In this document: one piece after another, positions 1 through 64,000 of the stretch | How the letters are laid out: every line of letters starts with the position of its first letter | Position numbering within the stretch: the first letter of the stretch is position 1 | Source: Deltaproteobacteria bacterium | GTDB taxonomy: Bacteria; Desulfobacterota; Desulfobacteria; Desulfobacterales; Desulfatibacillaceae | NCBI GenBank assembly: GCA_016235345.1 | Contig: JACRLG010000013.1 | Location: forward strand, 1 to 64,000 | DNA length: 64,000 nucleotides | Direction of reading: 5' to 3' | Made by a program: the position numbers and the translations under genes | Notes under the pieces: model-generated | What the model was told of the DNA's origin: nothing | Seen by the model: only the letters and a program-made list of their open reading frames with translations | Databases searched by the model: none

Positions 1-3000
1 AAACCGGCACACCATTGATATAGAGGGCCGTGAAGGCCTCCTTGCCGCCCGTGAGGTTCTGGGCCGCAAGGTTCGTGGGCGTGGTGGCCGGGTTGACGGA
101 GGGAATCGCCGGGGCCGTGGTGTCCAGCAACCACGGGCCGTAGTGGTAGGTGGCGGTCCAGTTGCCGGCAAGGTCGAGGGTGCGGACGTGAATCCAGTTC
201 TCGCCCTCGACAAGGTTGATGGTTGCGGGAAGCGCTTCCGGGGTCTGGTCGGGAACCGTGTCGTTGCTCTGGTCCACGATCCAGGAGTAGCCCGCGACTC
301 CGCTTCCGTCCGGGTCACTTCCAGCGTTCCAGGTAAGGGCAACCGTGCTGACGTTGGTGGGCGTCACCGTTCCGGGGTTGGCGGTCGCCACCGTCGGATC
401 CAGCGGTGCCACGGTGTCCAGGAGGATGGAAGTGTGGGCAAAGGGCGAGAAATAGCCCGCCACGTTTCTGCATGTGATGGTTATGTCGTTGGGGCCTTCG
501 GCAAGGGCCACCACGGTTGACCATGTTGCCGAGGCGTCCATCGGAACTATCTCGATGCCGTCCCTCCAGACCGACGTGCCGGGTTCCTTTGTGCCGGTTA
601 CGTTCTGGGTGGCCTGATTGGTGGGAGTCGTGACCGCATCAATGGTGGGCGTCGCCGGGGGGCCGGAAGTCACCCCAAAAACGGGGGATTCCGCAACCGT
701 GCTCAAAGCCCCCACCGGGTCGCGCACAACAAGGCGCACCTTGTACTGCCCCGACGGCCATCCGGCAATGTTCACCACCGCCGTATAAGCCTGACCGGCT
801 GATGGGAAGGTCATGGGAGTAAAAGCAGTAAAGGCCGCGTCCGCTGTCTCGAAGGCCGGAATCACCGGAATCCAGGTGGAGTATGTCGGGGCCAGCGCGT
901 ACTGGCAGCCGGTGGCCTCCCAATCAACAATGTTGTCTTCAGGGTCGGAGCCTGTAAAGACCAAATCCACCAGACCGCTTCCGTCGCCGCGCTGGGCCGC
1001 CACGGTTATGTTGATGGCCGGGGCCTGGTTTTGCACCTCAAAAGCACCCATGTCGGCATAAGCGCCAACCGGCCTTGGAAGGCCGTCATAATCGCCTGGG
1101 GTCTCGCTGGATACAGCAGCATTTATACAGGGCGAGCCCGGCTGAATGTGCAGGTCGGTGCCGCTTACGAACATCGGATTTTGCGAAATGTTGCCGTTGA
1201 TTCCGGTAAGGTTGCCGAGGTTTCCTCCCCACGCGCCCGCAACGCAATCCACCACGTCGTTTTCGGCGATGACCGGGCTTCCCGGAGAAGCTCCAAGGTT
1301 GGATATGCCGTAGCCGTTGCAGGCGGCCACGATATTGTACTTGATCCCGGTGGTGATGCCGGCCACGTCATCCATGCATTGCATGCCGTCCGTCTCTGCC
1401 CCGGTCACCGTGTTGTGGAAAACCTGACCGGCGATTCCCGCACCCTGGGAGTAAAGGTAGATGCCGTATTGCATCACCGTTCCGAAATCGTAAACCAGAT
1501 TGTTCGTGATGATGGGTGTGAGGGGCTCAACGGCGGCGTTCGAAAACACCCCGATGCCCACCGAGTTTGCCTTAATGTCGTTTGCGAAAATCTCCGGGCT
1601 GGAGTCGGAAACGAGTACACCGTAACACCCAAGGGAGTTGTTATGTGCTTCGATATTGTTATGGTGGAAGATGTTTCCCGTTGCGCCGGACTGGTCCCAG
1701 ATGCCCTGCTCCTGCACGTGCCCGGCATCGCCCGACCAGTATATATGGTTGCGGGCAATCTCGTTCATCGCCCCCCCGCCGCCAATCACAACACCGGCGC
1801 TGTTGTCGTAAATGGAGCCGTGGTTGTCCACAACCCTGTTCATGGAACTCCAGTCAATGAACACTCCCGCCTGGGCGTTCCTGCGTATGGTGTTTCCGGG
1901 GCCCACCTGGTTGTTGTAGCTTGGGGTCAGTATCTTGACGCCGGTGAAGTTGTCTTCTATCAGGCAGATTTCCACCACGTTCATGGAACCGCCGCTCATA
2001 AAGACACCCTTGCTGTCAGTGGCGGAGAAACCGCTGATTGTAAGATTCATGAGCCTGGACTCGTAGCAGTCCATGGTTATGCCTGCGTTCCATGTTGTTG
2101 CTCCGGTTCCGTTGATGACCGGGGAGCCGCCCGTTCCCAATACGGTTACGCTGCTTTGGGTAAGGACAAGGGGAATGTCCGGCTCGCCGTTGGGCACCGA
2201 GTAAGCGCCGAATACCACTTCAAGGGTATAAGCCTCTCCCTCTGAAGGGGCCGCCGCCGCGTTGATCTCCTCAAAGGCCGCGTGGAGGGTCTTCCAGGGT
2301 GTGCCGGGGGAGCCGTTGCCTTCGCCTGCCGCTGATATGTCCACCCTGAAGGTTCCAGGCGCGATCGCAGCGTAGGTAACCTGGCCCTGTGCGGGGGCCG
2401 CAAGGTTGGGACGGCCCGCAAGGTCGGTGCAGACATCAGCCGGAATGTCGAGGGTCACGAGCCCCGGTCCGTCCGGGGTGATGTCGACCTGATAGGTTCG
2501 CGCATCAATGGTGTAAAGGGCATGAAGGGTTCCGTTGCCTATGGTGAGGTCGTCCGCGTCGAAGCCAGTGACCGCCTCGCTGAAAACCACGTCAAAGGAC
2601 ACCGGGTTGATGCCGGTAAAAGGTCGCGCGGTGCTGATGACCACCGTGGGCGCTGCCGAATCCACCTGATAGATTTCGCCGATGAAATCCCCGTTGCCAG
2701 GCCCCGGCCCGCCCAGAATGTTTCCTGCCAGATCGCGTATGCTGTCGTTGTCGATCAGATTGAGCCCAAGCGCTCCGTTGCCGGAAAAGCCTGAAACAGT
2801 CACGGTGTAAAAATAGTTGAAGCCGGAAACAGCCATGACCGATCCGCCCACCGCGCCGGTGACTGCGAAATCGGAGGAGTCCACTCCTGCTACATCCTCG
2901 GAGAAACTAAGCTCGAAAACGGCAGTGCTGCCCGTTATGTATTCGGGGCCGGAGCGGGAAAGAAGCGCCACCACCGGCGCCACTGTGTCGATCTCAAGTT

Positions 3001-6000
3001 CAAAGAAGCCGGAATCCCCCCAGTTGCCAGCGGCGTCCTGCTCCTGAACGTAGAGGGTGTGCATCCCTTCCGAAATGGCGGCTGTGGGCGAGAACCAGGA
3101 CGCTCTTGTATACGTTGCATCCAAGGTCAGATCCGGGTCATCCAGCTTGGCCCTGAAAAGTTTTCCGCCAATGGCAAGAGTGTTAACATAGCCATCCACG
3201 CCGGTGCCCATCTGCTTCCAGGCTCCGTTGGCGGCATCGTAAAACGCCACATAACTGCCAGGAGCCGTGAACCAGCCGCCCACGAAGATTTCCTCGCCGT
3301 CCACAGCAATTGCTAATCCGGGGTTGTTGAGTCCCCCATCCATTCCAAGCCACGTATCGGTCCACGCATCCCAGCGGGCTGTTCTCTGCGTTGCGGCTGC
3401 CCCGGCAGCCATGAAATTGCCCGCCATGGGCCACATGTTTCCAAAGTCGTAGCCTATGGCTAAAACTGCCGCGTCCGGCTCAATGGGCAGAGCGCGCCAC
3501 TGTCGGGAAATGAGGTCCATGGCCGCAACATAATTGGCCCCCACGCCGCAGGCGTTGGTGAATAAGCCGCCCATGTAAAGGTCGGGCCCCCAGTTGAACA
3601 GGGCCCGCACTCCCGGGCCGGGACCTTCGGCTGGAGCCTGCCAGGAAGCGGAATCCGGCAGCCACATTGCGAAGGATTGCGCGGTGACACCGCCAGCCTG
3701 GGTGAAGGAACCGCCCACGAAGACGCGGTCGAGGGTGTCAATGGTTATGGCGTTAACCGGGCCTTCCGTGCCGGTTCCGAGCGGATACCAGGTGTCGGAC
3801 TGGTTGCTGTACATGGCTACGTGATTGCCCTGGTCGGTGAAATCGCCGCCCACGTATACGTTGTCGTGGGAGTCAATGGCAATGGCGCGGACATTACCGT
3901 TTACGCCCGCTCCGAGGGCAGACCATGTGGATGTATAAGGATTCCAAATAGCTATATGGTTGGCCGGGGTTCCGCCTGCGGTGGTGAAAGCGCCGCCCGC
4001 GTAAAGGTATCCCTGTGAATCCACTGCAAGCGCGTAAACATAGGCGTTCACACCGTCGCCCAAAGGCGACCACTCGTTTCTCAGGGGGTCCCAGGCCGCC
4101 ACGTAGTTGGCGGTTTTTCCGCCTGCCCCGATGAACTCGCCGCCTGCGTAAACCACGTAACGTCCGCTTCCGGCGGACATCCACCGCCATGAAGGCGAGG
4201 GGTCGTTGACCCTGGTCTGGGTGGCGTTCACGTTGGGAGCCGCAGGCCCGACCGTATCAACGATCCACGGGCCGTAGTGATAGGGCGCGCTCCAGTTGCC
4301 CGCGTTATCCATGCAGGATATATGTATCCAGTAATAACCGTCTCCCCAGAAATTGAGCACGGAAGGCGGAGACGCAGCCTCCAGGACGGCGTCGGGCACG
4401 GTGTCCGGGGCGTTGTCAAAGTCCCATGAATATCCCGCAACACCCGATCCGCCGACGTCGTCACCCGGAATCCAGGTTACATTGGCCGACGACGCCGTTG
4501 TGGGCGAATAGGCTTGGGGCGTGGAGGACTGCACCACCGCGTTTGAGGGCGGGGTGATGTCTGAAGGCGTTTCCCCTAAGGGCCAGAATTCGGCGGAAAG
4601 CGGGAAGTTTGAGTGATTTCCGCTTTGGTCGCTGACCTTGAGCCTTAACTTGTAAGCGTCTTCCGGCCACGAGGCTGCGTTGACAACAACGGTGTATTCG
4701 ATGCCGCCCGCATCGGCGGCCATGGGCGTGAAAGCCGTGAACGCCGCGTCGCCCGTCATGAAGAAGGGCGAAAGCGGGGTGAACGCGGTGTAACCCGAAG
4801 ACGCCGAAGAGAAGCTGACGTAGGATTCGTACCAGTTGACCGTCTCGCCTTCCTGGTCGATAACCCTGAAAACGGCATCCACTATTCCGCTGTTTCCACC
4901 CCGGACCACGGTTCTCACCCACTGAATTACCGGTGCGTAGTTCTGGTATTCGTAAGCTCCGATATCATAAGCCGCGCCCTTGGGCCTTGTGGTGCCGTAA
5001 TGGTCTTCAGTGGCGGGAGACGCGGGAACGGCGTCAATCACCGGGGACGGGAACATTACGTTGAAATCGCCGATGGCCGTGAAGTTGGGATCAGCCGATA
5101 TGTTGCCGTTGGTTCCGATGATGCTGTCGGAAACAGCCCCGTAGAACTGTGCCAGGCTGTTGTTCCAGGAGTCGTTGTAGGCTACGGTGTAGCCTCCGGG
5201 CATTGACTCGCTGATATAGATGCCCGCATTTGTGAACCCGGTTACGATGTTTGCGAAAATGTCACAGGAGCCGCCGCTGAAGCCCAAGGTTTCGGTATGA
5301 ATGCCGTCCTGGCTTCCCCCGGATATGGTGTTGTGGCGGATATTCGCATTGACGAGGCCCGTAGAGCCTTCAACCCATATTCCGTATGCCATGTCTCCTG
5401 AAACTATCGGGCTTTCCGAAATAAGGTTGTTTTCGACCAAGGCCGTTCCACCGACTGAAGCCAGCGAAACGCCGGTGGCATTGTCGTGAATGTTGTTCCG
5501 TAAAATCGCAAGGTCAACGAAGTTTCCGGTGTTTATTCCTGCCTGGACATTGCCGAAAATTTCGTTTTCAAACACCATGGTGCCGGTGCCGGTAGTGGAG
5601 ATGGAAACACCATATCCCTGCAAATAATCGGGGTTACCGGAATAATGGATTTCGTTGCCGTATATCCAGGTGTCGCTGGCGTTTCCCTCGATCAGGACGC
5701 CGGTTCCCGGCACTTCCTGCTGGCCGTTGTCCCTTATGGAGCCAAGGTTGCCGTGAACCCTGTTTCCGGTTCCTCCTGATATGCGGATGCCCACGTATCT
5801 GTTTTCTAAAATGTCGCAGCCGTCCCGCACCTCGCAGAAACTGGAGTTGTTTATGACAACGCCCGTGGTTCCGCCGAAAACGGTGCAGCCTTCCAGTACG
5901 CCGCCTGTCACGCTTTCAAAAACTATTACGCCGGGCGACGACGGGTCGCCGAAGCCGGTAAAGGCGATATCCCGGATTGTGACCCCGTCGGCCTGAACAC

Positions 6001-8443
6001 TGAAGGCCGTGTTCCAGATCATGTAGTCGCCAGGACCCTGGACAAGGGTGTCTGCAGGGCCTTGGCCCATTATCACTAGCCCGGGCCGGGTTATGTTGAC
6101 ATTGCCCATCTGCCCTGGAGCCGCCGTGTGCGTGCCCGCCTTGAGCACCAGGGTGTAATCGCCCGCGTTGGCCGCGTTTATCTCGGCCACGGCGTAGTTG
6201 ATGTACTTCCAGGGGTCCAGATCGGTGCCGTTTCCGGGGCCGGGAACCGTGGGATCAACATAGAAGGTCCCCGAATCCAGCGGGCGATAGGTCACCTCCG
6301 CCGAATCGCCGGTGGTGTTGAAATGGCCCACCAAATCCTCTGCCGCAGACGCCCCCACCGAGACCTGGACAAGGGTCGGCGACGAATCTGGCGTTATCAT
6401 CATGTAAAAATTCTGGCCATCCCAGCCGTTGAGCGTTCCCTTGGTTCCGTTTACGACCGTGATGTCGGTTTCATCGAAGCCGATGACCTCCTCGCTCCAT
6501 ACGAAATCGAACCGTATCGGGGAAACGCCGGTTGCGATGTCTTTGGGCAGGACCGTGACCGTGGGGTCCGTGAGGTCGTAATTGAGAACTATCTCGTTCT
6601 GAGAGGTCTGGCCGCCCGCCTGGTGGGCGGTCACCGTGAAGGTGCTTTCTCCGGGGTTCAGAACAAGGCCGCCCGAATACAACCAATCGCCTTCAATGAT
6701 CAGGGCGGTTCCCGAACCCGTGGTTGCCCCGGTCAACTCCCAGGTCACTGACAGGATGAGAAGCTCCGATGCGCCAGGTGTCACGGTGCCGGACACGACG
6801 GCCACGTTGGGATCAAGGGTGTTGAAGCGGCCTGAACTTGCTGGCACGGTCACGTCTATGACGGGCGGGGGCTGGTACTCGAAGGCCCCTATATCGACCG
6901 TTACGTTTACCAACCGAAGATAACCACGCTGATCGGTGGCCGTTATACCGGAATTGTCGCCCGAATCCAGAACCGGCGAGTATTTTCCCGGGGCGCAGGT
7001 CATGGTGGGGCCGCCATTGTCGGCAAGGGCATCCAGAACTGGAGCCTGGCTCCGGTCGGTGCCTGTCCAGCCCGTAGACCCCGTGGGATCCTCAATAATA
7101 TTGTAACCCTGGCTCACGAAGGGGCCGTAAACGTCCGGGCTGCCTGTTGAGGACGAATTGGCCCCGATCACGGTGTTTTTTATGTTGGTGGTAAAGCCTG
7201 CGAACTCAAAGGCTCCGCCGCCCTTTGCCTTACCGGCGGCCCCATCAAGAAGTCCGTCGGCGTTCTGCCCGGCAAGGACGCTGTTGGCCGTTATGGTGCA
7301 GTTCAAGAGGCTGGTGGTTGCACCGAAGTAGGTCAGGATGGCGCCGCCAAGGCCCGCGCCGCCGCCGGAACCCACGCCTGCCCCGGCGTTTCCGCCGTGG
7401 CCGTCAGGGCCGCCGTTGCCGGGAACCGTCCCTTCTCCGCCGCCGCCGCCAAGGCCGCCGTTTCCACCCGCTCCGCCCGAACCGCCGCCGCCGCCTGCGC
7501 CTATGCCGCCAGTGCCGCCACCGCCGTAACCCGCGCCGCCCTGTCCGACCGCGCCGTTAGCGCCGGGGGTGGTGGAGACGCCGCCGCCAGGACCGTCGGC
7601 CACACCCATTGCACCGTAGGCAAGGTTGCCCACAAAGGTGCAATTTTTGAACGATATCGTGCTGTTTTCGTTGAAAACCGCGCCGCCGAGGCCTCCGCCG
7701 GAGCCGCCGGGGTTGATGCCCGTGCCGCCCATCCCGCCTTCCGCCACGTTATTGTAAAAAAGGCATTCGTTTACGTTTACCGTTGAATTGAGCCCCGCGA
7801 AAAGCGCGCCGCCAAGGCCCGCACCGCCGCCGCCGCCGCCGCCGTCGCCCGAATTGTTGCCGCCGTTGCCGCCCCTGGCCACGTTGTTGGTAAAGGCTAT
7901 GCGGAAGAAATTGACCGTACCCGAAAGGTCGGAATTAACGTAAACCGCGCCGCCGAAGCCCGGATTACCGCCCTGCGCCGGTGTTCCGTCCGCCCCGTTC
8001 GCGCCAAGGCTTTTGCCGTTATCGAGGGTTACGTCGGAAATCGTTAACGAGTACGTGGCGACACCGCTGATCATGAAAATGCGGCTGTTATTGTTGCCCG
8101 AAATGGTGAGCTGCTTGGCCCCTGGGCCCTGTATGATGAGGCTCTTGTCGGCGATGGATATTACGCCGGAGGTGAGGGTTATGACCCCGGTCCTGCCAGT
8201 GAGATCGATGGTGTCGCCCGTGTTGGCGCTTGCGATGACGTTTCGCAGAGACCCCACGCCCGAATCGTCGTTGTTCAGAACCGGGCGGTTAATGGCGTGA
8301 GCCGTTGAGCATAGGGCCAGCATCAGAAACGCCGCCAGAACAAGCCAGCCCGTGAGCAGGGCAAGGGAAACGGCCCTTCGGGAAGAAGGCAGGCAAAGGG
8401 AAGCGGCGTTGACCGGGAGTCGATGGGTGGCCCGGATGGTCAT
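1..8443 (-). CDS. Giant secreted surface protein with three beta-helix modules (partial, runs off left edge)
   Basis: Frame is open from ATG at 8443 to the window edge, giving at least 2814 residues; the C-terminus is missing. A strong GGAGG lies 5 bases before the ATG. Residues 1-50 form a signal peptide (hydrophobic LLTGWLVLAAFLMLALCSTA, then AHA). Three parallel beta-helix blocks follow, ending in the choice-of-anchor-Q-like signatures DIGAFEYQ (residue 517), DIGAYEYQ (1160) and DMGAFEVQ (2464). The second and third open with a related FYVDP/FRVDI...DPWK/TPWK motif (about 722 and 2030). Residues about 190-360 are very glycine-rich. About 1420-1750 are repeats of the type YAGGxFTxAGG...xxAxWxP, a propeller-like block. 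Bacterial Ig-like segments lie between modules and near the edge. The likely role is adhesion or polysaccharide interaction at the cell surface, inferred from architecture only. Minus-strand neighbour is the CapA-like gene; no terminator is evident between them. Confidence 0.85.
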   Translation of the reverse strand, partial: MTIRATHRLPVNAASLCLPSSRRAVSLALLTGWLVLAAFLMLALCSTAHAINRPVLNNDDSGVGSLRNVIASANTGDTIDLTGRTGVITLTSGVISIADKSLIIQGPGAKQLTISGNNNSRIFMISGVATYSLTISDVTLDNGKSLGANGADGTPAQGGNPGFGGAVYVNSDLSGTVNFFRIAFTNNVARGGNGGNNSGDGGGGGGGAGLGGALFAGLNSTVNVNECLFYNNVAEGGMGGTGINPGGSGGGLGGAVFNENSTISFKNCTFVGNLAYGAMGVADGPGGGVSTTPGANGAVGQGGAGYGGGGTGGIGAGGGGGSGGAGGNGGLGGGGGEGTVPGNGGPDGHGGNAGAGVGSGGGAGLGGAILTYFGATTSLLNCTITANSVLAGQNADGLLDGAAGKAKGGGAFEFAGFTTNIKNTVIGANSSSTGSPDVYGPFVSQGYNIIEDPTGSTGWTGTDRSQAPVLDALADNGGPTMTCAPGKYSPVLDSGDNSGITATDQRGYLRLVNVTVDIGAFEYQPPPVIDVTVPASSGRFNTLDPNVAVVSGTVTPGASELLILSVTWELTGATTGSGTALIIEGDWLYSGGLVLNPGESTFTVTAHQAGGQTSQNEIVLNYDLTDPTVTVLPKDIATGVSPIRFDFVWSEEVIGFDETDITVVNGTKGTLNGWDGQNFYMMITPDSSPTLVQVSVGASAAEDLVGHFNTTGDSAEVTYRPLDSGTFYVDPTVPGPGNGTDLDPWKYINYAVAEINAANAGDYTLVLKAGTHTAAPGQMGNVNITRPGLVIMGQGPADTLVQGPGDYMIWNTAFSVQADGVTIRDIAFTGFGDPSSPGVIVFESVTGGVLEGCTVFGGTTGVVINNSSFCEVRDGCDILENRYVGIRISGGTGNRVHGNLGSIRDNGQQEVPGTGVLIEGNASDTWIYGNEIHYSGNPDYLQGYGVSISTTGTGTMVFENEIFGNVQAGINTGNFVDLAILRNNIHDNATGVSLASVGGTALVENNLISESPIVSGDMAYGIWVEGSTGLVNANIRHNTISGGSQDGIHTETLGFSGGSCDIFANIVTGFTNAGIYISESMPGGYTVAYNDSWNNSLAQFYGAVSDSIIGTNGNISADPNFTAIGDFNVMFPSPVIDAVPASPATEDHYGTTRPKGAAYDIGAYEYQNYAPVIQWVRTVVRGGNSGIVDAVFRVIDQEGETVNWYESYVSFSSASSGYTAFTPLSPFFMTGDAAFTAFTPMAADAGGIEYTVVVNAASWPEDAYKLRLKVSDQSGNHSNFPLSAEFWPLGETPSDITPPSNAVVQSSTPQAYSPTTASSANVTWIPGDDVGGSGVAGYSWDFDNAPDTVPDAVLEAASPPSVLNFWGDGYYWIHISCMDNAGNWSAPYHYGPWIVDTVGPAAPNVNATQTRVNDPSPSWRWMSAGSGRYVVYAGGEFIGAGGKTANYVAAWDPLRNEWSPLGDGVNAYVYALAVDSQGYLYAGGAFTTAGGTPANHIAIWNPYTSTWSALGAGVNGNVRAIAIDSHDNVYVGGDFTDQGNHVAMYSNQSDTWYPLGTGTEGPVNAITIDTLDRVFVGGSFTQAGGVTAQSFAMWLPDSASWQAPAEGPGPGVRALFNWGPDLYMGGLFTNACGVGANYVAAMDLISRQWRALPIEPDAAVLAIGYDFGNMWPMAGNFMAAGAAATQRTARWDAWTDTWLGMDGGLNNPGLAIAVDGEEIFVGGWFTAPGSYVAFYDAANGAWKQMGTGVDGYVNTLAIGGKLFRAKLDDPDLTLDATYTRASWFSPTAAISEGMHTLYVQEQDAAGNWGDSGFFELEIDTVAPVVALLSRSGPEYITGSTAVFELSFSEDVAGVDSSDFAVTGAVGGSVMAVSGFNYFYTVTVSGFSGNGALGLNLIDNDSIRDLAGNILGGPGPGNGDFIGEIYQVDSAAPTVVISTARPFTGINPVSFDVVFSEAVTGFDADDLTIGNGTLHALYTIDARTYQVDITPDGPGLVTLDIPADVCTDLAGRPNLAAPAQGQVTYAAIAPGTFRVDISAAGEGNGSPGTPWKTLHAAFEEINAAAAPSEGEAYTLEVVFGAYSVPNGEPDIPLVLTQSSVTVLGTGGSPVINGTGATTWNAGITMDCYESRLMNLTISGFSATDSKGVFMSGGSMNVVEICLIEDNFTGVKILTPSYNNQVGPGNTIRRNAQAGVFIDWSSMNRVVDNHGSIYDNSAGVVIGGGGAMNEIARNHIYWSGDAGHVQEQGIWDQSGATGNIFHHNNIEAHNNSLGCYGVLVSDSSPEIFANDIKANSVGIGVFSNAAVEPLTPIITNNLVYDFGTVMQYGIYLYSQGAGIAGQVFHNTVTGAETDGMQCMDDVAGITTGIKYNIVAACNGYGISNLGASPGSPVIAENDVVDCVAGAWGGNLGNLTGINGNISQNPMFVSGTDLHIQPGSPCINAAVSSETPGDYDGLPRPVGAYADMGAFEVQNQAPAINITVAAQRGDGSGLVDLVFTGSDPEDNIVDWEATGCQYALAPTYSTWIPVIPAFETADAAFTAFTPMTFPSAGQAYTAVVNIAGWPSGQYKVRLVVRDPVGALSTVAESPVFGVTSGPPATPTIDAVTTPTNQATQNVTGTKEPGTSVWRDGIEIVPMDASATWSTVVALAEGPNDITITCRNVAGYFSPFAHTSILLDTVAPLDPTVATANPGTVTPTNVSTVALTWNAGSDPDGSGVAGYSWIVDQSNDTVPDQTPEALPATINLVEGENWIHVRTLDLAGNWTATYHYGPWLLDTTAPAIPSVNPATTPTNLAAQNLTGGKEAFTALYINGVPV

Positions 8444-8671
8444 GGCGTCCTCCAAACACAATAAGGGGCTTATCACGGTCCAGACTCGCAAGGCTCAATA
8501 CACAAGCCTGCCGCAAGACCGCGAAAGGGATGATTCTTTTCCAATTATTGAATTATAGCTAAAAAGGAAGGAAAAGTACAACAGGAATGGTTATGAAAAG
8601 AATCACAGGATTTATGATAATTCTATCAGGAACGCGGCGGGATCGAAGGCCCCTGCCAGCCGCAGCCGGGC
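8444..8671. other. Intergenic leader of the giant surface gene
   Basis: About 230 bases between the CapA-like stop and the giant gene start, locally AT-rich around 8520-8630, as expected for a promoter region read leftward. I see no clear terminator hairpin after the CapA-like gene and cannot assign -35/-10 boxes with confidence. Confidence 0.3.
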
Positions 8672-9751
8672 TCACTTTTTCGTTGTAATGGTCCCGTCGG
8701 GCTGGATCACAAGGCCGGAGCCCGGAAAGTCAGAAGCGGAAAGTTCCCTTATGATGGCGGCTCCGGCGTTTTCCGGATCCATGCGGGCAAGCCCCCGGTC
8801 CACCTGTTTCACCGAAACCAGCTGCCCCGAAACAAAGGCCCCGGTTTTCGGATCAAGCCCGGCCTTGAGGACAACAGTAATGCCGTTGACACCCTTTATG
8901 TTGAACCATCCGTAGGTGAGAAAGTTGCCCAGGCTGTAAGCGATGAGCCGGTCCTTGTACAGTTCCACGGCCCTTAAAACGTGGGGGCCGTGGCCCACCA
9001 CCAGGTCCGCCCCGGCGTCTATCACGGCGTGGGCGAAGGCGTGGACGTCCCCCCTCTCCTCCTCCAGGAAGATTTCCGGCTTTTTCGGCACGCGCCGGGC
9101 GCTTCTACCCTCTGCCCCGCCATGAAAGGACACGATCACGATATCGTTTTCCCTGGCAAGGCCCGAAACCACCTTTTTCGCCTTCGGGATGTCCGTCACG
9201 GAATGGAAATAGCGCGATTCCATTGTGGATGGGGTTGGATAGGCGAAGCCAACCAGGGCGATGCGTTTTCCCTTGACGATTCTTGTGGCGGTATCGCGCC
9301 CGCCTACCGGGGATATGCCTGCGGCCCTGAGGCTTGCCAGGGTGGAGGCCATGCCTTCGGGTCCGAAGTCGTAGGAGTGGTTGTTTATGATCCCCAGGGC
9401 TGTGAACCCCGCCCCGGCAAGATGGGCGGCGTAGCGTGTAGGCATCCTGAAGGCGTAGCAGTTCGTCCTGCCCTCGCACTTGGCCGAAATCCCTCCGTCG
9501 ATCATGGGGCCTTCCAGGTTGCCGAAGACGATGTCGCTGTCGGACCATGCGCCCTTCACCGCGTCGAAAAGCCCCCTGCCGTCGTCAGGCGGCAGAAAGG
9601 GTTCGGGAAAGGTGTTTCCGGTCATGATGTCGCCCACCGCCGCGACCTGGAGAATCTCGCCGCACCGGCAATCCCCGGCTTCCAGGATAAAGACCGCCAG
9701 GACGATCAGTGGCAGCCGTGCGAGTTTATTCCACGCGATGCCCATTTTCAT
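8672..9751 (-). CDS. CapA-family (PGA_cap) metallophosphoesterase-like protein
   Basis: 359 residues. The N-terminus (MKMGIAWNKLARLPLIVLAV...) is a signal peptide or anchor. The body carries the CapA/YwtB hallmarks in order: AAVGDIMTG near residue 35, FGNLEGPM near 75, NNHSYDFGPEG near 120, SFHGGAEG near 205 and GHGPHVLRAVE...YSLGNF near 255-275. These match the calcineurin-like fold with metal-binding Asp/Asn/His residues. In Bacillus CapA takes part in poly-gamma-glutamate capsule formation, but no capBC genes are here, so a capsule role is not supported; a general envelope phosphoesterase is as likely. The ATG at 9751 is preceded by a GGAAGG-like site. It lies upstream of, and on the same strand as, the giant surface gene. 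Confidence 0.85.
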   Translation of the reverse strand: MKMGIAWNKLARLPLIVLAVFILEAGDCRCGEILQVAAVGDIMTGNTFPEPFLPPDDGRGLFDAVKGAWSDSDIVFGNLEGPMIDGGISAKCEGRTNCYAFRMPTRYAAHLAGAGFTALGIINNHSYDFGPEGMASTLASLRAAGISPVGGRDTATRIVKGKRIALVGFAYPTPSTMESRYFHSVTDIPKAKKVVSGLARENDIVIVSFHGGAEGRSARRVPKKPEIFLEEERGDVHAFAHAVIDAGADLVVGHGPHVLRAVELYKDRLIAYSLGNFLTYGWFNIKGVNGITVVLKAGLDPKTGAFVSGQLVSVKQVDRGLARMDPENAGAAIIRELSASDFPGSGLVIQPDGTITTKK

Positions 9752-9887
9752 TTATCGGCCTTCCCTCAGCCCGGGTGAAATAATTTGATTTTGACTTGAT
9801 TTTTTTCGATTAGCCCGTTAGTTCTGAATGATTTTGACACGAAGCGACGTACCCGGAACTTTTGGTCACTTAAAAAAGGAAACCCTC

Positions 9888-11966
9888 ATGACGGAAAAAC
9901 TTCGCAATATCGGACTCATCGCCCACGGCGGCGCGGGCAAGACCACCCTCGCCGACGCCATCCTTTACGCCGCAGGCGCCGTCACCCGGCAGGGCCGCGT
10001 GGAGGAAGGCAACACCACCATGGACTTCGAGCCTGAGGAGGTGAAACGCCAGACCAGCATAAACACGGGCTTTTTCCAGTTCTCCTGGAAGAAGAACACG
10101 ATCTATATCATGGATACGCCGGGCGATCAAAACTTCTTCAACGAAACCCGCTATGCCCTAAGGGGCGCGGACTCCGCAATAGTGGTGGTGGACGCTGTGG
10201 ACGGCGTGAAGGTCCAGACCGAGCAGGCGTGGGAAGTGGCTGAAGAGCTTTCCATGCCGCTGGCCATCATCATCAACAAGCTGGACCGCGAAAATGCCGA
10301 TTTTGGCCGCGCCATGGCCGACGTGAACGAGAGCCTCACCTCGCCCAAGCCCATCATCCTCCAGCTTCCCATCGGCAAGGAGGCCGGCTTCAATGGCGTG
10401 GTGGACTTAATGGCCATGAAGGCCTACGTTTACGACGAGAGCGGCAAGGTGAAGGAGCAGGCCATTCCCGATGACATGACGGATGCCGCCGAAACCGAGC
10501 GCGAAGCCCTGATCGAAAACGTGGCCGAGGCCGACGACGCCCTTCTGGAGCGTTACCTGGAAGGCGATGCGCCCACCGACGAGGAATTGAGAATGGCTCT
10601 TCGCAAGGGAGTCCTGGAGCGCAAGTTCGTGCCGGTCCTCTGCGGCTGCGCGGTGAAAAACATAGGCATGGACCGCCTGATGGATTTCGTGGTGGACTGC
10701 ATGCCCGGCCCCGAAGACAGGCCCGCCAAGGTGGGAACCGACCCGGCCACCGGCGATGAAATAGTAAGGGAGCCCTCCGAAAGCGCGCCTTTTTCCGCAA
10801 TGGTCATAAAGACCATGGCCGACCCCTACGCCGGGCGGCTTACCATCCTCCGGGTGTTTTCCGGCAAAATAGCGGCTGACGGCAATTTCTACAACTCCTC
10901 CAAGCAGGTGAAGGAGCGCTTCGGCAGCCTTCTCCACATCATGGGCAAGGCCCAGAAGCCTGTGAGCGAAGTGGGACCCGGCGCGGTGGTTGCGGTTGCG
11001 AAACTGAAGGAAACCACCACCGGCGACACCCTTTGCGACGAGAACGCCAAGATAGTCTTCCCGCCCCCTGCTGTCCCCAACACCCTGATCTCATACGCCG
11101 TGGTTCCCAAGGCCAAGGGCGACGAGGAAAAGATAATCGGGTCACTTGCAAAGCTCATAGAGGAAGACCCGGCCTTAAAACTTGACCGCAACGCCGAAAC
11201 CAAGGAAATCCTTCTTTCCGGCATGGGCCAGGTGCACATAGAAACCGCCGTGGAAAAGATGAAGCGCAAGTTCAACGTCAACGTGCTTCTCAATCTCCCC
11301 AAGGTGCCCTACAGGGAAACCATCAAGAAAAAGGTGCGGGTCCAGGGCAGGCACAAGAAGCAGACCGGCGGCCACGGCCAGTACGGAGACTGCTGGGTGG
11401 TTTTCGAGCCCCTGGGGCGCGGCGAGGGCTTCGAGTTCGTGGACGCCATCGTGGGCGGCGTCATTCCCAAGAACTTCATCCCGGCTGTCGAAAAGGGCAT
11501 CATCGAGAGCAAGGACCGTGGCGTCCTGGCCGGTTGCCCGGCGGTGGATTTCAGGGCCACTGTGGATTTCGGCTCCTACCATGACGTTGACTCCTCGGAA
11601 ATGGCCTTCAAAATCGCGGGCTCCCTGGCCTTCAAAAAGGCAATGGAAGACGCGGCCCCCACGCTTTTGGAGCCCGTCATGAAAATGACGGTGATCGTGC
11701 CCGAAGCCTTCACCGGCGACATCATGGGCGACATGAACAGCCGCCGGGGCAGGGTTCTGGGCATGGGCAACAAGGGCAGGAACCAGGTCATAGAGGCCAA
11801 CGTGCCAATGGCCGAGGTGCTTTCATATGCGCCCACCTTAAATTCCATGACCGGCGGGCGCGGAGCCTACACCATGGAATTTTCGCATTACGACGAGGTT
11901 CCCGCCGCCCTCATCCCGAAGATTGTGGAGGCGTACAAGAGGGAAAAGGAAGAAGAACAAAAGTAG
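9888..11966 (+). CDS. fusA2: Elongation factor G-like translation GTPase (EF-G2 type)
   Basis: 692 residues, normal EF-G length. I place the start at ATG 9888 (AAGGA seven bases upstream); an in-frame start at 9828 would add 20 unlikely residues. G1 is AHGGAGKTT (residues 12-20), not the AHIDAGKTT of canonical EF-G. G2 is RQTSI. G3 is DTPGD (76-80), so the catalytic histidine of DTPGH is an aspartate. G4 is NKLD (130-133). Domains II to V are all present, including the YRETIKKK and GGHGQYGD segments of domain IV. The pattern fits the EF-G-like paralogue group found beside a standard fusA in many deltaproteobacteria. It likely acts on ribosomes, perhaps in a specialised step, with altered GTP hydrolysis. 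There is no str operon here, which supports a paralogue. The symbol is provisional. Confidence 0.85.
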   Translation: MTEKLRNIGLIAHGGAGKTTLADAILYAAGAVTRQGRVEEGNTTMDFEPEEVKRQTSINTGFFQFSWKKNTIYIMDTPGDQNFFNETRYALRGADSAIVVVDAVDGVKVQTEQAWEVAEELSMPLAIIINKLDRENADFGRAMADVNESLTSPKPIILQLPIGKEAGFNGVVDLMAMKAYVYDESGKVKEQAIPDDMTDAAETEREALIENVAEADDALLERYLEGDAPTDEELRMALRKGVLERKFVPVLCGCAVKNIGMDRLMDFVVDCMPGPEDRPAKVGTDPATGDEIVREPSESAPFSAMVIKTMADPYAGRLTILRVFSGKIAADGNFYNSSKQVKERFGSLLHIMGKAQKPVSEVGPGAVVAVAKLKETTTGDTLCDENAKIVFPPPAVPNTLISYAVVPKAKGDEEKIIGSLAKLIEEDPALKLDRNAETKEILLSGMGQVHIETAVEKMKRKFNVNVLLNLPKVPYRETIKKKVRVQGRHKKQTGGHGQYGDCWVVFEPLGRGEGFEFVDAIVGGVIPKNFIPAVEKGIIESKDRGVLAGCPAVDFRATVDFGSYHDVDSSEMAFKIAGSLAFKKAMEDAAPTLLEPVMKMTVIVPEAFTGDIMGDMNSRRGRVLGMGNKGRNQVIEANVPMAEVLSYAPTLNSMTGGRGAYTMEFSHYDEVPAALIPKIVEAYKREKEEEQK

Positions 11967-12004
11967 CGGCCTTTTTCAAGAGGCTGACATGTCATTTTAT
12001 AAGA

Positions 12005-12038
12005 GGCCGGGAGGGGAATTTTAGTTTCCTTTCCGGCC
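12005..12038 (+). terminator. Probable terminator after the EF-G-like gene
   Basis: GGCCGG at 12005-12010 pairs with CCGGCC at 12033-12038; the stem extends inward through a purine-rich/pyrimidine-rich stretch with G-T wobbles. It starts 38 bases after the stop. The downstream T-rich stretch is weak (ttgttgttg). Confidence 0.55.
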
Positions 12039-12130
12039 TTGTTGTTGCCGGACCGCCCTGCCCCAAGAAAGCGCTTTATCATATCTCCGGTTTGTGATAT
12101 TTTTCACCGCAAAAAGGGGAAAAGCGCCCG

Positions 12131-12781
12131 ATGAGACGCATGGTCAAAAGATTGACGCCCGCTGCGGCCCTGTGCGCAGCCTTCGCACTCTGCCTCTGCG
12201 CAGGCTGGCCGGTCATGGCCGATGAGCCTCCATCCGCCCCGGCCTTAAGCCTCACCGTCATCGGGGTGAAAAACGAGATAAAGGACCCCCAGTGGGAAAA
12301 CCAGCTCATAGGCACGGGCATTTCCAACCTGGTTCTCCAGGCCCTTTACGAAACAGGCCGCTACAGGCCCATAGAGGACAACCCGGAAATTCTTGCGGAA
12401 GTTGACCGCATGGTGGCGCTTCAATGGGCTGGGGAAAGCCCTCCCGTGGAAGAGGCCGACGCGGAAAGACTCGCCGGGGAACTCAAAACCGACGCCGTTG
12501 CCTGGGCCCGAACCATCCGCTTTTCGACCTCCCGCCGAAGGGGAGGCATAGGCGGGGTCTTTTCCGGGGCAAAGACCACCGTAACGGTGGATGTGGAGGT
12601 TTTCGTAAAGGAAAAGGGCAGGCCGCAGATTTCCGCCAGGGGCCGTGGCAGGTCAACAACCAATTCCACGGGGGTCTTTTTCCAGATCCGCAAGGACCAA
12701 GTTTATTTCGATCAGACCACCGTTGGCAAGGCCACCCAGGAGGCCGTTTACACGGCTGTGAAGGAAATGAAAATCAAATGA
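12131..12781 (+). CDS. Exported CsgG-like protein
   Basis: 216 residues with a clear signal peptide (RRMVKRL then a hydrophobic stretch, cleavage near VMA-DEP). The mature part opens with a beta strand LSLTVIGVKNE, then GTGISNLVLQALYETGRYRPIED. This is the core of the CsgG/HfaB/LpoB-like fold: a beta strand, a helix that selects an N-terminal 'all-subunits' segment, and a ageing 'RF/RYxxIE' strand. There is no lipobox, so it is probably periplasmic. Its stop codon overlaps the start of the next gene by four bases (ATGA), so the two are translationally coupled and probably form one complex. The precise role is unknown; CsgG relatives include curli secretion channels and outer-membrane activators of peptidoglycan synthesis. 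Confidence 0.7.
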   Translation: MRRMVKRLTPAAALCAAFALCLCAGWPVMADEPPSAPALSLTVIGVKNEIKDPQWENQLIGTGISNLVLQALYETGRYRPIEDNPEILAEVDRMVALQWAGESPPVEEADAERLAGELKTDAVAWARTIRFSTSRRRGGIGGVFSGAKTTVTVDVEVFVKEKGRPQISARGRGRSTTNSTGVFFQIRKDQVYFDQTTVGKATQEAVYTAVKEMKIK

Positions 12782-13407
12782 AAAGATGGATGATTTTTAC
12801 GATCCTCCTGTTTTCTGCGCTGGCCGGCGGATGCGCCACAACGAGCGCAACCGATGAACCATCCCCCAAGGCGGCCGCCGCCCCGGCAGTGGCCTTTCCC
12901 GAATATAAAGGCGAAAAGACCACCCTGGCCGTGCTTCCCCTCGGCCTTTCACAAGCGGCGGCCAAGCGTTATCCGCATCTTCAGGACAGCGCCGTGGGCA
13001 TGGGAATGCATAACCTCATCACCGACGCGCTTTACAGGACCAAGCGCTTCATCTTCGTTGAGCAGGACGAAAAGGTGGTGAAGGACGTCTTCAAGAAGCA
13101 GTGGCTTGCCGCCACGGGAGCCGTTGACCAGTCCTCGGCGGTGGAGCTCGGCAAGGTTCTCGGAGCGAAAAAAGTGGTTTACGGCGAGGTTTTCGATTAC
13201 TCGGAAGGAAAAGACGAATCCGTCACGGGAATGTGGAAATCCGTCAAGCCCCGCATCCGCGTCGGCGTCCAGGTTCGCCTGGTTGACGTTGAAACCCTAG
13301 AATACGTACCGGCATCAGGAACCGCCACCGGCCCGGACTGGGGCGAAGCAGCCCGCATGGCCGTGGAATCGGCGGTATCACGACTCATTGGCCAGTTACC
13401 CCATTGA
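12778..13407 (+). CDS. CsgG-family outer-membrane lipoprotein
   Basis: 209 residues. The start is ATG 12778, which overlaps the previous stop (ATGA); a longer in-frame reading from 12424 lies inside the previous gene and is rejected. The N-terminus ends in the lipobox LAGGC (cysteine about residue 21), so it is a lipoprotein. TTLAVLPL, then a helix NLITDALYRTKRF with IFVEQDE, then LGKVLGAKKVVYGEVFDY match the CsgG fold step by step (compare RFxVVER and GADYLVxG in family members). Residues after that give the strand-rich RIRVGVQVRLVDVET. It may form an envelope assembly or transport complex with the preceding exported paralogue and the beta-barrel that follows 12 bases later. Confidence 0.8.
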   Translation: MKRWMIFTILLFSALAGGCATTSATDEPSPKAAAAPAVAFPEYKGEKTTLAVLPLGLSQAAAKRYPHLQDSAVGMGMHNLITDALYRTKRFIFVEQDEKVVKDVFKKQWLAATGAVDQSSAVELGKVLGAKKVVYGEVFDYSEGKDESVTGMWKSVKPRIRVGVQVRLVDVETLEYVPASGTATGPDWGEAARMAVESAVSRLIGQLPH

Positions 13408-13419
13408 CCCGGAGGAAAA

Positions 13420-14547
13420 ATGCGAAACAAAAAAACAGGCAAAATCGTCCTAACGCTTTTTCTGGCGGCAATCCTTGCAAGCATGACGGCAGGTTCCGCC
13501 TTTGCGACCGAGCCAACCCCGCCCACCGACACCACCTACAGCGAAGTGGCCAACTACATCAATAACTACGACCTGCCCGGCACCCTTACCTGGCAGGACT
13601 TCATGGCCCAGCCTTGGGAAGCGGACCAGTTCAAGCAGGAGTTCGGTTCTCTCTACGGCAAGTATTTCACCCATGAGCAACTGGACGAGTTTTACAGGAT
13701 ACTGGGAACCGACGGCTCGGAAGCGGCGCTGGCCTACGCCGAAACCTTTCTGAGGCCGACCTCCAGCGGCATGTCCGAGCCCAGTTCCGCCCCCCAGCGC
13801 GTGGCGGAGGTGATGCTGAGGAACGTGGTGCTTCCTCCGGCGGTCACCCGTCTGCAGAAAAAAGCCATGCTGAAGGATCGCACCAACACCCGCTTTGTGG
13901 GCGGCGATCTTCGGTATGAATGGGTGAACACCGGAAGCGGACGCGACGGCGAAATCCCCGGTTTCACAGCCGGAATGGCATGGGACCAGGATCAGTTCTC
14001 CTACGGCTTCATGATTCCCTATGATCACCTGGACATGGACGGCTGGAGCGCCCACCGCTTCGGCGTGATCGGTTTTGGCCGGCATAACCGCCAGGTGGCC
14101 CAGGACACCACCGCAAGCCTCACAGGAAACGTCCATTACATGTATCTCGACGTTGACGATTTCGACTCGGTCAATTATTACGGTTTCGGCCTTTCAGCCG
14201 CAGCGGTCAAGGACCTCGACTGGGTCGTTCCCGGAGCCGCCCTCACCTACCAGCTCACCAAGGACGATACGGACAACGATGACGACGTCCAGCAGCTCGT
14301 CAAGCTGGCCTTGAACTGCGGCTTCCGGGTCGCTGAAAACGCCGTTTTCAACGTTTTCCTGGTCTATAACAAGGACATGTCCTCCGACTTGCCAGCCGGC
14401 ACCGACACCACCTTTGTGGACCTGGGTTTCGAGGCCGGTTACGCGGTCACCGACACCTTCGGTGTCAACATAGGCTACAAGACGGTCCAGGAAGCGGACA
14501 ATTACGAGTCGGATACTATATACATCGGCTCCCTCTACCAATGGTGA
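13420..14547 (+). CDS. Outer-membrane beta-barrel protein
   Basis: 375 residues, ATG preceded by GGAGG at good spacing. The signal peptide is RNKKTGKIVLTLFLAAILAS...AFA. Residues about 30-150 are a soluble, charged segment. From about 165 (DLRYEWVNTGSGRDG) to the end there are alternating strands typical of an autotransporter-like or OmpA-like barrel, ending in YIGSLYQW with a terminal aromatic residue as expected for BAM recognition. The spacing (12 bases) and strand suggest one operon with the two CsgG-like genes. No specific family recognised. A 124-bp inverted-repeat element starts at the base after its stop codon. Confidence 0.7.
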   Translation: MRNKKTGKIVLTLFLAAILASMTAGSAFATEPTPPTDTTYSEVANYINNYDLPGTLTWQDFMAQPWEADQFKQEFGSLYGKYFTHEQLDEFYRILGTDGSEAALAYAETFLRPTSSGMSEPSSAPQRVAEVMLRNVVLPPAVTRLQKKAMLKDRTNTRFVGGDLRYEWVNTGSGRDGEIPGFTAGMAWDQDQFSYGFMIPYDHLDMDGWSAHRFGVIGFGRHNRQVAQDTTASLTGNVHYMYLDVDDFDSVNYYGFGLSAAAVKDLDWVVPGAALTYQLTKDDTDNDDDVQQLVKLALNCGFRVAENAVFNVFLVYNKDMSSDLPAGTDTTFVDLGFEAGYAVTDTFGVNIGYKTVQEADNYESDTIYIGSLYQW

Positions 14548-14671
14548 CAGAGCGGCTAAAAACGCGATCCGCTGTGTTGCGCGTCGCCTCCCGGCTCGGT
14601 CACGTACAAAAGCGTACGCTCACTCGCCGCTCGCTTGCGCGCCTTGCGGCTCATCGTTTTTAGCCGTTCTG
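14548..14671 (+). repeat. Stop-codon-linked inverted-repeat element, copy A
   Basis: Starts at the base after the TGA of the barrel gene. The outer arms CAGAGCGGCTAAAAACG (14548-14564) and CGTTTTTAGCCGTTCTG (14655-14671) pair with one mismatch. The core opens with CGATCCGCTGTGTTGCGC, has a central GTACAAAAGCGTAC mini-hairpin, and closes with GCCTTGCGGCTCATCG. The core is about 90% identical to copy D at 59420, and related to copies B and C. Confidence 0.85.
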
Positions 14672-14883
14672 GCCGCCCGGATTTGACATGAGCCGCAGGA
14701 TGAGAAGACCTCAGCCTACGGCGGCCGGGCTTGAATTGCAGCTCATCGTTTTTATCCAGGCTGTCCGAGCCGTTTTGAAATAAGAGGCTGCTGGCCTTTT
14801 GTTCTTTTACCTGCCTTTTGCTGATTTTTCTGGAGCAGGCCCGGTTCCGACAGGTTCCGGGCCTGCTCCTGGGAGAAAAATCC
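14672..14883. other. Intergenic stretch with a 5'-leader hairpin
   Basis: After copy A there is a GC-rich stretch that repeats the motif CTCATCGTTTTT near 14743, possibly a decayed element fragment. Just before the next gene a perfect 13-bp inverted repeat, GGAGCAGGCCCGG (14832-14844) and CCGGGCCTGCTCC (14857-14869), has a 12-base loop. Its right arm ends next to the ribosome binding site GGGAG of the LPP20-like gene. It could affect translation of that gene. Confidence 0.45.
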
Positions 14884-16140
14884 ATGCGCTTTCGCCTGCC
14901 TGCGGTTTTTTCGGCGCTTCTGGCGTGCTTCTTCCTTGCATCCGCTCATCCGGCCCTTTCCGAAGACGCCACAGTTGATGCCGTTGACACCAAGACCGGC
15001 GACACCACGGTCACGGCCCAGGGGCTTGGCCCGGACAGCCGGGCCGCGCTTCTTGCCGCCAAGCGGGACGCGGTTGAAAAGGTGGCGGGAGCCATCATCC
15101 AGTCGGAAACCGAGGTTCGCAACTTCGCCGTTCACCGGGACAGGGTGCTTTCCCGCACCTCCGGGGCCGTCAAAAGCTACACCGTTACATCCGAAACAAA
15201 AACTACGGACGGCCTGACCGAGGTCGCCATAACAGCCCTTGTGAGCACAAGCGACGTCAACCGCGAGCTTGCGGCCCTGCGCATCCTCTTCGAGACAATG
15301 GACAAGCCCCGCGTGATGGTGATGCTGGATGAACGCATAGGCGGGTCCCCAAGCTCGGTTTTCCAAACCGAGCTTACGAAAAAACTCCTGGAATACGGCT
15401 TCAACATGGTGGACACCGCAACCGTGGCCGCCATCATCGACAAGGACGACGCGCTTCTGAAACAGGCCCTTGCGGGCGAAACTTCGGCGGCGGTGAAGGT
15501 GGGCCTTTTGAACGGGGCCGAGGTCCTGATCTTAGGCTCGGTGAAGCCATCAGCCGGCCCAAAGGTCTATGACCTGGTGTCGGGACAGGCCGATGTCAGC
15601 ATTTCGGCTGTTTCCTGCGCAAGCGGCCAGGTGCTGGCCTCCGGCACGGCCCACGGGGCGGCGGTGCATTGCAACCTGGAGGCGGCCCAGGCCGAGGCGG
15701 TGAAAAAGGCCGCAGCCCGCATAATGGAGAGAAAAAAGGAGGGGGCGACTGTCACCTCGTTTTTCGACAAGCTGGTGGCTTCCTGGCAGGACATGTCCCT
15801 AAACGGAATAGCCATTGCCGTAAAGGTCGTAAACGTAAAGGATTTCAAGGGCTACGACGTGGTGAAGCAGGCCCTGGAGGAGGCCGACTCCTTTGTGGTG
15901 AGCGTGGTCCAGCGTGGTTATGCCCGGCCAGAGGCATCCTACGAAGTTACCTACAAGGGCCTTTCCGACACCCTGGCCCGGAGCCTGGACGGCGTCGAGG
16001 TTGAGGGCCTTGGCGTGATGCGCGTCAGTTCCATGGCAAGCGGCGCTCTTACCCTGGAACTGGAAGGCCCCGATTCCGGCCCGAAGCAGGACGAAAAGCC
16101 CGCCGCGCCCGAAGAGGCAGTCCCCTCGCCCCCAGGTTAA
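14884..16140 (+). CDS. LPP20/FlgT-like exported protein
   Basis: 418 residues from ATG 14884, with GGGAG about eight bases upstream; an in-frame start at 14818 would run through the leader hairpin. The signal peptide is MRFRLPAVFSALLACFFLASAHPALS. Residues about 25-120 match the LPP20/FlgT N-terminal pattern: a V-x-A-x-G strand, then a helix ALLAAKRDAVEKVAG...I.SETEVRN, then SGAVKSYTVTSE. The middle (about 140-290) has a CsgG-like strand/helix order (PRVMVMLDERIGG, LTKKLLEYGFNMVD, GAEVLILGSV). The proline/acidic tail is probably disordered. LPP20-like proteins are envelope components; FlgT assembles the flagellar basal-body H ring in Vibrio, but no flagellar genes are here. Its stop overlaps the convergent ftsY stop (shared TTAA). 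Confidence 0.7.
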   Translation: MRFRLPAVFSALLACFFLASAHPALSEDATVDAVDTKTGDTTVTAQGLGPDSRAALLAAKRDAVEKVAGAIIQSETEVRNFAVHRDRVLSRTSGAVKSYTVTSETKTTDGLTEVAITALVSTSDVNRELAALRILFETMDKPRVMVMLDERIGGSPSSVFQTELTKKLLEYGFNMVDTATVAAIIDKDDALLKQALAGETSAAVKVGLLNGAEVLILGSVKPSAGPKVYDLVSGQADVSISAVSCASGQVLASGTAHGAAVHCNLEAAQAEAVKKAAARIMERKKEGATVTSFFDKLVASWQDMSLNGIAIAVKVVNVKDFKGYDVVKQALEEADSFVVSVVQRGYARPEASYEVTYKGLSDTLARSLDGVEVEGLGVMRVSSMASGALTLELEGPDSGPKQDEKPAAPEEAVPSPPG

Positions 16141-17036
16141 AACAGAGCTTTAACGAATTCATCCGGGTCGAAATCCCGCAGATCATCCACCTTTTCACCA
16201 AGGCCGATGTAGCGGATGGGGACCTCCAGCTCCTGGGCCACCGCCGCCACCATTCCGCCCTTGGCCGTGCCGTCCAGCTTTGTGAGAATGAGCCCTGTGA
16301 CCCCTACGGTCTCGTTGAAGAGCTTGGCCTGGGAAAGGGCGTTCTGGCCGGTTGATGCGTCCAGTATCAGCCATGCGTCGTGGGGCGAGCCCGGATAGTT
16401 CTTGCCGGCTATCCTCTTGATTTTCTTCAATTCCTCCATCAGGTTCACCTTGGTGTGGAGGCGTCCAGCAGTATCCACCAACACAACATCCATGCCCCGC
16501 GCCACAGCAGCCTCCACGCCGTCGAAAACAACAGCCGCCGGGTCCGCGCCATCCTTGTGCCGGACTATGGCCACCCCCGCCCTATCGGCCCAGATGGCAA
16601 GCTGCTCCACCGCTGCGGCCCGGAAGGTGTCGGCGGCCACAACCAGGACCTTCATGCCCTCCTTTGCATACCTCGCAGCCAGCTTTCCTATGGTGGTGGT
16701 CTTGCCCACGCCGTTCACGCCCATTATCAACACCACGTGAGGCTTTACCCTGGGCTTGAAAGGTTCGACCCGGCAGGGCTCAAGAATGGCGAGGATTTCA
16801 GACGCCAGGGCTGGCCGGAGCTGATCCGCTGTTGTGATCTCCCGCGCCTCCAGTTTTTTGCGAAGCCCCTTCATGAGCCTCGTTGTGGCCGCGACCCCAA
16901 GGTCGGCCACGATGAGGGCCTCCTCCAGTTCGTCAAGGAGATCATCGCCGATGGGCTTTTTGCCGGTGAAAAGGTCCTCTATGGGCGTGTTGAGAATTAC
17001 GCGGGTTTTTTCGAGTTTTTCGGAAAGCCAGCTCAA
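16137..17036 (-). CDS. ftsY: Signal recognition particle receptor FtsY
   Basis: 299 residues from the TTG at 17036, chosen because AGGAGG sits five bases upstream; an in-frame TTG at 17072 has no ribosome site. The four-helix NG bundle precedes the SRP GTPase domain, with [15 protein letters not shown], the [11 protein letters not shown] insertion, DTAGR and [10 protein letters not shown]. FtsY docks SRP-ribosome complexes at the membrane for cotranslational insertion. There is no long acidic A domain, so this is the short form. It lies 40 bases after smc and is probably cotranscribed. Its stop codon overlaps that of the convergent LPP20-like gene. Confidence 0.96.
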
Positions 17037-17075
17037 AGGTTCCTCCTGGTATAAATAATGTGGTTGTGGCAAATA

Positions 17076-20000
17076 TCAGTTGTTGCGGGCGTCCGCGCCC
17101 TGGCCGGCAAGGTTCACCGAAACGAGCTTGGACACTCCCTTCGATTCCATCGTAACCCCGAAAAGCACGTCGGCGAATTCCATGGCGTTCTTGTTGTGGG
17201 TGATCATGATGACCTGGCTCTGCTCGCCGATGAGCTTCAAAAGCTGGTTGAAGCGGTACACGTTGGCGTCGTCCAGGGGCGCGTCCACCTCGTCCATGAG
17301 GCAGAAGCTGGAGGGCTTGATGAGAAAGATGGCGAACACGAAGGCTATGGCAGCCAGAGCCTTTTCCCCGCCCGAAAGCAGGCTCATGCGGGTGACCTTT
17401 TTGCCCGGCGGCTGAATCAGGTATTCCACGCCGGTTTCCAGGGGCTTGTCCGGCTCGCTTAAAACCAGTTGCCCGCTTCCCCCGGTGAAAAGCCTTGGGA
17501 TCACCTCGCCTAGTTTTTCGTTCACCCTGGCGAAGGTTTCCATGAAGCGCTCCTGGGTGAAGCGGTTTATCTTTTTGATCACCTTTTCCAAAGAGTCAAT
17601 GGCCGATATCAGATCGTCGCGCTGCTGCATCAGAAAATCGCAGCGTTCATTCTGCTGCCTGTATTCCTCTATGGCCTCGCTGTTAACCTCGCCCATGCGG
17701 GCAAGTTTTTCGCGCAGTTCCGTAACCTCAGCTTCGGCGGCGGCCCTGGCCCCTGTTTCGGCCAGGTCCAATATTTCGGAATTCTGTCGAAGAATTTCAA
17801 GTGGTTGCGAGAAGCGCTCCAACACCCTCCGGGTCACCGCCTCCCGGCGAAGCTCGCGCTCGGCCCTGGCGAGCTTTACCGCTGAAAGTTTCTCCGAAAG
17901 CGCCTTGCGGTCGCTCTCCACGCTGGCCAGGGCCGCCTCGGCCTGGGCCAGCCCCTCTTCGGACTCGCTCATACGGTTGCGCTCTTTTTCAAGCGCCCCG
18001 GTCAGGGCCGAAAATTCGGCATAGGCTGCGGCCAGTTCATCCTCGGCCTTTTGAATGCGGATTTCAGCCTCGTCGGCCAGCCTTTCCTTGCGCTTCGCGT
18101 CGTATTCAAGCTGCACCAGCCGCCTCGCCCCCTCGGCAGCGTAGCCCGAAAGGCGGTTTAGGGTGTCTTTCTGGTTGTCCAGGCGGGCGGAGGCCGCTGT
18201 TGCGGCAAGCCTTGCGTCCATCAGCTCCTGCTGGAGCATATTGACCAAAGCTGCCAGGGACGACGAATTCTGCGAATTCTCCTCAAGCTCGGTTTTCAGT
18301 GCGGCGGTTTCGGCGGCGAGCCGGTCGAAAAGTTCCTGGAATTTTTCAAGCTCCCGGCTGGCGTCGTCCTCGTCGCCCGTGAGCTGGTCAAGCTCAAGCG
18401 TCACGATTTCACGCCTTCGTTCGGCAAGCCTTGTCTCCTCTTCCAGGCGTACAAGCTCCCGGCCCGCCTCGCTCTCGCTTCTTCCAAGGTTCTTCCTTGC
18501 CTGCAACAGCTTCTGAAGCTCGGTTTCAAGTGTTCGCACCACGCCTTCAAGCCCGGCCTGCCTGGCCCTGGTTTCATTAAGCTCCGCGACTGCGGCCTCC
18601 ATCTCGACGGCAACGGTCCTGATCTCGTTTCGCTGGTGAAGGATTCCCGGCCCCTGGCTGTCGCGCTTCCCGGCAAGGATGGCGCAGGCGTTGGCCGTGA
18701 CCGAGCCGTCTTGGGCCACCACCGTGGCACCGGGCGAGGCTTCGCGCAAATTGACGGCGCTTTGCCCGTCCGGGGCCGCCTTCACGTGCCCCAGGAAGCG
18801 GGCCGCGACATCATGGTAACCTTCGGCCACCTTCACCCGGTTCAGGAGGGAATCATCAGGAATTTCGGCCTGTTCGGAAAAAGGCCCGGCCCAGGAAAGG
18901 GGAACGAATCCCACCCTGCCGCTTATCTTTTCGGGAAGATTCGCGCCAAGGGCGAGGGCAAAGGAGGGATCGGGCGTCACCACGTACTGAAGGGCCGGGC
19001 CAAGGGCCGCTTCGACGGCCTCCTCGAAGCCGGGTTCAGGAGAGAGTATCTCGGCCAGAAGCGCCAGAACGCCGTGGCCGGAGTCGGGCTCGCCCTTTTT
19101 GCGGGCTTCGTCCCGGAGCTTCAGCAGGTGCCGCACGCCTTCCTGGTACCACTCGTGGTTGGCCTCCATGCGTTTCAGCGTGGACAGCCTGGATTTCATC
19201 TTTTGAAGGGCAAGGTCTAAGGTGTTGGCGAATTTTACGGTTTCCCGAAGCTCGTTCCGGTTGGCCTCCGCACCGGCTTCGGTTTCGGTTATGGCCGCCT
19301 CGTTTTCAGCGATTTCGGCCTTGAGGCGCGCCACGGCCTCACGGGCAGACTCGCTTTTTTTCCGGGATTCGGCGGCCTTTTTTTCCGCATGGGCGGATTC
19401 CTCGGATTTCTGCCTTATCTGGCGGGCGATTTCCTGTTTGGTACGGCTGGCGTTCGAGAGGTTGTTCCTGCACCGGGTCTCCTCGGCCACAAGATCGGTG
19501 TACCGGGTGCGGATTCCATCCACGGCCTGGTTTACGTATGAAAGCTCGCCCCTTGCCGCATTGAGCGCTACGTCCTTTTCGGCGGCGAGGCTTTTGGCCG
19601 AATCGTGGGCCTTTTGGGTTTCTTCCTGTTTCGCCCTTACCTCGGCCTCTTCAAGGGAGATTTTTTCCTGCTTTTTTTTAAGCTCCTCCATTTCCTGGAA
19701 GAGCTTTTCGGATTCATTGGAAAGCCGCGCCCTTTCGACTTTATCGGCGGAAAGTGCGTTTTCCAGGCGATCCAGGTTTCTCTGATGCCCGTGATGGGTT
19801 GCCTCAAGCTCGGACAGAAGGCCCTGGGTTTCCATGCGCCGGGCGCGGGCCTCCTCCAGGCCCGCCCCAAGGGCCGCGATCCTGGCGGAGCTTTGAATGT
19901 CCTCGTCCGAGAGTTCGACGATCAGTGAATCGGTTTCGGAGAGCTTTTTGCTGTGGGCGTCGAATTCGTGGGCCGCAAGGGCGATTTCCAGCGAAAAGAG

Positions 20001-20672
20001 CCGCCCGGAAAGCGCCTTGTGCCGCTCGGCCTTGGCGGCCTGACGTTTCAGGCCCGAAAGGTTGCGCTCCACCTCGCTTATTATGTCCATCACCCGCAAG
20101 AGGTTCTGCCGGGTGGATTCTATGCGGGCCTCGGCCTCTTTTTTGCGGGCCTTGTAGCGGGTGACGCCTGCGGCCTCCTCGATGTGGACCCGGCGTTCCT
20201 CCGGCCCGGCCTCGGTGATGGCCCCGATGTTGCCCTGCTGGATAACCGAGTAGGTGCGCGCCCCCACGCCGCTCCCAAGCATCAGGTGCTGCACGTCCTT
20301 TAAGCGGCAGGGGCGCTTATTGATGAAATAGCCGCTTTCGCCGCTACGGAAGAGCCTCCGGGTCACCATTATCTCGGAAAAGTCGCGGTATTCCTCCGGG
20401 GCCGAGCCGTTGTCGTTCTTGAAGAGGATGGAGACCTCGGCCATGTTGATGGGAGAGCGCCCGTTCGCGCCCGCGAAGATCACGTCCTCCATGGCCTTGC
20501 CGCGCAGCTGCTTCACGCTCTGCTCGCCCGTGACCCAGCTTATGGCGTCCACGATGTTGCTTTTGCCGCACCCGTTGGGCCCCACTATGGCGCACACGCC
20601 CTGGGGAAAACTGATGGAGGTCTTGTCCGGGAAGGACTTGAACCCGCAGATGTCGAGTTGTTTCAAGCGCAT
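17076..20672 (-). CDS. smc: Chromosome segregation ATPase SMC
   Basis: 1198 residues, typical full length. Walker A GPNGCGKSN near residue 32, then the QQGNIGAITEA segment near 145. Two long coiled-coil arms (about 170-500 and 680-1030) flank a hinge around 515-665. At the C-terminus are the signature LLSGGEKALAAIA and the Walker B SSFCLMDEVDAPLDD. SMC dimers with ScpA/ScpB load at parS through ParB and compact and resolve origins; ScpA and ScpB are not in this window, but two parS sites are at 49037 and 49109. It is followed by ftsY on the same strand, an order common in proteobacteria. The start ATG has no strong Shine-Dalgarno. Confidence 0.97.
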   Translation of the reverse strand: MRLKQLDICGFKSFPDKTSISFPQGVCAIVGPNGCGKSNIVDAISWVTGEQSVKQLRGKAMEDVIFAGANGRSPINMAEVSILFKNDNGSAPEEYRDFSEIMVTRRLFRSGESGYFINKRPCRLKDVQHLMLGSGVGARTYSVIQQGNIGAITEAGPEERRVHIEEAAGVTRYKARKKEAEARIESTRQNLLRVMDIISEVERNLSGLKRQAAKAERHKALSGRLFSLEIALAAHEFDAHSKKLSETDSLIVELSDEDIQSSARIAALGAGLEEARARRMETQGLLSELEATHHGHQRNLDRLENALSADKVERARLSNESEKLFQEMEELKKKQEKISLEEAEVRAKQEETQKAHDSAKSLAAEKDVALNAARGELSYVNQAVDGIRTRYTDLVAEETRCRNNLSNASRTKQEIARQIRQKSEESAHAEKKAAESRKKSESAREAVARLKAEIAENEAAITETEAGAEANRNELRETVKFANTLDLALQKMKSRLSTLKRMEANHEWYQEGVRHLLKLRDEARKKGEPDSGHGVLALLAEILSPEPGFEEAVEAALGPALQYVVTPDPSFALALGANLPEKISGRVGFVPLSWAGPFSEQAEIPDDSLLNRVKVAEGYHDVAARFLGHVKAAPDGQSAVNLREASPGATVVAQDGSVTANACAILAGKRDSQGPGILHQRNEIRTVAVEMEAAVAELNETRARQAGLEGVVRTLETELQKLLQARKNLGRSESEAGRELVRLEEETRLAERRREIVTLELDQLTGDEDDASRELEKFQELFDRLAAETAALKTELEENSQNSSSLAALVNMLQQELMDARLAATAASARLDNQKDTLNRLSGYAAEGARRLVQLEYDAKRKERLADEAEIRIQKAEDELAAAYAEFSALTGALEKERNRMSESEEGLAQAEAALASVESDRKALSEKLSAVKLARAERELRREAVTRRVLERFSQPLEILRQNSEILDLAETGARAAAEAEVTELREKLARMGEVNSEAIEEYRQQNERCDFLMQQRDDLISAIDSLEKVIKKINRFTQERFMETFARVNEKLGEVIPRLFTGGSGQLVLSEPDKPLETGVEYLIQPPGKKVTRMSLLSGGEKALAAIAFVFAIFLIKPSSFCLMDEVDAPLDDANVYRFNQLLKLIGEQSQVIMITHNKNAMEFADVLFGVTMESKGVSKLVSVNLAGQGADARNN

Positions 20673-20931
20673 GGTTTTACGGAAGCCGTGATGAAAGAAG
20701 AGTCATAGGGGCTGTTGCCCCTCCCTTCGGATTTTCCGGGTGGCGATATTTACCAGATATGCGGAATCTTGTAAAGAAAAAAATACAATGGAAGGGGTTT
20801 TTGATGGTAAATTTCTACCATATATGGTGGAAATAACGCAGAAAACGGCAAAGCGGAAAAGCCTGAAAAATCGTCCCGGCAGCTTCCGAATTCGTGCAGT
20901 TCTGATTCTTTTGCCCGCTTGCTATCGCCAG
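20673..20931. promoter_or_regulatory. Intergenic region with a compound palindrome (possible operator)
   Basis: Between smc (starts leftward) and the acs 3' end. The run at 20811-20834 is a 24-bp palindrome with one mismatched pair, centred on CCATATATGG (half: ATTTCTACCATATATGGT). An overlapping second dyad, TGGTAAATTTCTACCA, lies at 20805-20820. Such stacked dyads upstream of smc look like a regulator binding site. No regulator gene lies nearby. No promoter boxes assigned. Confidence 0.4.
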
Positions 20932-21059
20932 CCAGGGAGTCTGAGAGCGATGAAATGCTAAGGTTGGCGAGCCGGGCGGGGAGGCCGCGTATCCCAAGGT
21001 ACGCAACGACCCGACCCGGCGAAGCCTGACACAGCAGTTCGCGCTCTCAGGCACCCTGG
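20932..21059 (-). repeat. Stop-codon-linked inverted-repeat element, copy B
   Basis: Downstream of acs, read leftward. The outer arms (20932-20949 and 21042-21059) pair over 16 of 18 positions. The gene-proximal arm includes the last three sense codons and stop of acs, so the distal arm is an inverted copy of the gene's own 3' end. The core begins CGAACTGCTGTGTCAGGC and ends CCTTAGCATTTCATCG, with a central GTAC...GTAC-like dyad. Confidence 0.8.
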
Positions 21060-23041
21060 TAGTCTTTGCCATACACCAGGCTCTTAATCACCTCCGCGTC
21101 TTCCAGGGTGCTCACGTCGCCCAGCTCGTCGGTCTTGTTTTCCGCGATCTTGCGCAAAATGCGGCGCATGATCTTGCCCGAACGGGTCTTGGGAAGGCCC
21201 GTGGCGAACTGGAGCTTGTCCGGGGTGGCTATGGCCCCTATCTGGGTGCGCACGTGGTCCAGAAGCTCCTTTTTAAGGGCCTCGGAGGGCTCGATTCCAA
21301 GTTTTAGGGTGACGAAGACGTAGATTCCCTGGCCTTTGATCTCGTGGGGCATCCCGGCGGCAGCGGCCTCGGCCACTGCCTCGTGCAGCACCAGGGCCGA
21401 TTCCACCTCGGCGGTGCTCACCCTGTGGCCGGAGACGTTTATCACGTCGTCCACCCGGCCCTGAAGGAAGTGGTAGCCCTCGGCGTCCGCGTAGCAGCCG
21501 TCGCCCGTAAAGTACATGCCTGGATACTGGGTGAAGTAGGTCTGGACCCAGCGGTCGTGGTCGCCGTAAATGGTTCGGGAAAGCCCCGGCCAGGGCTTCT
21601 CCAGGCACAGGTGCCCGGTCTCGCCCGCCTGCATGGCAAGGCCGCGCCTTTCCGGGTTATCTATGCCGGGGTCGGCCACCCTGGGAACTATGCCGAAAAA
21701 CGGAAAGGTTGCCGAGCCGGGCTTGGTGGGCCAGGCCCCCGGAAGCGGCGTGATGCAGATTCCGCCGGTTTCCGTCTGCCACCAGGTGTCCACGATGGGG
21801 CAGTTTTCATGGCCGATGTGCCTGTGATACCACATCCAGGCTTCGGGGTTGATGGGCTCGCCCACCGTACCCAGAAGCCTGAGGCTTTTGAGGCTTCTTT
21901 TTTCGGGCCAGGATTCGCCCTGCCGCATCAGCGCCCTTATGGCCGTGGGCGCGGTATAGACCACGTTTATGCCGTAGCGGTCCGCCAGTTCCCAGGCCCT
22001 GTCCGGGGCGGGCCACAAGGGGGTGCCCTCGTAGAGGAAGGAGGTAGCGCCGTTGGTCAAAGGCCCGTAAACGATATAGGAGTGCCCGGTTATCCAGCCG
22101 ATGTCCGCCATGCACCAGTAAAGGGTTTCGGGCTGAAGGTCGAAGATGAGGCGCGTGGTGAGGTTGGTGTAAACCATGTAGCCGCCCGTGGTGTGGACCT
22201 GGCCCTTGGGCTTACCGGTGGAGCCCGACGTATAGAGGATGAAGAGCGGGTCCTCGGCCTCCATTTCCTCGCATGGGCAGAAATCTGAAATGTCCGTGGC
22301 GTTCATCTCGTCGTCCCAGCAGGTGTCCCGCCCGTCCGACCAGGGGCAGGCGTCGCCGGTGCGCCTCACCACTATTACGTTCTTCACAGTCGGGCACTGG
22401 AGAAGGGCCTCGTCCGCAGCGGCCTTCAAGGGGAATTTGCGCCCGTTTCTCACGGAAAAATCAATGGTCACCAATACCTTGCTCTCGGTTTCGATGACGC
22501 GGCTCGCCAGGGCCTCCGAAGAAAACCCGCCGAAAACCACCGAGTGTATGGCCCCTATCCTGGCGCAGGCCAGCATGGCCACGGGAAGATGCCAGACCAT
22601 GGGAAGAAAGAGGGTCACCCGGTCCCCGCGCCTTACGCCCTTTTTTTTCAGCACGTTGGCGAAGCGGCTGACCTCCCGCAAAAGCATCTGGTAGGTGAGG
22701 ACCTTGACGTCGCCGTCCGGCTCGCCCTGCCAGATTATGGCGGCCCGGTTTCTGGTTTCGGTTTCGCAGTGCCTGTCAACCGCGTTGTAGCACATATTGG
22801 TGTAGCCGCCCGAAAACCACTGGTGGAACACCTCGCCCTTTTCGATGTCGAAATTGAAATCGAGAACGCTGTCAGGCTGCTTGTACCAGAAAAGCCCGGC
22901 TGCGGCTTCTCGCCAGAACTCGTCCGGGGTCTCCACCGAGCGCCGGTAGAGTTCCCTGTATTCTTCCATGCTCTTTACGTGAGCGCGTTTTGAAAATGCG
23001 GCATCGGGGAAAAATTTTCCGTCCTTTTCGGTGATGGGCAT
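21047..23041 (-). CDS. acsA: Acetyl-CoA synthetase
   Basis: 664 residues, typical of AMP-forming acetyl-CoA synthetase. It activates acetate to acetyl-AMP, then acetyl-CoA. The P-loop is YTSGSTGKPKG near residue 265, the acetate pocket includes GWITGHSYIVYGPL and VDTWWQTETGG, the hinge is YFTGDGCYADAEGYHFLQGR, and the regulatory acetylation site is PKTRSGKIMRRILR. The start ATG is preceded by AAGGAG at six bases. In a sulfate reducer or related anaerobe it serves acetate uptake. The gene stands alone; repeat copy B overlaps its last codons. Confidence 0.96.
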   Translation of the reverse strand: MPITEKDGKFFPDAAFSKRAHVKSMEEYRELYRRSVETPDEFWREAAAGLFWYKQPDSVLDFNFDIEKGEVFHQWFSGGYTNMCYNAVDRHCETETRNRAAIIWQGEPDGDVKVLTYQMLLREVSRFANVLKKKGVRRGDRVTLFLPMVWHLPVAMLACARIGAIHSVVFGGFSSEALASRVIETESKVLVTIDFSVRNGRKFPLKAAADEALLQCPTVKNVIVVRRTGDACPWSDGRDTCWDDEMNATDISDFCPCEEMEAEDPLFILYTSGSTGKPKGQVHTTGGYMVYTNLTTRLIFDLQPETLYWCMADIGWITGHSYIVYGPLTNGATSFLYEGTPLWPAPDRAWELADRYGINVVYTAPTAIRALMRQGESWPEKRSLKSLRLLGTVGEPINPEAWMWYHRHIGHENCPIVDTWWQTETGGICITPLPGAWPTKPGSATFPFFGIVPRVADPGIDNPERRGLAMQAGETGHLCLEKPWPGLSRTIYGDHDRWVQTYFTQYPGMYFTGDGCYADAEGYHFLQGRVDDVINVSGHRVSTAEVESALVLHEAVAEAAAAGMPHEIKGQGIYVFVTLKLGIEPSEALKKELLDHVRTQIGAIATPDKLQFATGLPKTRSGKIMRRILRKIAENKTDELGDVSTLEDAEVIKSLVYGKDYQGA

Positions 23042-23174
23042 GGGACGCTCCTTTTGAGGGGGAAAAGTGAGCCGGTGAAGCGGTGTTTAAGGGGTTGGAT
23101 ATGGCGTTGACGGATTTTGCGCGCCGTATTCATGGCCTTATCCGGGTTTGCCTTAAAACCCGAAAGCCGGAGAA

Positions 23175-23217
23175 GGGGGCTTTCTACGAAGGCGCTGCGC
23201 CTTGCCGGAAAGCCCCC
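23175..23217 (-). terminator. Nested hairpin, probable terminator
   Basis: GGGGGCTTTC (23175-23184) pairs perfectly with GAAAGCCCCC (23208-23217), and inside it AAGGCG pairs with CGCCTT (23189-23203). It lies 65 bases after the stop of the zinc-ribbon membrane gene (read leftward). The T-tract is poor, so the terminator call is tentative. Confidence 0.45.
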
Positions 23218-23281
23218 GTAAAATAATTATACCTGAAGCGGAGTGCTTGGGAAAAGAGGAAGATTGCGGCTTGGGGGAGAT

Positions 23282-24133
23282 TCAGATCACACGCGAGAGC
23301 CGGGCCCCACACTCTTCGCAGAACCGGCCTGAAAGATTGCCCGGATACTGCCTGCCGCACCGGTCGCAACTGGTGACCGGCGGCCTTGGAGACGGGGCCG
23401 GGTCGAGGTTGGGGGCAGGTTTCGGGGCAAGGGGCGGGGCCGCCTGTACAGGCTCCGAAGGACGCCCCGCCTGCTGGGCCAGAAGAATCCTGTTGTTTAT
23501 TATGCTTATGGCTTCCAGGGTCTTTTGAATGTCAATGGGAACGTTTTCTATCATGCTTCTTTTAAAGGTGAGGCCGAACCAGGTTCCGCCGAAGGTTTCC
23601 AGGTTTATGGTGATTTTTTTGGAAAGGGAATAGGCGATAAGGAAAATCGCCCCGATAAAAAGGCCCACCAGAAAAGCCGCTCCGTTTGAGCGTCGCATGA
23701 AAATTTCGGTCAAAAGGCTTCCGCCTGCCAGAAAAACTCCCACCACAAGGTAGCCTATGGGCTTGGAATAGCCGCAGGACGTGCCGGATATGCAGGTTAT
23801 GGGCACTATCTCGTTGCGCTCGCCATAGAGGCCCGCGCTGTGGAAAAAGACCCTGTCCCTGTAAAGGGTGAGGCTGGTGTCGGCCTCAAAGCCCATTGCC
23901 GTAAGAAGCCATGAAAAAAATCCGGGTGCGCGCCCGGCAATATCCACCAGTACCCCGTCCTGATCGAATTCGTTCACCCGGAATTTTTTCAGCACAAGGG
24001 CCGGGCCGGAAATGCGAAGGCCAGGGCTCCTGTTTGCAAAAAGTTTCGATATCACAAGAAAAACGATGATCAGGCCGATGATGTATGTGGTGTCGCTTCC
24101 GCCGCCGAAAATTCCCCTGTAGTCGCCGAACAT
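23282..24133 (-). CDS. Membrane protein with C-terminal zinc ribbon, unknown function
   Basis: 283 residues, ATG after a GGGAGG at good spacing. A membrane segment lies near residues 17-33, two more around 125-165. The region about 45-120 resembles a soluble beta-rich domain (VLVDIAGRAPGFFSWLLTAMG). A proline-rich linker leads to CDRCGRQYP...RFCEECGARL, a CxxC...CxxC zinc ribbon. I do not recognise the family. The C-terminal ribbon often mediates protein contacts in such membrane proteins. It follows the M23 peptidase gene by 43 bases on the same strand and may be cotranscribed. Confidence 0.65.
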   Translation of the reverse strand: MFGDYRGIFGGGSDTTYIIGLIIVFLVISKLFANRSPGLRISGPALVLKKFRVNEFDQDGVLVDIAGRAPGFFSWLLTAMGFEADTSLTLYRDRVFFHSAGLYGERNEIVPITCISGTSCGYSKPIGYLVVGVFLAGGSLLTEIFMRRSNGAAFLVGLFIGAIFLIAYSLSKKITINLETFGGTWFGLTFKRSMIENVPIDIQKTLEAISIINNRILLAQQAGRPSEPVQAAPPLAPKPAPNLDPAPSPRPPVTSCDRCGRQYPGNLSGRFCEECGARLSRVI

Positions 24134-24176
24134 GGTTCCTCCCTGTCATGAAAAGGAAGTGAAATGAAACCCTCGA

Positions 24177-26291
24177 TCATCGAGACCGGGCTGTTTTGGC
24201 CGTACCACGCCCCGCCGCCTTTGTGCCCGGTTGCCCCGAAAGCGCTTTCGCGCCGGATGGCTTGGCCTGAGCAGGAGAGCGCCCCACGATCCGGCCCTTT
24301 TCGTCGCAATCCAGGTACGCCGGCCTTACGCCGTAATCCGGGAATATGTGCTCGAAGGCCCGGCGGGTTCTCTCAAAGCCCAGCCACTGGCCAAGGTTGT
24401 ACCGGCCCAGCTTGTTTTCGTCTTTTGGCCCGAACCTTATCTCGAAATGAAGATGGGCGAACCAGGTGCTGCCCCTGGCCCCGCTTGGGGTTCCGCTCAT
24501 GCCCACGTCGCCCACGTGGTCGCCTTTTTTCAGTTTCGCGCCGGTTTTGACCAAAGGCCCCAGCCTGCTTAAGTGGGAATAGACCGTCTGGATTCCCCGT
24601 CCGTGATCCAGAATCACCATCCTGCCCGAAAGCGTGATGTATGATCGGTACGGCGTGTTGTGCATGGCCTTGGCCTCGTTCATTATGGCGGCGGCTTCCT
24701 TAATGGTGATATCCCGGTATTGGGGGTCGGCGAAAATCACCACTCCGTCGGCTGCCGCATAGGCTGGCGTCCCAACCCTGACCTCGGCCCCGATGTCCTT
24801 GTTGGCGAGGTCCAGACCCTCGTGGACCCCGTACCGGTAGGCCCTTCTCGCTCCCGGATACACTGCGCTGCGGTCGGGAAGATACGCCTTGCCGCTTCCC
24901 GGGCCCTTTATGGGAAGCATGAAGGCCATGCCTCGCATGATCTCAAGGACACAGGGGTCATTGGGCGCAAGGACCGTGGCATCAGTCTGTGCGCACGGGG
25001 CTTCGGCCCAGGCCGGGATGGGCCTTGCGCTGGCCGGTTTTCCGGCAAAGGCCCCGGAAAGGTCATACCTTACCAGCCTGGCTCCTGCCTGGACGTACAG
25101 AGCGCCCTCGAAAACCGCCGCCGCGCATATGTCGCCGGTCTCCAAGGGAAGGATGAACTGCCGGAAAAAGGACAGCTTGTCCTTTCTTATTTCAACCACC
25201 CGCCTGTTGCCAGCGTCCGCCACGTACAGGAAAGCATCGCCGGGTTTCGTGAAAATGGCGGCAGGCTCGATTTTGGCCTTGCGCAGACCTTCCGGAAAAG
25301 ACGGAACCGGTGCCGCCGCAAGCCCGGAGCCTGCGGATGCGCTTTTACCGCCCGAAACGTAGGCCTTGATGTCGCCGTTCCTGTAGAGCACGAAGGCCCT
25401 GCCAGTGGCCCCATCCATGCAAAGGTCGATGGCCCCGGTGAGGTCGGTTTCGCCCGGCGAAAGTTTCCAGGGCAGCACACCCGGCAGAAAGCCCGCCTGT
25501 TTTCCGGCGGGATGTCGCCAAATCTGGTTTCTTGCCGTGTCCAGAAGAAAAAGGAGGTTCCCCGCCTCGAAAAGCCCCGCGGAAAGGGGAGGCGGGACCC
25601 TGTCCGCGTCGTATTTTATGGGAAGCAGGCTCCACCGGAACAAAAGGGCCGCTGCTGTCAACCCCTCGCCCTCTGGAACCGCCCCCCTGTAAACGTCGCC
25701 CGACTTGTCCAGCACGTACAGGGCCTTGCCGTCATCGGACACCGCGAGGGAAACGATCTCCTTTATGGGATAGCCTTCAATTTTGTCCGTTGGAGCCAGA
25801 ATTACCGAACAGGCAAGCCTCTCCGACCCTGGCCGGATTTCGGCGGTGTCACCCAGATAAAGCGTGCCGGAATCGATGACGTACAGGCGGTTTCCGCTTA
25901 TCGCCATGTCGGTGGGAGCTGCCAGGAGCCTGTCCTCTGAGTCTGAAAGGAGCACGGAACCGGAATTTTCCCGGTCCAGGAAAAAAGTCCCTTCCAGCGC
26001 GGCCCAAGCCCGCAGAATAATAGAGCGCACATCATTGCCGCCCTGCCCTGTCCTGCCTTCCGTCTGTTTCAGCATGGTGCGGAGGGCCGTTTTGTCGCCC
26101 CTGGCAAGGGCCTTTTCCACTGCCGATTTAAACGCCTCCACATCATAAATCGCGGACGGTTTTTCGATTCCGCCCTTTTTGACGCCGACCGGGGAGGCGA
26201 TGAAAACGGAAAAGAGCCGGATCACGATAAGGGCCGTGGCTGCAATAATGACCAGAATTGCGATTATGCCTGTGATTTTTTTTACGGACAT
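24177..26291 (-). CDS. M23-family peptidase with large N-terminal region
   Basis: 704 residues. An N-terminal membrane anchor (IIAILVIIAATALIVIRL) is followed by a roughly 400-residue region with repeated LYVxDSGT/LYVLDKSGD/LYVADAGN strands, suggesting a beta-propeller. The C-terminal 200 residues are an M23/LytM domain with all metal and catalytic motifs: HEGLDLA (HxGxD), YSHLS and HLHFEI. An insertion sits between HxGxD and YSHLS (YRDITIKEAAAIMNEAKAM). M23 enzymes cut peptidoglycan cross-links; LytM proteins with intact zinc ligands are potential endopeptidases. The propeller could recognise a partner or substrate. The C-terminal tail is basic and low complexity. Confidence 0.8.
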   Translation of the reverse strand: MSVKKITGIIAILVIIAATALIVIRLFSVFIASPVGVKKGGIEKPSAIYDVEAFKSAVEKALARGDKTALRTMLKQTEGRTGQGGNDVRSIILRAWAALEGTFFLDRENSGSVLLSDSEDRLLAAPTDMAISGNRLYVIDSGTLYLGDTAEIRPGSERLACSVILAPTDKIEGYPIKEIVSLAVSDDGKALYVLDKSGDVYRGAVPEGEGLTAAALLFRWSLLPIKYDADRVPPPLSAGLFEAGNLLFLLDTARNQIWRHPAGKQAGFLPGVLPWKLSPGETDLTGAIDLCMDGATGRAFVLYRNGDIKAYVSGGKSASAGSGLAAAPVPSFPEGLRKAKIEPAAIFTKPGDAFLYVADAGNRRVVEIRKDKLSFFRQFILPLETGDICAAAVFEGALYVQAGARLVRYDLSGAFAGKPASARPIPAWAEAPCAQTDATVLAPNDPCVLEIMRGMAFMLPIKGPGSGKAYLPDRSAVYPGARRAYRYGVHEGLDLANKDIGAEVRVGTPAYAAADGVVIFADPQYRDITIKEAAAIMNEAKAMHNTPYRSYITLSGRMVILDHGRGIQTVYSHLSRLGPLVKTGAKLKKGDHVGDVGMSGTPSGARGSTWFAHLHFEIRFGPKDENKLGRYNLGQWLGFERTRRAFEHIFPDYGVRPAYLDCDEKGRIVGRSPAQAKPSGAKALSGQPGTKAAGRGTAKTARSR

Positions 26292-26496
26292 GCGTTTCCG
26301 CCAACAATTTCAAATGCCGTTAAAATTTTTTCCGCCCACGCGCCTGGCCGTGGGATCATCAAAACCGAAGCCTGTTTGATTCATCCTATAGACGGGAGTT
26401 TAATGTGTCAACAAGGGCAAACAAGGGCTTCTTCCGGGGGGCTTGGAAAAAAAAGGCGGATTTGAAAAAGTGTTTTGACGGCTGGGGGGAAAAGCT

Positions 26497-26540
26497 GGCG
26501 GGGAGCGAAAGCCGGTATTTACCGGCCCTGGCCCCCCGCC
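26497..26540 (-). terminator. Probable terminator of the nitroreductase gene
   Basis: GGCGGGG (26497-26503) pairs with CCCCGCC (26534-26540), with an inner GCCGGT/ACCGGC stem around 26511-26526. It lies 27 bases after the stop, read leftward, followed by a short T-run (agctttt). Confidence 0.6.
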
Positions 26541-26566
26541 GTAAAACTTTATCCGATGCACCGCCC

Positions 26567-27391
26567 TTAGCGCCAGTGGATGACCGGGGCCTTTCTTGCG
26601 GGCATCCGGCTATACTTGAACTTGGGATGCCCAAGCATCACCGCGCCGAAAATTTCGTGTTTTTCGGGCAGTTGCATGGCCTCTTTCAGGGGCTTCCACA
26701 ATCTTGAAGCGGCTATGAAGTACCCGGCCCAGCAGGTGCCGAGGCCCAGGCTGGGGGCCGCAAGTTCCATTGTGGTGGTGGCGATGACGCAGGCGTCCGG
26801 GGCCATGGTGGAGCCCTTTTCCCCGCAGGCCGCCACCAGGGCTGGCGCACCGCGCAGGATGGCGTCGAAGCCGAAATCCCAGGCCATTGTCATGATGTCC
26901 ATGTGCATGGTCTTGGCGAAATCAGGGTGGCTCTTCATGACGCTTTTGCACCAGTCTATCACGTGCGCGGCCAGGGCCTTCACCTTTTCCTGGTCCAGGA
27001 CCACCAGCCAGCTCACGGGCTGGGAGTTGTGGCCCGACTGGGCGTAGCGGGCGATGTCTATGAGCCTTGCCGCCTCGTCCCTGGTGACCGGCTTGTCGGT
27101 GAACTCCCTCACCGACCTGCGGGAGCGGATGAACTGTTCGGCCTGCTCGGCTGAAATCTTCAATTCCTTTTTTATGGGCGGGCAGCCTTCAACGGGCATG
27201 TCCCTGTGGCTGAAGGCCGCCGTGGGGCAGACGGCAACGCAATGGCCGCACCTTATGCAGGCCTCGTCGGCATTGGGGGCGGGGCCCGGAAAGGCTTCCT
27301 TGGAAGGCGGGCGGATTATGGCCATGGGGCAAACCATGGCGCAAAGCCCGTCCTTGTTGCACAGGGACTCGTCAACCGAAAAAAGCTCCAC
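26567..27391 (-). CDS. Ferredoxin-nitroreductase fusion protein
   Basis: 274 residues; starts with GTG at 27391, with AGGAGA upstream. Residues 8-60 form a two-[4Fe-4S] ferredoxin (CNKDGLCAMVCP and CIRCGHCVAVCP). From about 85, RSRRSVREFTDKPVT and GHNSQPVSWLVV are the FMN-binding nitroreductase signature. The C-terminal PSLGLGTCWAGYF loop and GHPKFKYSRMPAR complete the fold. Fusions like this pass electrons from ferredoxin to FMN to reduce unidentified electron acceptors and are common in anaerobes. Substrate unknown. The next gene is 13 bases upstream on the same strand, so the two may be cotranscribed, although the partner is a surface protein. Confidence 0.88.
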   Translation of the reverse strand: MELFSVDESLCNKDGLCAMVCPMAIIRPPSKEAFPGPAPNADEACIRCGHCVAVCPTAAFSHRDMPVEGCPPIKKELKISAEQAEQFIRSRRSVREFTDKPVTRDEAARLIDIARYAQSGHNSQPVSWLVVLDQEKVKALAAHVIDWCKSVMKSHPDFAKTMHMDIMTMAWDFGFDAILRGAPALVAACGEKGSTMAPDACVIATTTMELAAPSLGLGTCWAGYFIAASRLWKPLKEAMQLPEKHEIFGAVMLGHPKFKYSRMPARKAPVIHWR

Positions 27392-27404
27392 GAAAGAATG
27401 TCTC

Positions 27405-28958
27405 CTATCCGAAAATGGCGTTTATGAAACAGCCCCCGCTGTCGGGAAGAATCACCGTGAGTTCGTCTTCCACTATAGGGGTGGGAATGGACGGGCCTAT
27501 GGGGTCGGTGATTACGCCGTCGGCCACCCCGTCCGCATCGCCCCAGCCTCCGTCTATCAGGAGAACCCTGAAGGTGCGGCTGTTCACCTTGGTCACGTAA
27601 GCTGAGTAATCGTACCAGCCCGTGAAATAGCTCCACTTGTACCAGATATTGTTCGCCGGTGTGTCGTAGTTGAGCCGTAGGGTGGCAACCACCTGGGCTC
27701 CGATGGTTGGCGTCTTGATTTTAAAGGTGACAAGCCCCACGGGAAAGGTGCGCGGCGCGCTGCTTATGGCCGAGGACGGAAGAGCCTGGATGCTCTCGAT
27801 CTTGAACCCCTGATCCTTGTATTCGTTCAGGTCCACTCCGAAAAGCGCGTTTCCGGTAAAGGTTTTGACCACCTTTATGCGATCGGGCTCAAGGTTGTCG
27901 TCGGTATCGTTGCCGTTTAAGTCCGTGCCGTCCGGGGCCTGCTGCCAGGGAAGGATTCCCCTGCCGTTGTCAACCTTAAGGGACCAGACCTTGTTCGTGC
28001 GAAGCTGCTCAAGGTTGATGCCGCCCGCAACGTAAATGACATAGCCTTCGGAATCCGAACCCGCCAAAAAAGTTGTGTTGCCCGACACGCCTTCGGGCAG
28101 GGATTCTGAAATTTCCCAGGAAAGCCTAACAGCCGGATCGTAAATCGCCACGGCCTGGCTTGGGAAGGCCGCCATGCCCTGGTTGCCGCCGATCAGGAAA
28201 AACCTGTCCCTTACATTCGGAACAATGTGCCCTGTGGGAAAGCGCCTTGGTATTTTAATGGTTCCCATGTTTAAGGTGTACCAGGTATCGGTGCGAATGT
28301 TATAGGCAACCACGTTTCCGACCGGGCCGCTTGAGTTCTGCCCCCCCATCAGGTAGACGGTGCTTCCCGCAAGACCCATTGCCGGCCCCCCGGTCAGATA
28401 TTCGGCAGGAATGACGGTGGCTTCCCGCCAGGTCTTCAGGGCCGGGTTATAGGCAAGCACGCTCTGAACCAGGTTGCCGTTGTTGTCCGCGCCGCCGAAT
28501 ACGAAAATTTCCTGGCCCCAGATGGTGGTGGTGTAGGTTACGCAGTTTGCCTGGGCCGTCAACGGCAGTCTTGGGATTTCGTCGCTCAGTATCCCGGTGG
28601 CCGGGTCATAGCTCTTTTCGAAATGATCGATCAAAAGGCCGTTGAAATGCCCGCCGAACATGTAGAGTTTGCCGTTCGTCTCAGTTCCCGTTATGTCCCT
28701 CACCCCCGTTGCCTGGTTGACGGTGCTCCAGGTATTGGCTGCCGGATCGTATATTTCCAGCGAATTTACGAGGTTCGTTCCGTCATAGCCCCCGTAAACG
28801 TAAAACTTGCCGGAAAATGTCCCGGAAGCGCTGCCGTCTCTGGCCACGTTCATGGGCGCACGGGCGGTCCAGGCGGCCCAAGCCCCGCTGGCCGCCATGA
28901 GGCAAACAACCAGGGCGATGACCGGATAAATCATTTTTTTGGCGGAGAAAAAGCGCAT
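27405..28958 (-). CDS. Exported kelch-repeat protein with choice-of-anchor U domain
   Basis: 517 residues from ATG 28958; a longer in-frame reading (from 29003) lacks a signal peptide at its start. Signal peptide RFFSAKKMIYPVIALVVCLMAASGAWA. Residues about 25-300 are kelch repeats of the form (YVYGGYDG, YMFGGHFNG, FVFGGADNNG, YLMGGQNSS, FLIGGNQG) that form a six-bladed propeller. About 390-510 match a choice-of-anchor U domain (SGP...GW.DYSAYV.KVN.RTFRVLLIDGGWGDADGVADGVI). The C-terminus ends SGGCFINAIFG, close to the GGCFIATAAYG-type C-terminal cysteine motif of many secreted proteins in this phylum, but very short. Likely cell-surface or secreted; ligand unknown. Confidence 0.8.
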   Translation of the reverse strand: MRFFSAKKMIYPVIALVVCLMAASGAWAAWTARAPMNVARDGSASGTFSGKFYVYGGYDGTNLVNSLEIYDPAANTWSTVNQATGVRDITGTETNGKLYMFGGHFNGLLIDHFEKSYDPATGILSDEIPRLPLTAQANCVTYTTTIWGQEIFVFGGADNNGNLVQSVLAYNPALKTWREATVIPAEYLTGGPAMGLAGSTVYLMGGQNSSGPVGNVVAYNIRTDTWYTLNMGTIKIPRRFPTGHIVPNVRDRFFLIGGNQGMAAFPSQAVAIYDPAVRLSWEISESLPEGVSGNTTFLAGSDSEGYVIYVAGGINLEQLRTNKVWSLKVDNGRGILPWQQAPDGTDLNGNDTDDNLEPDRIKVVKTFTGNALFGVDLNEYKDQGFKIESIQALPSSAISSAPRTFPVGLVTFKIKTPTIGAQVVATLRLNYDTPANNIWYKWSYFTGWYDYSAYVTKVNSRTFRVLLIDGGWGDADGVADGVITDPIGPSIPTPIVEDELTVILPDSGGCFINAIFG

Positions 28959-29109
28959 GTCTGGCCCTTTCCGAGAGGCTGTGGTTTTCGGCCTGCGGCC
29001 CAAAGGATGGTTGTTTAGAGTCGAAATCAGGCTGTTCAGGGTTTCCGGGCGGGCGACAGGCCATCTTCCGGGTTTGCTTTTAAGCCTCCAGACGCCCCAA
29101 GGTCCTCCG

Positions 29110-29670
29110 TCAAAAATCCTTTGGCCCGAAAATGACCGGCGGCTGGGCGGCTGGAGAACTTTTGGCCGGCGCGGGTTTGGCCGCAGGGGCCTTTGATTCG
29201 GGCGCAGTCCTGGAATCCGCCTTGGGCGGCGCTGACTCCTTTTTGGTTGGGGGCGCAGCCGGGGGGTCCGCCTTCTTTTTTTGCGGCGGCTTGGGTTTGG
29301 GTAAAAATTCCTGCACGAAACTCAATGGCATGGGCTTTTCGGTTTTGAGCAATTCCCTTGGGATGACCAGCTTCTCGTCTATTTCAATCTGGTTGGGGTT
29401 CATGCCTGGGTTCGCCTTGGCGATTTCCTCCCAGTTGCTCATTTGTCCCGTGTACCATTGAGCGATGATGGACAGGGTTTCACCCGGATATTTCACCGTA
29501 TGGATATAGGGTGCGGGCTTTTGGGGGCCGGCTGAGGGAGGGGCGGCCACTTTGGTTGCCTTGCCCCGGCCCGGGGCCCCGCCGGGCTGCCTGGCGCCGC
29601 AGCCCAAAACGCCGGAGATGAAAACCACAGCACAGACTGCCGCAGCCAGAATGACCAGGGCGCGGCGCAT
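29110..29670 (-). CDS. LysM lipoprotein
   Basis: 186 residues. I take the ATG at 29670, giving the signal MRRALVILAAAVCAVVFISGVLGC with lipobox SGVLGC; the in-frame ATG at 29700 would put ten residues inside the kinase gene. The LysM domain follows at about 55-105 (HTVKYPGETLSIIAQWY and LVIPRELL). The rest is a Pro/Ala/Lys-rich, low-complexity tail. LysM binds peptidoglycan N-acetylglucosamine. The ATG overlaps the stop of the upstream kinase gene (TGATG), so translation is coupled, suggesting a shared role in cell-wall sensing. Confidence 0.8.
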   Translation of the reverse strand: MRRALVILAAAVCAVVFISGVLGCGARQPGGAPGRGKATKVAAPPSAGPQKPAPYIHTVKYPGETLSIIAQWYTGQMSNWEEIAKANPGMNPNQIEIDEKLVIPRELLKTEKPMPLSFVQEFLPKPKPPQKKKADPPAAPPTKKESAPPKADSRTAPESKAPAAKPAPAKSSPAAQPPVIFGPKDF

Positions 29671-31439
29671 CAGGCTTGGGGATTTTGCGATTTCAACCAT
29701 TTTAGGTACTCTTTGGCCTCAGAGTTTTGAGGATTTAGGGAAACGGCCTTTTCCAGATTTTTCAAACTTTCCTGCCGTTTGCCCATTTTGTCCTGTACCG
29801 CAGCCAGGTTGGTCAGAACCTCGTCCAGAAAGGGCGGTGTAAGCCTGGCCGCCTTTTCATAAAAGGATTCCGCCTTTGGATAGTCGCCCGTCACCGCATA
29901 GATGTAACCCAGGTTGAAAAAAGCCTGGACAAACCCGGGGTTTATCCTTGTCACCGTGCCGAATTCATCGATGGCCTTTTTGTAATCCTTTTTGGCAAGA
30001 TGAATCCTGCCAAGAAGGAACCGGGCGTCTATATCGGCGGGATTTAGCGTTACGGCCCTTTTCAGCATGGCCTCCGCCGAACCTGTTTCTTTCATATTAT
30101 AATGCCTGCGAGCCTCTTCCACAAGGGCCCTGGCGTGCGCCGGAACATGGGCGGGATGCTTCGCAGGGTCAAGCCTGGCCGCCTCATCGAAAAGAGAGAC
30201 CGCCTCTGTATAATTTTGTTGTTCCAGGGCCAGCAGTGCAGGTTGCCAGTGGTCTTCGCCAGTATCCAGAAGAAAGTAAACCGCAGCCCCTACAATGGAC
30301 ATGAGAATTACAGCAATTATCGACCATTTGGCCCTCGCCCTTCCCTGCTTTTTACGCAGGTCCCGGACCACCTCCTCGTCGGAAAAAAGCGTGCCGTCTT
30401 TGTCCTGTTTTTCAGCCACCTTTACCGTTGTGGCCTCCCGAGGCTCTTCCGCATTGCAGCCAGGCGATTCGCAGGACTCATTTTTAAGCACGAAACGCTT
30501 GGTTTTTTCCTCCTCCTCTATCTGCTCGGAGTAAAGCTCCTGCATGTAGTGGGCCAGAGTGCGTGTGGAGCCCCGGAAATTGAGGGCAAAAGCGGCTTCC
30601 TCGACGTCCGCCAGCATCTGGCCGCAACTCTGGTAGCGATGGTCCGGGTCAGGCTCCAGCGCCTTTTGAAGAATATCGAGGATCATGGGATCGATGTCCG
30701 GCTTGACGATTTGGGCAGGCACGTAGTCAGCCTCCCTGACCTTTGCCAGCACCTGCATCGTCTCTCCCGTGAACATGCGGCTTCCGGTTATCATTTCATA
30801 AAACAGGATGCCCACCGAAAAAATGTCCGAGCGGTGATCGATTTCCTTGCCCTGGGCCTGCTCCGGCGACATGTATGCCAGCTTGCCCTTGATTATCCCG
30901 GTCTGTGTCGTGGTGTTCTTGCTGGACGCCTTGGCCACGCCGAAATCAACGATTTTGACTGTTCCGTCGTAGGATATGAAGATGTTCGGCGGGCTTATGT
31001 CCCTGTGGATTATCTTGAGCGGTATGCCGGACAGGTCGGTCAGCGAGTGGGAATAGTCCAGGCCGTCGCACACCCGCCCTATGATGAAAAGCGCGTGGTC
31101 CGGGGAAATCTCAATTTTCCTGATGGCGGCCCTGTCCATCACCATGCGCAGGTTTTTGCCGAAAAGGTACTCCATGGCGATGAAATAATCGTTCTCCATG
31201 GTGCCGAAATCATAGATGCGGATGATGTTTTCATGCTGAAGAAAGGCGGCGAGCTTGGCCTCGTCGATGAAGGAGTCAACGAGTTCCTTTTCAACGGCAA
31301 GGTGGGGCAGTATCTTCTTGATGGCGATGAGCTTTTGAAAGCCCTCGTCGCCTGTCATCTTGGCTCGGTAGAGCTGGGCCATTCCGCCCGTGGCGATCTG
31401 GTCCAGCAGCAGGTATTTTCCAAACCTTACAGGTTCCAT
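29670..31439 (-). CDS. Membrane Ser/Thr protein kinase with TPR repeats
   Basis: 589 residues from ATG 31439 (MEPVRFGKYLLLDQIATGGMA); a TTG at 31523 would add 28 residues with no ribosome site. The kinase is complete: glycine-rich loop near residue 13, IAIKK lysine, catalytic HRDISPPN, DFGVAK and YMSPEQ. Near residue 375 a membrane segment WSIIAVILMSIVGAAVYFLL links to a periplasmic region with four TPRs (LFDEAARLDP, MLKRAVTLNP, ARFLLGRIHL, FYEKAARLTP). This is a PknB-like sensor kinase with periplasmic TPRs rather than PASTA domains. It is translationally coupled to the LysM lipoprotein. Targets unknown. Confidence 0.85.
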   Translation of the reverse strand: MEPVRFGKYLLLDQIATGGMAQLYRAKMTGDEGFQKLIAIKKILPHLAVEKELVDSFIDEAKLAAFLQHENIIRIYDFGTMENDYFIAMEYLFGKNLRMVMDRAAIRKIEISPDHALFIIGRVCDGLDYSHSLTDLSGIPLKIIHRDISPPNIFISYDGTVKIVDFGVAKASSKNTTTQTGIIKGKLAYMSPEQAQGKEIDHRSDIFSVGILFYEMITGSRMFTGETMQVLAKVREADYVPAQIVKPDIDPMILDILQKALEPDPDHRYQSCGQMLADVEEAAFALNFRGSTRTLAHYMQELYSEQIEEEEKTKRFVLKNESCESPGCNAEEPREATTVKVAEKQDKDGTLFSDEEVVRDLRKKQGRARAKWSIIAVILMSIVGAAVYFLLDTGEDHWQPALLALEQQNYTEAVSLFDEAARLDPAKHPAHVPAHARALVEEARRHYNMKETGSAEAMLKRAVTLNPADIDARFLLGRIHLAKKDYKKAIDEFGTVTRINPGFVQAFFNLGYIYAVTGDYPKAESFYEKAARLTPPFLDEVLTNLAAVQDKMGKRQESLKNLEKAVSLNPQNSEAKEYLKWLKSQNPQA

Positions 31440-31740
31440 GTTTGGCAGACTGCCTGATGTGACGGTCAAAACGGTCGGTTGGCTTTCCGGGCGCCATCGG
31501 CCTCGTGAAATACATTGTTCCAAACTTTAGCATTATCACCGATGGACCCAAGGTTCCAGGGAAAAATGACAAATTGGGCAACAGCGATATACAATTGCGG
31601 CTAATACAACGGAATCATTATGAGGAAGCGCGAAAAACCTCCAGCCCAAACCAAACGGCGCGTTCGGAAAAATATCCGAACGCGCCGTTTGGTTAAATAG
31701 GGCTTTCGGCCAGAAAAGCGGGCCGACCTATAATTTCGCG
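31440..31740. other. Intergenic region with a long perfect inverted repeat
   Basis: Between the kinase start and the FadL-like stop, both on the minus strand. AACCAAACGGCGCGTTCGGA (31649-31668) and its exact complement (31675-31694) are separated by AAAATA, a 20-bp perfect stem. It may end transcription from the FadL-like gene, although no T-tract follows in the leftward direction. The rest of the stretch is AT-rich and may contain the kinase promoter. Confidence 0.55.
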
Positions 31741-33354
31741 CTAAAACTGATATGAAATACCGGCGGTTATGATCAATGCCTCGGTTTCCTGGTAAACGTC
31801 CAGGCCCGCGTATGGATTGTAAATCAGGCTGGTCAGTTCGCGGGTGTTCAGAAGCTGGCTGGTCGTACCGTCGTTCTGCTTGTAAGATATGTCCTCGCCT
31901 TTTACGACTGATATGCCCACATCCAGATTTGTGTCTCTTGTAAGCCTCACTCCGAAGCCCCCTGAGTAGAGAGTCAGGTCGGGCAGCGCGAACATAAGGT
32001 CTGCATAGGCCGGATTTACCGAAGAAGGCCGCTTTTCATAACCCAATCGCAGGGTCAGCCAGTCAGTGGGCATCACTTCCAGGCCAAAATGATAGTGAAC
32101 CGTATCCTTCATGTAACGGGGCAGCACCAACCGCTGGTTTCCGCCCGTATAACCTATGAGATAGGCAAGCTGCATGAGCTGGATATTCTGGTCAAATTGG
32201 AAGATGTTCGCTTCCATGGATGACCACTGAATCCAGTTGACGTCGGCCAGAAGCTTCAGCTGCTTGATGGGCTTAAGCATTATGCCGCCCTGCACCCGCC
32301 TTGGAAACTCGAATTCTATATTCGCCCTGCCCCTCTGATAATCGAGGGCGCCGGTTGTGGGAAGGCCGAGGGCTTCGGAGATGATGGCCATCAGGTCGTT
32401 GGCCACAAGCCAGTCCATCAGGTTCTGGAAACGCTGGCCATAGCTCAGTGTGTAGGTTCCAGAAAACTTGGCCCGGCTTTCACTCTGGTAGCAAATACCT
32501 GCGGCGAACCAATCCTTGGGCTCCCAAAGAAGGCCGACATTGTAGGATGTGGTGAGATTGTCCTGAAGATTGTCTGCGGTCATGCGCCCCTGGCTTTCGA
32601 ACGGATCGAGACCTCCGCCGAACAGGGGAAACGGAATAAGGCCAAGGGTGAGAATGTCCGGCAGGCCCTTGGTCAACTCGCCGAGAACGCCGGTCAGGGC
32701 CACCAGATCATTGGGAGCCCTCATTTCCATGCGCACGCCCATTGCGCCGGACCCGATGCCTATGGACAAACCCGCCGAAAGCGTATCGGTGATTTTGTAG
32801 GCAATGCCGGGCGAAATAACCAGCCGTTGCTGGTACAGGTACTGCGCGTCGTAGATGACGCCGGAAGGAGGCCATTCAAGACCCACGGCAAAGGGAGCGT
32901 AAAGAGCCGCGCCCACCGCCCAGCGTTCACCGGACGGATGCCAGCCATAGCCGACGTTGGGCGCAACGAGAAATCCCAAAGAGGCGGGACCTGAAAAAGG
33001 TATGTTGATGCCTGCGCCAATGGTTTCAGCGCTGGTTCCGGCAACGGGATCATAATCGTAACCGAAAAAGTCATCCCATCCCGGAGGGGCTTCAAAACGG
33101 GCCTTTATCCCGAAATTGGCGTATGTCGTACCCAGGTCGAGCTGTTTTCCCCTTATGCGCGTGAGCCCGGCCGGATTGTAATGAACCGACATCGATCCCG
33201 GAGGGTCTGCAGACAAGGCGTTGCCCAGGGAAATTCCCTTGGGGCAGATGGCCATTTGCTCGTGCATGGCCGCCTGGATGGATGCAACCGGCAAGCATAA
33301 GGCGGCCAACACCACGACCACCGACTTCAACGGTTTTTTGAAGGCAGATAACAC
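31741..33354 (-). CDS. FadL/OMPP1-type outer-membrane transporter
   Basis: About 537 residues from GTG 33354, chosen so that the signal peptide begins LSAFKKPLKSVVVVLAALCLPVASIQA; a TTG at 33399 would extend it by 15. The mature start, ISLGNALSADPPGSMSVHYNPAGLTRIRGKQ, carries the NPAGL signature of the FadL/TodX family. The rest is a 14-strand barrel with long loops, ending SYQF with a terminal Phe. FadL proteins import hydrophobic molecules across the outer membrane. It is the last gene of the four-small-protein, C39-peptidase, barrel series, though 185 bases separate it from the next gene upstream. Confidence 0.8.
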   Translation of the reverse strand: MLSAFKKPLKSVVVVLAALCLPVASIQAAMHEQMAICPKGISLGNALSADPPGSMSVHYNPAGLTRIRGKQLDLGTTYANFGIKARFEAPPGWDDFFGYDYDPVAGTSAETIGAGINIPFSGPASLGFLVAPNVGYGWHPSGERWAVGAALYAPFAVGLEWPPSGVIYDAQYLYQQRLVISPGIAYKITDTLSAGLSIGIGSGAMGVRMEMRAPNDLVALTGVLGELTKGLPDILTLGLIPFPLFGGGLDPFESQGRMTADNLQDNLTTSYNVGLLWEPKDWFAAGICYQSESRAKFSGTYTLSYGQRFQNLMDWLVANDLMAIISEALGLPTTGALDYQRGRANIEFEFPRRVQGGIMLKPIKQLKLLADVNWIQWSSMEANIFQFDQNIQLMQLAYLIGYTGGNQRLVLPRYMKDTVHYHFGLEVMPTDWLTLRLGYEKRPSSVNPAYADLMFALPDLTLYSGGFGVRLTRDTNLDVGISVVKGEDISYKQNDGTTSQLLNTRELTSLIYNPYAGLDVYQETEALIITAGISYQF

Positions 33355-33539
33355 GCGTTCAATCCCAGGCCCGCAAAGGTCATTAAAATGAAGCTGCAAA
33401 AAACCGGACGGTTATCCATGTCGCCCGAAAAAAGCAGGCGCCATTTCAAGATATGTTGCGCCTATGCCTCCGAACCGGAACTTTTGCATGATTAGCCATG
33501 AAAGCCTGCTTCAATTCGGTCCTCTCCTCCGAACGCCAG

Positions 33540-34610
33540 CTACAGCGTGAAATCAAAGGGGATGGAAACCATCAGGGAATAGTCTTCCAGGCCCACGAGG
33601 CCATAGCCCAGGCTTATGTTCAGACTGGATTTGGGGGTGATGCGCCATCCGCTGCCGATTATGAACGAAGCTGATGATGATTCGTCCGACTCGTAAAGAA
33701 ACCCGTTTACAACGAATTCGGTTGCAGCCGCATGGGAGGCGCTGAAACGGAAGGTGACGGAAGTGTTATACGACAGGGCGAATCCGATGCCCATTGCGTA
33801 ACTGAATCCATAACCGGGCTTGACCTCCTGGAGCACGGTCCCGTAACGCAGCTGGTTCAATCCGTCAACATCCAGGGAATATGTCAATCCGAAACCGCCG
33901 AAGGCTATGACGGGATCGATGACTTTGCTGATGTTCAAGCCCACGTTGAAGGTGTGAAGGCCGGAGCCGGTGGAAAGCTCCTTGGCGATGTCAACCTTAT
34001 AGGGGCTTCTGCCGGAAGGAGCGGTATATCCTAAAGACACCAGCACTGCCGGCTGATATTCCGCCTCCCTGGCCAGCTGCCAGGAAGCGCCGAATGAAGC
34101 ATCGCCGAGATCGGATTCCTGCATCGAGGTGCCGGATTTCTGATACTTGAACACGAAAGGAATGGACGCATTTATTGACAGCCTGGGCAACAATCCGTAG
34201 CTCAGGCCAAGACTGTTGACGAAGTTGAAATAAGTCTCCCTTTCAATGTCCAGCTCGGATGAAACCCTGTCGTATGAAGAATGCGTATAGCTCAGGCTGT
34301 AGCGCATTTCTATTGTGCGCTGCTTCAAAAGCACGTACTTGGCCGCTTCATCCTCTGAAGCCTTCAGGACATCCTCGGTTCTGTCCTTTTGCTCCTGGTC
34401 CTTGTCCGTAGGCATGAGCGCAGTTCTAGCCTCGGCTTCTTTTTTATAGAATTCGAGCTCTTCCTCCATTGCCTGGACGCGCTTTTGAAGAGCTCTTACG
34501 GGGTCTTCCCTCTGTACAGCCGGGCTTTCCCCTTCCTCGCATTGGGCCGTGTTTCCCCAAAAAAGGAAGAAACACAGGCAAAGAGCCGGAAATATGAGTT
34601 TGCGTGACAA
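33540..34610 (-). CDS. Coiled-coil plus beta-barrel outer-membrane protein (FapF-like)
   Basis: 356 residues from TTG 34610; AAGGAG sits seven bases upstream and the signal peptide SRKLIFPALCLCFFLFWGNTAQC follows at once. Residues about 35-85 are charged and predicted coiled coil (RALQKRVQAMEEELEFYKKEAE). From about 100 come alternating strands, rather like a 12-strand barrel, ending DYSLMVSIPFDFTL. In Pseudomonas Fap systems FapF has this same plan: coiled coil, then a barrel that forms a trimeric secretion pore for amyloid subunits. Here it directly follows a C39 peptidase gene, as FapF and FapD do in their locus. I infer an export pore. PF13557-type barrels share this shape, so substrate is not proven. 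Confidence 0.65.
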   Translation of the reverse strand: MSRKLIFPALCLCFFLFWGNTAQCEEGESPAVQREDPVRALQKRVQAMEEELEFYKKEAEARTALMPTDKDQEQKDRTEDVLKASEDEAAKYVLLKQRTIEMRYSLSYTHSSYDRVSSELDIERETYFNFVNSLGLSYGLLPRLSINASIPFVFKYQKSGTSMQESDLGDASFGASWQLAREAEYQPAVLVSLGYTAPSGRSPYKVDIAKELSTGSGLHTFNVGLNISKVIDPVIAFGGFGLTYSLDVDGLNQLRYGTVLQEVKPGYGFSYAMGIGFALSYNTSVTFRFSASHAAATEFVVNGFLYESDESSSASFIIGSGWRITPKSSLNISLGYGLVGLEDYSLMVSIPFDFTL

Positions 34611-34974
34611 CCAGAGGCTCCTTTCGCTATGACGGACCAGGACGGGATCTCCTGTCAGAAACACTGCGCTTGTTCAAATACCTTCATGAAATTGACAGGA
34701 CAGTAAAATACCGTTTTGCTTCAAATGACAAGACAAAATATCGTGATTGCCCGACGATGAGCCTGCTCGCCTTCAGCCTTTATTACCAGGAACGCAATTT
34801 ATTTCCATTCTCCGCTTTACAGAAGATAATGGAGGTGGAAGGCCGGGATACTTCTTCCCGCATCGGGCTTTCCTTGAAAAAGGAAAAGAACCATGCTCCG
34901 CTTAATAACACCCCAGCAGGCAATACCGTTATCTTTGAACGGTCAGCGTTGAAATAGGGTGGCTGCGCTTTCGA
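34611..34974. other. Intergenic stretch between C39 peptidase and barrel gene
   Basis: 364 bases, more AT-rich than its surroundings. The C39 stop is at the right end and the barrel gene's start at the left. I see no confident small gene. A weak minus-strand promoter-like pair (TTGTCA with TTTTAC about 17 bases on) lies around 34700-34730, so the barrel gene may be transcribed separately. Confidence 0.3.
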
Positions 34975-36756
34975 TCACTTGCTGCTGGTGATCTTTACGG
35001 TCCCTTTTCCGGTCACAATTGCAGTGTCGGACTGCACCGTAAAAAAATGGCTTTTCTGGACTGCGCTGCTGGAACCTGTCAGGCTTGCACCGATGGACAC
35101 GCCGCCCTTTTGTCCGCGAAAGGCGATTCCGGTAATGAAATCCGCCTCGAAGGAGGCTGCCAGAAGGGAAGGATTGGGCGTTGTGGTTATCCTGATGTCA
35201 CGGGCCATTTCATTATCTATAAAACGGATATCCGACTTGGACAATTCAAGACCGTGAAAACGCCTGCGGTTTTGCTGTGTGCCGGTGTTACCTGCGCCGT
35301 TGCCGAATCCGTTTCCGTTCCCGAATCCGTTTCCGTTGCCGAAACCGTTGCCGTTACCGAATCCGTTTCCGTTGCCGAACCCGTTGCCGTTACCGAATCC
35401 GTTGCCGTTGCCGTATCCGCCGCTTGCACCGTAACCGTAACCGTTACCGGTTCCATAAGCGCCTGCGATCAGGTTTCCGTCACCGTTCCCGTGTCCGTTG
35501 CCCTGGCCGTAACCATTGCCCCATGCAACGGCCACGTTGCCGTCTCCGTTGCCCTGGCCATATCCGTTGCCCTGGCCGTAGCCGTTGCCCTGGGCATAGC
35601 CGTAGCCGTTACCCTGGCCGTAGCCGTTGCCCTGGCCGTAGCCGTTGCCCTGGCCGTAGCCGTTGCCCTGGCCGTAGCCATTGCCCTGGCCGTAGCCGTT
35701 ACCCTGGCCATAACCATTACCCTGACCGTAGCCGTTGCCCTGGCCGTAGCCGTTACCCTGGCCATAACCGTTACCCTGGCCGTAGCCGTTGCCCTGACCG
35801 TAGCCGTTGCCAACGCCATAACCGTTTCCGACTTCGCCGGTGGCCACCACAGCGTTGCCATAACCGTTGCCGGTGCCGTTTACGTTGGCGTTCCCATAGC
35901 CGTTGCCGTTGCCGGTGCGATTATCAGGATAACCGTATCCCTTGGCTATCAGGGAATCCGGCAAAGGAAGGCCAAGACCTAAGGCGTTCAATTCTTCGGG
36001 TGAGGAAGGTATCGGGTATTCATAGCCTGACGGCTCTTCGTAGCCGCTTCCCGTGTTTCCGTGCCCGTTGCCGCCCTGTCCGTGTCCGTTGCCGCCGCCC
36101 CTTCTCCTGTATTTGGCCACTCGCCGGGGTTGCGGCCTTGGGGTTCCATCCGGCTGACGGAAGGCGTTGCGGGCAGACTTGGGCAACACCACGAAAATGA
36201 CGTTCTTATACCACATTTTTTCAAATTTGGAGATGGGGTAGGAAATGTTGCCGACAGACGGGTCTGCGACAAAAATATGATCCTTGTAAACGCCCTTCAC
36301 AACCACAAAATGCAGGTAGCCATAAAGGTCGATCGAGACGATGTATGGTATGTTCAATTTTTTTATGTCGTCCATGTCCGTCTTGTATCCGTGGGCCTCG
36401 TAACCAAGGGCTTCAACCAGACTTTTCATGTCCAACAGGGAAAATGCGCGGGTTTCCGAAATCCTCTGAACATCTCCGTAACGCAATAATCCATTGATTA
36501 TCTGTGATTCGCCCAGATTTTCTCCGAGATAATAATTGAGCAGGGTGGTCAAGGCTGCAGACCCGCAGCTGTAGTCGTACATCTGCTTGGCGATATTGTG
36601 ATAGCGTCTGTCGGACAGCGAGCCCACCCTTTGCCTCGGATAGGTGGATGCATACACTCCGCCATCAACGGAATAAACGCCGTCTTCGATGGAATTCGGC
36701 TCATAAAAGCCGGTCAGCATTGCCACTCCGATTAAAAAACCTGCGATGACATGCAT
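34975..36756 (-). CDS. C39-like peptidase with long GNGYGQ/GNGFGN hexapeptide repeats
   Basis: 593 residues. The N-terminus has a hydrophobic stretch (VIAGFLIGVAMLTG). The C39-like domain spans about 50-200, with QMYDYSCGSA (Gln58, Cys64), YLHFVV (His149) and FVADPS (Asp165); all catalytic residues are present, in a FapD-like order. After a basic linker (APRPQPRRVAKYRRRGGG) come Gly/Asn/Tyr repeats: 11 uninterrupted GNGYGQ units (316-381), then variants, and six GNGFGN-type units (about 451-486). The last 90 residues are a separate folded-looking domain (FHGLELSKSDIRFID...). In known systems, C39 peptidases process exported leader peptides. The repeats look amyloid-prone. No clear Shine-Dalgarno. 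The gene follows four small candidate substrate genes. Confidence 0.8.
   Translation of the reverse strand: MHVIAGFLIGVAMLTGFYEPNSIEDGVYSVDGGVYASTYPRQRVGSLSDRRYHNIAKQMYDYSCGSAALTTLLNYYLGENLGESQIINGLLRYGDVQRISETRAFSLLDMKSLVEALGYEAHGYKTDMDDIKKLNIPYIVSIDLYGYLHFVVVKGVYKDHIFVADPSVGNISYPISKFEKMWYKNVIFVVLPKSARNAFRQPDGTPRPQPRRVAKYRRRGGGNGHGQGGNGHGNTGSGYEEPSGYEYPIPSSPEELNALGLGLPLPDSLIAKGYGYPDNRTGNGNGYGNANVNGTGNGYGNAVVATGEVGNGYGVGNGYGQGNGYGQGNGYGQGNGYGQGNGYGQGNGYGQGNGYGQGNGYGQGNGYGQGNGYGQGNGYGQGNGYGYAQGNGYGQGNGYGQGNGDGNVAVAWGNGYGQGNGHGNGDGNLIAGAYGTGNGYGYGASGGYGNGNGFGNGNGFGNGNGFGNGNGFGNGNGFGNGNGFGNGAGNTGTQQNRRRFHGLELSKSDIRFIDNEMARDIRITTTPNPSLLAASFEADFITGIAFRGQKGGVSIGASLTGSSSAVQKSHFFTVQSDTAIVTGKGTVKITSSK
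35299..35406 (-). repeat. Six tandem 18-bp repeats encoding GNGFGN
   Basis: Six 18-bp units within the C39-like gene. Units differ mainly at third codon positions and at one T/C exchange (Phe codons), so they are older than, or less recently homogenised than, the GNGYGQ array. Confidence 0.85.
35609..35806 (-). repeat. Eleven tandem 18-bp repeats encoding GNGYGQ
   Basis: Eleven uninterrupted 18-bp units; nearly all differences are synonymous (TTG/TTA-type changes at third positions, CAG/CAA-free). The encoded hexapeptide is invariant. Flanking partial units extend the array on both sides (a GNGYGYAQ variant and a GNGYGV unit). Confidence 0.9.
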
Positions 36757-36976
36757 GGCGTCACAACCCGTTGCCGATTTTGATGCGTAATGAAAGCTGA
36801 AAAACTGGGCCCTTGCGTCGTGTACCGAGTGATTACAAACCAGACTCTGGCCGACTCTTGACGACTAAAATATAAGCGCCCCGACACGCTAACGGATAAC
36901 CTGAAAAAAGGCAAGCCCGGCGACCGCGATGCCCGCCTCCGCTACTGCTTTGTTGTTGACATGAAACAAAGGCGAT

Positions 36977-37003
36977 GCCCTCCGCCTGGCACCGGCGGAG
37001 GGC
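36977..37003 (-). terminator. Perfect hairpin after the first small TGQ protein gene
   Basis: GCCCTCCGCC (36977-36986) pairs perfectly with GGCGGAGGGC (36994-37003) around a seven-base loop, between the small-protein gene at 37049 and the C39 gene. A T-run lies on the plus-strand side and only scattered T's lie leftward, so it may be an mRNA-processing or partial termination site within the series rather than a complete terminator. Confidence 0.5.
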
Positions 37004-37048
37004 AGTCCTTTTTTCTTTACACCACAAATCCGTGCAGAATCCGGCGGA

Positions 37049-37531
37049 TTAGTCGTGGCCGGTGATCTGGGTGGTCATGCTTCCGAGGGTCAGGTTGAAA
37101 ACCAAGTGACCAAGGGAGTTGCCTTCGTCATACGCAAGGCCGGAACGGGTCACAACGGTGCTGTCGATGAAGATATTCGCAACGCCGCCCACAACGGTCA
37201 GAGAGGGAATGCCGATGGTGAGCCAGCTGGTGCCGCCGACGCGGCAGATGTCGATGGTCTGGCCGGTGATGTTAAGGCTGGAGACCGTGATGCCGGACAG
37301 GGTCAGCCATCCGTCGGTGGTGGCGGTGGTGCCGTTGCAGCCGTCAGAGTCACCCCAGGCCACATGGCCGTTGAGGATCGAGAGCTGTGCGTTCATGGTG
37401 ATACCGGTCTGGCCGGTAAGGGCCGCCATCTCGGTGTTGGACATTTCGTCCATGTCCATGAAGGCGTTCATGCCTGCCATTGCGGCGACGGGAACCATAA
37501 GAAGAATCAAAGCCAATGCCAACTTCTTCAT
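37049..37531 (-). CDS. Small exported TGQxG protein 1
   Basis: 160 residues; the second ATG (37531) has GGAGG seven bases upstream, the first (37537) would be too close. Signal peptide KKLALALILLMVPVAAMA. The mature start carries MSNTEMAALTGQTGITMNAQ, the motif L/VTGQxG(I/M)T also seen in the next two paralogues. It shares VAWGDSDG with them, and ends TTQITGHD. The rest is rich in Thr, Ser, Gly and Val with alternating strands. It resembles the DUF6160-type proteins (compare the FilA component of Acinetobacter). I infer a secreted subunit processed by the C39 peptidase. Function unproven. Confidence 0.65.
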   Translation of the reverse strand: MKKLALALILLMVPVAAMAGMNAFMDMDEMSNTEMAALTGQTGITMNAQLSILNGHVAWGDSDGCNGTTATTDGWLTLSGITVSSLNITGQTIDICRVGGTSWLTIGIPSLTVVGGVANIFIDSTVVTRSGLAYDEGNSLGHLVFNLTLGSMTTQITGHD

Positions 37532-37719
37532 TTCCATACCTCCTCTTTAGTTTGATTCGTTACATGTTGTGAAAGGCAAATCCCGCCAAGAAAATGCCCT
37601 TCGTGTTCAACGCGTGAAACTGTGACACGCGAAGAATTTTACTGCAATTTTTCCACCCACATTGTTGCGGCACAGCACCATGCGAGTGAAGCTGCGTAAA
37701 TTTTCAGCATTGCCGCCGA

Positions 37720-38184
37720 TCAGGGATTCGCATGTCCTGAGATGCGAATCGTACCGAAAGACACCGCCATCCCGGCGATGCGCAACTCGCCAAGGGACTG
37801 CGTTGTTGAAGTGGCTGAAGACCCCACAATGATGGATTGAATTGTAAGGTTGCCGGTAATGATGTTGCCCGTAGTTTCAAGGGCTACATAACTGACGCCG
37901 CCACCGGTGCCCACGTCGACTACAACGTTGCTCAATGCGATGGTGGGAAGGGTGACGCCGTTGTAAATGAGCCAGGCTGCGGTGGTGTAGGTGCCGAACC
38001 CGTCTGAATCGCCCCATGCTATGGTGGATGCGGTCAGGTTCATCGACATATTCACGGTCATGCCCACCTGGCCGGTTACACCCTCGAACTCCATTTCCTC
38101 ATCCATCAGCACCATGCCACCAAGCGCCAGGGCCGGAAAAACTACCAGCATGATAATGACGCCAATTCCGGTTGTACGCTTCAT
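37720..38184 (-). CDS. Small exported TGQxG protein 2
   Basis: 154 residues; signal peptide KRTTGIGVIIMLVVFPALALG. Motif EGVTGQVGMTVNMSMNLT, then IAWGDSDGFGTYTTAAW. It is closely related to the gene at 38223 (same TTGNIITGNLTI..SIIVGS, same C-terminal GTIRISGHANP), so the pair is a recent tandem duplication. AAAGGA sits six bases before the ATG. Likely a secreted beta-rich subunit. Confidence 0.7.
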   Translation of the reverse strand: MKRTTGIGVIIMLVVFPALALGGMVLMDEEMEFEGVTGQVGMTVNMSMNLTASTIAWGDSDGFGTYTTAAWLIYNGVTLPTIALSNVVVDVGTGGGVSYVALETTGNIITGNLTIQSIIVGSSATSTTQSLGELRIAGMAVSFGTIRISGHANP

Positions 38185-38222
38185 GTTGTTTCCTTTACGC
38201 CAAAAAAAGCCAAAGAGCCAGC

Positions 38223-38684
38223 TTAGGGATTCGCATGGCCTGAGATGCGGATGGTGCCGAAGGACACGCCGATGCCGCCGACGCGAAGCTCGCCAAGGGA
38301 CTCGGTGGTGGCCGTTGCGGTGGAGCCCACTACGACGGACTCAATGGTGAGTGAACCGGTGATGAGGTTGCCGGTGGTGGCCAGGGCGATGTAGGACACG
38401 CCCGCGCCGGTACCCTGATCGACTACCAGGCCGTTGATGCTGATGGTGGGAAGGGTCACGTTCCTGAGGCGCAGCCAGCCGGCGGTGGTGTAGGTGCCGA
38501 AGCCGTCAGAGTCGCCCCATGCAACATCGGTGGCCACGACGTTCATCGACATGTCGATGGTCATACCGACCTGGCCGGTTACGTCTTCCAGTTCGAGCTC
38601 GGAGGCGGTGGTCATGCCTGCCATTGCCGAAACCGGCGCCAAAAGAAGAAGCATTGCCGCAATAACCAGAAGCTTTTTCATCAT
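38223..38684 (-). CDS. Small exported TGQxG protein 3
   Basis: 153 residues; two adjacent ATGs (38684 and 38681) follow AGGAG. Signal peptide KKLLVIAAMLLLLAPVSAMA. Motif LEDVTGQVGMTIDMSMNVV, then VAWGDSDGFGTYTTAGWL. The C-terminal two thirds nearly match the gene at 37720, ending GTIRISGHANP. Third of four tandem paralogues. Confidence 0.7.
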   Translation of the reverse strand: MMKKLLVIAAMLLLLAPVSAMAGMTTASELELEDVTGQVGMTIDMSMNVVATDVAWGDSDGFGTYTTAGWLRLRNVTLPTISINGLVVDQGTGAGVSYIALATTGNLITGSLTIESVVVGSTATATTESLGELRVGGIGVSFGTIRISGHANP

Positions 38685-38787
38685 TTTCTCCTTTTCCTGC
38701 TTGTGTTGTGGTTACCCGCGCGCTTACGGCGTTGCCCGCAGATGTCAATCCAGGCCGCCCCAAAAACCGGCCCGGCTAAAAAACGGT

Positions 38788-39321
38788 TTAATGTCCCCAA
38801 ACCCAGATGGCGCTATCGGGGGCTGTTGTTATGTTCTGAACGTAGATGCCGTAGGCCGGCCCGCCGCCGTTGGGCTCGTCCCAGCCCAGGGCCGCCCCGC
38901 CCGCGTTGCCTATGCGGACCCAGTCTATGGATATCCGGCCCGTAATGGTTGGAAGCCCAATGGCAACCATACTGACGGTGCCGGCCCTGCCCGCGTCCAG
39001 CTTGTAGCCGTAAAGGCCTATGCTGCCGGTTCCGGCGGTATCCGAAAGGCGGACGTTGTCCAGTATAAGGTAGCCTTTATAGTCCGTGCCGGAGTAGGCC
39101 GGTAAAATCCCCCCGACCACGCCGTCGTTGTCACGCAAAAAAATTGCGGTGGCCGTGGCCCTGGCCGCAGGAAGGTCTATAGTCACTCCCGTTTGGGCGC
39201 GGGTGTCCGAAAGCACCTCGTCGTCCAAGGTAACCATTCCGGCAAGGGCCGAAACCGACACGAACACCGCCGCCATTATGAACGGCGCAAGAATACCTGC
39301 CCTGATGCGAAACCTTTTCAT
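38788..39321 (-). CDS. Small exported TGQxG-like protein 4
   Basis: 177 residues; the most divergent of the four. Signal peptide RFRIRAGILAPFIMAAVFVSVSALA. The mature start is MVTLDDEVLSDTRAQTGVTIDL, an equivalent of the TGQxGI motif with QTGVTI. It has IGLPTITGRISI where the others have ITGNLTI, and ends IWVWGH. It is the first gene of the series, about 115 bases downstream of a promoter at 39440-39469. Likely a distinct subunit (for example a cap or initiator). Confidence 0.6.
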   Translation of the reverse strand: MKRFRIRAGILAPFIMAAVFVSVSALAGMVTLDDEVLSDTRAQTGVTIDLPAARATATAIFLRDNDGVVGGILPAYSGTDYKGYLILDNVRLSDTAGTGSIGLYGYKLDAGRAGTVSMVAIGLPTITGRISIDWVRIGNAGGAALGWDEPNGGGPAYGIYVQNITTAPDSAIWVWGH

Positions 39322-39696
39322 GGCCGATCCAGACCGCCGCTTTTAAAAGTACGGCTGATATATCCCCAAGGACAACCATGATTCCCTGTGGGCGTTAAAT
39401 TCTTATGGAACATGGGATTGGTGCAGACGGTTGACAATTGATATATCCGAACGGCAAGTTCTTTGTCAACAGAAAAAGGGCAATTTTGCCTCGACCGGGG
39501 GGCCTGTTGGACCGGATTTCCAATCCAGGCGCTTTAAAGGGGCAAGTTCCTCATTTTGCACGGACAAAAATGAGGCAATTTACCCCATTTGAAAAGAGCG
39601 CGGGTTGCATGACCCGAAAAGGCCTAAGGAAGGAAGGCGATGGCAATGCCCGGGCGGCCAAACTTGCCGGGGAAGGTGCATCGGGCTTCATTGCCG
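39322..39696 (-). promoter_or_regulatory. Promoter region of the small-protein/C39 series
   Basis: Minus-strand TTGACA at 39464-39469 and TATATC at 39440-39445, separated by 18 bases, form a good sigma-70 promoter for the leftward series starting at 39321. The leader is about 110 bases. The remaining stretch (39470-39696) shows no gene that I can support. Confidence 0.6.
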
Positions 39697-40488
39697 TCAA
39701 TCAAGCTGTGTCCAGGAAACGCTGTCCAGAAGCATGAAAGATTTTTTCGTTACCGGGATGAAGTCGATTTTATGGCTGTTTTCGTAAACATCCACCGCCT
39801 TGTTGTCCACCCAGGCAACGATGCCCTTGCAGGAGCGGGCGGCATTGACGCCTTCGGCGTGGGCAACGTCCCTGCCGTCCACCGAAAAGGTTACGCCGTC
39901 GGGGGTGATTTTGATCGAGTAGTCGTGCCAGTTGCTTATATCCACCGAAATCGCCTTGCGAAAGACTATTTTGGAGTCTTCCAGAATCATGACGGAAAGG
40001 CCGTACACCTTTGGGGAGGACGCCTTGGAACAGGCCACGAACCACGCCGCGTCCCAGTGGTAGCCGTCCCTGTTGTTCCAGAGGCCGAAGCCCAAGGTGC
40101 CGCCCGAAAAATCCTTTAGCTTTTCCGAATGCTTCGCGCGCAGGGAAAGGAGGCCCGCACGCCTGAGAAGCCGGGTCTCCTCGAAAGAGCAGTCGGAATC
40201 CCCGTACCGGTCCACTGGCTGAATGCCGATTTCAGCACAGCCATTGCCTGAGGCCTTCACAAGGCGATGATAGCCGCTTCTTTCAACGTCTCCGAAGTTC
40301 CAGCGGGGATGTACGGAATCGAAATCATCGGTAAACCCGGCAAGGTCCTTTTTCGCCCATTTGGGCAGGGGAGCATCGGATTGAAGGCAGGGATCGGGGG
40401 GAGTCTTAAGGCCGAGAATGAGCCAGACAGACGCGCCGCACAGGATCAGAATCAATACCGCCCATAATACCGTTTTACGGCGACGCAT
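39697..40488 (-). CDS. Membrane-anchored concanavalin-like (lectin/laminarinase-type) protein
   Basis: 263 residues from ATG 40488 (a run GGGG precedes it); an in-frame GTG at 40515 would add nine residues. N-terminal anchor RRKTVLWAVLILILCGASVWLILGL. The body (DDFDSVHPRWNFGDVERSG, then GGTLGFGLWNNRDGYHWDAAWF and WHDYSIKITPDGVTFSVDGRDV) has the jelly-roll pattern of a glucanase-like or lectin fold. I do not see the EIDIE catalytic motif of GH16, so it is more likely a binding protein. Gene neighbours do not settle its role. Confidence 0.6.
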   Translation of the reverse strand: MRRRKTVLWAVLILILCGASVWLILGLKTPPDPCLQSDAPLPKWAKKDLAGFTDDFDSVHPRWNFGDVERSGYHRLVKASGNGCAEIGIQPVDRYGDSDCSFEETRLLRRAGLLSLRAKHSEKLKDFSGGTLGFGLWNNRDGYHWDAAWFVACSKASSPKVYGLSVMILEDSKIVFRKAISVDISNWHDYSIKITPDGVTFSVDGRDVAHAEGVNAARSCKGIVAWVDNKAVDVYENSHKIDFIPVTKKSFMLLDSVSWTQLD

Positions 40489-40741
40489 AAAATTGTCCCC
40501 CCGCCCAGGCATCACGACTCAAAGACCCCGCATAAAGAGGGCCTCGCAAGCCGACCCGCAATTTTGCGCAAAACCCGATATCAATCTTTATACCATATCA
40601 TAATTGGTGCGCCGAAAAAAGGAATCTTTCAGGGGATGGGCGGTGAAGGCCGGACGCCGAAAATTTAAAGAAGGAAAACTTCGTGATTTCAGGGATGTTT
40701 CAGGAAAACGCGGACAATCCGGGGTGCGCGGGCCGCAGGCT

Positions 40742-42454
40742 TCAGGAATCGGCCAGGTCCTCCACCACAAGCTGGATATCCCTGAAATCCCGGAACCTGT
40801 TCCATTGAACCCTGAAACAGGCCCGGCCTATGGTGCTGCCCTGGGCCACCGTGCGCGTGGCGTTGAACCAGATGGCCTTGCGGCTTTCAGAGGCGGCTCC
40901 GTTTTCGTTGAGGGTCATGCGCACGTGCTTTTCGGAAACCGTCTGGCTGGTGACGGCGGCCAGGTTTTCCGCCATGAACAGAGGCTCCGGGTTGCCGCTT
41001 CCGAAAGGGGCCATGGACGCAAGCTGATCGGCCACCGTTGGGCCGATGTCGGCCAGGGGCAGGGCCGCGTCTATGGACACGGTTTCCGTGAAGGCGTCGG
41101 GAGCCGCGTTTTCCGCCACCGCGCGCCCGAAGTCGCGGGCGAAGCCGTCGAGCCTTTCCTGGGCAAGGCTCAGCCCGGCGGCCATCACGTGCCCGCCGAA
41201 GGAGGAAAGGTGATCCTGGCAGCTTGAAAGGCAGTGGCAGAGGTCAATACCCTCGATTCCGCGCGCGGAGCCGGTTCCCACGCCGTTTTCCAGGTTGAGG
41301 AGCACCACGGGCCGGTAAAAGCGCCGCACGAGCCTGGCCGCCACTATTCCAACGACTCCCGGATGCCACCGGGGCGCGCCCAGGACCAGGGCGGGAGGGT
41401 CGCATCCGTCCATGGCCTTCTCGGCCATGACCAGGGCCTGGTCGTGGATGTGCCTCTCCATCTCCTGGCGCTCCCGGTTGAGCCTTTCCAGTGCCTGGGC
41501 CAGATTTGCCGCAGTTACCGTGTCGTCTGCGCGAATGAGCCTTAAAGACAGCTCCGCGTGGGCCATGCGGCCTGCTGCGTTGATCCTGGGAGCGAGGGCG
41601 AAGGCGATGCTTCTTTCGGAGACCTCCTGGGGCGAAACCGAGGCAGTCTGCATGAGAGCTATGAGGCCAGGCCTGCGGCCCTCCCTCAGAATTTTAAGCC
41701 CGGCGGCGGTCAGTATCCTGTTCTCCCTCACGAGTGGAACCATGTCGGATACCGTGCCTATGGCCACCAGGTCGCAGTAGCTTTTCAGGTTGGGTTCGCT
41801 GTGGTTGTTGAAATAGCCGCAACGCCTGGCCTCCATGCGTATGGCGATGCACAGGAAAAAGGCCACTCCCACCCCGGCCAGGTGATTAAGGCCGGAGGCG
41901 CAGTCGCGCCTCTTGGGATTCACCACCGCGCAGGCCGCCGGGAGCGGGCCTTCGGGCAGGTGATGGTCGGTCACCACAACGTCGATGCCCGCCTCTTTGG
42001 CCTCCTTAACGGCCTGGGCGCTGCCTATGCCGGTATCCACCGTAATGATGAGCGAAACGCCCTTGAAGCCAGCGGTGTGATGGCCGTGAAAGCCGTAGCC
42101 TTCCAGGGTCCGGTGGGGAATGTACCATGACGGCCTTGCCCCCATCTCCTCCAGGAACTCCAGGATAAGGGCCGTCGCGGTGACGCCGTCTGCGTCGTAA
42201 TCACCGAAGACCAGTATCTTTTCCCGGTTCAGAATGGCCGCAAAAACCCGTTTTGCCGCTAGGTCCATGTCCTTCAGGCAATAAGGGTCGGGAAGCTGTG
42301 CGAGGCTTGGATTTAGAAAACGGCTGGCGGATTCTGGATCAACGAGATTTCTGTTGACCATGGCCGCAGCCACTGCCGGGTGGCAGTTGAGGCTGGCGGC
42401 CACTGTCCGCACTGCCAGGGGATCAGGGGTAAGGATGTTCCAGCGCTTTTCCAT
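40742..42454 (-). CDS. recJ: Single-stranded-DNA exonuclease RecJ
   Basis: 570 residues. DHH-family motifs in order: FGDYDADGVTA near residue 83, DTGIGS, VTDHHLPEG (DHH) near 155, and SFGGHVMAAG (GGH) near 410. RecJ degrades single-stranded 5' ends in RecFOR repair and mismatch repair. ATG at 42454 with no strong Shine-Dalgarno. The gene follows pdaD on the minus strand, with the copy C repeat element in between, so they are probably separate units. Confidence 0.96.
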   Translation of the reverse strand: MEKRWNILTPDPLAVRTVAASLNCHPAVAAAMVNRNLVDPESASRFLNPSLAQLPDPYCLKDMDLAAKRVFAAILNREKILVFGDYDADGVTATALILEFLEEMGARPSWYIPHRTLEGYGFHGHHTAGFKGVSLIITVDTGIGSAQAVKEAKEAGIDVVVTDHHLPEGPLPAACAVVNPKRRDCASGLNHLAGVGVAFFLCIAIRMEARRCGYFNNHSEPNLKSYCDLVAIGTVSDMVPLVRENRILTAAGLKILREGRRPGLIALMQTASVSPQEVSERSIAFALAPRINAAGRMAHAELSLRLIRADDTVTAANLAQALERLNRERQEMERHIHDQALVMAEKAMDGCDPPALVLGAPRWHPGVVGIVAARLVRRFYRPVVLLNLENGVGTGSARGIEGIDLCHCLSSCQDHLSSFGGHVMAAGLSLAQERLDGFARDFGRAVAENAAPDAFTETVSIDAALPLADIGPTVADQLASMAPFGSGNPEPLFMAENLAAVTSQTVSEKHVRMTLNENGAASESRKAIWFNATRTVAQGSTIGRACFRVQWNRFRDFRDIQLVVEDLADS

Positions 42455-42661
42455 GCTAGGGGTATAGCACGTTTTCCACCCATTGCAAGGCGGATGAAAA
42501 ACCGGGCGGATTCATTGGGGAATCATAGGAAAAAAGGAAGGTTCCGTATTTTCGGCAGAATCCGCCTGTCGGTCACGGGCGAAAATTGGCATGTTCTTGG
42601 GGGGACGCCCGACACTGCAGTTGGCAGGGCCAAGGGAACATCCGGGTCACGGCTCAGCCCA
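42455..42661. promoter_or_regulatory. Upstream region of recJ
   Basis: About 200 bases between the repeat element and the recJ ATG; locally AT-rich (42470-42560), so probably holds the recJ promoter. No clear boxes can be assigned. Confidence 0.3.
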
Positions 42662-42788
42662 CCTGGGCGGCCACAGGGGGTGAGATGCAAGGAAGGCGCG
42701 GGCGGGCGGGGAGAAATAGTACTTTTCGTACATGCCGACCCGCCCGCCCGCGCCTGACACAGCAGATCGCCCCCTGTGGCCGCCCAGG
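42662..42788 (-). repeat. Stop-codon-linked inverted-repeat element, copy C
   Basis: Two bases after the pdaD stop, read leftward. Outer arms CCTGGGCGGCCACAGGGGG (42662-42680) and its exact complement (42770-42788); inner arms GGCGCGGGCGGGCGGG (42695-42710) and its exact complement (42739-42754). The core reads CGATCTGCTGTGTCAGGC near the gene and GCCTTCCTTGCATCTCA at the far end, with GTACGAAAAGTAC in the centre. The nested perfect stems make it the most regular copy. Confidence 0.9.
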
Positions 42789-42790
42789 GG

Positions 42791-43336
42791 TTAGAGGATG
42801 AAGACGGCGGCGGCCAGGACCGTAGTCCAGATGCGTCCCTCGGCTCCGAGGGCGGCCTGGCTGATGTGCTGGGACTTGACGATCTTGCCGCTCATCTTGA
42901 AGACCTCGCTGCGTTCGTCGTAGTCCTTGTCCGGGTCGAAGTCTATGCCCAGGGTTGTGGCGAGCATGGAGGCGGCGAGGTCTTCGGCGTATTCACCGGC
43001 CTCCACCTCGGTCTGGCCGAACCCGTGGTGTTCGGAGAGATAGCCGTAGCGTTCCAGTTCGGCGGGAATGGCCAGGCCGATGCTGGACACAACGCGGCGT
43101 CCGGGTTCCTGGCTCTGCTCCTTGGCCATGACGCAGAAGGTGACTTCGCCGGGCTGAAGCCTGGCCAGTCCCTTTTCTATGTCCAGTATATTGCAATCCG
43201 GTGGAAAGATGGAAGAAACCGTTACTATGTTGAGATGGGCGATGCGGGCGTCCCGTAAGGCCAGCTCGAATGATGCGAGTTTCTCTTTGTGGAATCCGAG
43301 CCCCTTGGTGAAAAACATGTATCTTGGAACCAGCAT
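42791..43336 (-). CDS. pdaD: Pyruvoyl-dependent arginine decarboxylase
   Basis: 181 residues, the length of the archaeal and chlamydial family. [14 protein letters not shown] contains the conserved Ser-Ser autocleavage region where the pyruvoyl group forms. [13 protein letters not shown] and [20 protein letters not shown] are also family-typical. It converts arginine to agmatine, the first step of polyamine synthesis, and would replace the PLP-type enzyme. AAGGAGG sits before the ATG. A 480-base upstream region separates it from rpmH on the other strand. Confidence 0.93.
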
Positions 43337-43917
43337 AATCGCCTCCTTGCATCCCGAAACTTAATGGCGGACATCCCATGAGGGGAACGAGTCCCGCTGC
43401 CAAAGCCGGATGGGCGGGCGAAAAGCCCGGCACCCACACCTTATTAAGCGGAGCATGGTTCTTTTCCGTTTTTTAATGGAATCTGGCCGATGGGAGAAAT
43501 AATGCAATCCTACTCCCCCAACATTTTTGGAAGTTTAAAAAAATAGAACTAAACCCTGCTCCCTGTAATAATTAAACGGCCCCTGAATCACCCGCCAGCC
43601 GCAACAGATCGCGTCCGGCATTTTCGGATTCATCCGAAGCAGAGCGCTTATTAGAAGGAGACGGCATGGATGTCAATGAAAAATTGGGCGAAGCAAACTT
43701 GACATTTTTTCATCCCTGTGCATTATAGGTTGGTTTCCGCGCCGGAGCTTACAGTCCCGGCAGCGCGGAGCGGAAAGCGCGCTTAAAACAGGCGCGGCCA
43801 GATGTTCGAACAATCGCTTTGCTTTTTCCCGAAAGGCCAGCCTTTTAAGGGTAAAAGCGTTGCGGTCAATCGCCAGACACTTTTTCCGGCCTTGTCGCCG
43901 GAATGGAAGGAGACATC
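43337..43917. promoter_or_regulatory. Divergent upstream region of pdaD and rpmH
   Basis: 580 bases between divergently read genes. Near pdaD (43337-43440) the leader is GC-rich with a GGGC/GCCC hairpin around 43411-43425, possibly structured. The middle is AT-rich. A 20-codon reading frame (43666-43728) behind a strong GAAGGAG overlaps the rpmH promoter, so its coding status is doubtful. No DnaA boxes (TTATCCACA) seen, so the origin is not here. Confidence 0.4.
43699..43728 (+). promoter_or_regulatory. Promoter of rpmH
   Basis: TTGACA at 43699-43704 and TTATAG at 43723-43728 with an 18-base spacer. It would start transcription about 185 bases before the rpmH ATG, consistent with the long leader common for the rpmH-rnpA operon. 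Confidence 0.6.
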
Positions 43918-44052
43918 ATGAAACGCACATTCCAGCCCCACAATCAGCGCCACGCCCGCACCCACGGTTTCCGGGCGCGCATGTCAACGCCCCAGGGCCG
44001 CAAGGTTCTTTCCCGCCGCAGGGCCAAGGGCAGGAAGCGCCTCACAGTCTGA
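43918..44052 (+). CDS. rpmH: Ribosomal protein L34
   Basis: 44 residues: begins [18 protein letters not shown] and ends with a basic run GRKRLTV. All L34 hallmarks ([26 protein letters not shown]) are present. GGAAGGAGA is seven bases before the ATG. It is the first gene of the rpmH-rnpA-yidD-yidC-jag-mnmE block. Confidence 0.97.
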
Positions 44053-44060
44053 TCCCGCGC

Positions 44061-44414
44061 ATGGGCGCCACCTTCAAAAAACGGCACCGGCTAACCAAGC
44101 GGGCTGAGTTTGTCCGGCTCACCCGCCTTGGAACTCGCTGCGACAGCACCCATTTTTTCTCGGTGATGTTGCCAGGCACCGGCCCGGATTCTCGACTGGG
44201 TGTGACCGTAACCCGAAGGGTGGGATGCGCCGTCGTTCGCACCAGAATAAAGCGCCTGGTCAGGGAACATTTCCGCCTTAACAGGCAGGTGTTCAAGTCT
44301 CCTTATGATATCAACGTGATAGCCAAAAATGGCGCAAAACTCGCTGACAACGGGGCACTTTTTTCATCTTTGGAAGCGCTTTTCAGCCGCGTGGAGAAAC
44401 TTGCGTCCTCTTGA
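44061..44414 (+). CDS. rnpA: Ribonuclease P protein component
   Basis: 117 residues from ATG 44061, nine bases after the rpmH stop; a longer in-frame reading overlapping rpmH is not needed. The RNR motif is [14 protein letters not shown], and the N-terminus [16 protein letters not shown] is typical. It helps the RNase P RNA mature tRNA 5' ends. Followed after seven bases by yidD. Confidence 0.93.
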
Positions 44415-44421
44415 AAGGCTC

Positions 44422-44619
44422 ATGGTCTCTTCCATCCGTCTCTACCAGGCCGTCATCTCCCCCCTCATCGGGCCTGTGTGCCGTTTCCATCCATCGTGTT
44501 CCGAATACGCTATTTTGGCCATCCAGCGCCACGGAGCCTTCAAGGGGCTGTATCTGGCGGTCCGCCGGGTTCTCAAGTGCCATCCTTTCAACCCAGGAGG
44601 CTTTGACCCCGTGCCCTGA
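44422..44619 (+). CDS. yidD: Membrane protein insertion efficiency factor YidD
   Basis: 65 residues from ATG 44422 (AAAGG just upstream). The signature [23 protein letters not shown] is intact (given in part: [11 protein letters not shown]), as is the C-terminal [13 protein letters not shown]. It aids YidC. An in-frame upstream start at 44329 lies in rnpA and is rejected. Confidence 0.93.
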
Positions 44620-44796
44620 CATCCGGAATGGCCGACGTATTTTCCAGGCCACACCGGAACGGCGAATGGGGCGCAGATATAATGATGCGCTCCGATTCGT
44701 TCACTCAACATTCACACGCGCCTTGGGGCTTGAAAAACATGAATCCGTTTTTTTCAAGTCCGTCGGGGTGATGGAGTCGACAAGGAGTAGAAGGGG

Positions 44797-46455
44797 ATGG
44801 AACAGGTCCGTTTCATAGCAGCCATAGTGCTGTGTTTTGTGCTTTACCTGGCATGGGCTTACTTTTTCGTTCCAAAGCCCACGGTTCCCCCGCCCGGAAA
44901 GACCGCCACCCTGGAGGCCAAAGCAACGTCCGCAGCAATAAAGGCGTCGTCCACGGCCAGTGCGATCACGCCAACAACGGCGGTAGCCACTTCCGCCGCC
45001 CCTGTTCAGCCCGGCCGCACCTTCGTCGTTGAAGCTCCCCTGTACACCGCCCGTTTTTCCCAGGCAGGCGGAAAGCTTAAAGAATTGACCCTCAAGAAAT
45101 TCAGGGAATCCATAAAGACCGATTCCGCCTACAAGGCGATGACGCACCTTCCCGAAGGAGAATCGATCCTAAACACGAAATTCGAGGACGGAAGCGTTCC
45201 CGAACTCAGCTCGGCGATTTTCACATCCCAGGCCCCGGACCGGCTTACGGTAACCGACAAGCCCGCAGCTTTAGTCCTTTCGTGGGTTTCGCCCGCAGGC
45301 GTGGCCTTTGAAAAGCGCTATACCTTCCATCCCGAAAACTACGTCATCGATCTCGACGTATCCGTAACCAACCGCTCCAATGTTCCGGTTTCGGACAGCC
45401 TTTCCGTGGAAATCAAGTCCTACATGGGCCAGCCTTCCAATTACGGATTTGAGGGTCCACTGGCCCTGGTGAAGGGGGCGCTTGAGGAGGTCAAGGCCGC
45501 CAAGCTCATGAAAAACGGCCCGGCCACCAAGACCGGCAGCGTCTTCTGGAGCGGCCTCACCGACCGCTACTTCCTTTCCGCAGTGGCTCCCACCCTTGCC
45601 CAGGAAGGCTCTACAGTATTCTCCGCCGAACCCGGACCGGGCAAACTGAGTCTGGTAAGCGTAAGATACGTCAATCCCAAGGCCAACATACCGGTTGAGG
45701 CCACCCGGAAATATTCCCACAGGATTTACATGGGGCCCAAGAGCACCGATACCCTGAAGGCGGCGGGCGGCAAATTCCACCGGGCCCTGTCCTTCGGAAT
45801 ATGGTCTTTCATAGCCCGGCCCCTTCTTTATCTCCTGGACTTCACGTACAGGTTCATCCCCAATTACGGCATCGCCATAATGCTCATCACCCTGATCATC
45901 AAACTCCTGTTCTGGCCGCTCTCCAACAAGAGCTACAAGTCCATGGCGGAAATGAAGAAGCTCACGCCGCTCATGCAGGAGATAAGGGAAAAATACAAGG
46001 ATGACAAGAAGCGCATGAACGAGGAGGTGTTCGCTCTTTACCGGACCTACAAGGTCAACCCGATGAGCGGCTGCCTCCCCATCCTGCTCCAGATACCGGT
46101 TTTCTTCGCGCTCTGGCGGATGCTTTCGGGAGCGATAGAGCTTAGGCACGCGCCCTTTTGGGGGTGGGTCAACGACCTTTCCGCGCCTGACCGCCTCATG
46201 CAGTCCTTGAACGTCCCCTTTGTGGAGCCTTCGGGAATACCGGTGCTCACCCTGGTCATGGGCGTCACCATGTTCCTTCAGCAAAAGATGTCTCCGCCGC
46301 CCGGCGACCCCATGCAGGCCAAGATGATGATGGCCCTGCCCATAGTGTTCACGTTCATTTTCATAAACCTGCCCTCCGGCCTGGTTCTTTACTGGCTTGT
46401 GAACAACGTCCTTTCCATTGGGCAGCAGTATTACATCCAGAAAAAGTATTCCTAG
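44797..46455 (+). CDS. yidC: Membrane protein insertase YidC
   Basis: 552 residues, the Gram-negative long form: an N-terminal membrane anchor, a large periplasmic domain (about 60-330) with the FxAxxG strands, then five membrane segments. The C-terminal insertase core is recognisable: GNYGIAI-like (PNYGIAIMLIT), KSMAEMKKLTPLMQEIREKY and CLPILLQIPVFFALW. It inserts membrane proteins alone or with SecYEG. Long Thr/Ala-rich linker after the anchor. 178 bases after yidD. Confidence 0.97.
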   Translation: MEQVRFIAAIVLCFVLYLAWAYFFVPKPTVPPPGKTATLEAKATSAAIKASSTASAITPTTAVATSAAPVQPGRTFVVEAPLYTARFSQAGGKLKELTLKKFRESIKTDSAYKAMTHLPEGESILNTKFEDGSVPELSSAIFTSQAPDRLTVTDKPAALVLSWVSPAGVAFEKRYTFHPENYVIDLDVSVTNRSNVPVSDSLSVEIKSYMGQPSNYGFEGPLALVKGALEEVKAAKLMKNGPATKTGSVFWSGLTDRYFLSAVAPTLAQEGSTVFSAEPGPGKLSLVSVRYVNPKANIPVEATRKYSHRIYMGPKSTDTLKAAGGKFHRALSFGIWSFIARPLLYLLDFTYRFIPNYGIAIMLITLIIKLLFWPLSNKSYKSMAEMKKLTPLMQEIREKYKDDKKRMNEEVFALYRTYKVNPMSGCLPILLQIPVFFALWRMLSGAIELRHAPFWGWVNDLSAPDRLMQSLNVPFVEPSGIPVLTLVMGVTMFLQQKMSPPPGDPMQAKMMMALPIVFTFIFINLPSGLVLYWLVNNVLSIGQQYYIQKKYS

Positions 46456-46468
46456 GGAGGCGCCCGAA

Positions 46469-47611
46469 ATGGCATACCGGGAATTCGACGGAAAGACCGA
46501 GGCGGAGGCTGTTGAAAAGGCCTGCATCGAACTGGGCATTCCCAGAAAGAGTCTTCGCTACGACGTGTTGTCACACGGCTCCACGGGTATTTTCGGGCTC
46601 GCCAAGGTCCGCAAGGCAAAAATCAGGGTGAAGACCGACGACGAGCCAGCCCCAAGGCCCGCCGCCAAAGCCGAACCCTCTTCCGCGGCGTCTTCTTCCG
46701 CAGAGGCATCCGAAGAAGCCAAGCCCGTCGCTCCCGAACAAAAGGGAAGGCGGGGCCAGAAACCGAAGCCCCCAAAGGCGGCTTCGGGAAAGGGAAGGGC
46801 TGACAAGGCTTCCATGGAGCCCTGGCCCGAAAAGACATCTTCCCCTTCCAAAAAGGAAGAGCCCCCACAGGAACCCGAAAAAGCCGAAAAGGCCCGCCCA
46901 TCCAGATCGAGCCGGAAAAGAAAGCGCGACTCGGCGGCAAAAAAGGCCGCTGAAGCAGGAGTTTCCACATCCGAGGCCATTAGCGCCAGCCCGGCGTCAC
47001 GCCAGCAGAAAAAGCAGCGCGCCCCCGCACCAGATTCTCCAGATGCGGCAAAATCCGGGGCTGCGCCCAAGGCTTCCTCCGATGACCAGGACTTTCCCGG
47101 CGAATCCCAGACACCCCTTGATCCCTTAGTCCTGGAGCAGGTTCTTGGCCATGCCGGGGAGATCATGACCCGGCTTTCCCAGGCGCTCATGGACGAGCCG
47201 TCGGTCAGCACATCCCACGTTTCGGGCCACGAAATCCTTGTCAGGGTGGATGGGCCCGACGCGGCCAACCTCATCGGGCGCAAAGGCCAGACCCTGGATG
47301 CCGTACAGCACGTGCTTGAAGCCATGCTCAACAAGGACAGAAGGCCCAAGATACGGATCAGGGTCGATGCCGGGGACTACCTTGCAAGGCGTGAGGAAAA
47401 CCTTGTGAAGTTGGCCCTTCGCCTCGGCGAAAAGGTGAAGAAGTCCGGGCGCGCTGCAAGTTTTTCGCCCATGCCCGCCAACGAACGGCGCATTATTCAT
47501 CTCGCTCTCAAGGATGACCCTCTTTTGCGCACCCAGAGCAAGGGTTCCGGCGAACTGAGAAAACTCATCATCGGTCCGCGCAAGACGGAGGATCCCAAGG
47601 CCGACGCCTGA
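46469..47611 (+). CDS. jag: RNA-binding protein Jag/KhpB
   Basis: 380 residues from ATG 46469, with GGGAGG eight bases upstream; an in-frame start at 46418 overlaps yidC. The Jag N-terminal domain (REFDGKTEAEAVEKACIELG) leads to a long charged, low-complexity linker (about 60-210), much longer than in Bacillus. Then a KH domain (LIGRKGQTLDAVQH, GxxG-like loop) and an R3H domain (SPMPANERRIIHLAL). KhpB binds RNA with KhpA and affects cell-wall synthesis. Overlap-free, 14 bases after yidC. Confidence 0.93.
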   Translation: MAYREFDGKTEAEAVEKACIELGIPRKSLRYDVLSHGSTGIFGLAKVRKAKIRVKTDDEPAPRPAAKAEPSSAASSSAEASEEAKPVAPEQKGRRGQKPKPPKAASGKGRADKASMEPWPEKTSSPSKKEEPPQEPEKAEKARPSRSSRKRKRDSAAKKAAEAGVSTSEAISASPASRQQKKQRAPAPDSPDAAKSGAAPKASSDDQDFPGESQTPLDPLVLEQVLGHAGEIMTRLSQALMDEPSVSTSHVSGHEILVRVDGPDAANLIGRKGQTLDAVQHVLEAMLNKDRRPKIRIRVDAGDYLARREENLVKLALRLGEKVKKSGRAASFSPMPANERRIIHLALKDDPLLRTQSKGSGELRKLIIGPRKTEDPKADA

Positions 47612-47627
47612 CCGGTCTTAAGCCGCC

Positions 47628-49004
47628 ATGATTTTAAGCGACACCATCGCAGCCCCGGCCACCCCCCCAGGAATGGGGGGGATCGGCATAATACGAATTT
47701 CCGGCCCGGATTCCCTCTTTTTCGTCTCCTGCATCTTTCGCCCCAAAAACCCCAGGGCAAGTCTCAAACCCAGGCGCATGATTCTTGGGCGCGTAGCCGA
47801 TCCCGCAACACTTGAGGTCTATGACGAGGTTCTGGCGGTTTACATGCCCGGCCCCTTCTCATACACCGGCGAGGATGTTGTGGAAATCCAGGCCCACGGC
47901 GGATCAGGCGTGATCTCCGCCCTTGTCGGCCTTATTCTCGGCCAGGGAGCCCGGCTGGCCGAGCCCGGCGAATTCACCAGGCGGGCCTTCCGCAACGGAC
48001 GCATGGACCTCTCCCAGGCCGAGGCAGTATGGGAACTGACCCAGGCTCGCACCACTTTCCAGGTAAAGGCCGCAGCGGCGCAGCTTTCAGGGGCCTTTTC
48101 ATGCGCACTTTCCGCCATAAGGACTTCACTGGAAGACATCCTTTGCCTGCTTATCGGCTCCTTCGATTTCCCGGACGAGATCGCCGAACCATCATCTTCC
48201 GATATACTTTCACGCCTGGAATCCGAAGTCAGAAAGCCGATTGAAAATCTTGTCGAACTTTCCCGGAAAAACGAGATAGCCCGGCGCGGCATGAACGTCG
48301 TCATCGTGGGAAGACCAAACGTTGGAAAATCCAGCCTGCTCAACCGCCTTCTTGGCAGGGACCGGGCCATAGTCTCCAATCTTCCGGGCACCACCCGCGA
48401 CAGCATATCAGAGGAAACCTTCATTGCCGGGAGGCATGCAATCCTGTGGGACACGGCAGGCATCCGCGCCGACGCCGAACCCGTCGAAAGCCTTGGCATC
48501 GAACGCACCCGCCTGGCTCTTGACCGGGCAGACGTGATAATTCTCGTGATCGAGGCCAACCAGCCTTTTGTCGAAGAGGACCTCGCCATTCTTGGCCAGC
48601 TTGAAGGCCGCAGGCTGGTTATAGCAGCCAACAAGTCGGACCTTCTTGGTTCCCCCCTTGCAAAGCCCTTCCCATCGACTCACGATTCGCATCCGGTTGT
48701 CCGGGTAAGCGCCCTTGCCGGGAGCGGCCTTGACGAGCTCGCCGGGGCCTTGTGGAATTCCGTTGACGCCGAATCCTCCATCGATCTTTCCCAGGGGCTG
48801 CCCAACCTGCGCCAAAGGGTTTTGTTGGAGCGGGCCGTTGACGCTCTTTCCTTTGCTATTTCAGAGGCGCGAGTCCAATTTCTGCCTGATCTCCTTTCGA
48901 CGGATATTGAAGCCGCCCTTCTGACCCTTGGAATGATCACGGGCGAAACCGCGACCCCGGATATCCTGGATGCCATTTTTTCCCGCTTCTGCATAGGAAA
49001 GTAA
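47628..49004 (+). CDS. mnmE: tRNA modification GTPase MnmE
   Basis: 458 residues. N-terminal folate-binding domain, then helical domain with embedded G domain (VGRPNVGKSSLLNRL, DTAGIR, NKSD), and the C-terminal FCIGK whose cysteine is needed for modification. With MnmG it forms 5-carboxymethylaminomethyl-U34 on tRNAs. 17 bases after jag. It closes the origin-proximal block; gidA/rsmG/parAB are not next to it here. Confidence 0.96.
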   Translation: MILSDTIAAPATPPGMGGIGIIRISGPDSLFFVSCIFRPKNPRASLKPRRMILGRVADPATLEVYDEVLAVYMPGPFSYTGEDVVEIQAHGGSGVISALVGLILGQGARLAEPGEFTRRAFRNGRMDLSQAEAVWELTQARTTFQVKAAAAQLSGAFSCALSAIRTSLEDILCLLIGSFDFPDEIAEPSSSDILSRLESEVRKPIENLVELSRKNEIARRGMNVVIVGRPNVGKSSLLNRLLGRDRAIVSNLPGTTRDSISEETFIAGRHAILWDTAGIRADAEPVESLGIERTRLALDRADVIILVIEANQPFVEEDLAILGQLEGRRLVIAANKSDLLGSPLAKPFPSTHDSHPVVRVSALAGSGLDELAGALWNSVDAESSIDLSQGLPNLRQRVLLERAVDALSFAISEARVQFLPDLLSTDIEAALLTLGMITGETATPDILDAIFSRFCIGK

Positions 49005-49036
49005 CTCACCCTTCCCCTCCCGGCTTCGTCTATAAA

Positions 49037-49052
49037 TGTTCCACGTGGAACA
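49037..49052. other. parS site 1
   Basis: A perfect 16-bp palindrome, TGTTCCACGTGGAACA, the ParB-binding parS consensus of many bacteria. It is 33 bases after the mnmE stop. Confidence 0.9.
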
Positions 49053-49108
49053 TCATTTCCAGAATCAACACCCTACCTTTTTAAAAATGCGCAGCGTGCA
49101 TCTCCGAA

Positions 49109-49124
49109 TGTTCCACGTGGAACA
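49109..49124. other. parS site 2
   Basis: A second perfect copy of TGTTCCACGTGGAACA, 72 bases from the first. Two close parS sites form a ParB nucleation centre for origin segregation and SMC loading. Confidence 0.9.
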
Positions 49125-49279
49125 TTTGGAAAGCCGGGATCGACATAACCTGATAAAACCTTACTTTAATAAGTCTGCAATTGCGCCAATAGGGATCAAA
49201 TTTGCGGATATAGCCAGGGCGGGGGTCTGAATCAGGCCTTTTTGTCCCGATCATATAAAGATTTCCTGCAGGAGGAATA

Positions 49280-49957
49280 ATGTCTATCCAGACCCGTGAC
49301 GAAGTGTTGGAAGAGCTTTTAACAGCCGAAAAGCCGGTTTGTCCCCATTGCGGGCAGGTAATGAGCCTCTACGAGGTGCCGCCAATCAATTATTCGGACG
49401 GACTTGGCTGGGGCGTACCCTATCTTTATGTCTGCTTCAACGATGAGTGCCCGCCCTTCTGCCAGGGATGGGACGAGATAAAGGAAAAGTACGCGCACAC
49501 GGCTTCCACCCGCTGCCTCATGTATCCCGGTACCACGCAGGTTGAGTACATGCCTGTTTTCGGTAAAGACGGCGGCAAGGGCCAGATAATGGAAAAGGAG
49601 TTGATGGACCAACAAAAGGCTCTGGAAGATGAAATCAAGAAGGGCTTTCTTGAGCTTGCTGAATACTTCGGTGGAAAGGACCACGAAAAGATACTGCAGA
49701 TTCTGCTGGACTCGGTAAGGCCCGCGCGGGTGCGGTTGAAGGCCGCCCAGATGATGGGGGATTTCGGGGTGGTGGAAAGCATTGAACCCATGAAAAACCT
49801 GAAGGTGGGAAACGCCATTCTTGGTCAGGCAATAAAGGATGCAGTTTTCCTCATCCACGAGCGGACCTTCACCAGGGAGTGCCCGTTCTGCGCCGAAGTC
49901 ATTAAGACAAGGGCGAATGTCTGCAAGCACTGCAATAGGGAAGTCGCCGGGGCCTGA
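49280..49957 (+). CDS. Zinc-ribbon and HEAT-like protein, unknown function
   Basis: 225 residues. RBS AGGAGG before ATG. Residues 20-60 hold CPHCGQ and CFNDECPPFCQGW, likely a zinc site; YPGTTQVEYMP follows. The middle (about 100-180) is helical with an RVRLKAAQMMGDFG HEAT-like unit. The C-terminus CPFCAEVIKTRANVCKHCNREV is a second zinc ribbon of the short double-CxxC type. I recognise no function. It lies alone, next to parS and mnmE. Nothing else in the window links to it. Confidence 0.75.
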   Translation: MSIQTRDEVLEELLTAEKPVCPHCGQVMSLYEVPPINYSDGLGWGVPYLYVCFNDECPPFCQGWDEIKEKYAHTASTRCLMYPGTTQVEYMPVFGKDGGKGQIMEKELMDQQKALEDEIKKGFLELAEYFGGKDHEKILQILLDSVRPARVRLKAAQMMGDFGVVESIEPMKNLKVGNAILGQAIKDAVFLIHERTFTRECPFCAEVIKTRANVCKHCNREVAGA

Positions 49958-49993
49958 CACAGATATCGGGCGGTTTCTGCAGGCGGATTGAAC

Positions 49994-50036
49994 AAAAAGG
50001 GCTGTGGGGGTTAGGAAAACCCTCACAGCCCTTTTT
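49994..50036. terminator. Strong bidirectional terminator
   Basis: AAAAAGGGCTGTG (49994-50006) pairs perfectly with CACAGCCCTTTTT (50024-50036), with an extra GGG/CCC pair and a bulge inside. A-run on one side and T-run on the other, so it ends both the zinc-ribbon gene (plus) and the fucose-synthase operon (minus). Confidence 0.9.
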
Positions 50037-50070
50037 GCTTATTCGAGGAAAAAAAGCCCGTGTGTGTTTC

Positions 50071-51099
50071 TCAGGAAAAGACAAATTGCGAAAGCCTCTT
50101 GCGGTACCATTCGTAGGTGTCAGCTATTCCCCTGTTCAGGGCGATTTGGGGAAACCAGCCAAGAGCCGAAATGCGCGAAACGTCTAACTGCTTTTTAGGC
50201 GTTCCTCCCGGAAGTTCCGGTAAAAGCGCAATCTCTCCCGAAAACCCGACAATGCCAGCAATCCTCCGGGCGAGTTCCAGCACGGTCTCGTCCTTGCCGG
50301 TCCCCACGTTTAAGGGCTCCTCGGAATCGTAATTGTCCATTAAGAAAACGCACGCATCCGCGAGGTCATCCACGTGAAGAAATTCCCGGCGAGGGGAGCC
50401 GTCACCCCAGACGGGCAGCACCGGGCGGCCCTTTAAAAGAATCTCCCGGAAGTTATCCGGGATGGGGCCGAAACATGCCTCGTCCCTGAAAATGGCCTCA
50501 AAATCACATTCCTGGGAAAGCCGGGCGAGGTGGGCCTTACGGATGAGGGCGGGAAGAAGGTGGCTTGAAAGAAGGTCGAAGTTGTCCTCCAGGCCGTAAA
50601 GATTGGTGGGCAGAAGGCTTATGGCCCGGAAACCGTGCTGGCGTCGAAGGGCCTGGCAGAGCTTGATCCCGGCGATCTTAGCCACCGCGTACCACTGATT
50701 TGTGGGCTCAAGCCCGCCGGATAATAAATACTCCTCTTTTATGGGCTGTGGGCAGAGCCTTGGGTAGATGCAGCTCGATCCCAGAAAAAGCAGTTTCTCC
50801 GCGCCAAACCTGTGGGCCGCGTCGATTACGTTGGTCTGAATCAGAAGATTGTCCCTTATGAAATCGGCGGGAAAGTCATTGTTCGCCTTTATGCCGCCCA
50901 CCCTGGCTGCTGCCAAAAAAACGTGGGTGGGCCTTTCGGACCTGAAAAAGTCCTCCACGTCGGCCTGCCTGGTAAGGTTCAGTTGACGCCTGTTCCGGGT
51001 TATGACGTTGGCATGGCCAAGGGCGGTAAGGCGGCGCAGGATCGCCGAGCCCACCATGCCGAGGTGTCCTGCAAGAAAAATGCGGGCGGATTTTTCCAT
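50071..51099 (-). CDS. fcl: GDP-L-fucose synthase
   Basis: 342 residues, SDR family. Nucleotide-binding loop GHLGMVGSAI, catalytic GSSCIYP and YAVAKIAG (YxxxK), and NNDFPADFIRDNL are all typical of WcaG/Fcl. It makes GDP-L-fucose from GDP-4-keto-6-deoxymannose; the dehydratase Gmd is not in this window. The C-terminal KKQLDVSRISALGW matches. Five bases after the methyltransferase-glycosyltransferase stop, so same operon. Confidence 0.93.
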   Translation of the reverse strand: MEKSARIFLAGHLGMVGSAILRRLTALGHANVITRNRRQLNLTRQADVEDFFRSERPTHVFLAAARVGGIKANNDFPADFIRDNLLIQTNVIDAAHRFGAEKLLFLGSSCIYPRLCPQPIKEEYLLSGGLEPTNQWYAVAKIAGIKLCQALRRQHGFRAISLLPTNLYGLEDNFDLLSSHLLPALIRKAHLARLSQECDFEAIFRDEACFGPIPDNFREILLKGRPVLPVWGDGSPRREFLHVDDLADACVFLMDNYDSEEPLNVGTGKDETVLELARRIAGIVGFSGEIALLPELPGGTPKKQLDVSRISALGWFPQIALNRGIADTYEWYRKRLSQFVFS

Positions 51100-51104
51100 T
51101 TAAG

Positions 51105-52550
51105 TCACACCTTCAGAAACTTCAAACGGCTTGCGGCGAAGGCCGCCATTTTGAGAAGCGCGAAGCCCTGCCGCCACCTGTCTATGTTGGTTTCCCCGTA
51201 GGTTCGGAACCTGTAGCGGATGGGAATCTCCACGATCTTAAGGTTGAGGCGGGCCGCACCGAAAAGGAGGTCGAAATCCCCGAAGGGGTCGAAATCCCCG
51301 AAATAGTGCCGGTTGCGGCAGATGGCCTCGTAATTGTTCCGGTTCAAAACCTTGGTGCCGCAAAGGGTGTCTTTTATGGGCTGGCCAAGAAGCCAGGTGA
51401 AGGCCATGCTGAAAAACTTGTTGCCAAGCATGTTCATGAAACGCATGGAGCCGTCTTCCATGGGATAGACCAGACGAACCCCGTTGATGAACTCCCCCTT
51501 GCCGGAAACCAGCGCGTCGTAAAACCTTGGAAGGTATTCGGGCGGCATGGTGAGGTCCGCGTCCAGTATCATGAAGACATCGCCCCTGGCCTTTGAAAAT
51601 CCCAGGCGCACTGCGTCGCCCTTTCCCTTGCCCGGCTGCTGGTAGGCGGAAACCATCTTTTCCGGGTTATCGGCAACCACCTTTTGAATGGCCTCCCAGG
51701 TCTTGTCGGTGGAGTTTCCCTCCACGAAAATAACCTCGGTTCCTCCGCCCATCTGGGGAATTCGCGGAAGAATGTTGGTAATGTTGCCCTCCTCGTTGCG
51801 GGCGGGGACCACCACCGTCACGATGGGGGCCGGATTTGCCTGATTGGCGGGGGCGAGCCCGCTCTTTGGCCGGGCGGCGATGAAATTGGTGAGGGCGAGC
51901 CAGGAAAAGGGCCAGAAATGAACCAGCCAGCGATTTAAAAGGCGGGAGAGCAGAGGAATTTCAAAGGGGATGATTATTCCCCATGTGCGCTTTAAGACCT
52001 CGAAGCCGGAAATCGAAAGAAGGTTCATGACATCATGGGGCGAAAACCAGTTCTGCTCCATCACATCGGCCCCAAGGCCGAGACGCCGGGCTATCCCCAG
52101 GGGTATGCGCCATAAGTTATTGTAAAAATTGATAAAAATTCGAGTGTCCGGGCCACAGCAGGAAGACAGGCTGGAAAACACCTCCTGTGCGTCCCAAAGA
52201 TCGTTCACAAGGTCTGAAAGGATTATGACGTCGAATTTTTCAGAAGCGGAAAACCCGGCGGCATCGGCCTGAACGAAACTGAGATGGGGGTGTCGCCTTC
52301 CTGCCTCCTCCAGCATCTTGCCGGAAAAATCCAAGCCCACGCCAACCGAGGGTGAAAGGGAGGCCAGAAGGTCGCCGTGGCCGCAGCCAAGCTCCAACAC
52401 CCTGAGCCCCTTCGGGATCATGAAGGAAAGATGCCTGGCCAGCATCCGGTGATAGGCTGCCCCAATCCTGCCGGGTTTTCCGTAAGCGGCGGACGCCCGG
52501 TCCCAGTGTGCGATTCTTGCCCGTACGTATTCTTTTCGCGCGTTATCCAT
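51105..52550 (-). CDS. Methyltransferase-glycosyltransferase fusion
   Basis: 481 residues from ATG 52550; an in-frame GTG at 52559 is possible. Residues about 45-150 are a class I SAM methyltransferase (LELGCGHGDLL, VGLDFSGKMLE). From about 240 a GT2 domain of the DPM1 type begins (VTVVVPARNEEGNI, LDADLTMPPEYLP as the DxD region, GTKVLNR). In the middle, HFWPFSWLALTNF may be a membrane-associated linker. Dolichol-phosphate-mannose-type enzymes transfer to polyprenyl phosphate. It is one operon with fcl. A single protein with both functions suggests sugar methylation and transfer in one step. Confidence 0.85.
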   Translation of the reverse strand: MDNARKEYVRARIAHWDRASAAYGKPGRIGAAYHRMLARHLSFMIPKGLRVLELGCGHGDLLASLSPSVGVGLDFSGKMLEEAGRRHPHLSFVQADAAGFSASEKFDVIILSDLVNDLWDAQEVFSSLSSCCGPDTRIFINFYNNLWRIPLGIARRLGLGADVMEQNWFSPHDVMNLLSISGFEVLKRTWGIIIPFEIPLLSRLLNRWLVHFWPFSWLALTNFIAARPKSGLAPANQANPAPIVTVVVPARNEEGNITNILPRIPQMGGGTEVIFVEGNSTDKTWEAIQKVVADNPEKMVSAYQQPGKGKGDAVRLGFSKARGDVFMILDADLTMPPEYLPRFYDALVSGKGEFINGVRLVYPMEDGSMRFMNMLGNKFFSMAFTWLLGQPIKDTLCGTKVLNRNNYEAICRNRHYFGDFDPFGDFDLLFGAARLNLKIVEIPIRYRFRTYGETNIDRWRQGFALLKMAAFAASRLKFLKV

Positions 52551-52594
52551 AAAATTCACGACCCGTGAAGTGAGGTTGGTTTTGATTGGCTGAC

Positions 52595-53392
52595 TTAGGC
52601 CGCATCCGTGCGCCGAAGCCTTATTACGGCAAAAAGCGCAAGTTTATCCATGAAAGGCTTCAAGAGCCCCTCGATGGACCTTACCGGCGCAAAGGCCGCT
52701 CCCGGAAGCAGGGAACGCATGGAAACCCCGCCCGATAAAAGGTAGGAAAAGGGCATGTCTGGCTTTATAAAATCCACCCGCCAGCAGGGAAAACGCTTCA
52801 TGAATTCCTCGCGGTCACGGTGGAACACCATCCAGGGCAGTGCGCCGTTGGCCCCGGACAAGGGTCCGGAGGACGGAAAGGCCCATGACTGCGCATCAGG
52901 ATCAAAGGGCTCGTGATGGAAGTTTCCGTAAATCAGGCGGGAAAAGGGCGTCACCCAGGGCTCGATCATGATGACCGCCCCGCCTTCGCGTACGCATCCC
53001 GCCGCAGAATCGAGGAACCGGGCGCAGTCCGGGATGTGGTGGAAAACGTCCGCCATGACTACGGCCTTCAGGGACCGCGCCCGAAAGGGCAGGGCCTGGG
53101 CATCGGCCAGAAGGCTTATTCCTGGAACCGGAAAGACCTCGCTGGTTATGGCGTCGGGAATGACCTCGCCCAAAAAGCCCGCGCCTGAACCGATCTCCAG
53201 CACCCGGCCCGGCCCTTCCGGTAGAAGCCTTGCGATTTCTTCGTACCAAAAACGGTAAAGCCTTTCAAGAAAGCCCTTGCCCCTTATTATTTCGCGCCGG
53301 GCGAGGGTTGTTTCGGGAGCGTCGGGGTCGAGCCCCGAAGCCCCCGGAAGGGCCAGGGCCTTTCTCAATATTGAGGAAAGTCCGCCCTTCAT
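52595..53392 (-). CDS. Class I SAM-dependent methyltransferase
   Basis: 265 residues. Motif I VLEIGSGAGFLGE near residue 63, motif II ALPFRARSLKAVVMADVFHHI, then AVIMIEPWVTPFS. Its ATG overlaps the stop of the TPR-glycosyltransferase (ATGA), so translation is coupled. It probably methylates a lipid or glycan in the same pathway. Confidence 0.85.
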   Translation of the reverse strand: MKGGLSSILRKALALPGASGLDPDAPETTLARREIIRGKGFLERLYRFWYEEIARLLPEGPGRVLEIGSGAGFLGEVIPDAITSEVFPVPGISLLADAQALPFRARSLKAVVMADVFHHIPDCARFLDSAAGCVREGGAVIMIEPWVTPFSRLIYGNFHHEPFDPDAQSWAFPSSGPLSGANGALPWMVFHRDREEFMKRFPCWRVDFIKPDMPFSYLLSGGVSMRSLLPGAAFAPVRSIEGLLKPFMDKLALFAVIRLRRTDAA

Positions 53393-55581
53393 GGGGTGGA
53401 ACCGGCCACGGGCGACGGTTCAAGCTCCGCCTTTTGCCCGGAATGGTCAAGGATAAGCCTTTGAACCGCCTTGTTCCTTCGTGCGTTTGCAAGATCGGGG
53501 TCAACGGCCATGAGCTTCCAGTCGGAAAATCCAAGTTCCACTGCCTTTCCGATCCACTCGGCAGCCTTGTCCGCGTTGCCCATCACAGAGTGAAGGCAGG
53601 CCATGTTGTAATGAACTGCGACGTTTTTGGGATCGAGGCTCAATGCCGTGTCCAGGGCTTCCTTTGCCTTGGGAAAAGCGCTGGTTCTGAGAAGGGCCAG
53701 CCCGAAATTGGACCAGATTTCCGCGTTGCCGGGATCAAGCACCGATGCCTTTGAAAGCGGCTCCAGGGCCAATTGGGCCTTGCCCATGTTGACGTAAAGG
53801 GCTCCAAGGTAGTTTAAGAGCTTGGGGTCGTCGCCCTTTTTGGCCAGGGCTTTTTTTACTTCTGCAACAGCCTTGCCGATTTTTTCAACTGTCCTGGCGT
53901 TGTCCAGGTTGGCCTTTGCTTTGGAATAGCCTGGATTGAGGCCAAGGCTCCTTTCGAAATGCGCAATGGCCGTAACCGTATCCTCCTTGGCAAGGTAAAC
54001 AAGCCCCAGATTGCTTTCGGCCTCGTAATCGCCGGGATTGATTGTCAAAGCCTTCTTCAGCATTTCGACGGCTTCGTCCGGCCTTTTGGTTTCCGTTAAA
54101 AGCCTTGCGTACTTCTTGTAGGTGCGATGATCTGAGGGATTGATGGCAAGGCTTTTCCTGTAAAGCTCCTCCGCTTTTTTAAATTCGCCCCGCTTGAAAA
54201 AAATGTCGGCCATGTTGCGATAAGCATAGGAATCATAGGGATTCGCCTTCACCGCAGACTCAAAATAATAAAGAGCCTTGTCGAAATCTCCCCTTACGGC
54301 GTAAGCGCCTCCAAGGCTGGTGAACGCCACGCTGTTTTGCGCAGTGACGGCGGCTGCGCGTGAAAACAGGGTGAAGTCGTTTTTCCAGAAACCCACCTGG
54401 ACCCAGGTCACCGCAGCAAGGCAAAGGGCCACGAGAACGCCTGAGGGCATGAGGACCGAACGGTCCATTCCCCGCCTGTCGGCAAGTTCGTCCACGAAAA
54501 AGGAGACAGCCACAAAAAGCCCTATGGCCGGAAAATAGACGAAGCGGTCTGCCCAGGCAGGCCACAGCCCGCCCTGCACAAGGCCGATGACCGGGATCAT
54601 GCCGCCAAGAAACCAGAGCCAGCCGACGATAAGGTAGGGCATCCTTTTGGCGTAGCGGATAACAAAGGCGGTAACCGCGATCAGAAAAACAAGGGCCGCA
54701 GCGGCCTGCCACAGGGGGACGGACTTGGGCCAGGGATAGTAGGCGGCCAGGTTGTCCGGCCAGAGGAGCTTCAACAAATACCGGGGATATGAAACCAGGG
54801 CGTTCGATACTCGAAGTCCGGCGTCTTCAGCGCCCGGAATGATGTTTTGAAACTGATCCATGGAGTTTCTGACCACCAGGATTACGATTGCCGCGATCAC
54901 CAGAAGCGGCACTTTCTCCACCAAAAGGCGGCTGAACACGGGCCAGGAAAAGCCGGGAGAGCCGTCGGCCCCGCGCTCGCCAGCGCGGTAGAAGGGCCAG
55001 TAATCCATGAGAAGCAGCACCAGGGCCAGAGGGGCTATGGCCGGCTTAGCCAGAAGGGCCACAGCGAAGGACGCGGCTATAAGGGCATAGAGCCAGGCCT
55101 TTGACCGCTTTACATAAAAGGTATACAAAAGCATGGCCGCAAGGCCGAAAAAGGCCGAAAGCGCGGTCTTTCTCTCGGCAAGCCAGACCACGGACTCCAC
55201 GTTCATGGGATGAAGGGCCAGAAGGGCCGCCGCGAAGGCGGACGCCCCAAACTTTCCAGTGGCCAGAAAAAAAATCCAGAAACACAAGAGAACCACATAG
55301 ATATGAAACAGGACGTTTACCAGATGGTGATATCCGGGCCTCATCCCGAAGATTTCAACGTCAAGGGCGTGGGACAGGGTGGAGACCGGATGCCAGTAAT
55401 GGGCCTGGGAGACCCTGAAAGCATCGGCTGCGCCTTTGGCCGTAAGCCCCTGGTTGACCGCCGGGTTTTCCACCACGTATGACATGTCATCAAAATCGAG
55501 AAACCCGTGGTCGGAAACCTGGTAATACACCCCGAACAGAATAAGGGTGATGGCAACCGAAAAGATCAGGCCTCGACGCAT
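53389..55581 (-). CDS. Membrane glycosyltransferase with TPR repeats (TMTC-like)
   Basis: 730 residues; GGGAGG before ATG. Residues about 5-430 hold about ten membrane segments with conserved loops: DHGFLDFDDMSYV (the DxD-like acidic loop), HYWHPVSTLSHALD and HPMNVESVVWLAERKTALSA, all typical of the PMT/TMTC-like family. Residues about 430-710 hold about eight TPRs (e.g. ALYYFESAVKANPYDSYAY, ALEPLSKASVLDPGNAEIW). Family members transfer sugars from polyprenyl-phosphate donors to surface molecules. It heads the operon with the two methyltransferases and fcl. Confidence 0.85.
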   Translation of the reverse strand: MRRGLIFSVAITLILFGVYYQVSDHGFLDFDDMSYVVENPAVNQGLTAKGAADAFRVSQAHYWHPVSTLSHALDVEIFGMRPGYHHLVNVLFHIYVVLLCFWIFFLATGKFGASAFAAALLALHPMNVESVVWLAERKTALSAFFGLAAMLLYTFYVKRSKAWLYALIAASFAVALLAKPAIAPLALVLLLMDYWPFYRAGERGADGSPGFSWPVFSRLLVEKVPLLVIAAIVILVVRNSMDQFQNIIPGAEDAGLRVSNALVSYPRYLLKLLWPDNLAAYYPWPKSVPLWQAAAALVFLIAVTAFVIRYAKRMPYLIVGWLWFLGGMIPVIGLVQGGLWPAWADRFVYFPAIGLFVAVSFFVDELADRRGMDRSVLMPSGVLVALCLAAVTWVQVGFWKNDFTLFSRAAAVTAQNSVAFTSLGGAYAVRGDFDKALYYFESAVKANPYDSYAYRNMADIFFKRGEFKKAEELYRKSLAINPSDHRTYKKYARLLTETKRPDEAVEMLKKALTINPGDYEAESNLGLVYLAKEDTVTAIAHFERSLGLNPGYSKAKANLDNARTVEKIGKAVAEVKKALAKKGDDPKLLNYLGALYVNMGKAQLALEPLSKASVLDPGNAEIWSNFGLALLRTSAFPKAKEALDTALSLDPKNVAVHYNMACLHSVMGNADKAAEWIGKAVELGFSDWKLMAVDPDLANARRNKAVQRLILDHSGQKAELEPSPVAGSTP

Positions 55582-55904
55582 GTGGCGATACCTCCCGAAA
55601 TAATTGTGATGGATAGAGATTGCACAGGGTTTCCGAAAACAGTGGCGCAGGATGGATTTTCACGGCGAAGCGATCGGCTTTAAACGGATTTCCGCCGTGG
55701 GAATTTTTGTCTGATTTTCAATAATGGCTATACGAATCCGCGCCTTAAGGCAAGAGTTTTGAAAGAGTCCGCATGGCCCTAAGTTTGTCTGAACGGCATT
55801 ATACGGAAGAACATGGAAAAACGTCGACAATTTTTACCGTTCCTGTTGCCGCAAGGCTTATTTTCGATTATGCACAAGGCGACATCTTTTACGGAGGAGC
55901 ACCC

Positions 55905-57677
55905 ATGAAAATTCTCGTGGTGGGCGGCGGTGGCCGCGAACACGCCCTGGTGTGGAAAATTTCCCAAAGCCCCAGGGTGAAAAAGGTCTTCTGCGCACCG
56001 GGAAACGCCGGAATAGCAAGACTGGCCGAATGCGCGCCCATAAGTTCCGAAGACGTGGAAGGGCTTTTGGCCTTTGCCAAAAAAAATTCCGTGGACTTAA
56101 CCGTGGTGGGCCCGGAAGCGGCCCTCACAGCCGGAATCGCCGACCGTTTCATTAAAGAGGGTCTGGCTGTTTTCGGCCCCACGGCCTCTGCGGCCCGCCT
56201 GGAGGGCTCCAAGAGCTTCGCCAAGGCCCTGATGGAAAAATACTCCATCCCCACCGCCCGCGCCGCTGTTTTCACCGACCCGGACGCAGCCTTCGCCCAC
56301 CTGGAAAAAATCGAGGCCCCGGTTGTCATAAAGGCCGACGGCCTTGCGGCGGGCAAGGGGGTAATGGTCTGCTCCGCCATGGATGAAGCAAGGCAGGCGA
56401 TTTCACAAGTAATGGTGGAGCGCAGGTTCGGTCAGGCAGGGGCCTCCTGCGTCATCGAGGAATTCCTGGAAGGCGAGGAGGCCTCGTTTCTGGCCTTCAC
56501 CGACGGCGAGACCGTGCTTCCCCTTCCGCCGTCCCAGGACCACAAGGCCGCCTACGACAACGACATGGGCCCCAACACCGGCGGCATGGGGGCCTACTCG
56601 CCAGCGCCCGTTGTGGACCCGGCCCTTTTCCAGGACGTGATGGACGGGATAATGATCCCCACCGTCAAAGCCCTGGCCGCCGAGGGCATAGCCTACCAGG
56701 GCGTGCTTTACGCGGGCCTCATGATCAAGGACGGCGCGGCCAGGGTGCTGGAATTCAACGTCCGTTTCGGCGATCCCGAATGCCAGCCGCTTCTGATGCG
56801 CCTCAAATCCGACCTTGTGGAGATCATGCAGGCGGTGGCGGAGCGGCGTCTGAAGGAAATCCTCCTGGACGTGGACCCAAGGCCCTCGGCCTGCGTGGTA
56901 ATGGCCGCCGGAGGCTACCCGGAAAAATACGAGAAGGGCAGGGTGATAACGGGCCTGGACAAGGCCGGGCGCATGAAGGACGTGATGGTTTTCCATTCGG
57001 GCACAGCCCTTAAGGACGGAAAAACCGTCACCGCTGGGGGCAGGGTGCTGGGAGTGACCGCCCTTGGCGACACCATAGAACAGGCGGTCAGCCGGGCTTA
57101 CGAGGCAGTGGACGAGATCGGCTGGGACGGGGCTTTTTACCGGAGGGACATAGGGAAAAAGGCCATACTGCGGCTTGCGGCCCTCCCAAGGGTCCTAATA
57201 GTTATGGGAAGCGATTCCGATCTTCCCGTCATGGAGGAAACCGCCAGGACCCTCGAAAAACTGGGCGTTCATTACGAAATGACCGTGGCCTCGGCCCACC
57301 GCACGCCGGAGAAGGCAGCCAATCTGGCCAAAAACGCGCGGGCACGGGGCATAAGGGTCATCGTGGCGGGCGCGGGCGCGGCGGCCCATCTGGCCGGGGC
57401 CCTTGCGGCCCAGACCACGCTTCCGGTGATAGGCGTTCCCATCGACGCCACCCCCCTAAACGGCCTGGACGCCCTTCTGGCCACGGTGCAGATGCCTCCG
57501 GGCATACCGGTCGCCACTGTCGCCGTGGGAAAGATGGGGGCCAAGAACGCAGGTGTTCTGGCGGCCCAGATTCTTGCGGTTTCGGACCCGGCCCTTCACG
57601 GGCGGCTCAGGGAGGAAAAAAGGGAAATGGCCGAAGCGGTGGAAAAAAAGGCCTCGAAAATTTTCCGCCATGGCTGA
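55905..57677 (+). CDS. purD-purE: Fused PurD-PurE
   Basis: 590 residues from ATG 55905 (GGAGG seven bases upstream); in-frame start at 55773 is rejected. Residues 1-425 are Pur[38 protein letters not shown], and [12 protein letters not shown]. The protein continues with no stop into PurE at about 430: [26 protein letters not shown], and [17 protein letters not shown]-like (PLNGLDALL). So a single chain would carry the GAR synthetase and the N5-CAIR mutase steps. The two steps are not adjacent in purine synthesis, so the fusion probably reflects coregulation. Its stop overlaps the TsaC start by eight bases. Confidence 0.9.
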
Positions 57678-58311
57678 AAGGATCAAAATCGATCCCCTCG
57701 ATCCCGATCCCGAAGTAATCAGGAGGGCGGCGGGGATTCTCGCTTCAGGCGGGCTCGTGGTCTTCCCGACCCTTGGCCTTTACGGGCTTGGGGCGGACGC
57801 CATGAACCCAAAGGCGGTGGAGCGGGTTTTTGCGGCCAAGGGAAGGCCGCCGGAAAAGCCTGTGCTGGTGCTGGTGAGGGGGATTCCCGACGCACAGGGG
57901 CTTGTGAGCGAGGTCCCCGACGCCGCCCTAAGGCTGATGAGAGCCTTCTGGCCGGGCAGGCTCACCATAGCGCTTCCCGCCTCGGAAAAAGTGCCGGAAA
58001 TTCTTTGCGCGAAAACCGGAACCATAGGGATAAGGGCCGCCGGGCACCCGGTGGCCCGCGCCCTTGTGGCCGCCTTTGGCGGGGCGGTCACCGGAACCTC
58101 GGCCAATATCGCAGATGCTCCGGCCCCGGCTTCGGTTGATGATCTGTCACCTAAAATAGCCGAAGCCGCCGACCTCATAATGGACGCTGGGCTGCTTTCC
58201 GGCCAGGCCTCGACGGTGGTTTCGGTTAACGGCAGCCGGGTGGACGTGTTAAGGCCCGGCGCGGTGTCCGGCCAAAGAATCGGCGAAGCCCTCGCTTCTG
58301 CCGATGTTTGA
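57670..58311 (+). CDS. tsaC: L-threonylcarbamoyladenylate synthase (TsaC/Sua5/YrdC)
   Basis: 213 residues from ATG 57670; an in-frame reading from 57553 lies inside purD-purE. GGLVVFPTLGLYGLGADA, KGRPPEKPVLVLV and TGTSANIADA match YrdC. It makes the TC-AMP used for t6A37 of tRNA. The C-terminal Sua5 domain is absent, so it is the short TsaC/YrdC form. Overlaps the purD-purE stop by eight bases, so coupled. Confidence 0.9.
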   Translation: MAERIKIDPLDPDPEVIRRAAGILASGGLVVFPTLGLYGLGADAMNPKAVERVFAAKGRPPEKPVLVLVRGIPDAQGLVSEVPDAALRLMRAFWPGRLTIALPASEKVPEILCAKTGTIGIRAAGHPVARALVAAFGGAVTGTSANIADAPAPASVDDLSPKIAEAADLIMDAGLLSGQASTVVSVNGSRVDVLRPGAVSGQRIGEALASADV

Positions 58312-58337
58312 CCCCCGAAAAATCCCCTTGCCGCCCT

Positions 58338-59351
58338 TCAGGCCGTGTCCCTGGCCGAAAGACCGTATTTTTTGAGCTTCAGCGACAGGGTCTTGCGGTT
58401 GATCCCAAGCACCTTCGCGGCCTTCTGGATGCCCCCGCCGGTTAAGTCCAGAACGTGCTTGATGTAATTTTTCTCAAGCTCCTCAAGGTCCACGGGTTTT
58501 CCCGGCAGAAGGAAGCCCTCGTCCCCGGCCCCCGCTCCAAGCCATCCCGGAAGGCGTTCAGCGCTTATGTCCCCCTGGGGGTGAATGGCCATTATCCAGT
58601 CTGCGGCGTGGATCAGCTCCCGGACGTTTCCCGGCCAGGAATGCCTTTCCAGTATGCTGTTGGCCTGACGGGTCACCCCCGGCGGCGAAAGGCCCCTTCT
58701 GGAAGCCGCCTGGGCAAGAAAATGGCGGAAAAGCACAGGCGTGTCCGACAGCCGCTCACGCAAGGGCGGAATGTGGATGGGCACTATGCCCAAAACCTCG
58801 TTCATCCCGTCCAGGCGAAAGGCGGAAACCACCCCCGGAACCCTGCACGAGGACGCGATTATCCGGGTGCGGACCGGCACCGGCTCGCTTGCCCCCACCG
58901 GGGTGAACACCCGATCCCTTATCATCTGCAAAAGCCTTGCCTGGAAATCATCCGAAAGCCGGGCCACCTCATCCAGAAAGAGCGTGCCCCCGGCAGCCCT
59001 CTCCAAAAGCCCCTTTTCAACCTCGCCGTCGGGGCGCGCCTGCCCGAAGATGATTTTCACCTGCCTGCTCTGGGGAACGGCGAGGCAGTCCAGCGCAACG
59101 AAGGGCTGGTCCGAAAGATGGCTCATGTGATGAATGGCCCGGGCGGCCAGGGACTTGCCGGTTCCCGGCTCGCCGGTTATGAGCACCGGCTGGTTTAAGG
59201 GGGCCGCCTTCAGTATGCGCGACACCATTGTCCGCGTGGCATCGCTCGCGCCTAGGATTTGGCGGTCAAGTCCGGCGGCGCAGAGCACGCCTTCGCCGCT
59301 GTCGTCCGGCTGGGTTTTTCCCGCCTGCGTGAGTGGGTTATGCGTATCCAT
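58338..59351 (-). CDS. AAA+ regulator of the sigma-54 activator class lacking GAFTGA
   Basis: 337 residues from ATG 59351; no receiver or sensor domain is evident before the AAA+ core. Walker A GEPGTGKSLAA, Walker B GGTLFLDEV, PLRERLSD (sensor/R-finger area) and GNVRELI are intact. The loop that should contain GAFTGA (before LLERAAGGTLFL) reads FGQARPDGEVEKG, so the sigma-54 contact motif is missing. The C-terminal Fis-like HTH (GGGIQKAAKVLGINRKTLSLKL) is complete. It resembles bEBP relatives that act with sigma-70 or as repressors. Targets unknown. Copy D of the repeat element lies just upstream. Confidence 0.85.
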   Translation of the reverse strand: MDTHNPLTQAGKTQPDDSGEGVLCAAGLDRQILGASDATRTMVSRILKAAPLNQPVLITGEPGTGKSLAARAIHHMSHLSDQPFVALDCLAVPQSRQVKIIFGQARPDGEVEKGLLERAAGGTLFLDEVARLSDDFQARLLQMIRDRVFTPVGASEPVPVRTRIIASSCRVPGVVSAFRLDGMNEVLGIVPIHIPPLRERLSDTPVLFRHFLAQAASRRGLSPPGVTRQANSILERHSWPGNVRELIHAADWIMAIHPQGDISAERLPGWLGAGAGDEGFLLPGKPVDLEELEKNYIKHVLDLTGGGIQKAAKVLGINRKTLSLKLKKYGLSARDTA

Positions 59352-59419
59352 GTCGATTATGATCCGTGAAATGTTTCGTGGCCGCGTCGTTATAAGCCAG
59401 TTGAAAAACTCCAATTGGA

Positions 59420-59543
59420 CAGGCTGTCGAAAAACGATGAGCCGCAAGGCGCGCGAGCGAGCGGCGACGGAGCGTACGCTTTTGTACGTGACCGAGCCGG
59501 GAGGTGATGCGCAACACTGCGGATCGCGTTTTAGGGCAGCCTG
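59420..59543 (-). repeat. Stop-codon-linked inverted-repeat element, copy D
   Basis: Starts at the base after the TAA of the ferredoxin gene (read leftward). Outer arms CAGGCTGCCCTAAAACG (59527-59543, as read) and the far arm (59420-59436) pair over 14 of 17 positions. The core is nearly identical to copy A: CGATCCGCAGTGTTGCGC, central GTACAAAAGCGTAC, GCCTTGCGGCTCATCG. Confidence 0.85.
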
Positions 59544-60713
59544 TTACGGGATTCTGACCTGGCTGACACTCCTAAGGGGCAGCATCACCTGCCTTTCGCA
59601 GGCCTCCATGCTTGCGGCCCCGGCTGGGCACTTGGCCGCGCACTGGCCGCAGCCTATGCAAAGGGCTTCGGTCAGATTCGCCTTTTCGCCCGTGACTTTC
59701 ATGGCCTCGGAAGGGCAGAATTTTTCGCACACCCCGCAGCCGGTGCAAAGGCTTTCATCCACTACGGCCTTTGCGTAGCACTGGAAATGAAGCGGAATCA
59801 CGCCCCTGTTGTGGGAGCCTATCACGCCGCAGCAGTCCCAGCAACAGTTGCAGATGGCCACCCTCTCGAAACGGGTGTCGTCCTTTTCATGGAAGACCTG
59901 GTGAACCCCGCCCGCCTTCTGCACCTTTGCCACGATGTCGCAGGCCTCGTCCACTGTTATGGCCCTGGCGATGCCCATTTCCGAGGTGAAGCGTGCGAAA
60001 TCCCCCAGAACTATGCATGCCTCCACGGGCATCTTGAACCGGCAGGGCTCGCCCACCATCTTGCGCCACTGGCGGCAGAAGCAGTGCATAACGCCCAGGG
60101 CGTTTTCTGCGCCGCTTTTCTGGATTATGTCAAAAACCATGCTGGAAGGATAGATTTTTTCGGGAGGCACAGAAAGGCTCTGGTTGACCGCCACCACTTC
60201 CTTTTTTGCGCCCTTTGCCTTTTTGGGCAAAACCGGGGCTATGCTCTGAAAGGGCCTTGTGCCCATTCGCACGAAAAGATTTGTCGCCCCGCGAATTGGG
60301 AAGATGTTGAGTTTTTTGAAGGCGGAAAAAAGTGCGTCGAGCCTTTTTGCGAACTCGATTTCCTCCGGTGTCTCCCTGGCCCTGGCCAGGGTAAGCTCGA
60401 ACCATCCCACCAGGATGGGTGCCAGCGTATAGGTGCGGCGTCCCGCCCCGTCATCCTTGAACCAAACCAGGCCTTTTTTGCACAGGGTGTCCAGAAAGGA
60501 GACGAACGAATCCCCGTCCGCGCCCCAAAGTTCGGCAAGCTCCTTATAAGTATGCGTTTTGGTTCCCATTTTTATCATGAAATCGGCTTCCGGGTCTGTT
60601 ATCACCAGATCGAAACAGTCCAGAAGCTGGGGAAGGACCGGCAGGGGTATCTCGTTTTGCTTGTTCATTAGCCGGGCGAGCCTGCGAAGCCTGCCCTTGC
60701 GGGAAGCGTTCAT
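59544..60713 (-). CDS. [4Fe-4S] dicluster protein with an additional cysteine-rich domain
   Basis: 389 residues. The C-terminus holds two [4Fe-4S] motifs, CTGCGVCEKFCP and CIGCGQCAAKCP. The middle has two further cysteine groups, HCFCRQWRKMVGEPC and CNCCWDCCGVIG, which may bind metal or heme. The N-terminal 130 residues look like a winged-helix domain (YKELAELWGADGDSFVSFL). The type is frequent in sulfate-reducing Desulfobacterota; a redox-responsive or oxidoreductase role is inferred. AAGGA upstream of ATG. Confidence 0.8.
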   Translation of the reverse strand: MNASRKGRLRRLARLMNKQNEIPLPVLPQLLDCFDLVITDPEADFMIKMGTKTHTYKELAELWGADGDSFVSFLDTLCKKGLVWFKDDGAGRRTYTLAPILVGWFELTLARARETPEEIEFAKRLDALFSAFKKLNIFPIRGATNLFVRMGTRPFQSIAPVLPKKAKGAKKEVVAVNQSLSVPPEKIYPSSMVFDIIQKSGAENALGVMHCFCRQWRKMVGEPCRFKMPVEACIVLGDFARFTSEMGIARAITVDEACDIVAKVQKAGGVHQVFHEKDDTRFERVAICNCCWDCCGVIGSHNRGVIPLHFQCYAKAVVDESLCTGCGVCEKFCPSEAMKVTGEKANLTEALCIGCGQCAAKCPAGAASMEACERQVMLPLRSVSQVRIP

Positions 60714-60940
60714 TTAAGTTTTTTTCCTTTCGTAAAAAAACCGCCCAAACGGATGTGAAGCGCCGCAGCGCCAGGGGGAACACCCCGAAAAGGCTGCTAA
60801 AATCTTCATTTGCCGGGACAGATGGAAAAAACATATTTCAAACTTTCAAAAATGGCAACACCCAAGCTGACACTTGTACCAAGGCCCCGATGCTGTTAAG
60901 AGGTGGACGGGAAAACTTTTACGGAAAGAGGAAGGGCCGG

Positions 60941-62284
60941 GTGAGCCGGAAAATCGACGAAAAAAGCGTTTACCTCCTGTCCCTTGGTTGCGCCAGAAAC
61001 CTTGCGGACAGCGAGTCCGTACTGGGGGCGCTGAAAAAGGCCGGGTACATTATCGCCGAAGAGCCGCAAAAAGCCCGGTTCATCGTGGTGAACACCTGCG
61101 GCTTCATCAGGGACGCGGTGGAGGAATCCATAGAGGCCGTGCTGACCCTGGCCATCCACAGGACAGCCGGGGCGTGCAGGCGCATGGTGGTGGCGGGCTG
61201 CCTGGTGGAGCGCTACGGCAAAGAGTTGGCCCGGTCCATCCCGGAGGTGGACGTTTTCCTGGGAACAGGCGCGCTCGATAAAATCACGGCGGCCCTAAGC
61301 GACCCGGCCCCGGATAAATTTTCCACGCCGGACCCATTTTTGCGCGCGGCCCCAAGGCCCGGCGACCCAAGGCTTCTCACCACCCTTCCCACGGCCTACG
61401 TCAAAATCTCCGAAGGCTGCCCGGAGCACTGCACCTTCTGCATAATCCCCAAGCTCAAGGGGCCGCTCAAAAGCCGACCCGAACGGGACGTGGTGGACGA
61501 GTGCCGGAGGCTGGCGGAAGAGGGCGCGGCGGAGATCGTTTTAGCGGCCCAGGAGACCACCGCCTACGGCCTGGACCTCGGCCCCGGCCACAACCTCGCC
61601 CGGCTCCTGGAAAAGGTCGCCAGCGCCTGCCCGAAATCCTGGATACGCTTTCTCTACGCCCATCCCCTGCGCGTCACCGACGAATTGACAGACGTGGTGG
61701 CGTCCCTCGACAACATAATGAAGTACTTCGACATTCCGGTTCAGCACGCAAGCGACGCGGTCCTGAAACGCATGGGCCGTCGGCACGCGGGCAAAGACGC
61801 GGAGGAGCTTTTTCACCGGATCAGGAAGAAAATCCCCCAGGCTGCCCTTAGAACCACCATTCTCGTGGGCTTTCCGGGCGAGACCAGGAAGGATTTCCTG
61901 GAGCTCGTGCGGCTCGTTCAGGAGGTGAAATTCAATCATCTCGGTGTCTTCACCTACTCGGACGACACGGACCTTGCCTCCCACGGCCTTCCGGCCCACG
62001 TCACCCCCAAAACCGCCCGGAAGCGCCGGGAGGACCTGATGGAAATCCAGGCTGACATCTCGGCTGAGCACAACCTGGCGCACCTGGATAAATCCATCGA
62101 GGTGCTGGTCACCGGGGCGTCCGATGACCCGGATTTTCCCGTGCTTGGCCGCACAAGATTCCAGGCCCCGGACGTGGACGGGCTGGTCTTTCTTTCGGGA
62201 AACCAGAAGCCCGTGGGTTCGGTGGTCAGGGCAAGGGTTGCGCGGGCCGAAACATACGATCTTTACGCTCATTGCGAGGAATAG
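60941..62284 (+). CDS. rimO: Ribosomal protein S12 methylthiotransferase RimO
   Basis: 447 residues from GTG 60941 (AGGAAGGG upstream), which gives a normal RimO length; an in-frame start at 60755 would add 62 residues. Radical-SAM motif CPEHCTFC (CxxxCxxC), and the UPF0004 cysteines in SLGC, NTCGF and AGCLV. The C-terminal TRAM-like part (EVLVTGASDDPDFPVLGRT) is present. It methylthiolates Asp88 of S12. Its stop directly precedes the next start (TAGATG). Confidence 0.93.
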   Translation: MSRKIDEKSVYLLSLGCARNLADSESVLGALKKAGYIIAEEPQKARFIVVNTCGFIRDAVEESIEAVLTLAIHRTAGACRRMVVAGCLVERYGKELARSIPEVDVFLGTGALDKITAALSDPAPDKFSTPDPFLRAAPRPGDPRLLTTLPTAYVKISEGCPEHCTFCIIPKLKGPLKSRPERDVVDECRRLAEEGAAEIVLAAQETTAYGLDLGPGHNLARLLEKVASACPKSWIRFLYAHPLRVTDELTDVVASLDNIMKYFDIPVQHASDAVLKRMGRRHAGKDAEELFHRIRKKIPQAALRTTILVGFPGETRKDFLELVRLVQEVKFNHLGVFTYSDDTDLASHGLPAHVTPKTARKRREDLMEIQADISAEHNLAHLDKSIEVLVTGASDDPDFPVLGRTRFQAPDVDGLVFLSGNQKPVGSVVRARVARAETYDLYAHCEE

Positions 62285-63265
62285 ATGAAACCGCTTAAGG
62301 AACGGATTCTTACGGGCGCGGCGGCGGATCTTGCCGCCATAGAAAAGGCCCTGGCCGACAATTTGAACCCATATCTCGATCTTTGCCGCACGGTGGCCCA
62401 TCACATCCTCTTTGCGGGCGGAAAGCGCATGAGGCCGCTTCTTATGGTGCTTGCGGCCAAAGCCTGCGGATCGGGCGGCCCGGAAGCGGTGCGGCTTTCA
62501 ACGGTTTTCGAGTACCTTCACGCGGCGAGCCTCCTTCACGACGACGTTGTGGACGACTCGGCCCTTCGCCGGGGCAAGCCTGCCGCACACACCCTGCACG
62601 GGGCGGCAGTCACTGTTCTGGTGGGCGATTTCCTGCTGGCCCGCACCTGCTCCATTGCAACCGAAACCGGGGTTCTGCCCATAATCCAGACCATCACCGA
62701 CATAACGGGCATAATGAGCGAAGGCGAGATTATGCAGCTTGTGGGCAAAGGCGACGTCAAACGCACCGAGGCCGACTACCTGGATACCATCGAGCGCAAG
62801 ACCGCCGTGCTTCTGGCGGCAGCCTGCAAGGTGGGCGGGCTTTTCGCCGGGGCGGACGGGGCGCGGGTGAAAAACCTCTGGAATTTCGGAATAAACCTTG
62901 GAATCGCATTCCAGATGGCCGACGACCTTCTCGATTACACTGGAGACACGAAGTCTACCGGAAAGCCAGTGGGAACGGACCTTAGGGAGGGCAAGCTGAC
63001 CCTGCCTCTCATATACGCCCTGGAAAAGGCCGAGACGTCCGAACGCGATGAAATCATACGCATAATAGGGCAGGGCGGCTTTTCGGATGACGAGTTCGGG
63101 CTCGTGCTTTCTGCGGTGAAGCGCCACGGGGGCCTTGATTACACCCTTCTGTCGGCCCGGAAACACGCGGAAAAGGCCAAGGAGCTTCTTGCCGGTTTTC
63201 CCGACAACGACGGAACAAGGCTTTTATCGCTTCTGGCTGATTACTCGGTGGAGAGAAAAAGCTGA
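62285..63265 (+). CDS. Polyprenyl diphosphate synthase
   Basis: 326 residues. The FARM LLHDDVVDDS (DDxxD) near residue 80 and SARM FQMADDLLDYTGD near 215 are both present, with GGKRMRPLL. Probably makes the octaprenyl chain for menaquinone (IspB-like); product length cannot be read from sequence alone. Joined to rimO without a gap. Confidence 0.9.
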   Translation: MKPLKERILTGAAADLAAIEKALADNLNPYLDLCRTVAHHILFAGGKRMRPLLMVLAAKACGSGGPEAVRLSTVFEYLHAASLLHDDVVDDSALRRGKPAAHTLHGAAVTVLVGDFLLARTCSIATETGVLPIIQTITDITGIMSEGEIMQLVGKGDVKRTEADYLDTIERKTAVLLAAACKVGGLFAGADGARVKNLWNFGINLGIAFQMADDLLDYTGDTKSTGKPVGTDLREGKLTLPLIYALEKAETSERDEIIRIIGQGGFSDDEFGLVLSAVKRHGGLDYTLLSARKHAEKAKELLAGFPDNDGTRLLSLLADYSVERKS

Positions 63266-63316
63266 TGAAAAAAACAGGCCATAGGCACTCATATCATGTG
63301 ATCTGATGCGATTCTT

Positions 63317-63910
63317 TTACATGTAACAAAGGTAAGGTGCAATTATCGGATATCCTCCAAACAAAAAAAGACCAATAAATGGCAAAAAAACAATGGTAAC
63401 GCTACGTTTTTTTGGTACATCATATTTCCATATTAAAATAAGGCAATATGATATGAGCCAGTAAAAACATATTGATATTGCTATAAAACGTGGTAGATTA
63501 ATTGAAAATATTAATAATACGAAAGTTAATCCCCATAAGACAGCAGAAAAATAACACAAAGATAAGAAAGGGAAAATGAAATTTATGAAGTTTATATTGT
63601 TTTTTATACCTGAGAACGAATATATTAGAAATAAATAAACTATATTTATCGCAATTAACCAAATGCAATGTCCGAAAGATGAGTAATAAAAAACTATAAA
63701 AGTAGCAAATATCATTTTTGTTATTCCATGCCAACTATCAAAAAAATTAATGATGCCATATGGATTACTAATCTCTATAAAAGCATGTCCCCTATATATT
63801 GAAAAAGCTAATGAAATAATAAGAATTATGTACGTCAACAATTTATTTTTTTCGGCATAAGTATACAAAAATTTAATTGGAAAAATATGCTCAATTATTG
63901 TATTTTTCAT
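63317..63910 (-). CDS. AT-rich integral membrane protein, unknown
   Basis: 197 residues; ATG with AGGTGA upstream. Five to six hydrophobic segments (e.g. LLTYIILIISLAFSIY, FFDSWHGITKMIFATFIVFYY, YLFLIYSFSGI) and a basic interior loop KKRSVTIVFLP. The gene is far more AT-rich than the rest of the window and its codon use is unlike its neighbours, so it was probably acquired recently, as in an O-antigen or defence region. I recognise no family. Confidence 0.6.
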   Translation of the reverse strand: MKNTIIEHIFPIKFLYTYAEKNKLLTYIILIISLAFSIYRGHAFIEISNPYGIINFFDSWHGITKMIFATFIVFYYSSFGHCIWLIAINIVYLFLIYSFSGIKNNINFINFIFPFLSLCYFSAVLWGLTFVLLIFSINLPRFIAISICFYWLISYCLILIWKYDVPKKRSVTIVFLPFIGLFLFGGYPIIAPYLCYM

Positions 63911-64000
63911 TTATAGTCACCTATTATGATTGTTAACTCATTAAACAAACCTAACTATAAGACCAATAAATATAAATTTTGCCTTGCTGTGGAGAAAAAT
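63911..64000. other. AT-rich right edge
   Basis: The stretch after the membrane-protein start remains very AT-rich up to the edge. No feature can be assigned in it. Confidence 0.4.

Follow-up and report, generated by a model that had tools for sequence, protein, structure and literature searches.

The seven-gene locus

Seven minus-strand genes in the 64,000-nucleotide stretch of DNA analysed here (the window) make up a complete filABCD locus; the host is related to the sulphate reducer Desulfatibacillum. The locus likely builds surface fibres, and the sequences of its fibre proteins point to a second, hidden cutting signal, which suggests what the peptidase FilB cuts. From filA1 to filD, the genes are filA1 (38788–39321; an exported DUF6160 protein of 177 aa), filA2 (38223–38684; a DUF6160 protein of 153 aa), filA3 (37720–38184; 154 aa), filA4 (37049–37537; a DUF6160 protein of 162 aa), filB (34975–36756; a C39 peptidase of 593 aa with a hydrophobic N-terminus), filC (33540–34664; a coiled coil and a FapF-type barrel, whose true start may be near 34610) and filD (31741–33399; a FadL-type barrel), separated by 103, 38, 182, 292, 310 and 140 bp. 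The description of seven genes in series given in an earlier note on this DNA thus holds, with all ORFs found at or near its coordinates.

Every ORF has Pfam or NCBIfam support: DUF6160 for the four small proteins, C39 for FilB, Phenol_MetA_deg, FilC and FapF for the first barrel, and Toluene_X and FilD for the second. In the NCBIfam comparison the best matches of all parts were to the Fil set, with scores for FilA, FilB, FilC and FilD all under the curated cut-offs. The earlier note's kinship with Fap/Fil systems is therefore upheld, the peptidase matching both FilB and FapD models and the barrel having the FapF fold; its reading as a divergent or undescribed version of Fap is not, since every part fits the Fil set best. 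For the same reason, a FadL-type FilD and the lack of FapA, FapB, FapC and FapE are what is expected of a Fil locus. The barrel described as extra is FilD, a standard Fil part: the expected recurrence of the gene order in relatives was found, with filB-filC-filD together in 78 of 80 named loci and the remaining two cut by contig ends.

The Acinetobacter fil operon has the four families FilA–FilD and the B-C-D order in common with this locus, which differs in its four FilA genes and in a long repeat insert in FilB. That operon has six genes, including FilE and FilF, according to the available text of PMC4751259; the five proteins flanking our locus gave no match named FilE or FilF in a model library that may lack these models.

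All four small proteins matched the NCBIfam FilA model (E 5e-11 to 3e-6, far under its 220-bit cut-off), and three exceeded the Pfam cut-off for DUF6160: FilA1 (29.9 bits, E 6.7e-7; FilA model E 5.3e-11), FilA2 (E 1.1e-9) and FilA4 (E 1.5e-8). The exception, FilA3, scored 21.4 bits against a cut-off of 27 and is 64% identical to FilA2. None of the four matched the Fap subunit models (FapB/FapC, FapE) at E up to 1. Of the two relationships that the earlier note suggested checking for these proteins, that to DUF6160 was found and that to FapB/FapC was not, in keeping with the reported absence of recognisable FapA/B/C/E. The TGQxG motif that had been ascribed to all four is present in three; the product of 38788–39321 has RAQTG instead. 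A lantibiotic model also matched residues 28–51 of FilA4 weakly (E 0.14). The AF2 model of FilA2 is of low confidence (mean pLDDT 63.6, pTM 0.40), with a helix at 29–36 and then strands; FilA is thus predicted to be all-beta downstream of the leader. A Foldseek search of the FilA model against the PDB returned no match at E ≤0.001.

FilC matched the FilC model at E 5.7e-43, with a score under the NCBIfam cut-off, and the FapF model at E 2.8e-17. In its predicted structure (pLDDT 82.6), helices 36–64 and 68–83 precede the barrel, as the proposed coiled coil plus barrel requires, and comparison with FapF (5o65) gave Z 24.4 and an rmsd of 2.9 over 265 aligned residues. The modelled fold is that of FapF, the resemblance that had been anticipated. 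FilD matched Toluene_X (Pfam, E 4.4e-46) and the FilD model (E 8.6e-91, under the NCBIfam cut-off).

A predicted second leader in FilA

TGQxG appears to close a second leader, which follows the Sec signal. There, residues −15, −12, −7 and −4 of FilA proteins are hydrophobic and −2/−1 is mostly G-Q, and the spacing is the one recognised by double-glycine C39 peptidases. The predicted leaders of the locus, all on the minus strand and putatively placed, are GMVTLDDEVLSDTRAQ in FilA1 (39193–39240; an AQ variant with Thr at −4), GMTTASELELEDVTGQ in FilA2 (38571–38618; Ala at −12), MVLMDEEMEFEGVTGQ in FilA3 (38068–38115; a poor fit, with Asp at −12) and DMDEMSNTEMAALTGQ in FilA4 (37409–37456; M −12, E −8, M −7, L −4, G −2, Q −1). 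Strictly hydrophobic residues at −4, −7 and −12 occur within the locus in FilA4 only, FilA3 failing at −12.

A 30-row alignment (A2) is uninformative about the motif, because 26 of its rows had been picked by a regular expression requiring [GA]QxG, the other four being the FilA proteins of the window; the counts below use a profile built solely from the mature part. This profile gathered 84 distinct FilA-like proteins, seven of which had no usable N-terminus and were left out. Among the remaining 77, Gln occupies −1 in 71, Gly −2 in 68 and Gly +2 in all 77, and one of L, I, V, M or F is found at −15 in 74, at −12 in 71, at −7 in 76 and at −4 in 63. The −2/−1 pair is GQ in 65, AQ in five, GA in two and AA, GR, NQ, AG or AR in one each. 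The picture was unchanged in the 48 proteins that lay outside the profile training set. Hydrophobic residues at −4, −7 and −12 together were seen in 36 of 52 non-redundant leaders, as against 22 of 1029 glycines of the mature region taken as a control; admitting Ala and Thr raised the former to 47. One FilA-like protein (L058) has a signal peptide but no leader.

Pfam returned DUF6160 for 46 of the 52 leaders and one unrelated weak match, and matches to double-glycine models were few and weak (best E 0.021). The C39 cleavage sites named in the literature text available to us are GG, GA and GS, and Gln at P1 lies outside these; the pocket of LahT narrows at P1, where FilA has Gln. A literature search, from which most subscription papers were out of reach, found no description of a FilA or FapE leader.

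A solved relative of FilA

The FilA profile matched PDB entry 9xfv, a pilus(-like) assembly of 25 chains with a karst cave origin, at E 1.2e-11 over profile positions 39 (equivalent to +1) to 150. The chain has no residue ahead of +1; that is, it starts exactly after the predicted leader site. A start at +1 may also reflect earlier residues that are disordered or unmodelled. VIA-align of the FilA model ranked 9xfv first (Z 6.1, rmsd 6.4, 99 aligned), a score too weak by itself, so the link between FilA and 9xfv rests on the sequence profile; the entry was not recovered when FilA2 served as a lone query sequence. The 9xfv protein is like FilA in being a FilA-family subunit that begins at the predicted mature N-terminus and ends in His, and differs in its length of 173 residues, including a long stretch absent from FilA. 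Its precursor gene was found in 0 of 293 genomes and had no plasmid match. This connects an anonymous environmental pilus-like filament of solved structure with a gene family, and also with a peptidase and a pore for export, and the surface fibres that the earlier note considered possible become likely.

FilB and its repeat insert

What takes the locus beyond a routine member of the Fil family is the predicted second leader of FilA together with the repeat insert of the Desulfatibacillaceae FilB. FilB matched the FilB model at E 5.8e-52 (under the 475-bit cut-off) and the FapD model at E 1.6e-36 (NCBIfam), as well as C39 (Pfam, 36190–36597), and is thus the C39-like peptidase that had been proposed. 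Q58, C64, H149 and D165, catalytic residues in the C39 family, are invariant in 16 of 16 sequences. Against solved sequences, the FilB profile gave 12 matches at E ≤0.001, all to double-glycine-type peptidases of ABC transporters (LahT, bacteriocin transporters, ComA). LahT, PCAT1 and ComA share the peptidase family and leader spacing with FilB and FilA, but they sit in ABC transporters, whereas FilB is stand-alone and predicted to face the periplasm, with substrates that, unlike theirs, have Sec signals and mostly G-Q.

Between the C39 domain and a conserved tail lies an insert rich in Gly, Asn, Tyr and Gln (35260–36177, residues 194–499), with a conserved island, PEE[LI]NALGL, present here as IPSSPEELNALGL at residue 249. 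Within it is a tandem array (35546–35811) of 14.4 copies of an 18-bp unit, encoding 14 GNGYGQ units that differ synonymously from one another. The repeats noted earlier are therefore real, and sequence comparison confirms the insert as a family-specific insertion and the genuinely unusual part of the locus: it is present in seven of seven FilB-bearing Desulfatibacillaceae genomes and in none of 54 others of the class, ranges from 212 to 352 residues in five complete copies, and is absent from those FilB proteins examined outside the family. Two long open frames (G107, 374; G119, 358) were rejected as inserts, being N-terminal extensions; a third (G687, 387) was left out of this inspection. As a guess, the insert is most simply a flexible tether of variable length.

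The tail (34978–35259) carries the motif LxLSxxDIRFID. The pattern LxL[TK]xxDLRxID occurs in 91 of 95 FilB proteins (duplicates included) as against 12% of shuffled tails, and three of the four misses are truncated by contig ends. This motif shares the spacing L-x3-[DE]-L-x2-I with the double-glycine leader. A role of the tail as a pseudosubstrate in cis was not supported and stays no more than an idea: the FilA-leader score ranked it first in only 16 of 80 FilB proteins, and the scores inspected fell within the background range.

Distribution and relation to Fap

FilB-C-D loci were found in Desulfobacterota, Pseudomonas, Marinobacter, Oceanospirillales-type genera and Moraxellaceae. Across 389 genomes of the host's class, DUF6160 was present in 50 of 52 with a strong FilB, leaving two with FilB and no DUF6160, versus nine of 337 without; the nine, all many-contig drafts, include two Desulfatibacillaceae (G002 and G004). 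For 31 of 80 loci the surroundings of filB yielded no FilA, and FilA paralogues are also encoded away from the fil locus. All six Marinobacter genomes with no FilA beside filB have three to eight DUF6160 genes elsewhere, and the leader was seen in eight of eight such distant proteins read, which had been retrieved with PF19657, a model that itself spans the leader.

Pseudomonas Fap shares with this locus a FapF-fold pore, a related C39 peptidase and, in FapE, a leader of similar design; it differs from it in that the locus here has a FadL-type FilD, and G-Q where FapE has G-R/K. The FapE leaders beside seven of seven fapD genes read have L −12, E −8, L or M −7 and G −2, and Pfam gave one unrelated weak match on them. 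According to the available text of a 2017 Fap study, what FapD cuts is unclear, and FapD-class C39 peptidases may use another recognition sequence (PMC5557850). Because the FapE leader resembles that of FilA, the FilA finding bears on this target, and the predicted leader names a candidate cleavage site in FapE and in every FilA of the locus.

Proposed route and alternatives

We consider it probable that the product of this Fil locus is a surface fibre of FilA subunits, made by way of two successive leaders. Sec would carry FilA across the inner membrane, after which cleavage by signal peptidase I would leave a short leader of usually 15–16 residues. FilB, facing the periplasm and probably membrane-anchored, would bind this leader as a double-glycine-type helix and cut after G-Q, giving a mature chain that begins xG(I/V), a step for which we rely on the leader spacing and the start of the solved fibre subunit. 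By analogy with FapF, the chain would then leave through the FilC pore and join a pilus-like fibre, with FilD in an accessory role.

It is unlikely that xGQxG marks only where the folded mature domain begins, or a contact with FilC, and that FilB has another target such as the linker of FilC, the insert of FilB itself or a partner not seen here. The conservation of Gly at +2 and of a hydrophobic +3, as strong as that of the leader, would fit such a role, as would the conserved island in the insert and the proposal, in the part of PMC5557850 available, of both the FapF linker and FapE as targets in Fap. However, the hydrophobic residues fall specifically at −4, −7, −12 and −15 and not at neighbouring positions, the leader in most FilA is set off as a short segment of its own, preceded by an [AV]xA site and followed by the motif, and the 9xfv chain begins at +1. 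We think it less likely again that the locus is a Fap-like exporter of functional amyloid with FilA as its subunit. The FapF-fold pore, the FapD-like peptidase, the predicted all-beta FilA and the composition of the FilB insert are consistent with amyloid, but none of the four FilA proteins matches a Fap subunit model, the closest relative with a solved structure bears the name pilus-like filament, and no test pointed to amyloid in particular. The lowest credence goes to export of a soluble protein or peptide with no fibre, as proposed for the Neisseria Nap island, where a C39 peptidase is likewise joined to a FapF homologue (PMC11798529). Nap substrates are small cationic GG peptides, and the available text of that source mentions neither FilA nor FilD. 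FilA paralogues far from the locus would suit such an exporter; against it stand the filament entry 9xfv and the listing of FilA as the fibre subunit of the Fil pilus in Acinetobacter sp. Tol 5, in the accessible part of PMC11784438.

More broadly, the case for a two-leader logic common to Fil pili and Fap amyloid seems to us evenly balanced: stand-alone C39 peptidases in the periplasm, such as FilB and FapD, would read a second, bacteriocin-like leader directly behind a Sec signal, FilA pili such as 9xfv would be a widespread class of fibre made in this manner, and the repeat domain of the Desulfatibacillaceae FilB may be a tether or be exported. If true, the site would be G-Q in Fil and G-R/K in FapE, and substrates would be encoded beside or far from their exporter.

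Noncoding features

The promoter placed at 39440–39469 is not convincing: TTGACA is present, but its partner hexamer (TATATC at 18 bp) went unreported by the scan, which found eight promoter-like sites in the region as compared with 5.6 ± 2.2 in shuffles. An Rfam scan added nothing. The gap between filA4 and filB holds a strong RNA hairpin (36976–37004, minus strand) with an 11-bp stem (MFE −32 kcal/mol, z −4.9, with 0 of 200 shuffles reaching that stability). Comparable hairpins occur in some relatives only, and the element is possibly an attenuator or an mRNA-stabilising structure.

Identity and gene order of the locus

The seven minus-strand genes in series described in the earlier note were borne out as open reading frames (ORFs) between positions 31741 and 39321 of the window. 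Together, they are a complete Fil locus: four FilA proteins match DUF6160/FilA in Pfam and NCBIfam scans, followed by matches for FilB (FilB model E 5.8e-52, FapD model E 1.6e-36), FilC (FilC model E 5.7e-43, FapF model E 2.8e-17) and the FadL-type FilD (pilus_FilD model E 8.6e-91), with none of the NCBIfam scores reaching the curated cut-offs. The gene order recurs: filB, filC and filD are consecutive on one strand in 78 of 80 named FilB loci, which are the best 80 of at least 584 confirmed stretches, and the two exceptions (L047 and L062) are loci interrupted by contig ends. The similarity of the barrel to FapF, on which the reading had been made to depend beforehand, was likewise found. The first 18 Foldseek matches of the FilC model (pLDDT 82.6) are FapF structures, with the FapF entry 5o65 at Z 24.4 (rmsd 2.9, 265 aligned), and the next family is COG4313 at Z 20.4. 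Downstream on the minus strand, at 27405-31523, lie genes for a Ser/Thr kinase with TPR repeats, a LysM protein and a kelch-like protein with a choice-of-anchor U domain.

The interval between filA4 and filB contains, at 36976-37004, a strong hairpin whose stem has 11 bp (z -4.9). Among the nine genomes of the host's family (G000-G008, host included), hairpins at the same place are strong in G003 (19 pairs) and G007 (14) and weaker in G006 (10); in G005 and G008, no hairpin there exceeds 7 pairs. The hairpin may separate high filA expression from lower expression of the machinery. Read on the plus strand, the hairpin resembles a terminator, with a T-run coming directly after it.

The repeat insert of FilB

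Because of its peptidase, the host locus is a new variant of the Fil locus. Wherever a family genome has filB (seven genomes), the protein carries an insert after the C39 domain. The five complete copies measure 212, 217, 305, 306 and 352 residues, and two copies broken by contig ends at least 158 and at least 246. The insert is rich in Gly (23-38%) and Asn (11-22%), with repeat units such as GNGYGQ, GNGHGN, GNGYGN or GNGNGF, and contains the island IP[ST][ST]PEE[LI]NALGL in 7/7. Short FilB proteins have a conserved tail motif 12-16 residues past the C39 domain; in long ones, the distance is 221-361. No comparable open frame was found in 77 other named FilB loci. Among the remaining 54 FilB-bearing genomes of the class, the only such frames are two that proved on reading to be N-terminal extensions. 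A phylum sample added 24 genomes with frames up to 387, the longest of which may be comparable. The plainest guess is that the insert is a tether.

A predicted second leader in FilA

FilA sequences show L/M...L/M..V.GQxG directly behind the signal peptide. To avoid selection by this motif, we ran a profile of the mature FilA part only on the 4164 ORFs of the loci, which gave 84 distinct FilA-like matches, 77 with a usable N-terminus. The last leader residue (-1) is Q in 71/77, -2 is G in 68 and A in 8, and +2 is G in all 77. Hydrophobic residues (LIVMF) stand at -15 in 74, at -12 in 71, at -7 in 76 and at -4 in 63 of the 77, as against 9-12 at -14, -13 and -9 and 0-3 at -16, -11, -10, -8, -6, -5 and -3. 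The 48 proteins that did not enter the training set show the same pattern (-1 Q 42, -2 G 41; hydrophobic -7 47, -12 45, -4 39). Hydrophobic residues at -4, -7 and -12 together occur in 36/52 non-redundant leaders and, by the same test, at 22/1029 Gly residues of the mature part. Counted from the last [AV]xA, the remaining leader has 15 or 16 residues in 53/77 proteins; this rule found no [AV]xA site in 12/77.

At the host locus, FilA4 fits the pattern fully. FilA1 departs from it with A-Q at the site and T at -4, FilA2 with A at -12 and FilA3 with D at -12. An AlphaFold model of FilA2 places a helix, at low confidence, at residues 29-36 (-10 to -3). The value of the host locus is that it brings to light one defined candidate site of processing that experiments can address. 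A natural exception is a FilA-like protein downstream of FilD in another locus (L058:17298-18254), which has a signal peptide and lacks the leader motif.

Candidate peptidase and a deposited filament

By sequence and model comparison, the features of the second leader point to FilB. At E 0.001 or better, the solved sequences matched by the FilB profile number 12, and every one is a double-glycine transporter peptidase. When the 52 leaders were searched against NCBIfam with hmmscan, the only families matched besides FilA were three families of bacteriocins with double-glycine leaders (with 6, 2 and 1 members; E 0.021 at best), and 52 control windows from the same FilA-like proteins gave no match. 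The scores are weak, and we regard them as a sign only. A second C39-domain protein of the host genome lies at G000:C23:214536-214922 (L002), in a 194-aa open frame.

The FilA profile also matches a 25-chain PDB entry titled "bacteria pilus (like)" (9xfv; E 1.2e-11), covering the chain from its first residue, which aligns with +1, to its last, a C-terminal His as in 61/84 FilA-like proteins (180/4164 ORFs overall end in His). In the VIA-align result, chain numbers 39 to 210 are set against residues 40-150 of the model. Should 210 be the final residue, the chain would begin at 38, which is also the position that follows G-Q in Pseudomonas indica FilA (L054). Disorder or model building could account for where the chain starts; given its first residue at +1 and this numbering, the deposited chain is without signal peptide and leader. 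For the host organism, we infer leader cleavage, secretion and fibre formation.

Substrates away from the locus

By mature profile or leader pattern, a FilA-like gene is near filB in 49 of the 80 named loci; the search gave none in the other 31, among them 25 Marinobacter loci. All six Marinobacter searched among these 25 have 3-8 DUF6160 genes elsewhere in the genome, and the leader is present in 8/8 of the distant proteins read, for example ELKAMNDTAMGDITGQ followed by AGVTI. Thus, the Fil exporter can serve substrates whose genes lie far off. In these six Marinobacter (loci L056, L066, L072, L074, L076 and L106), filBCD has no adjoining filA, and some distant DUF6160 genes lie in ~800-residue frames. 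Of the 389 genomes that represent the class, 61 have FilB at E up to 1e-15, 59 have DUF6160 and 50 have both. With nine weak FilB genomes set aside, DUF6160 is found in 50/52 strong-FilB genomes versus 9/337 for the rest (Fisher p 4e-51, uncorrected for shared ancestry); when these are kept in, the counts are 50/61 versus 9/328.

Further FilA-like proteins of the host genome lie near G000:C23:335654-336130 (L175:5655-6131), at the start of G000:C25 and on G000:C28 near 206900 (L174:3598-4881), the last in a larger ORF of 427 aa with the site DIQAQTGL. G001, of the same genus, has a tandem of four FilA-like genes on another contig (L172:2514-5549), and the surrounding stretch that was read contains no filB.

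Comparison with Fap

Rouse et al. (PMC5557850) consider FapE the most probable FapD target, pointing to GG and GA motifs. The protein encoded next to fapD has, behind its signal peptide, L at -12, E at -8, L/M at -7, G at -2 and R/K at -1 in 7/7 cases (six genomes), with L (5) or Q (2) at -4. Each of the seven segments is matched by the FapE model, though the match is weak for two (E 0.0034 and 0.0015). FapE leaders have R/K at -1, whereas FilA leaders mostly have Q. The FapE-type site is at residue 38-39 in the shortest ORFs, and therefore accounts only partly for the missing ~70 residues. FapD C-termini (L155-L158) read DAELM[DE][FY]GFIQSDFF, also with V-x3-E-L-x2-F/Y spacing, possibly by chance. 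In genome G496 (L171), fapD sets occur twice in tandem, with leaders of the FapE type (SDSELxQQRGRFV), and there is a further small exported protein with ASIRGR in its N-terminal part.
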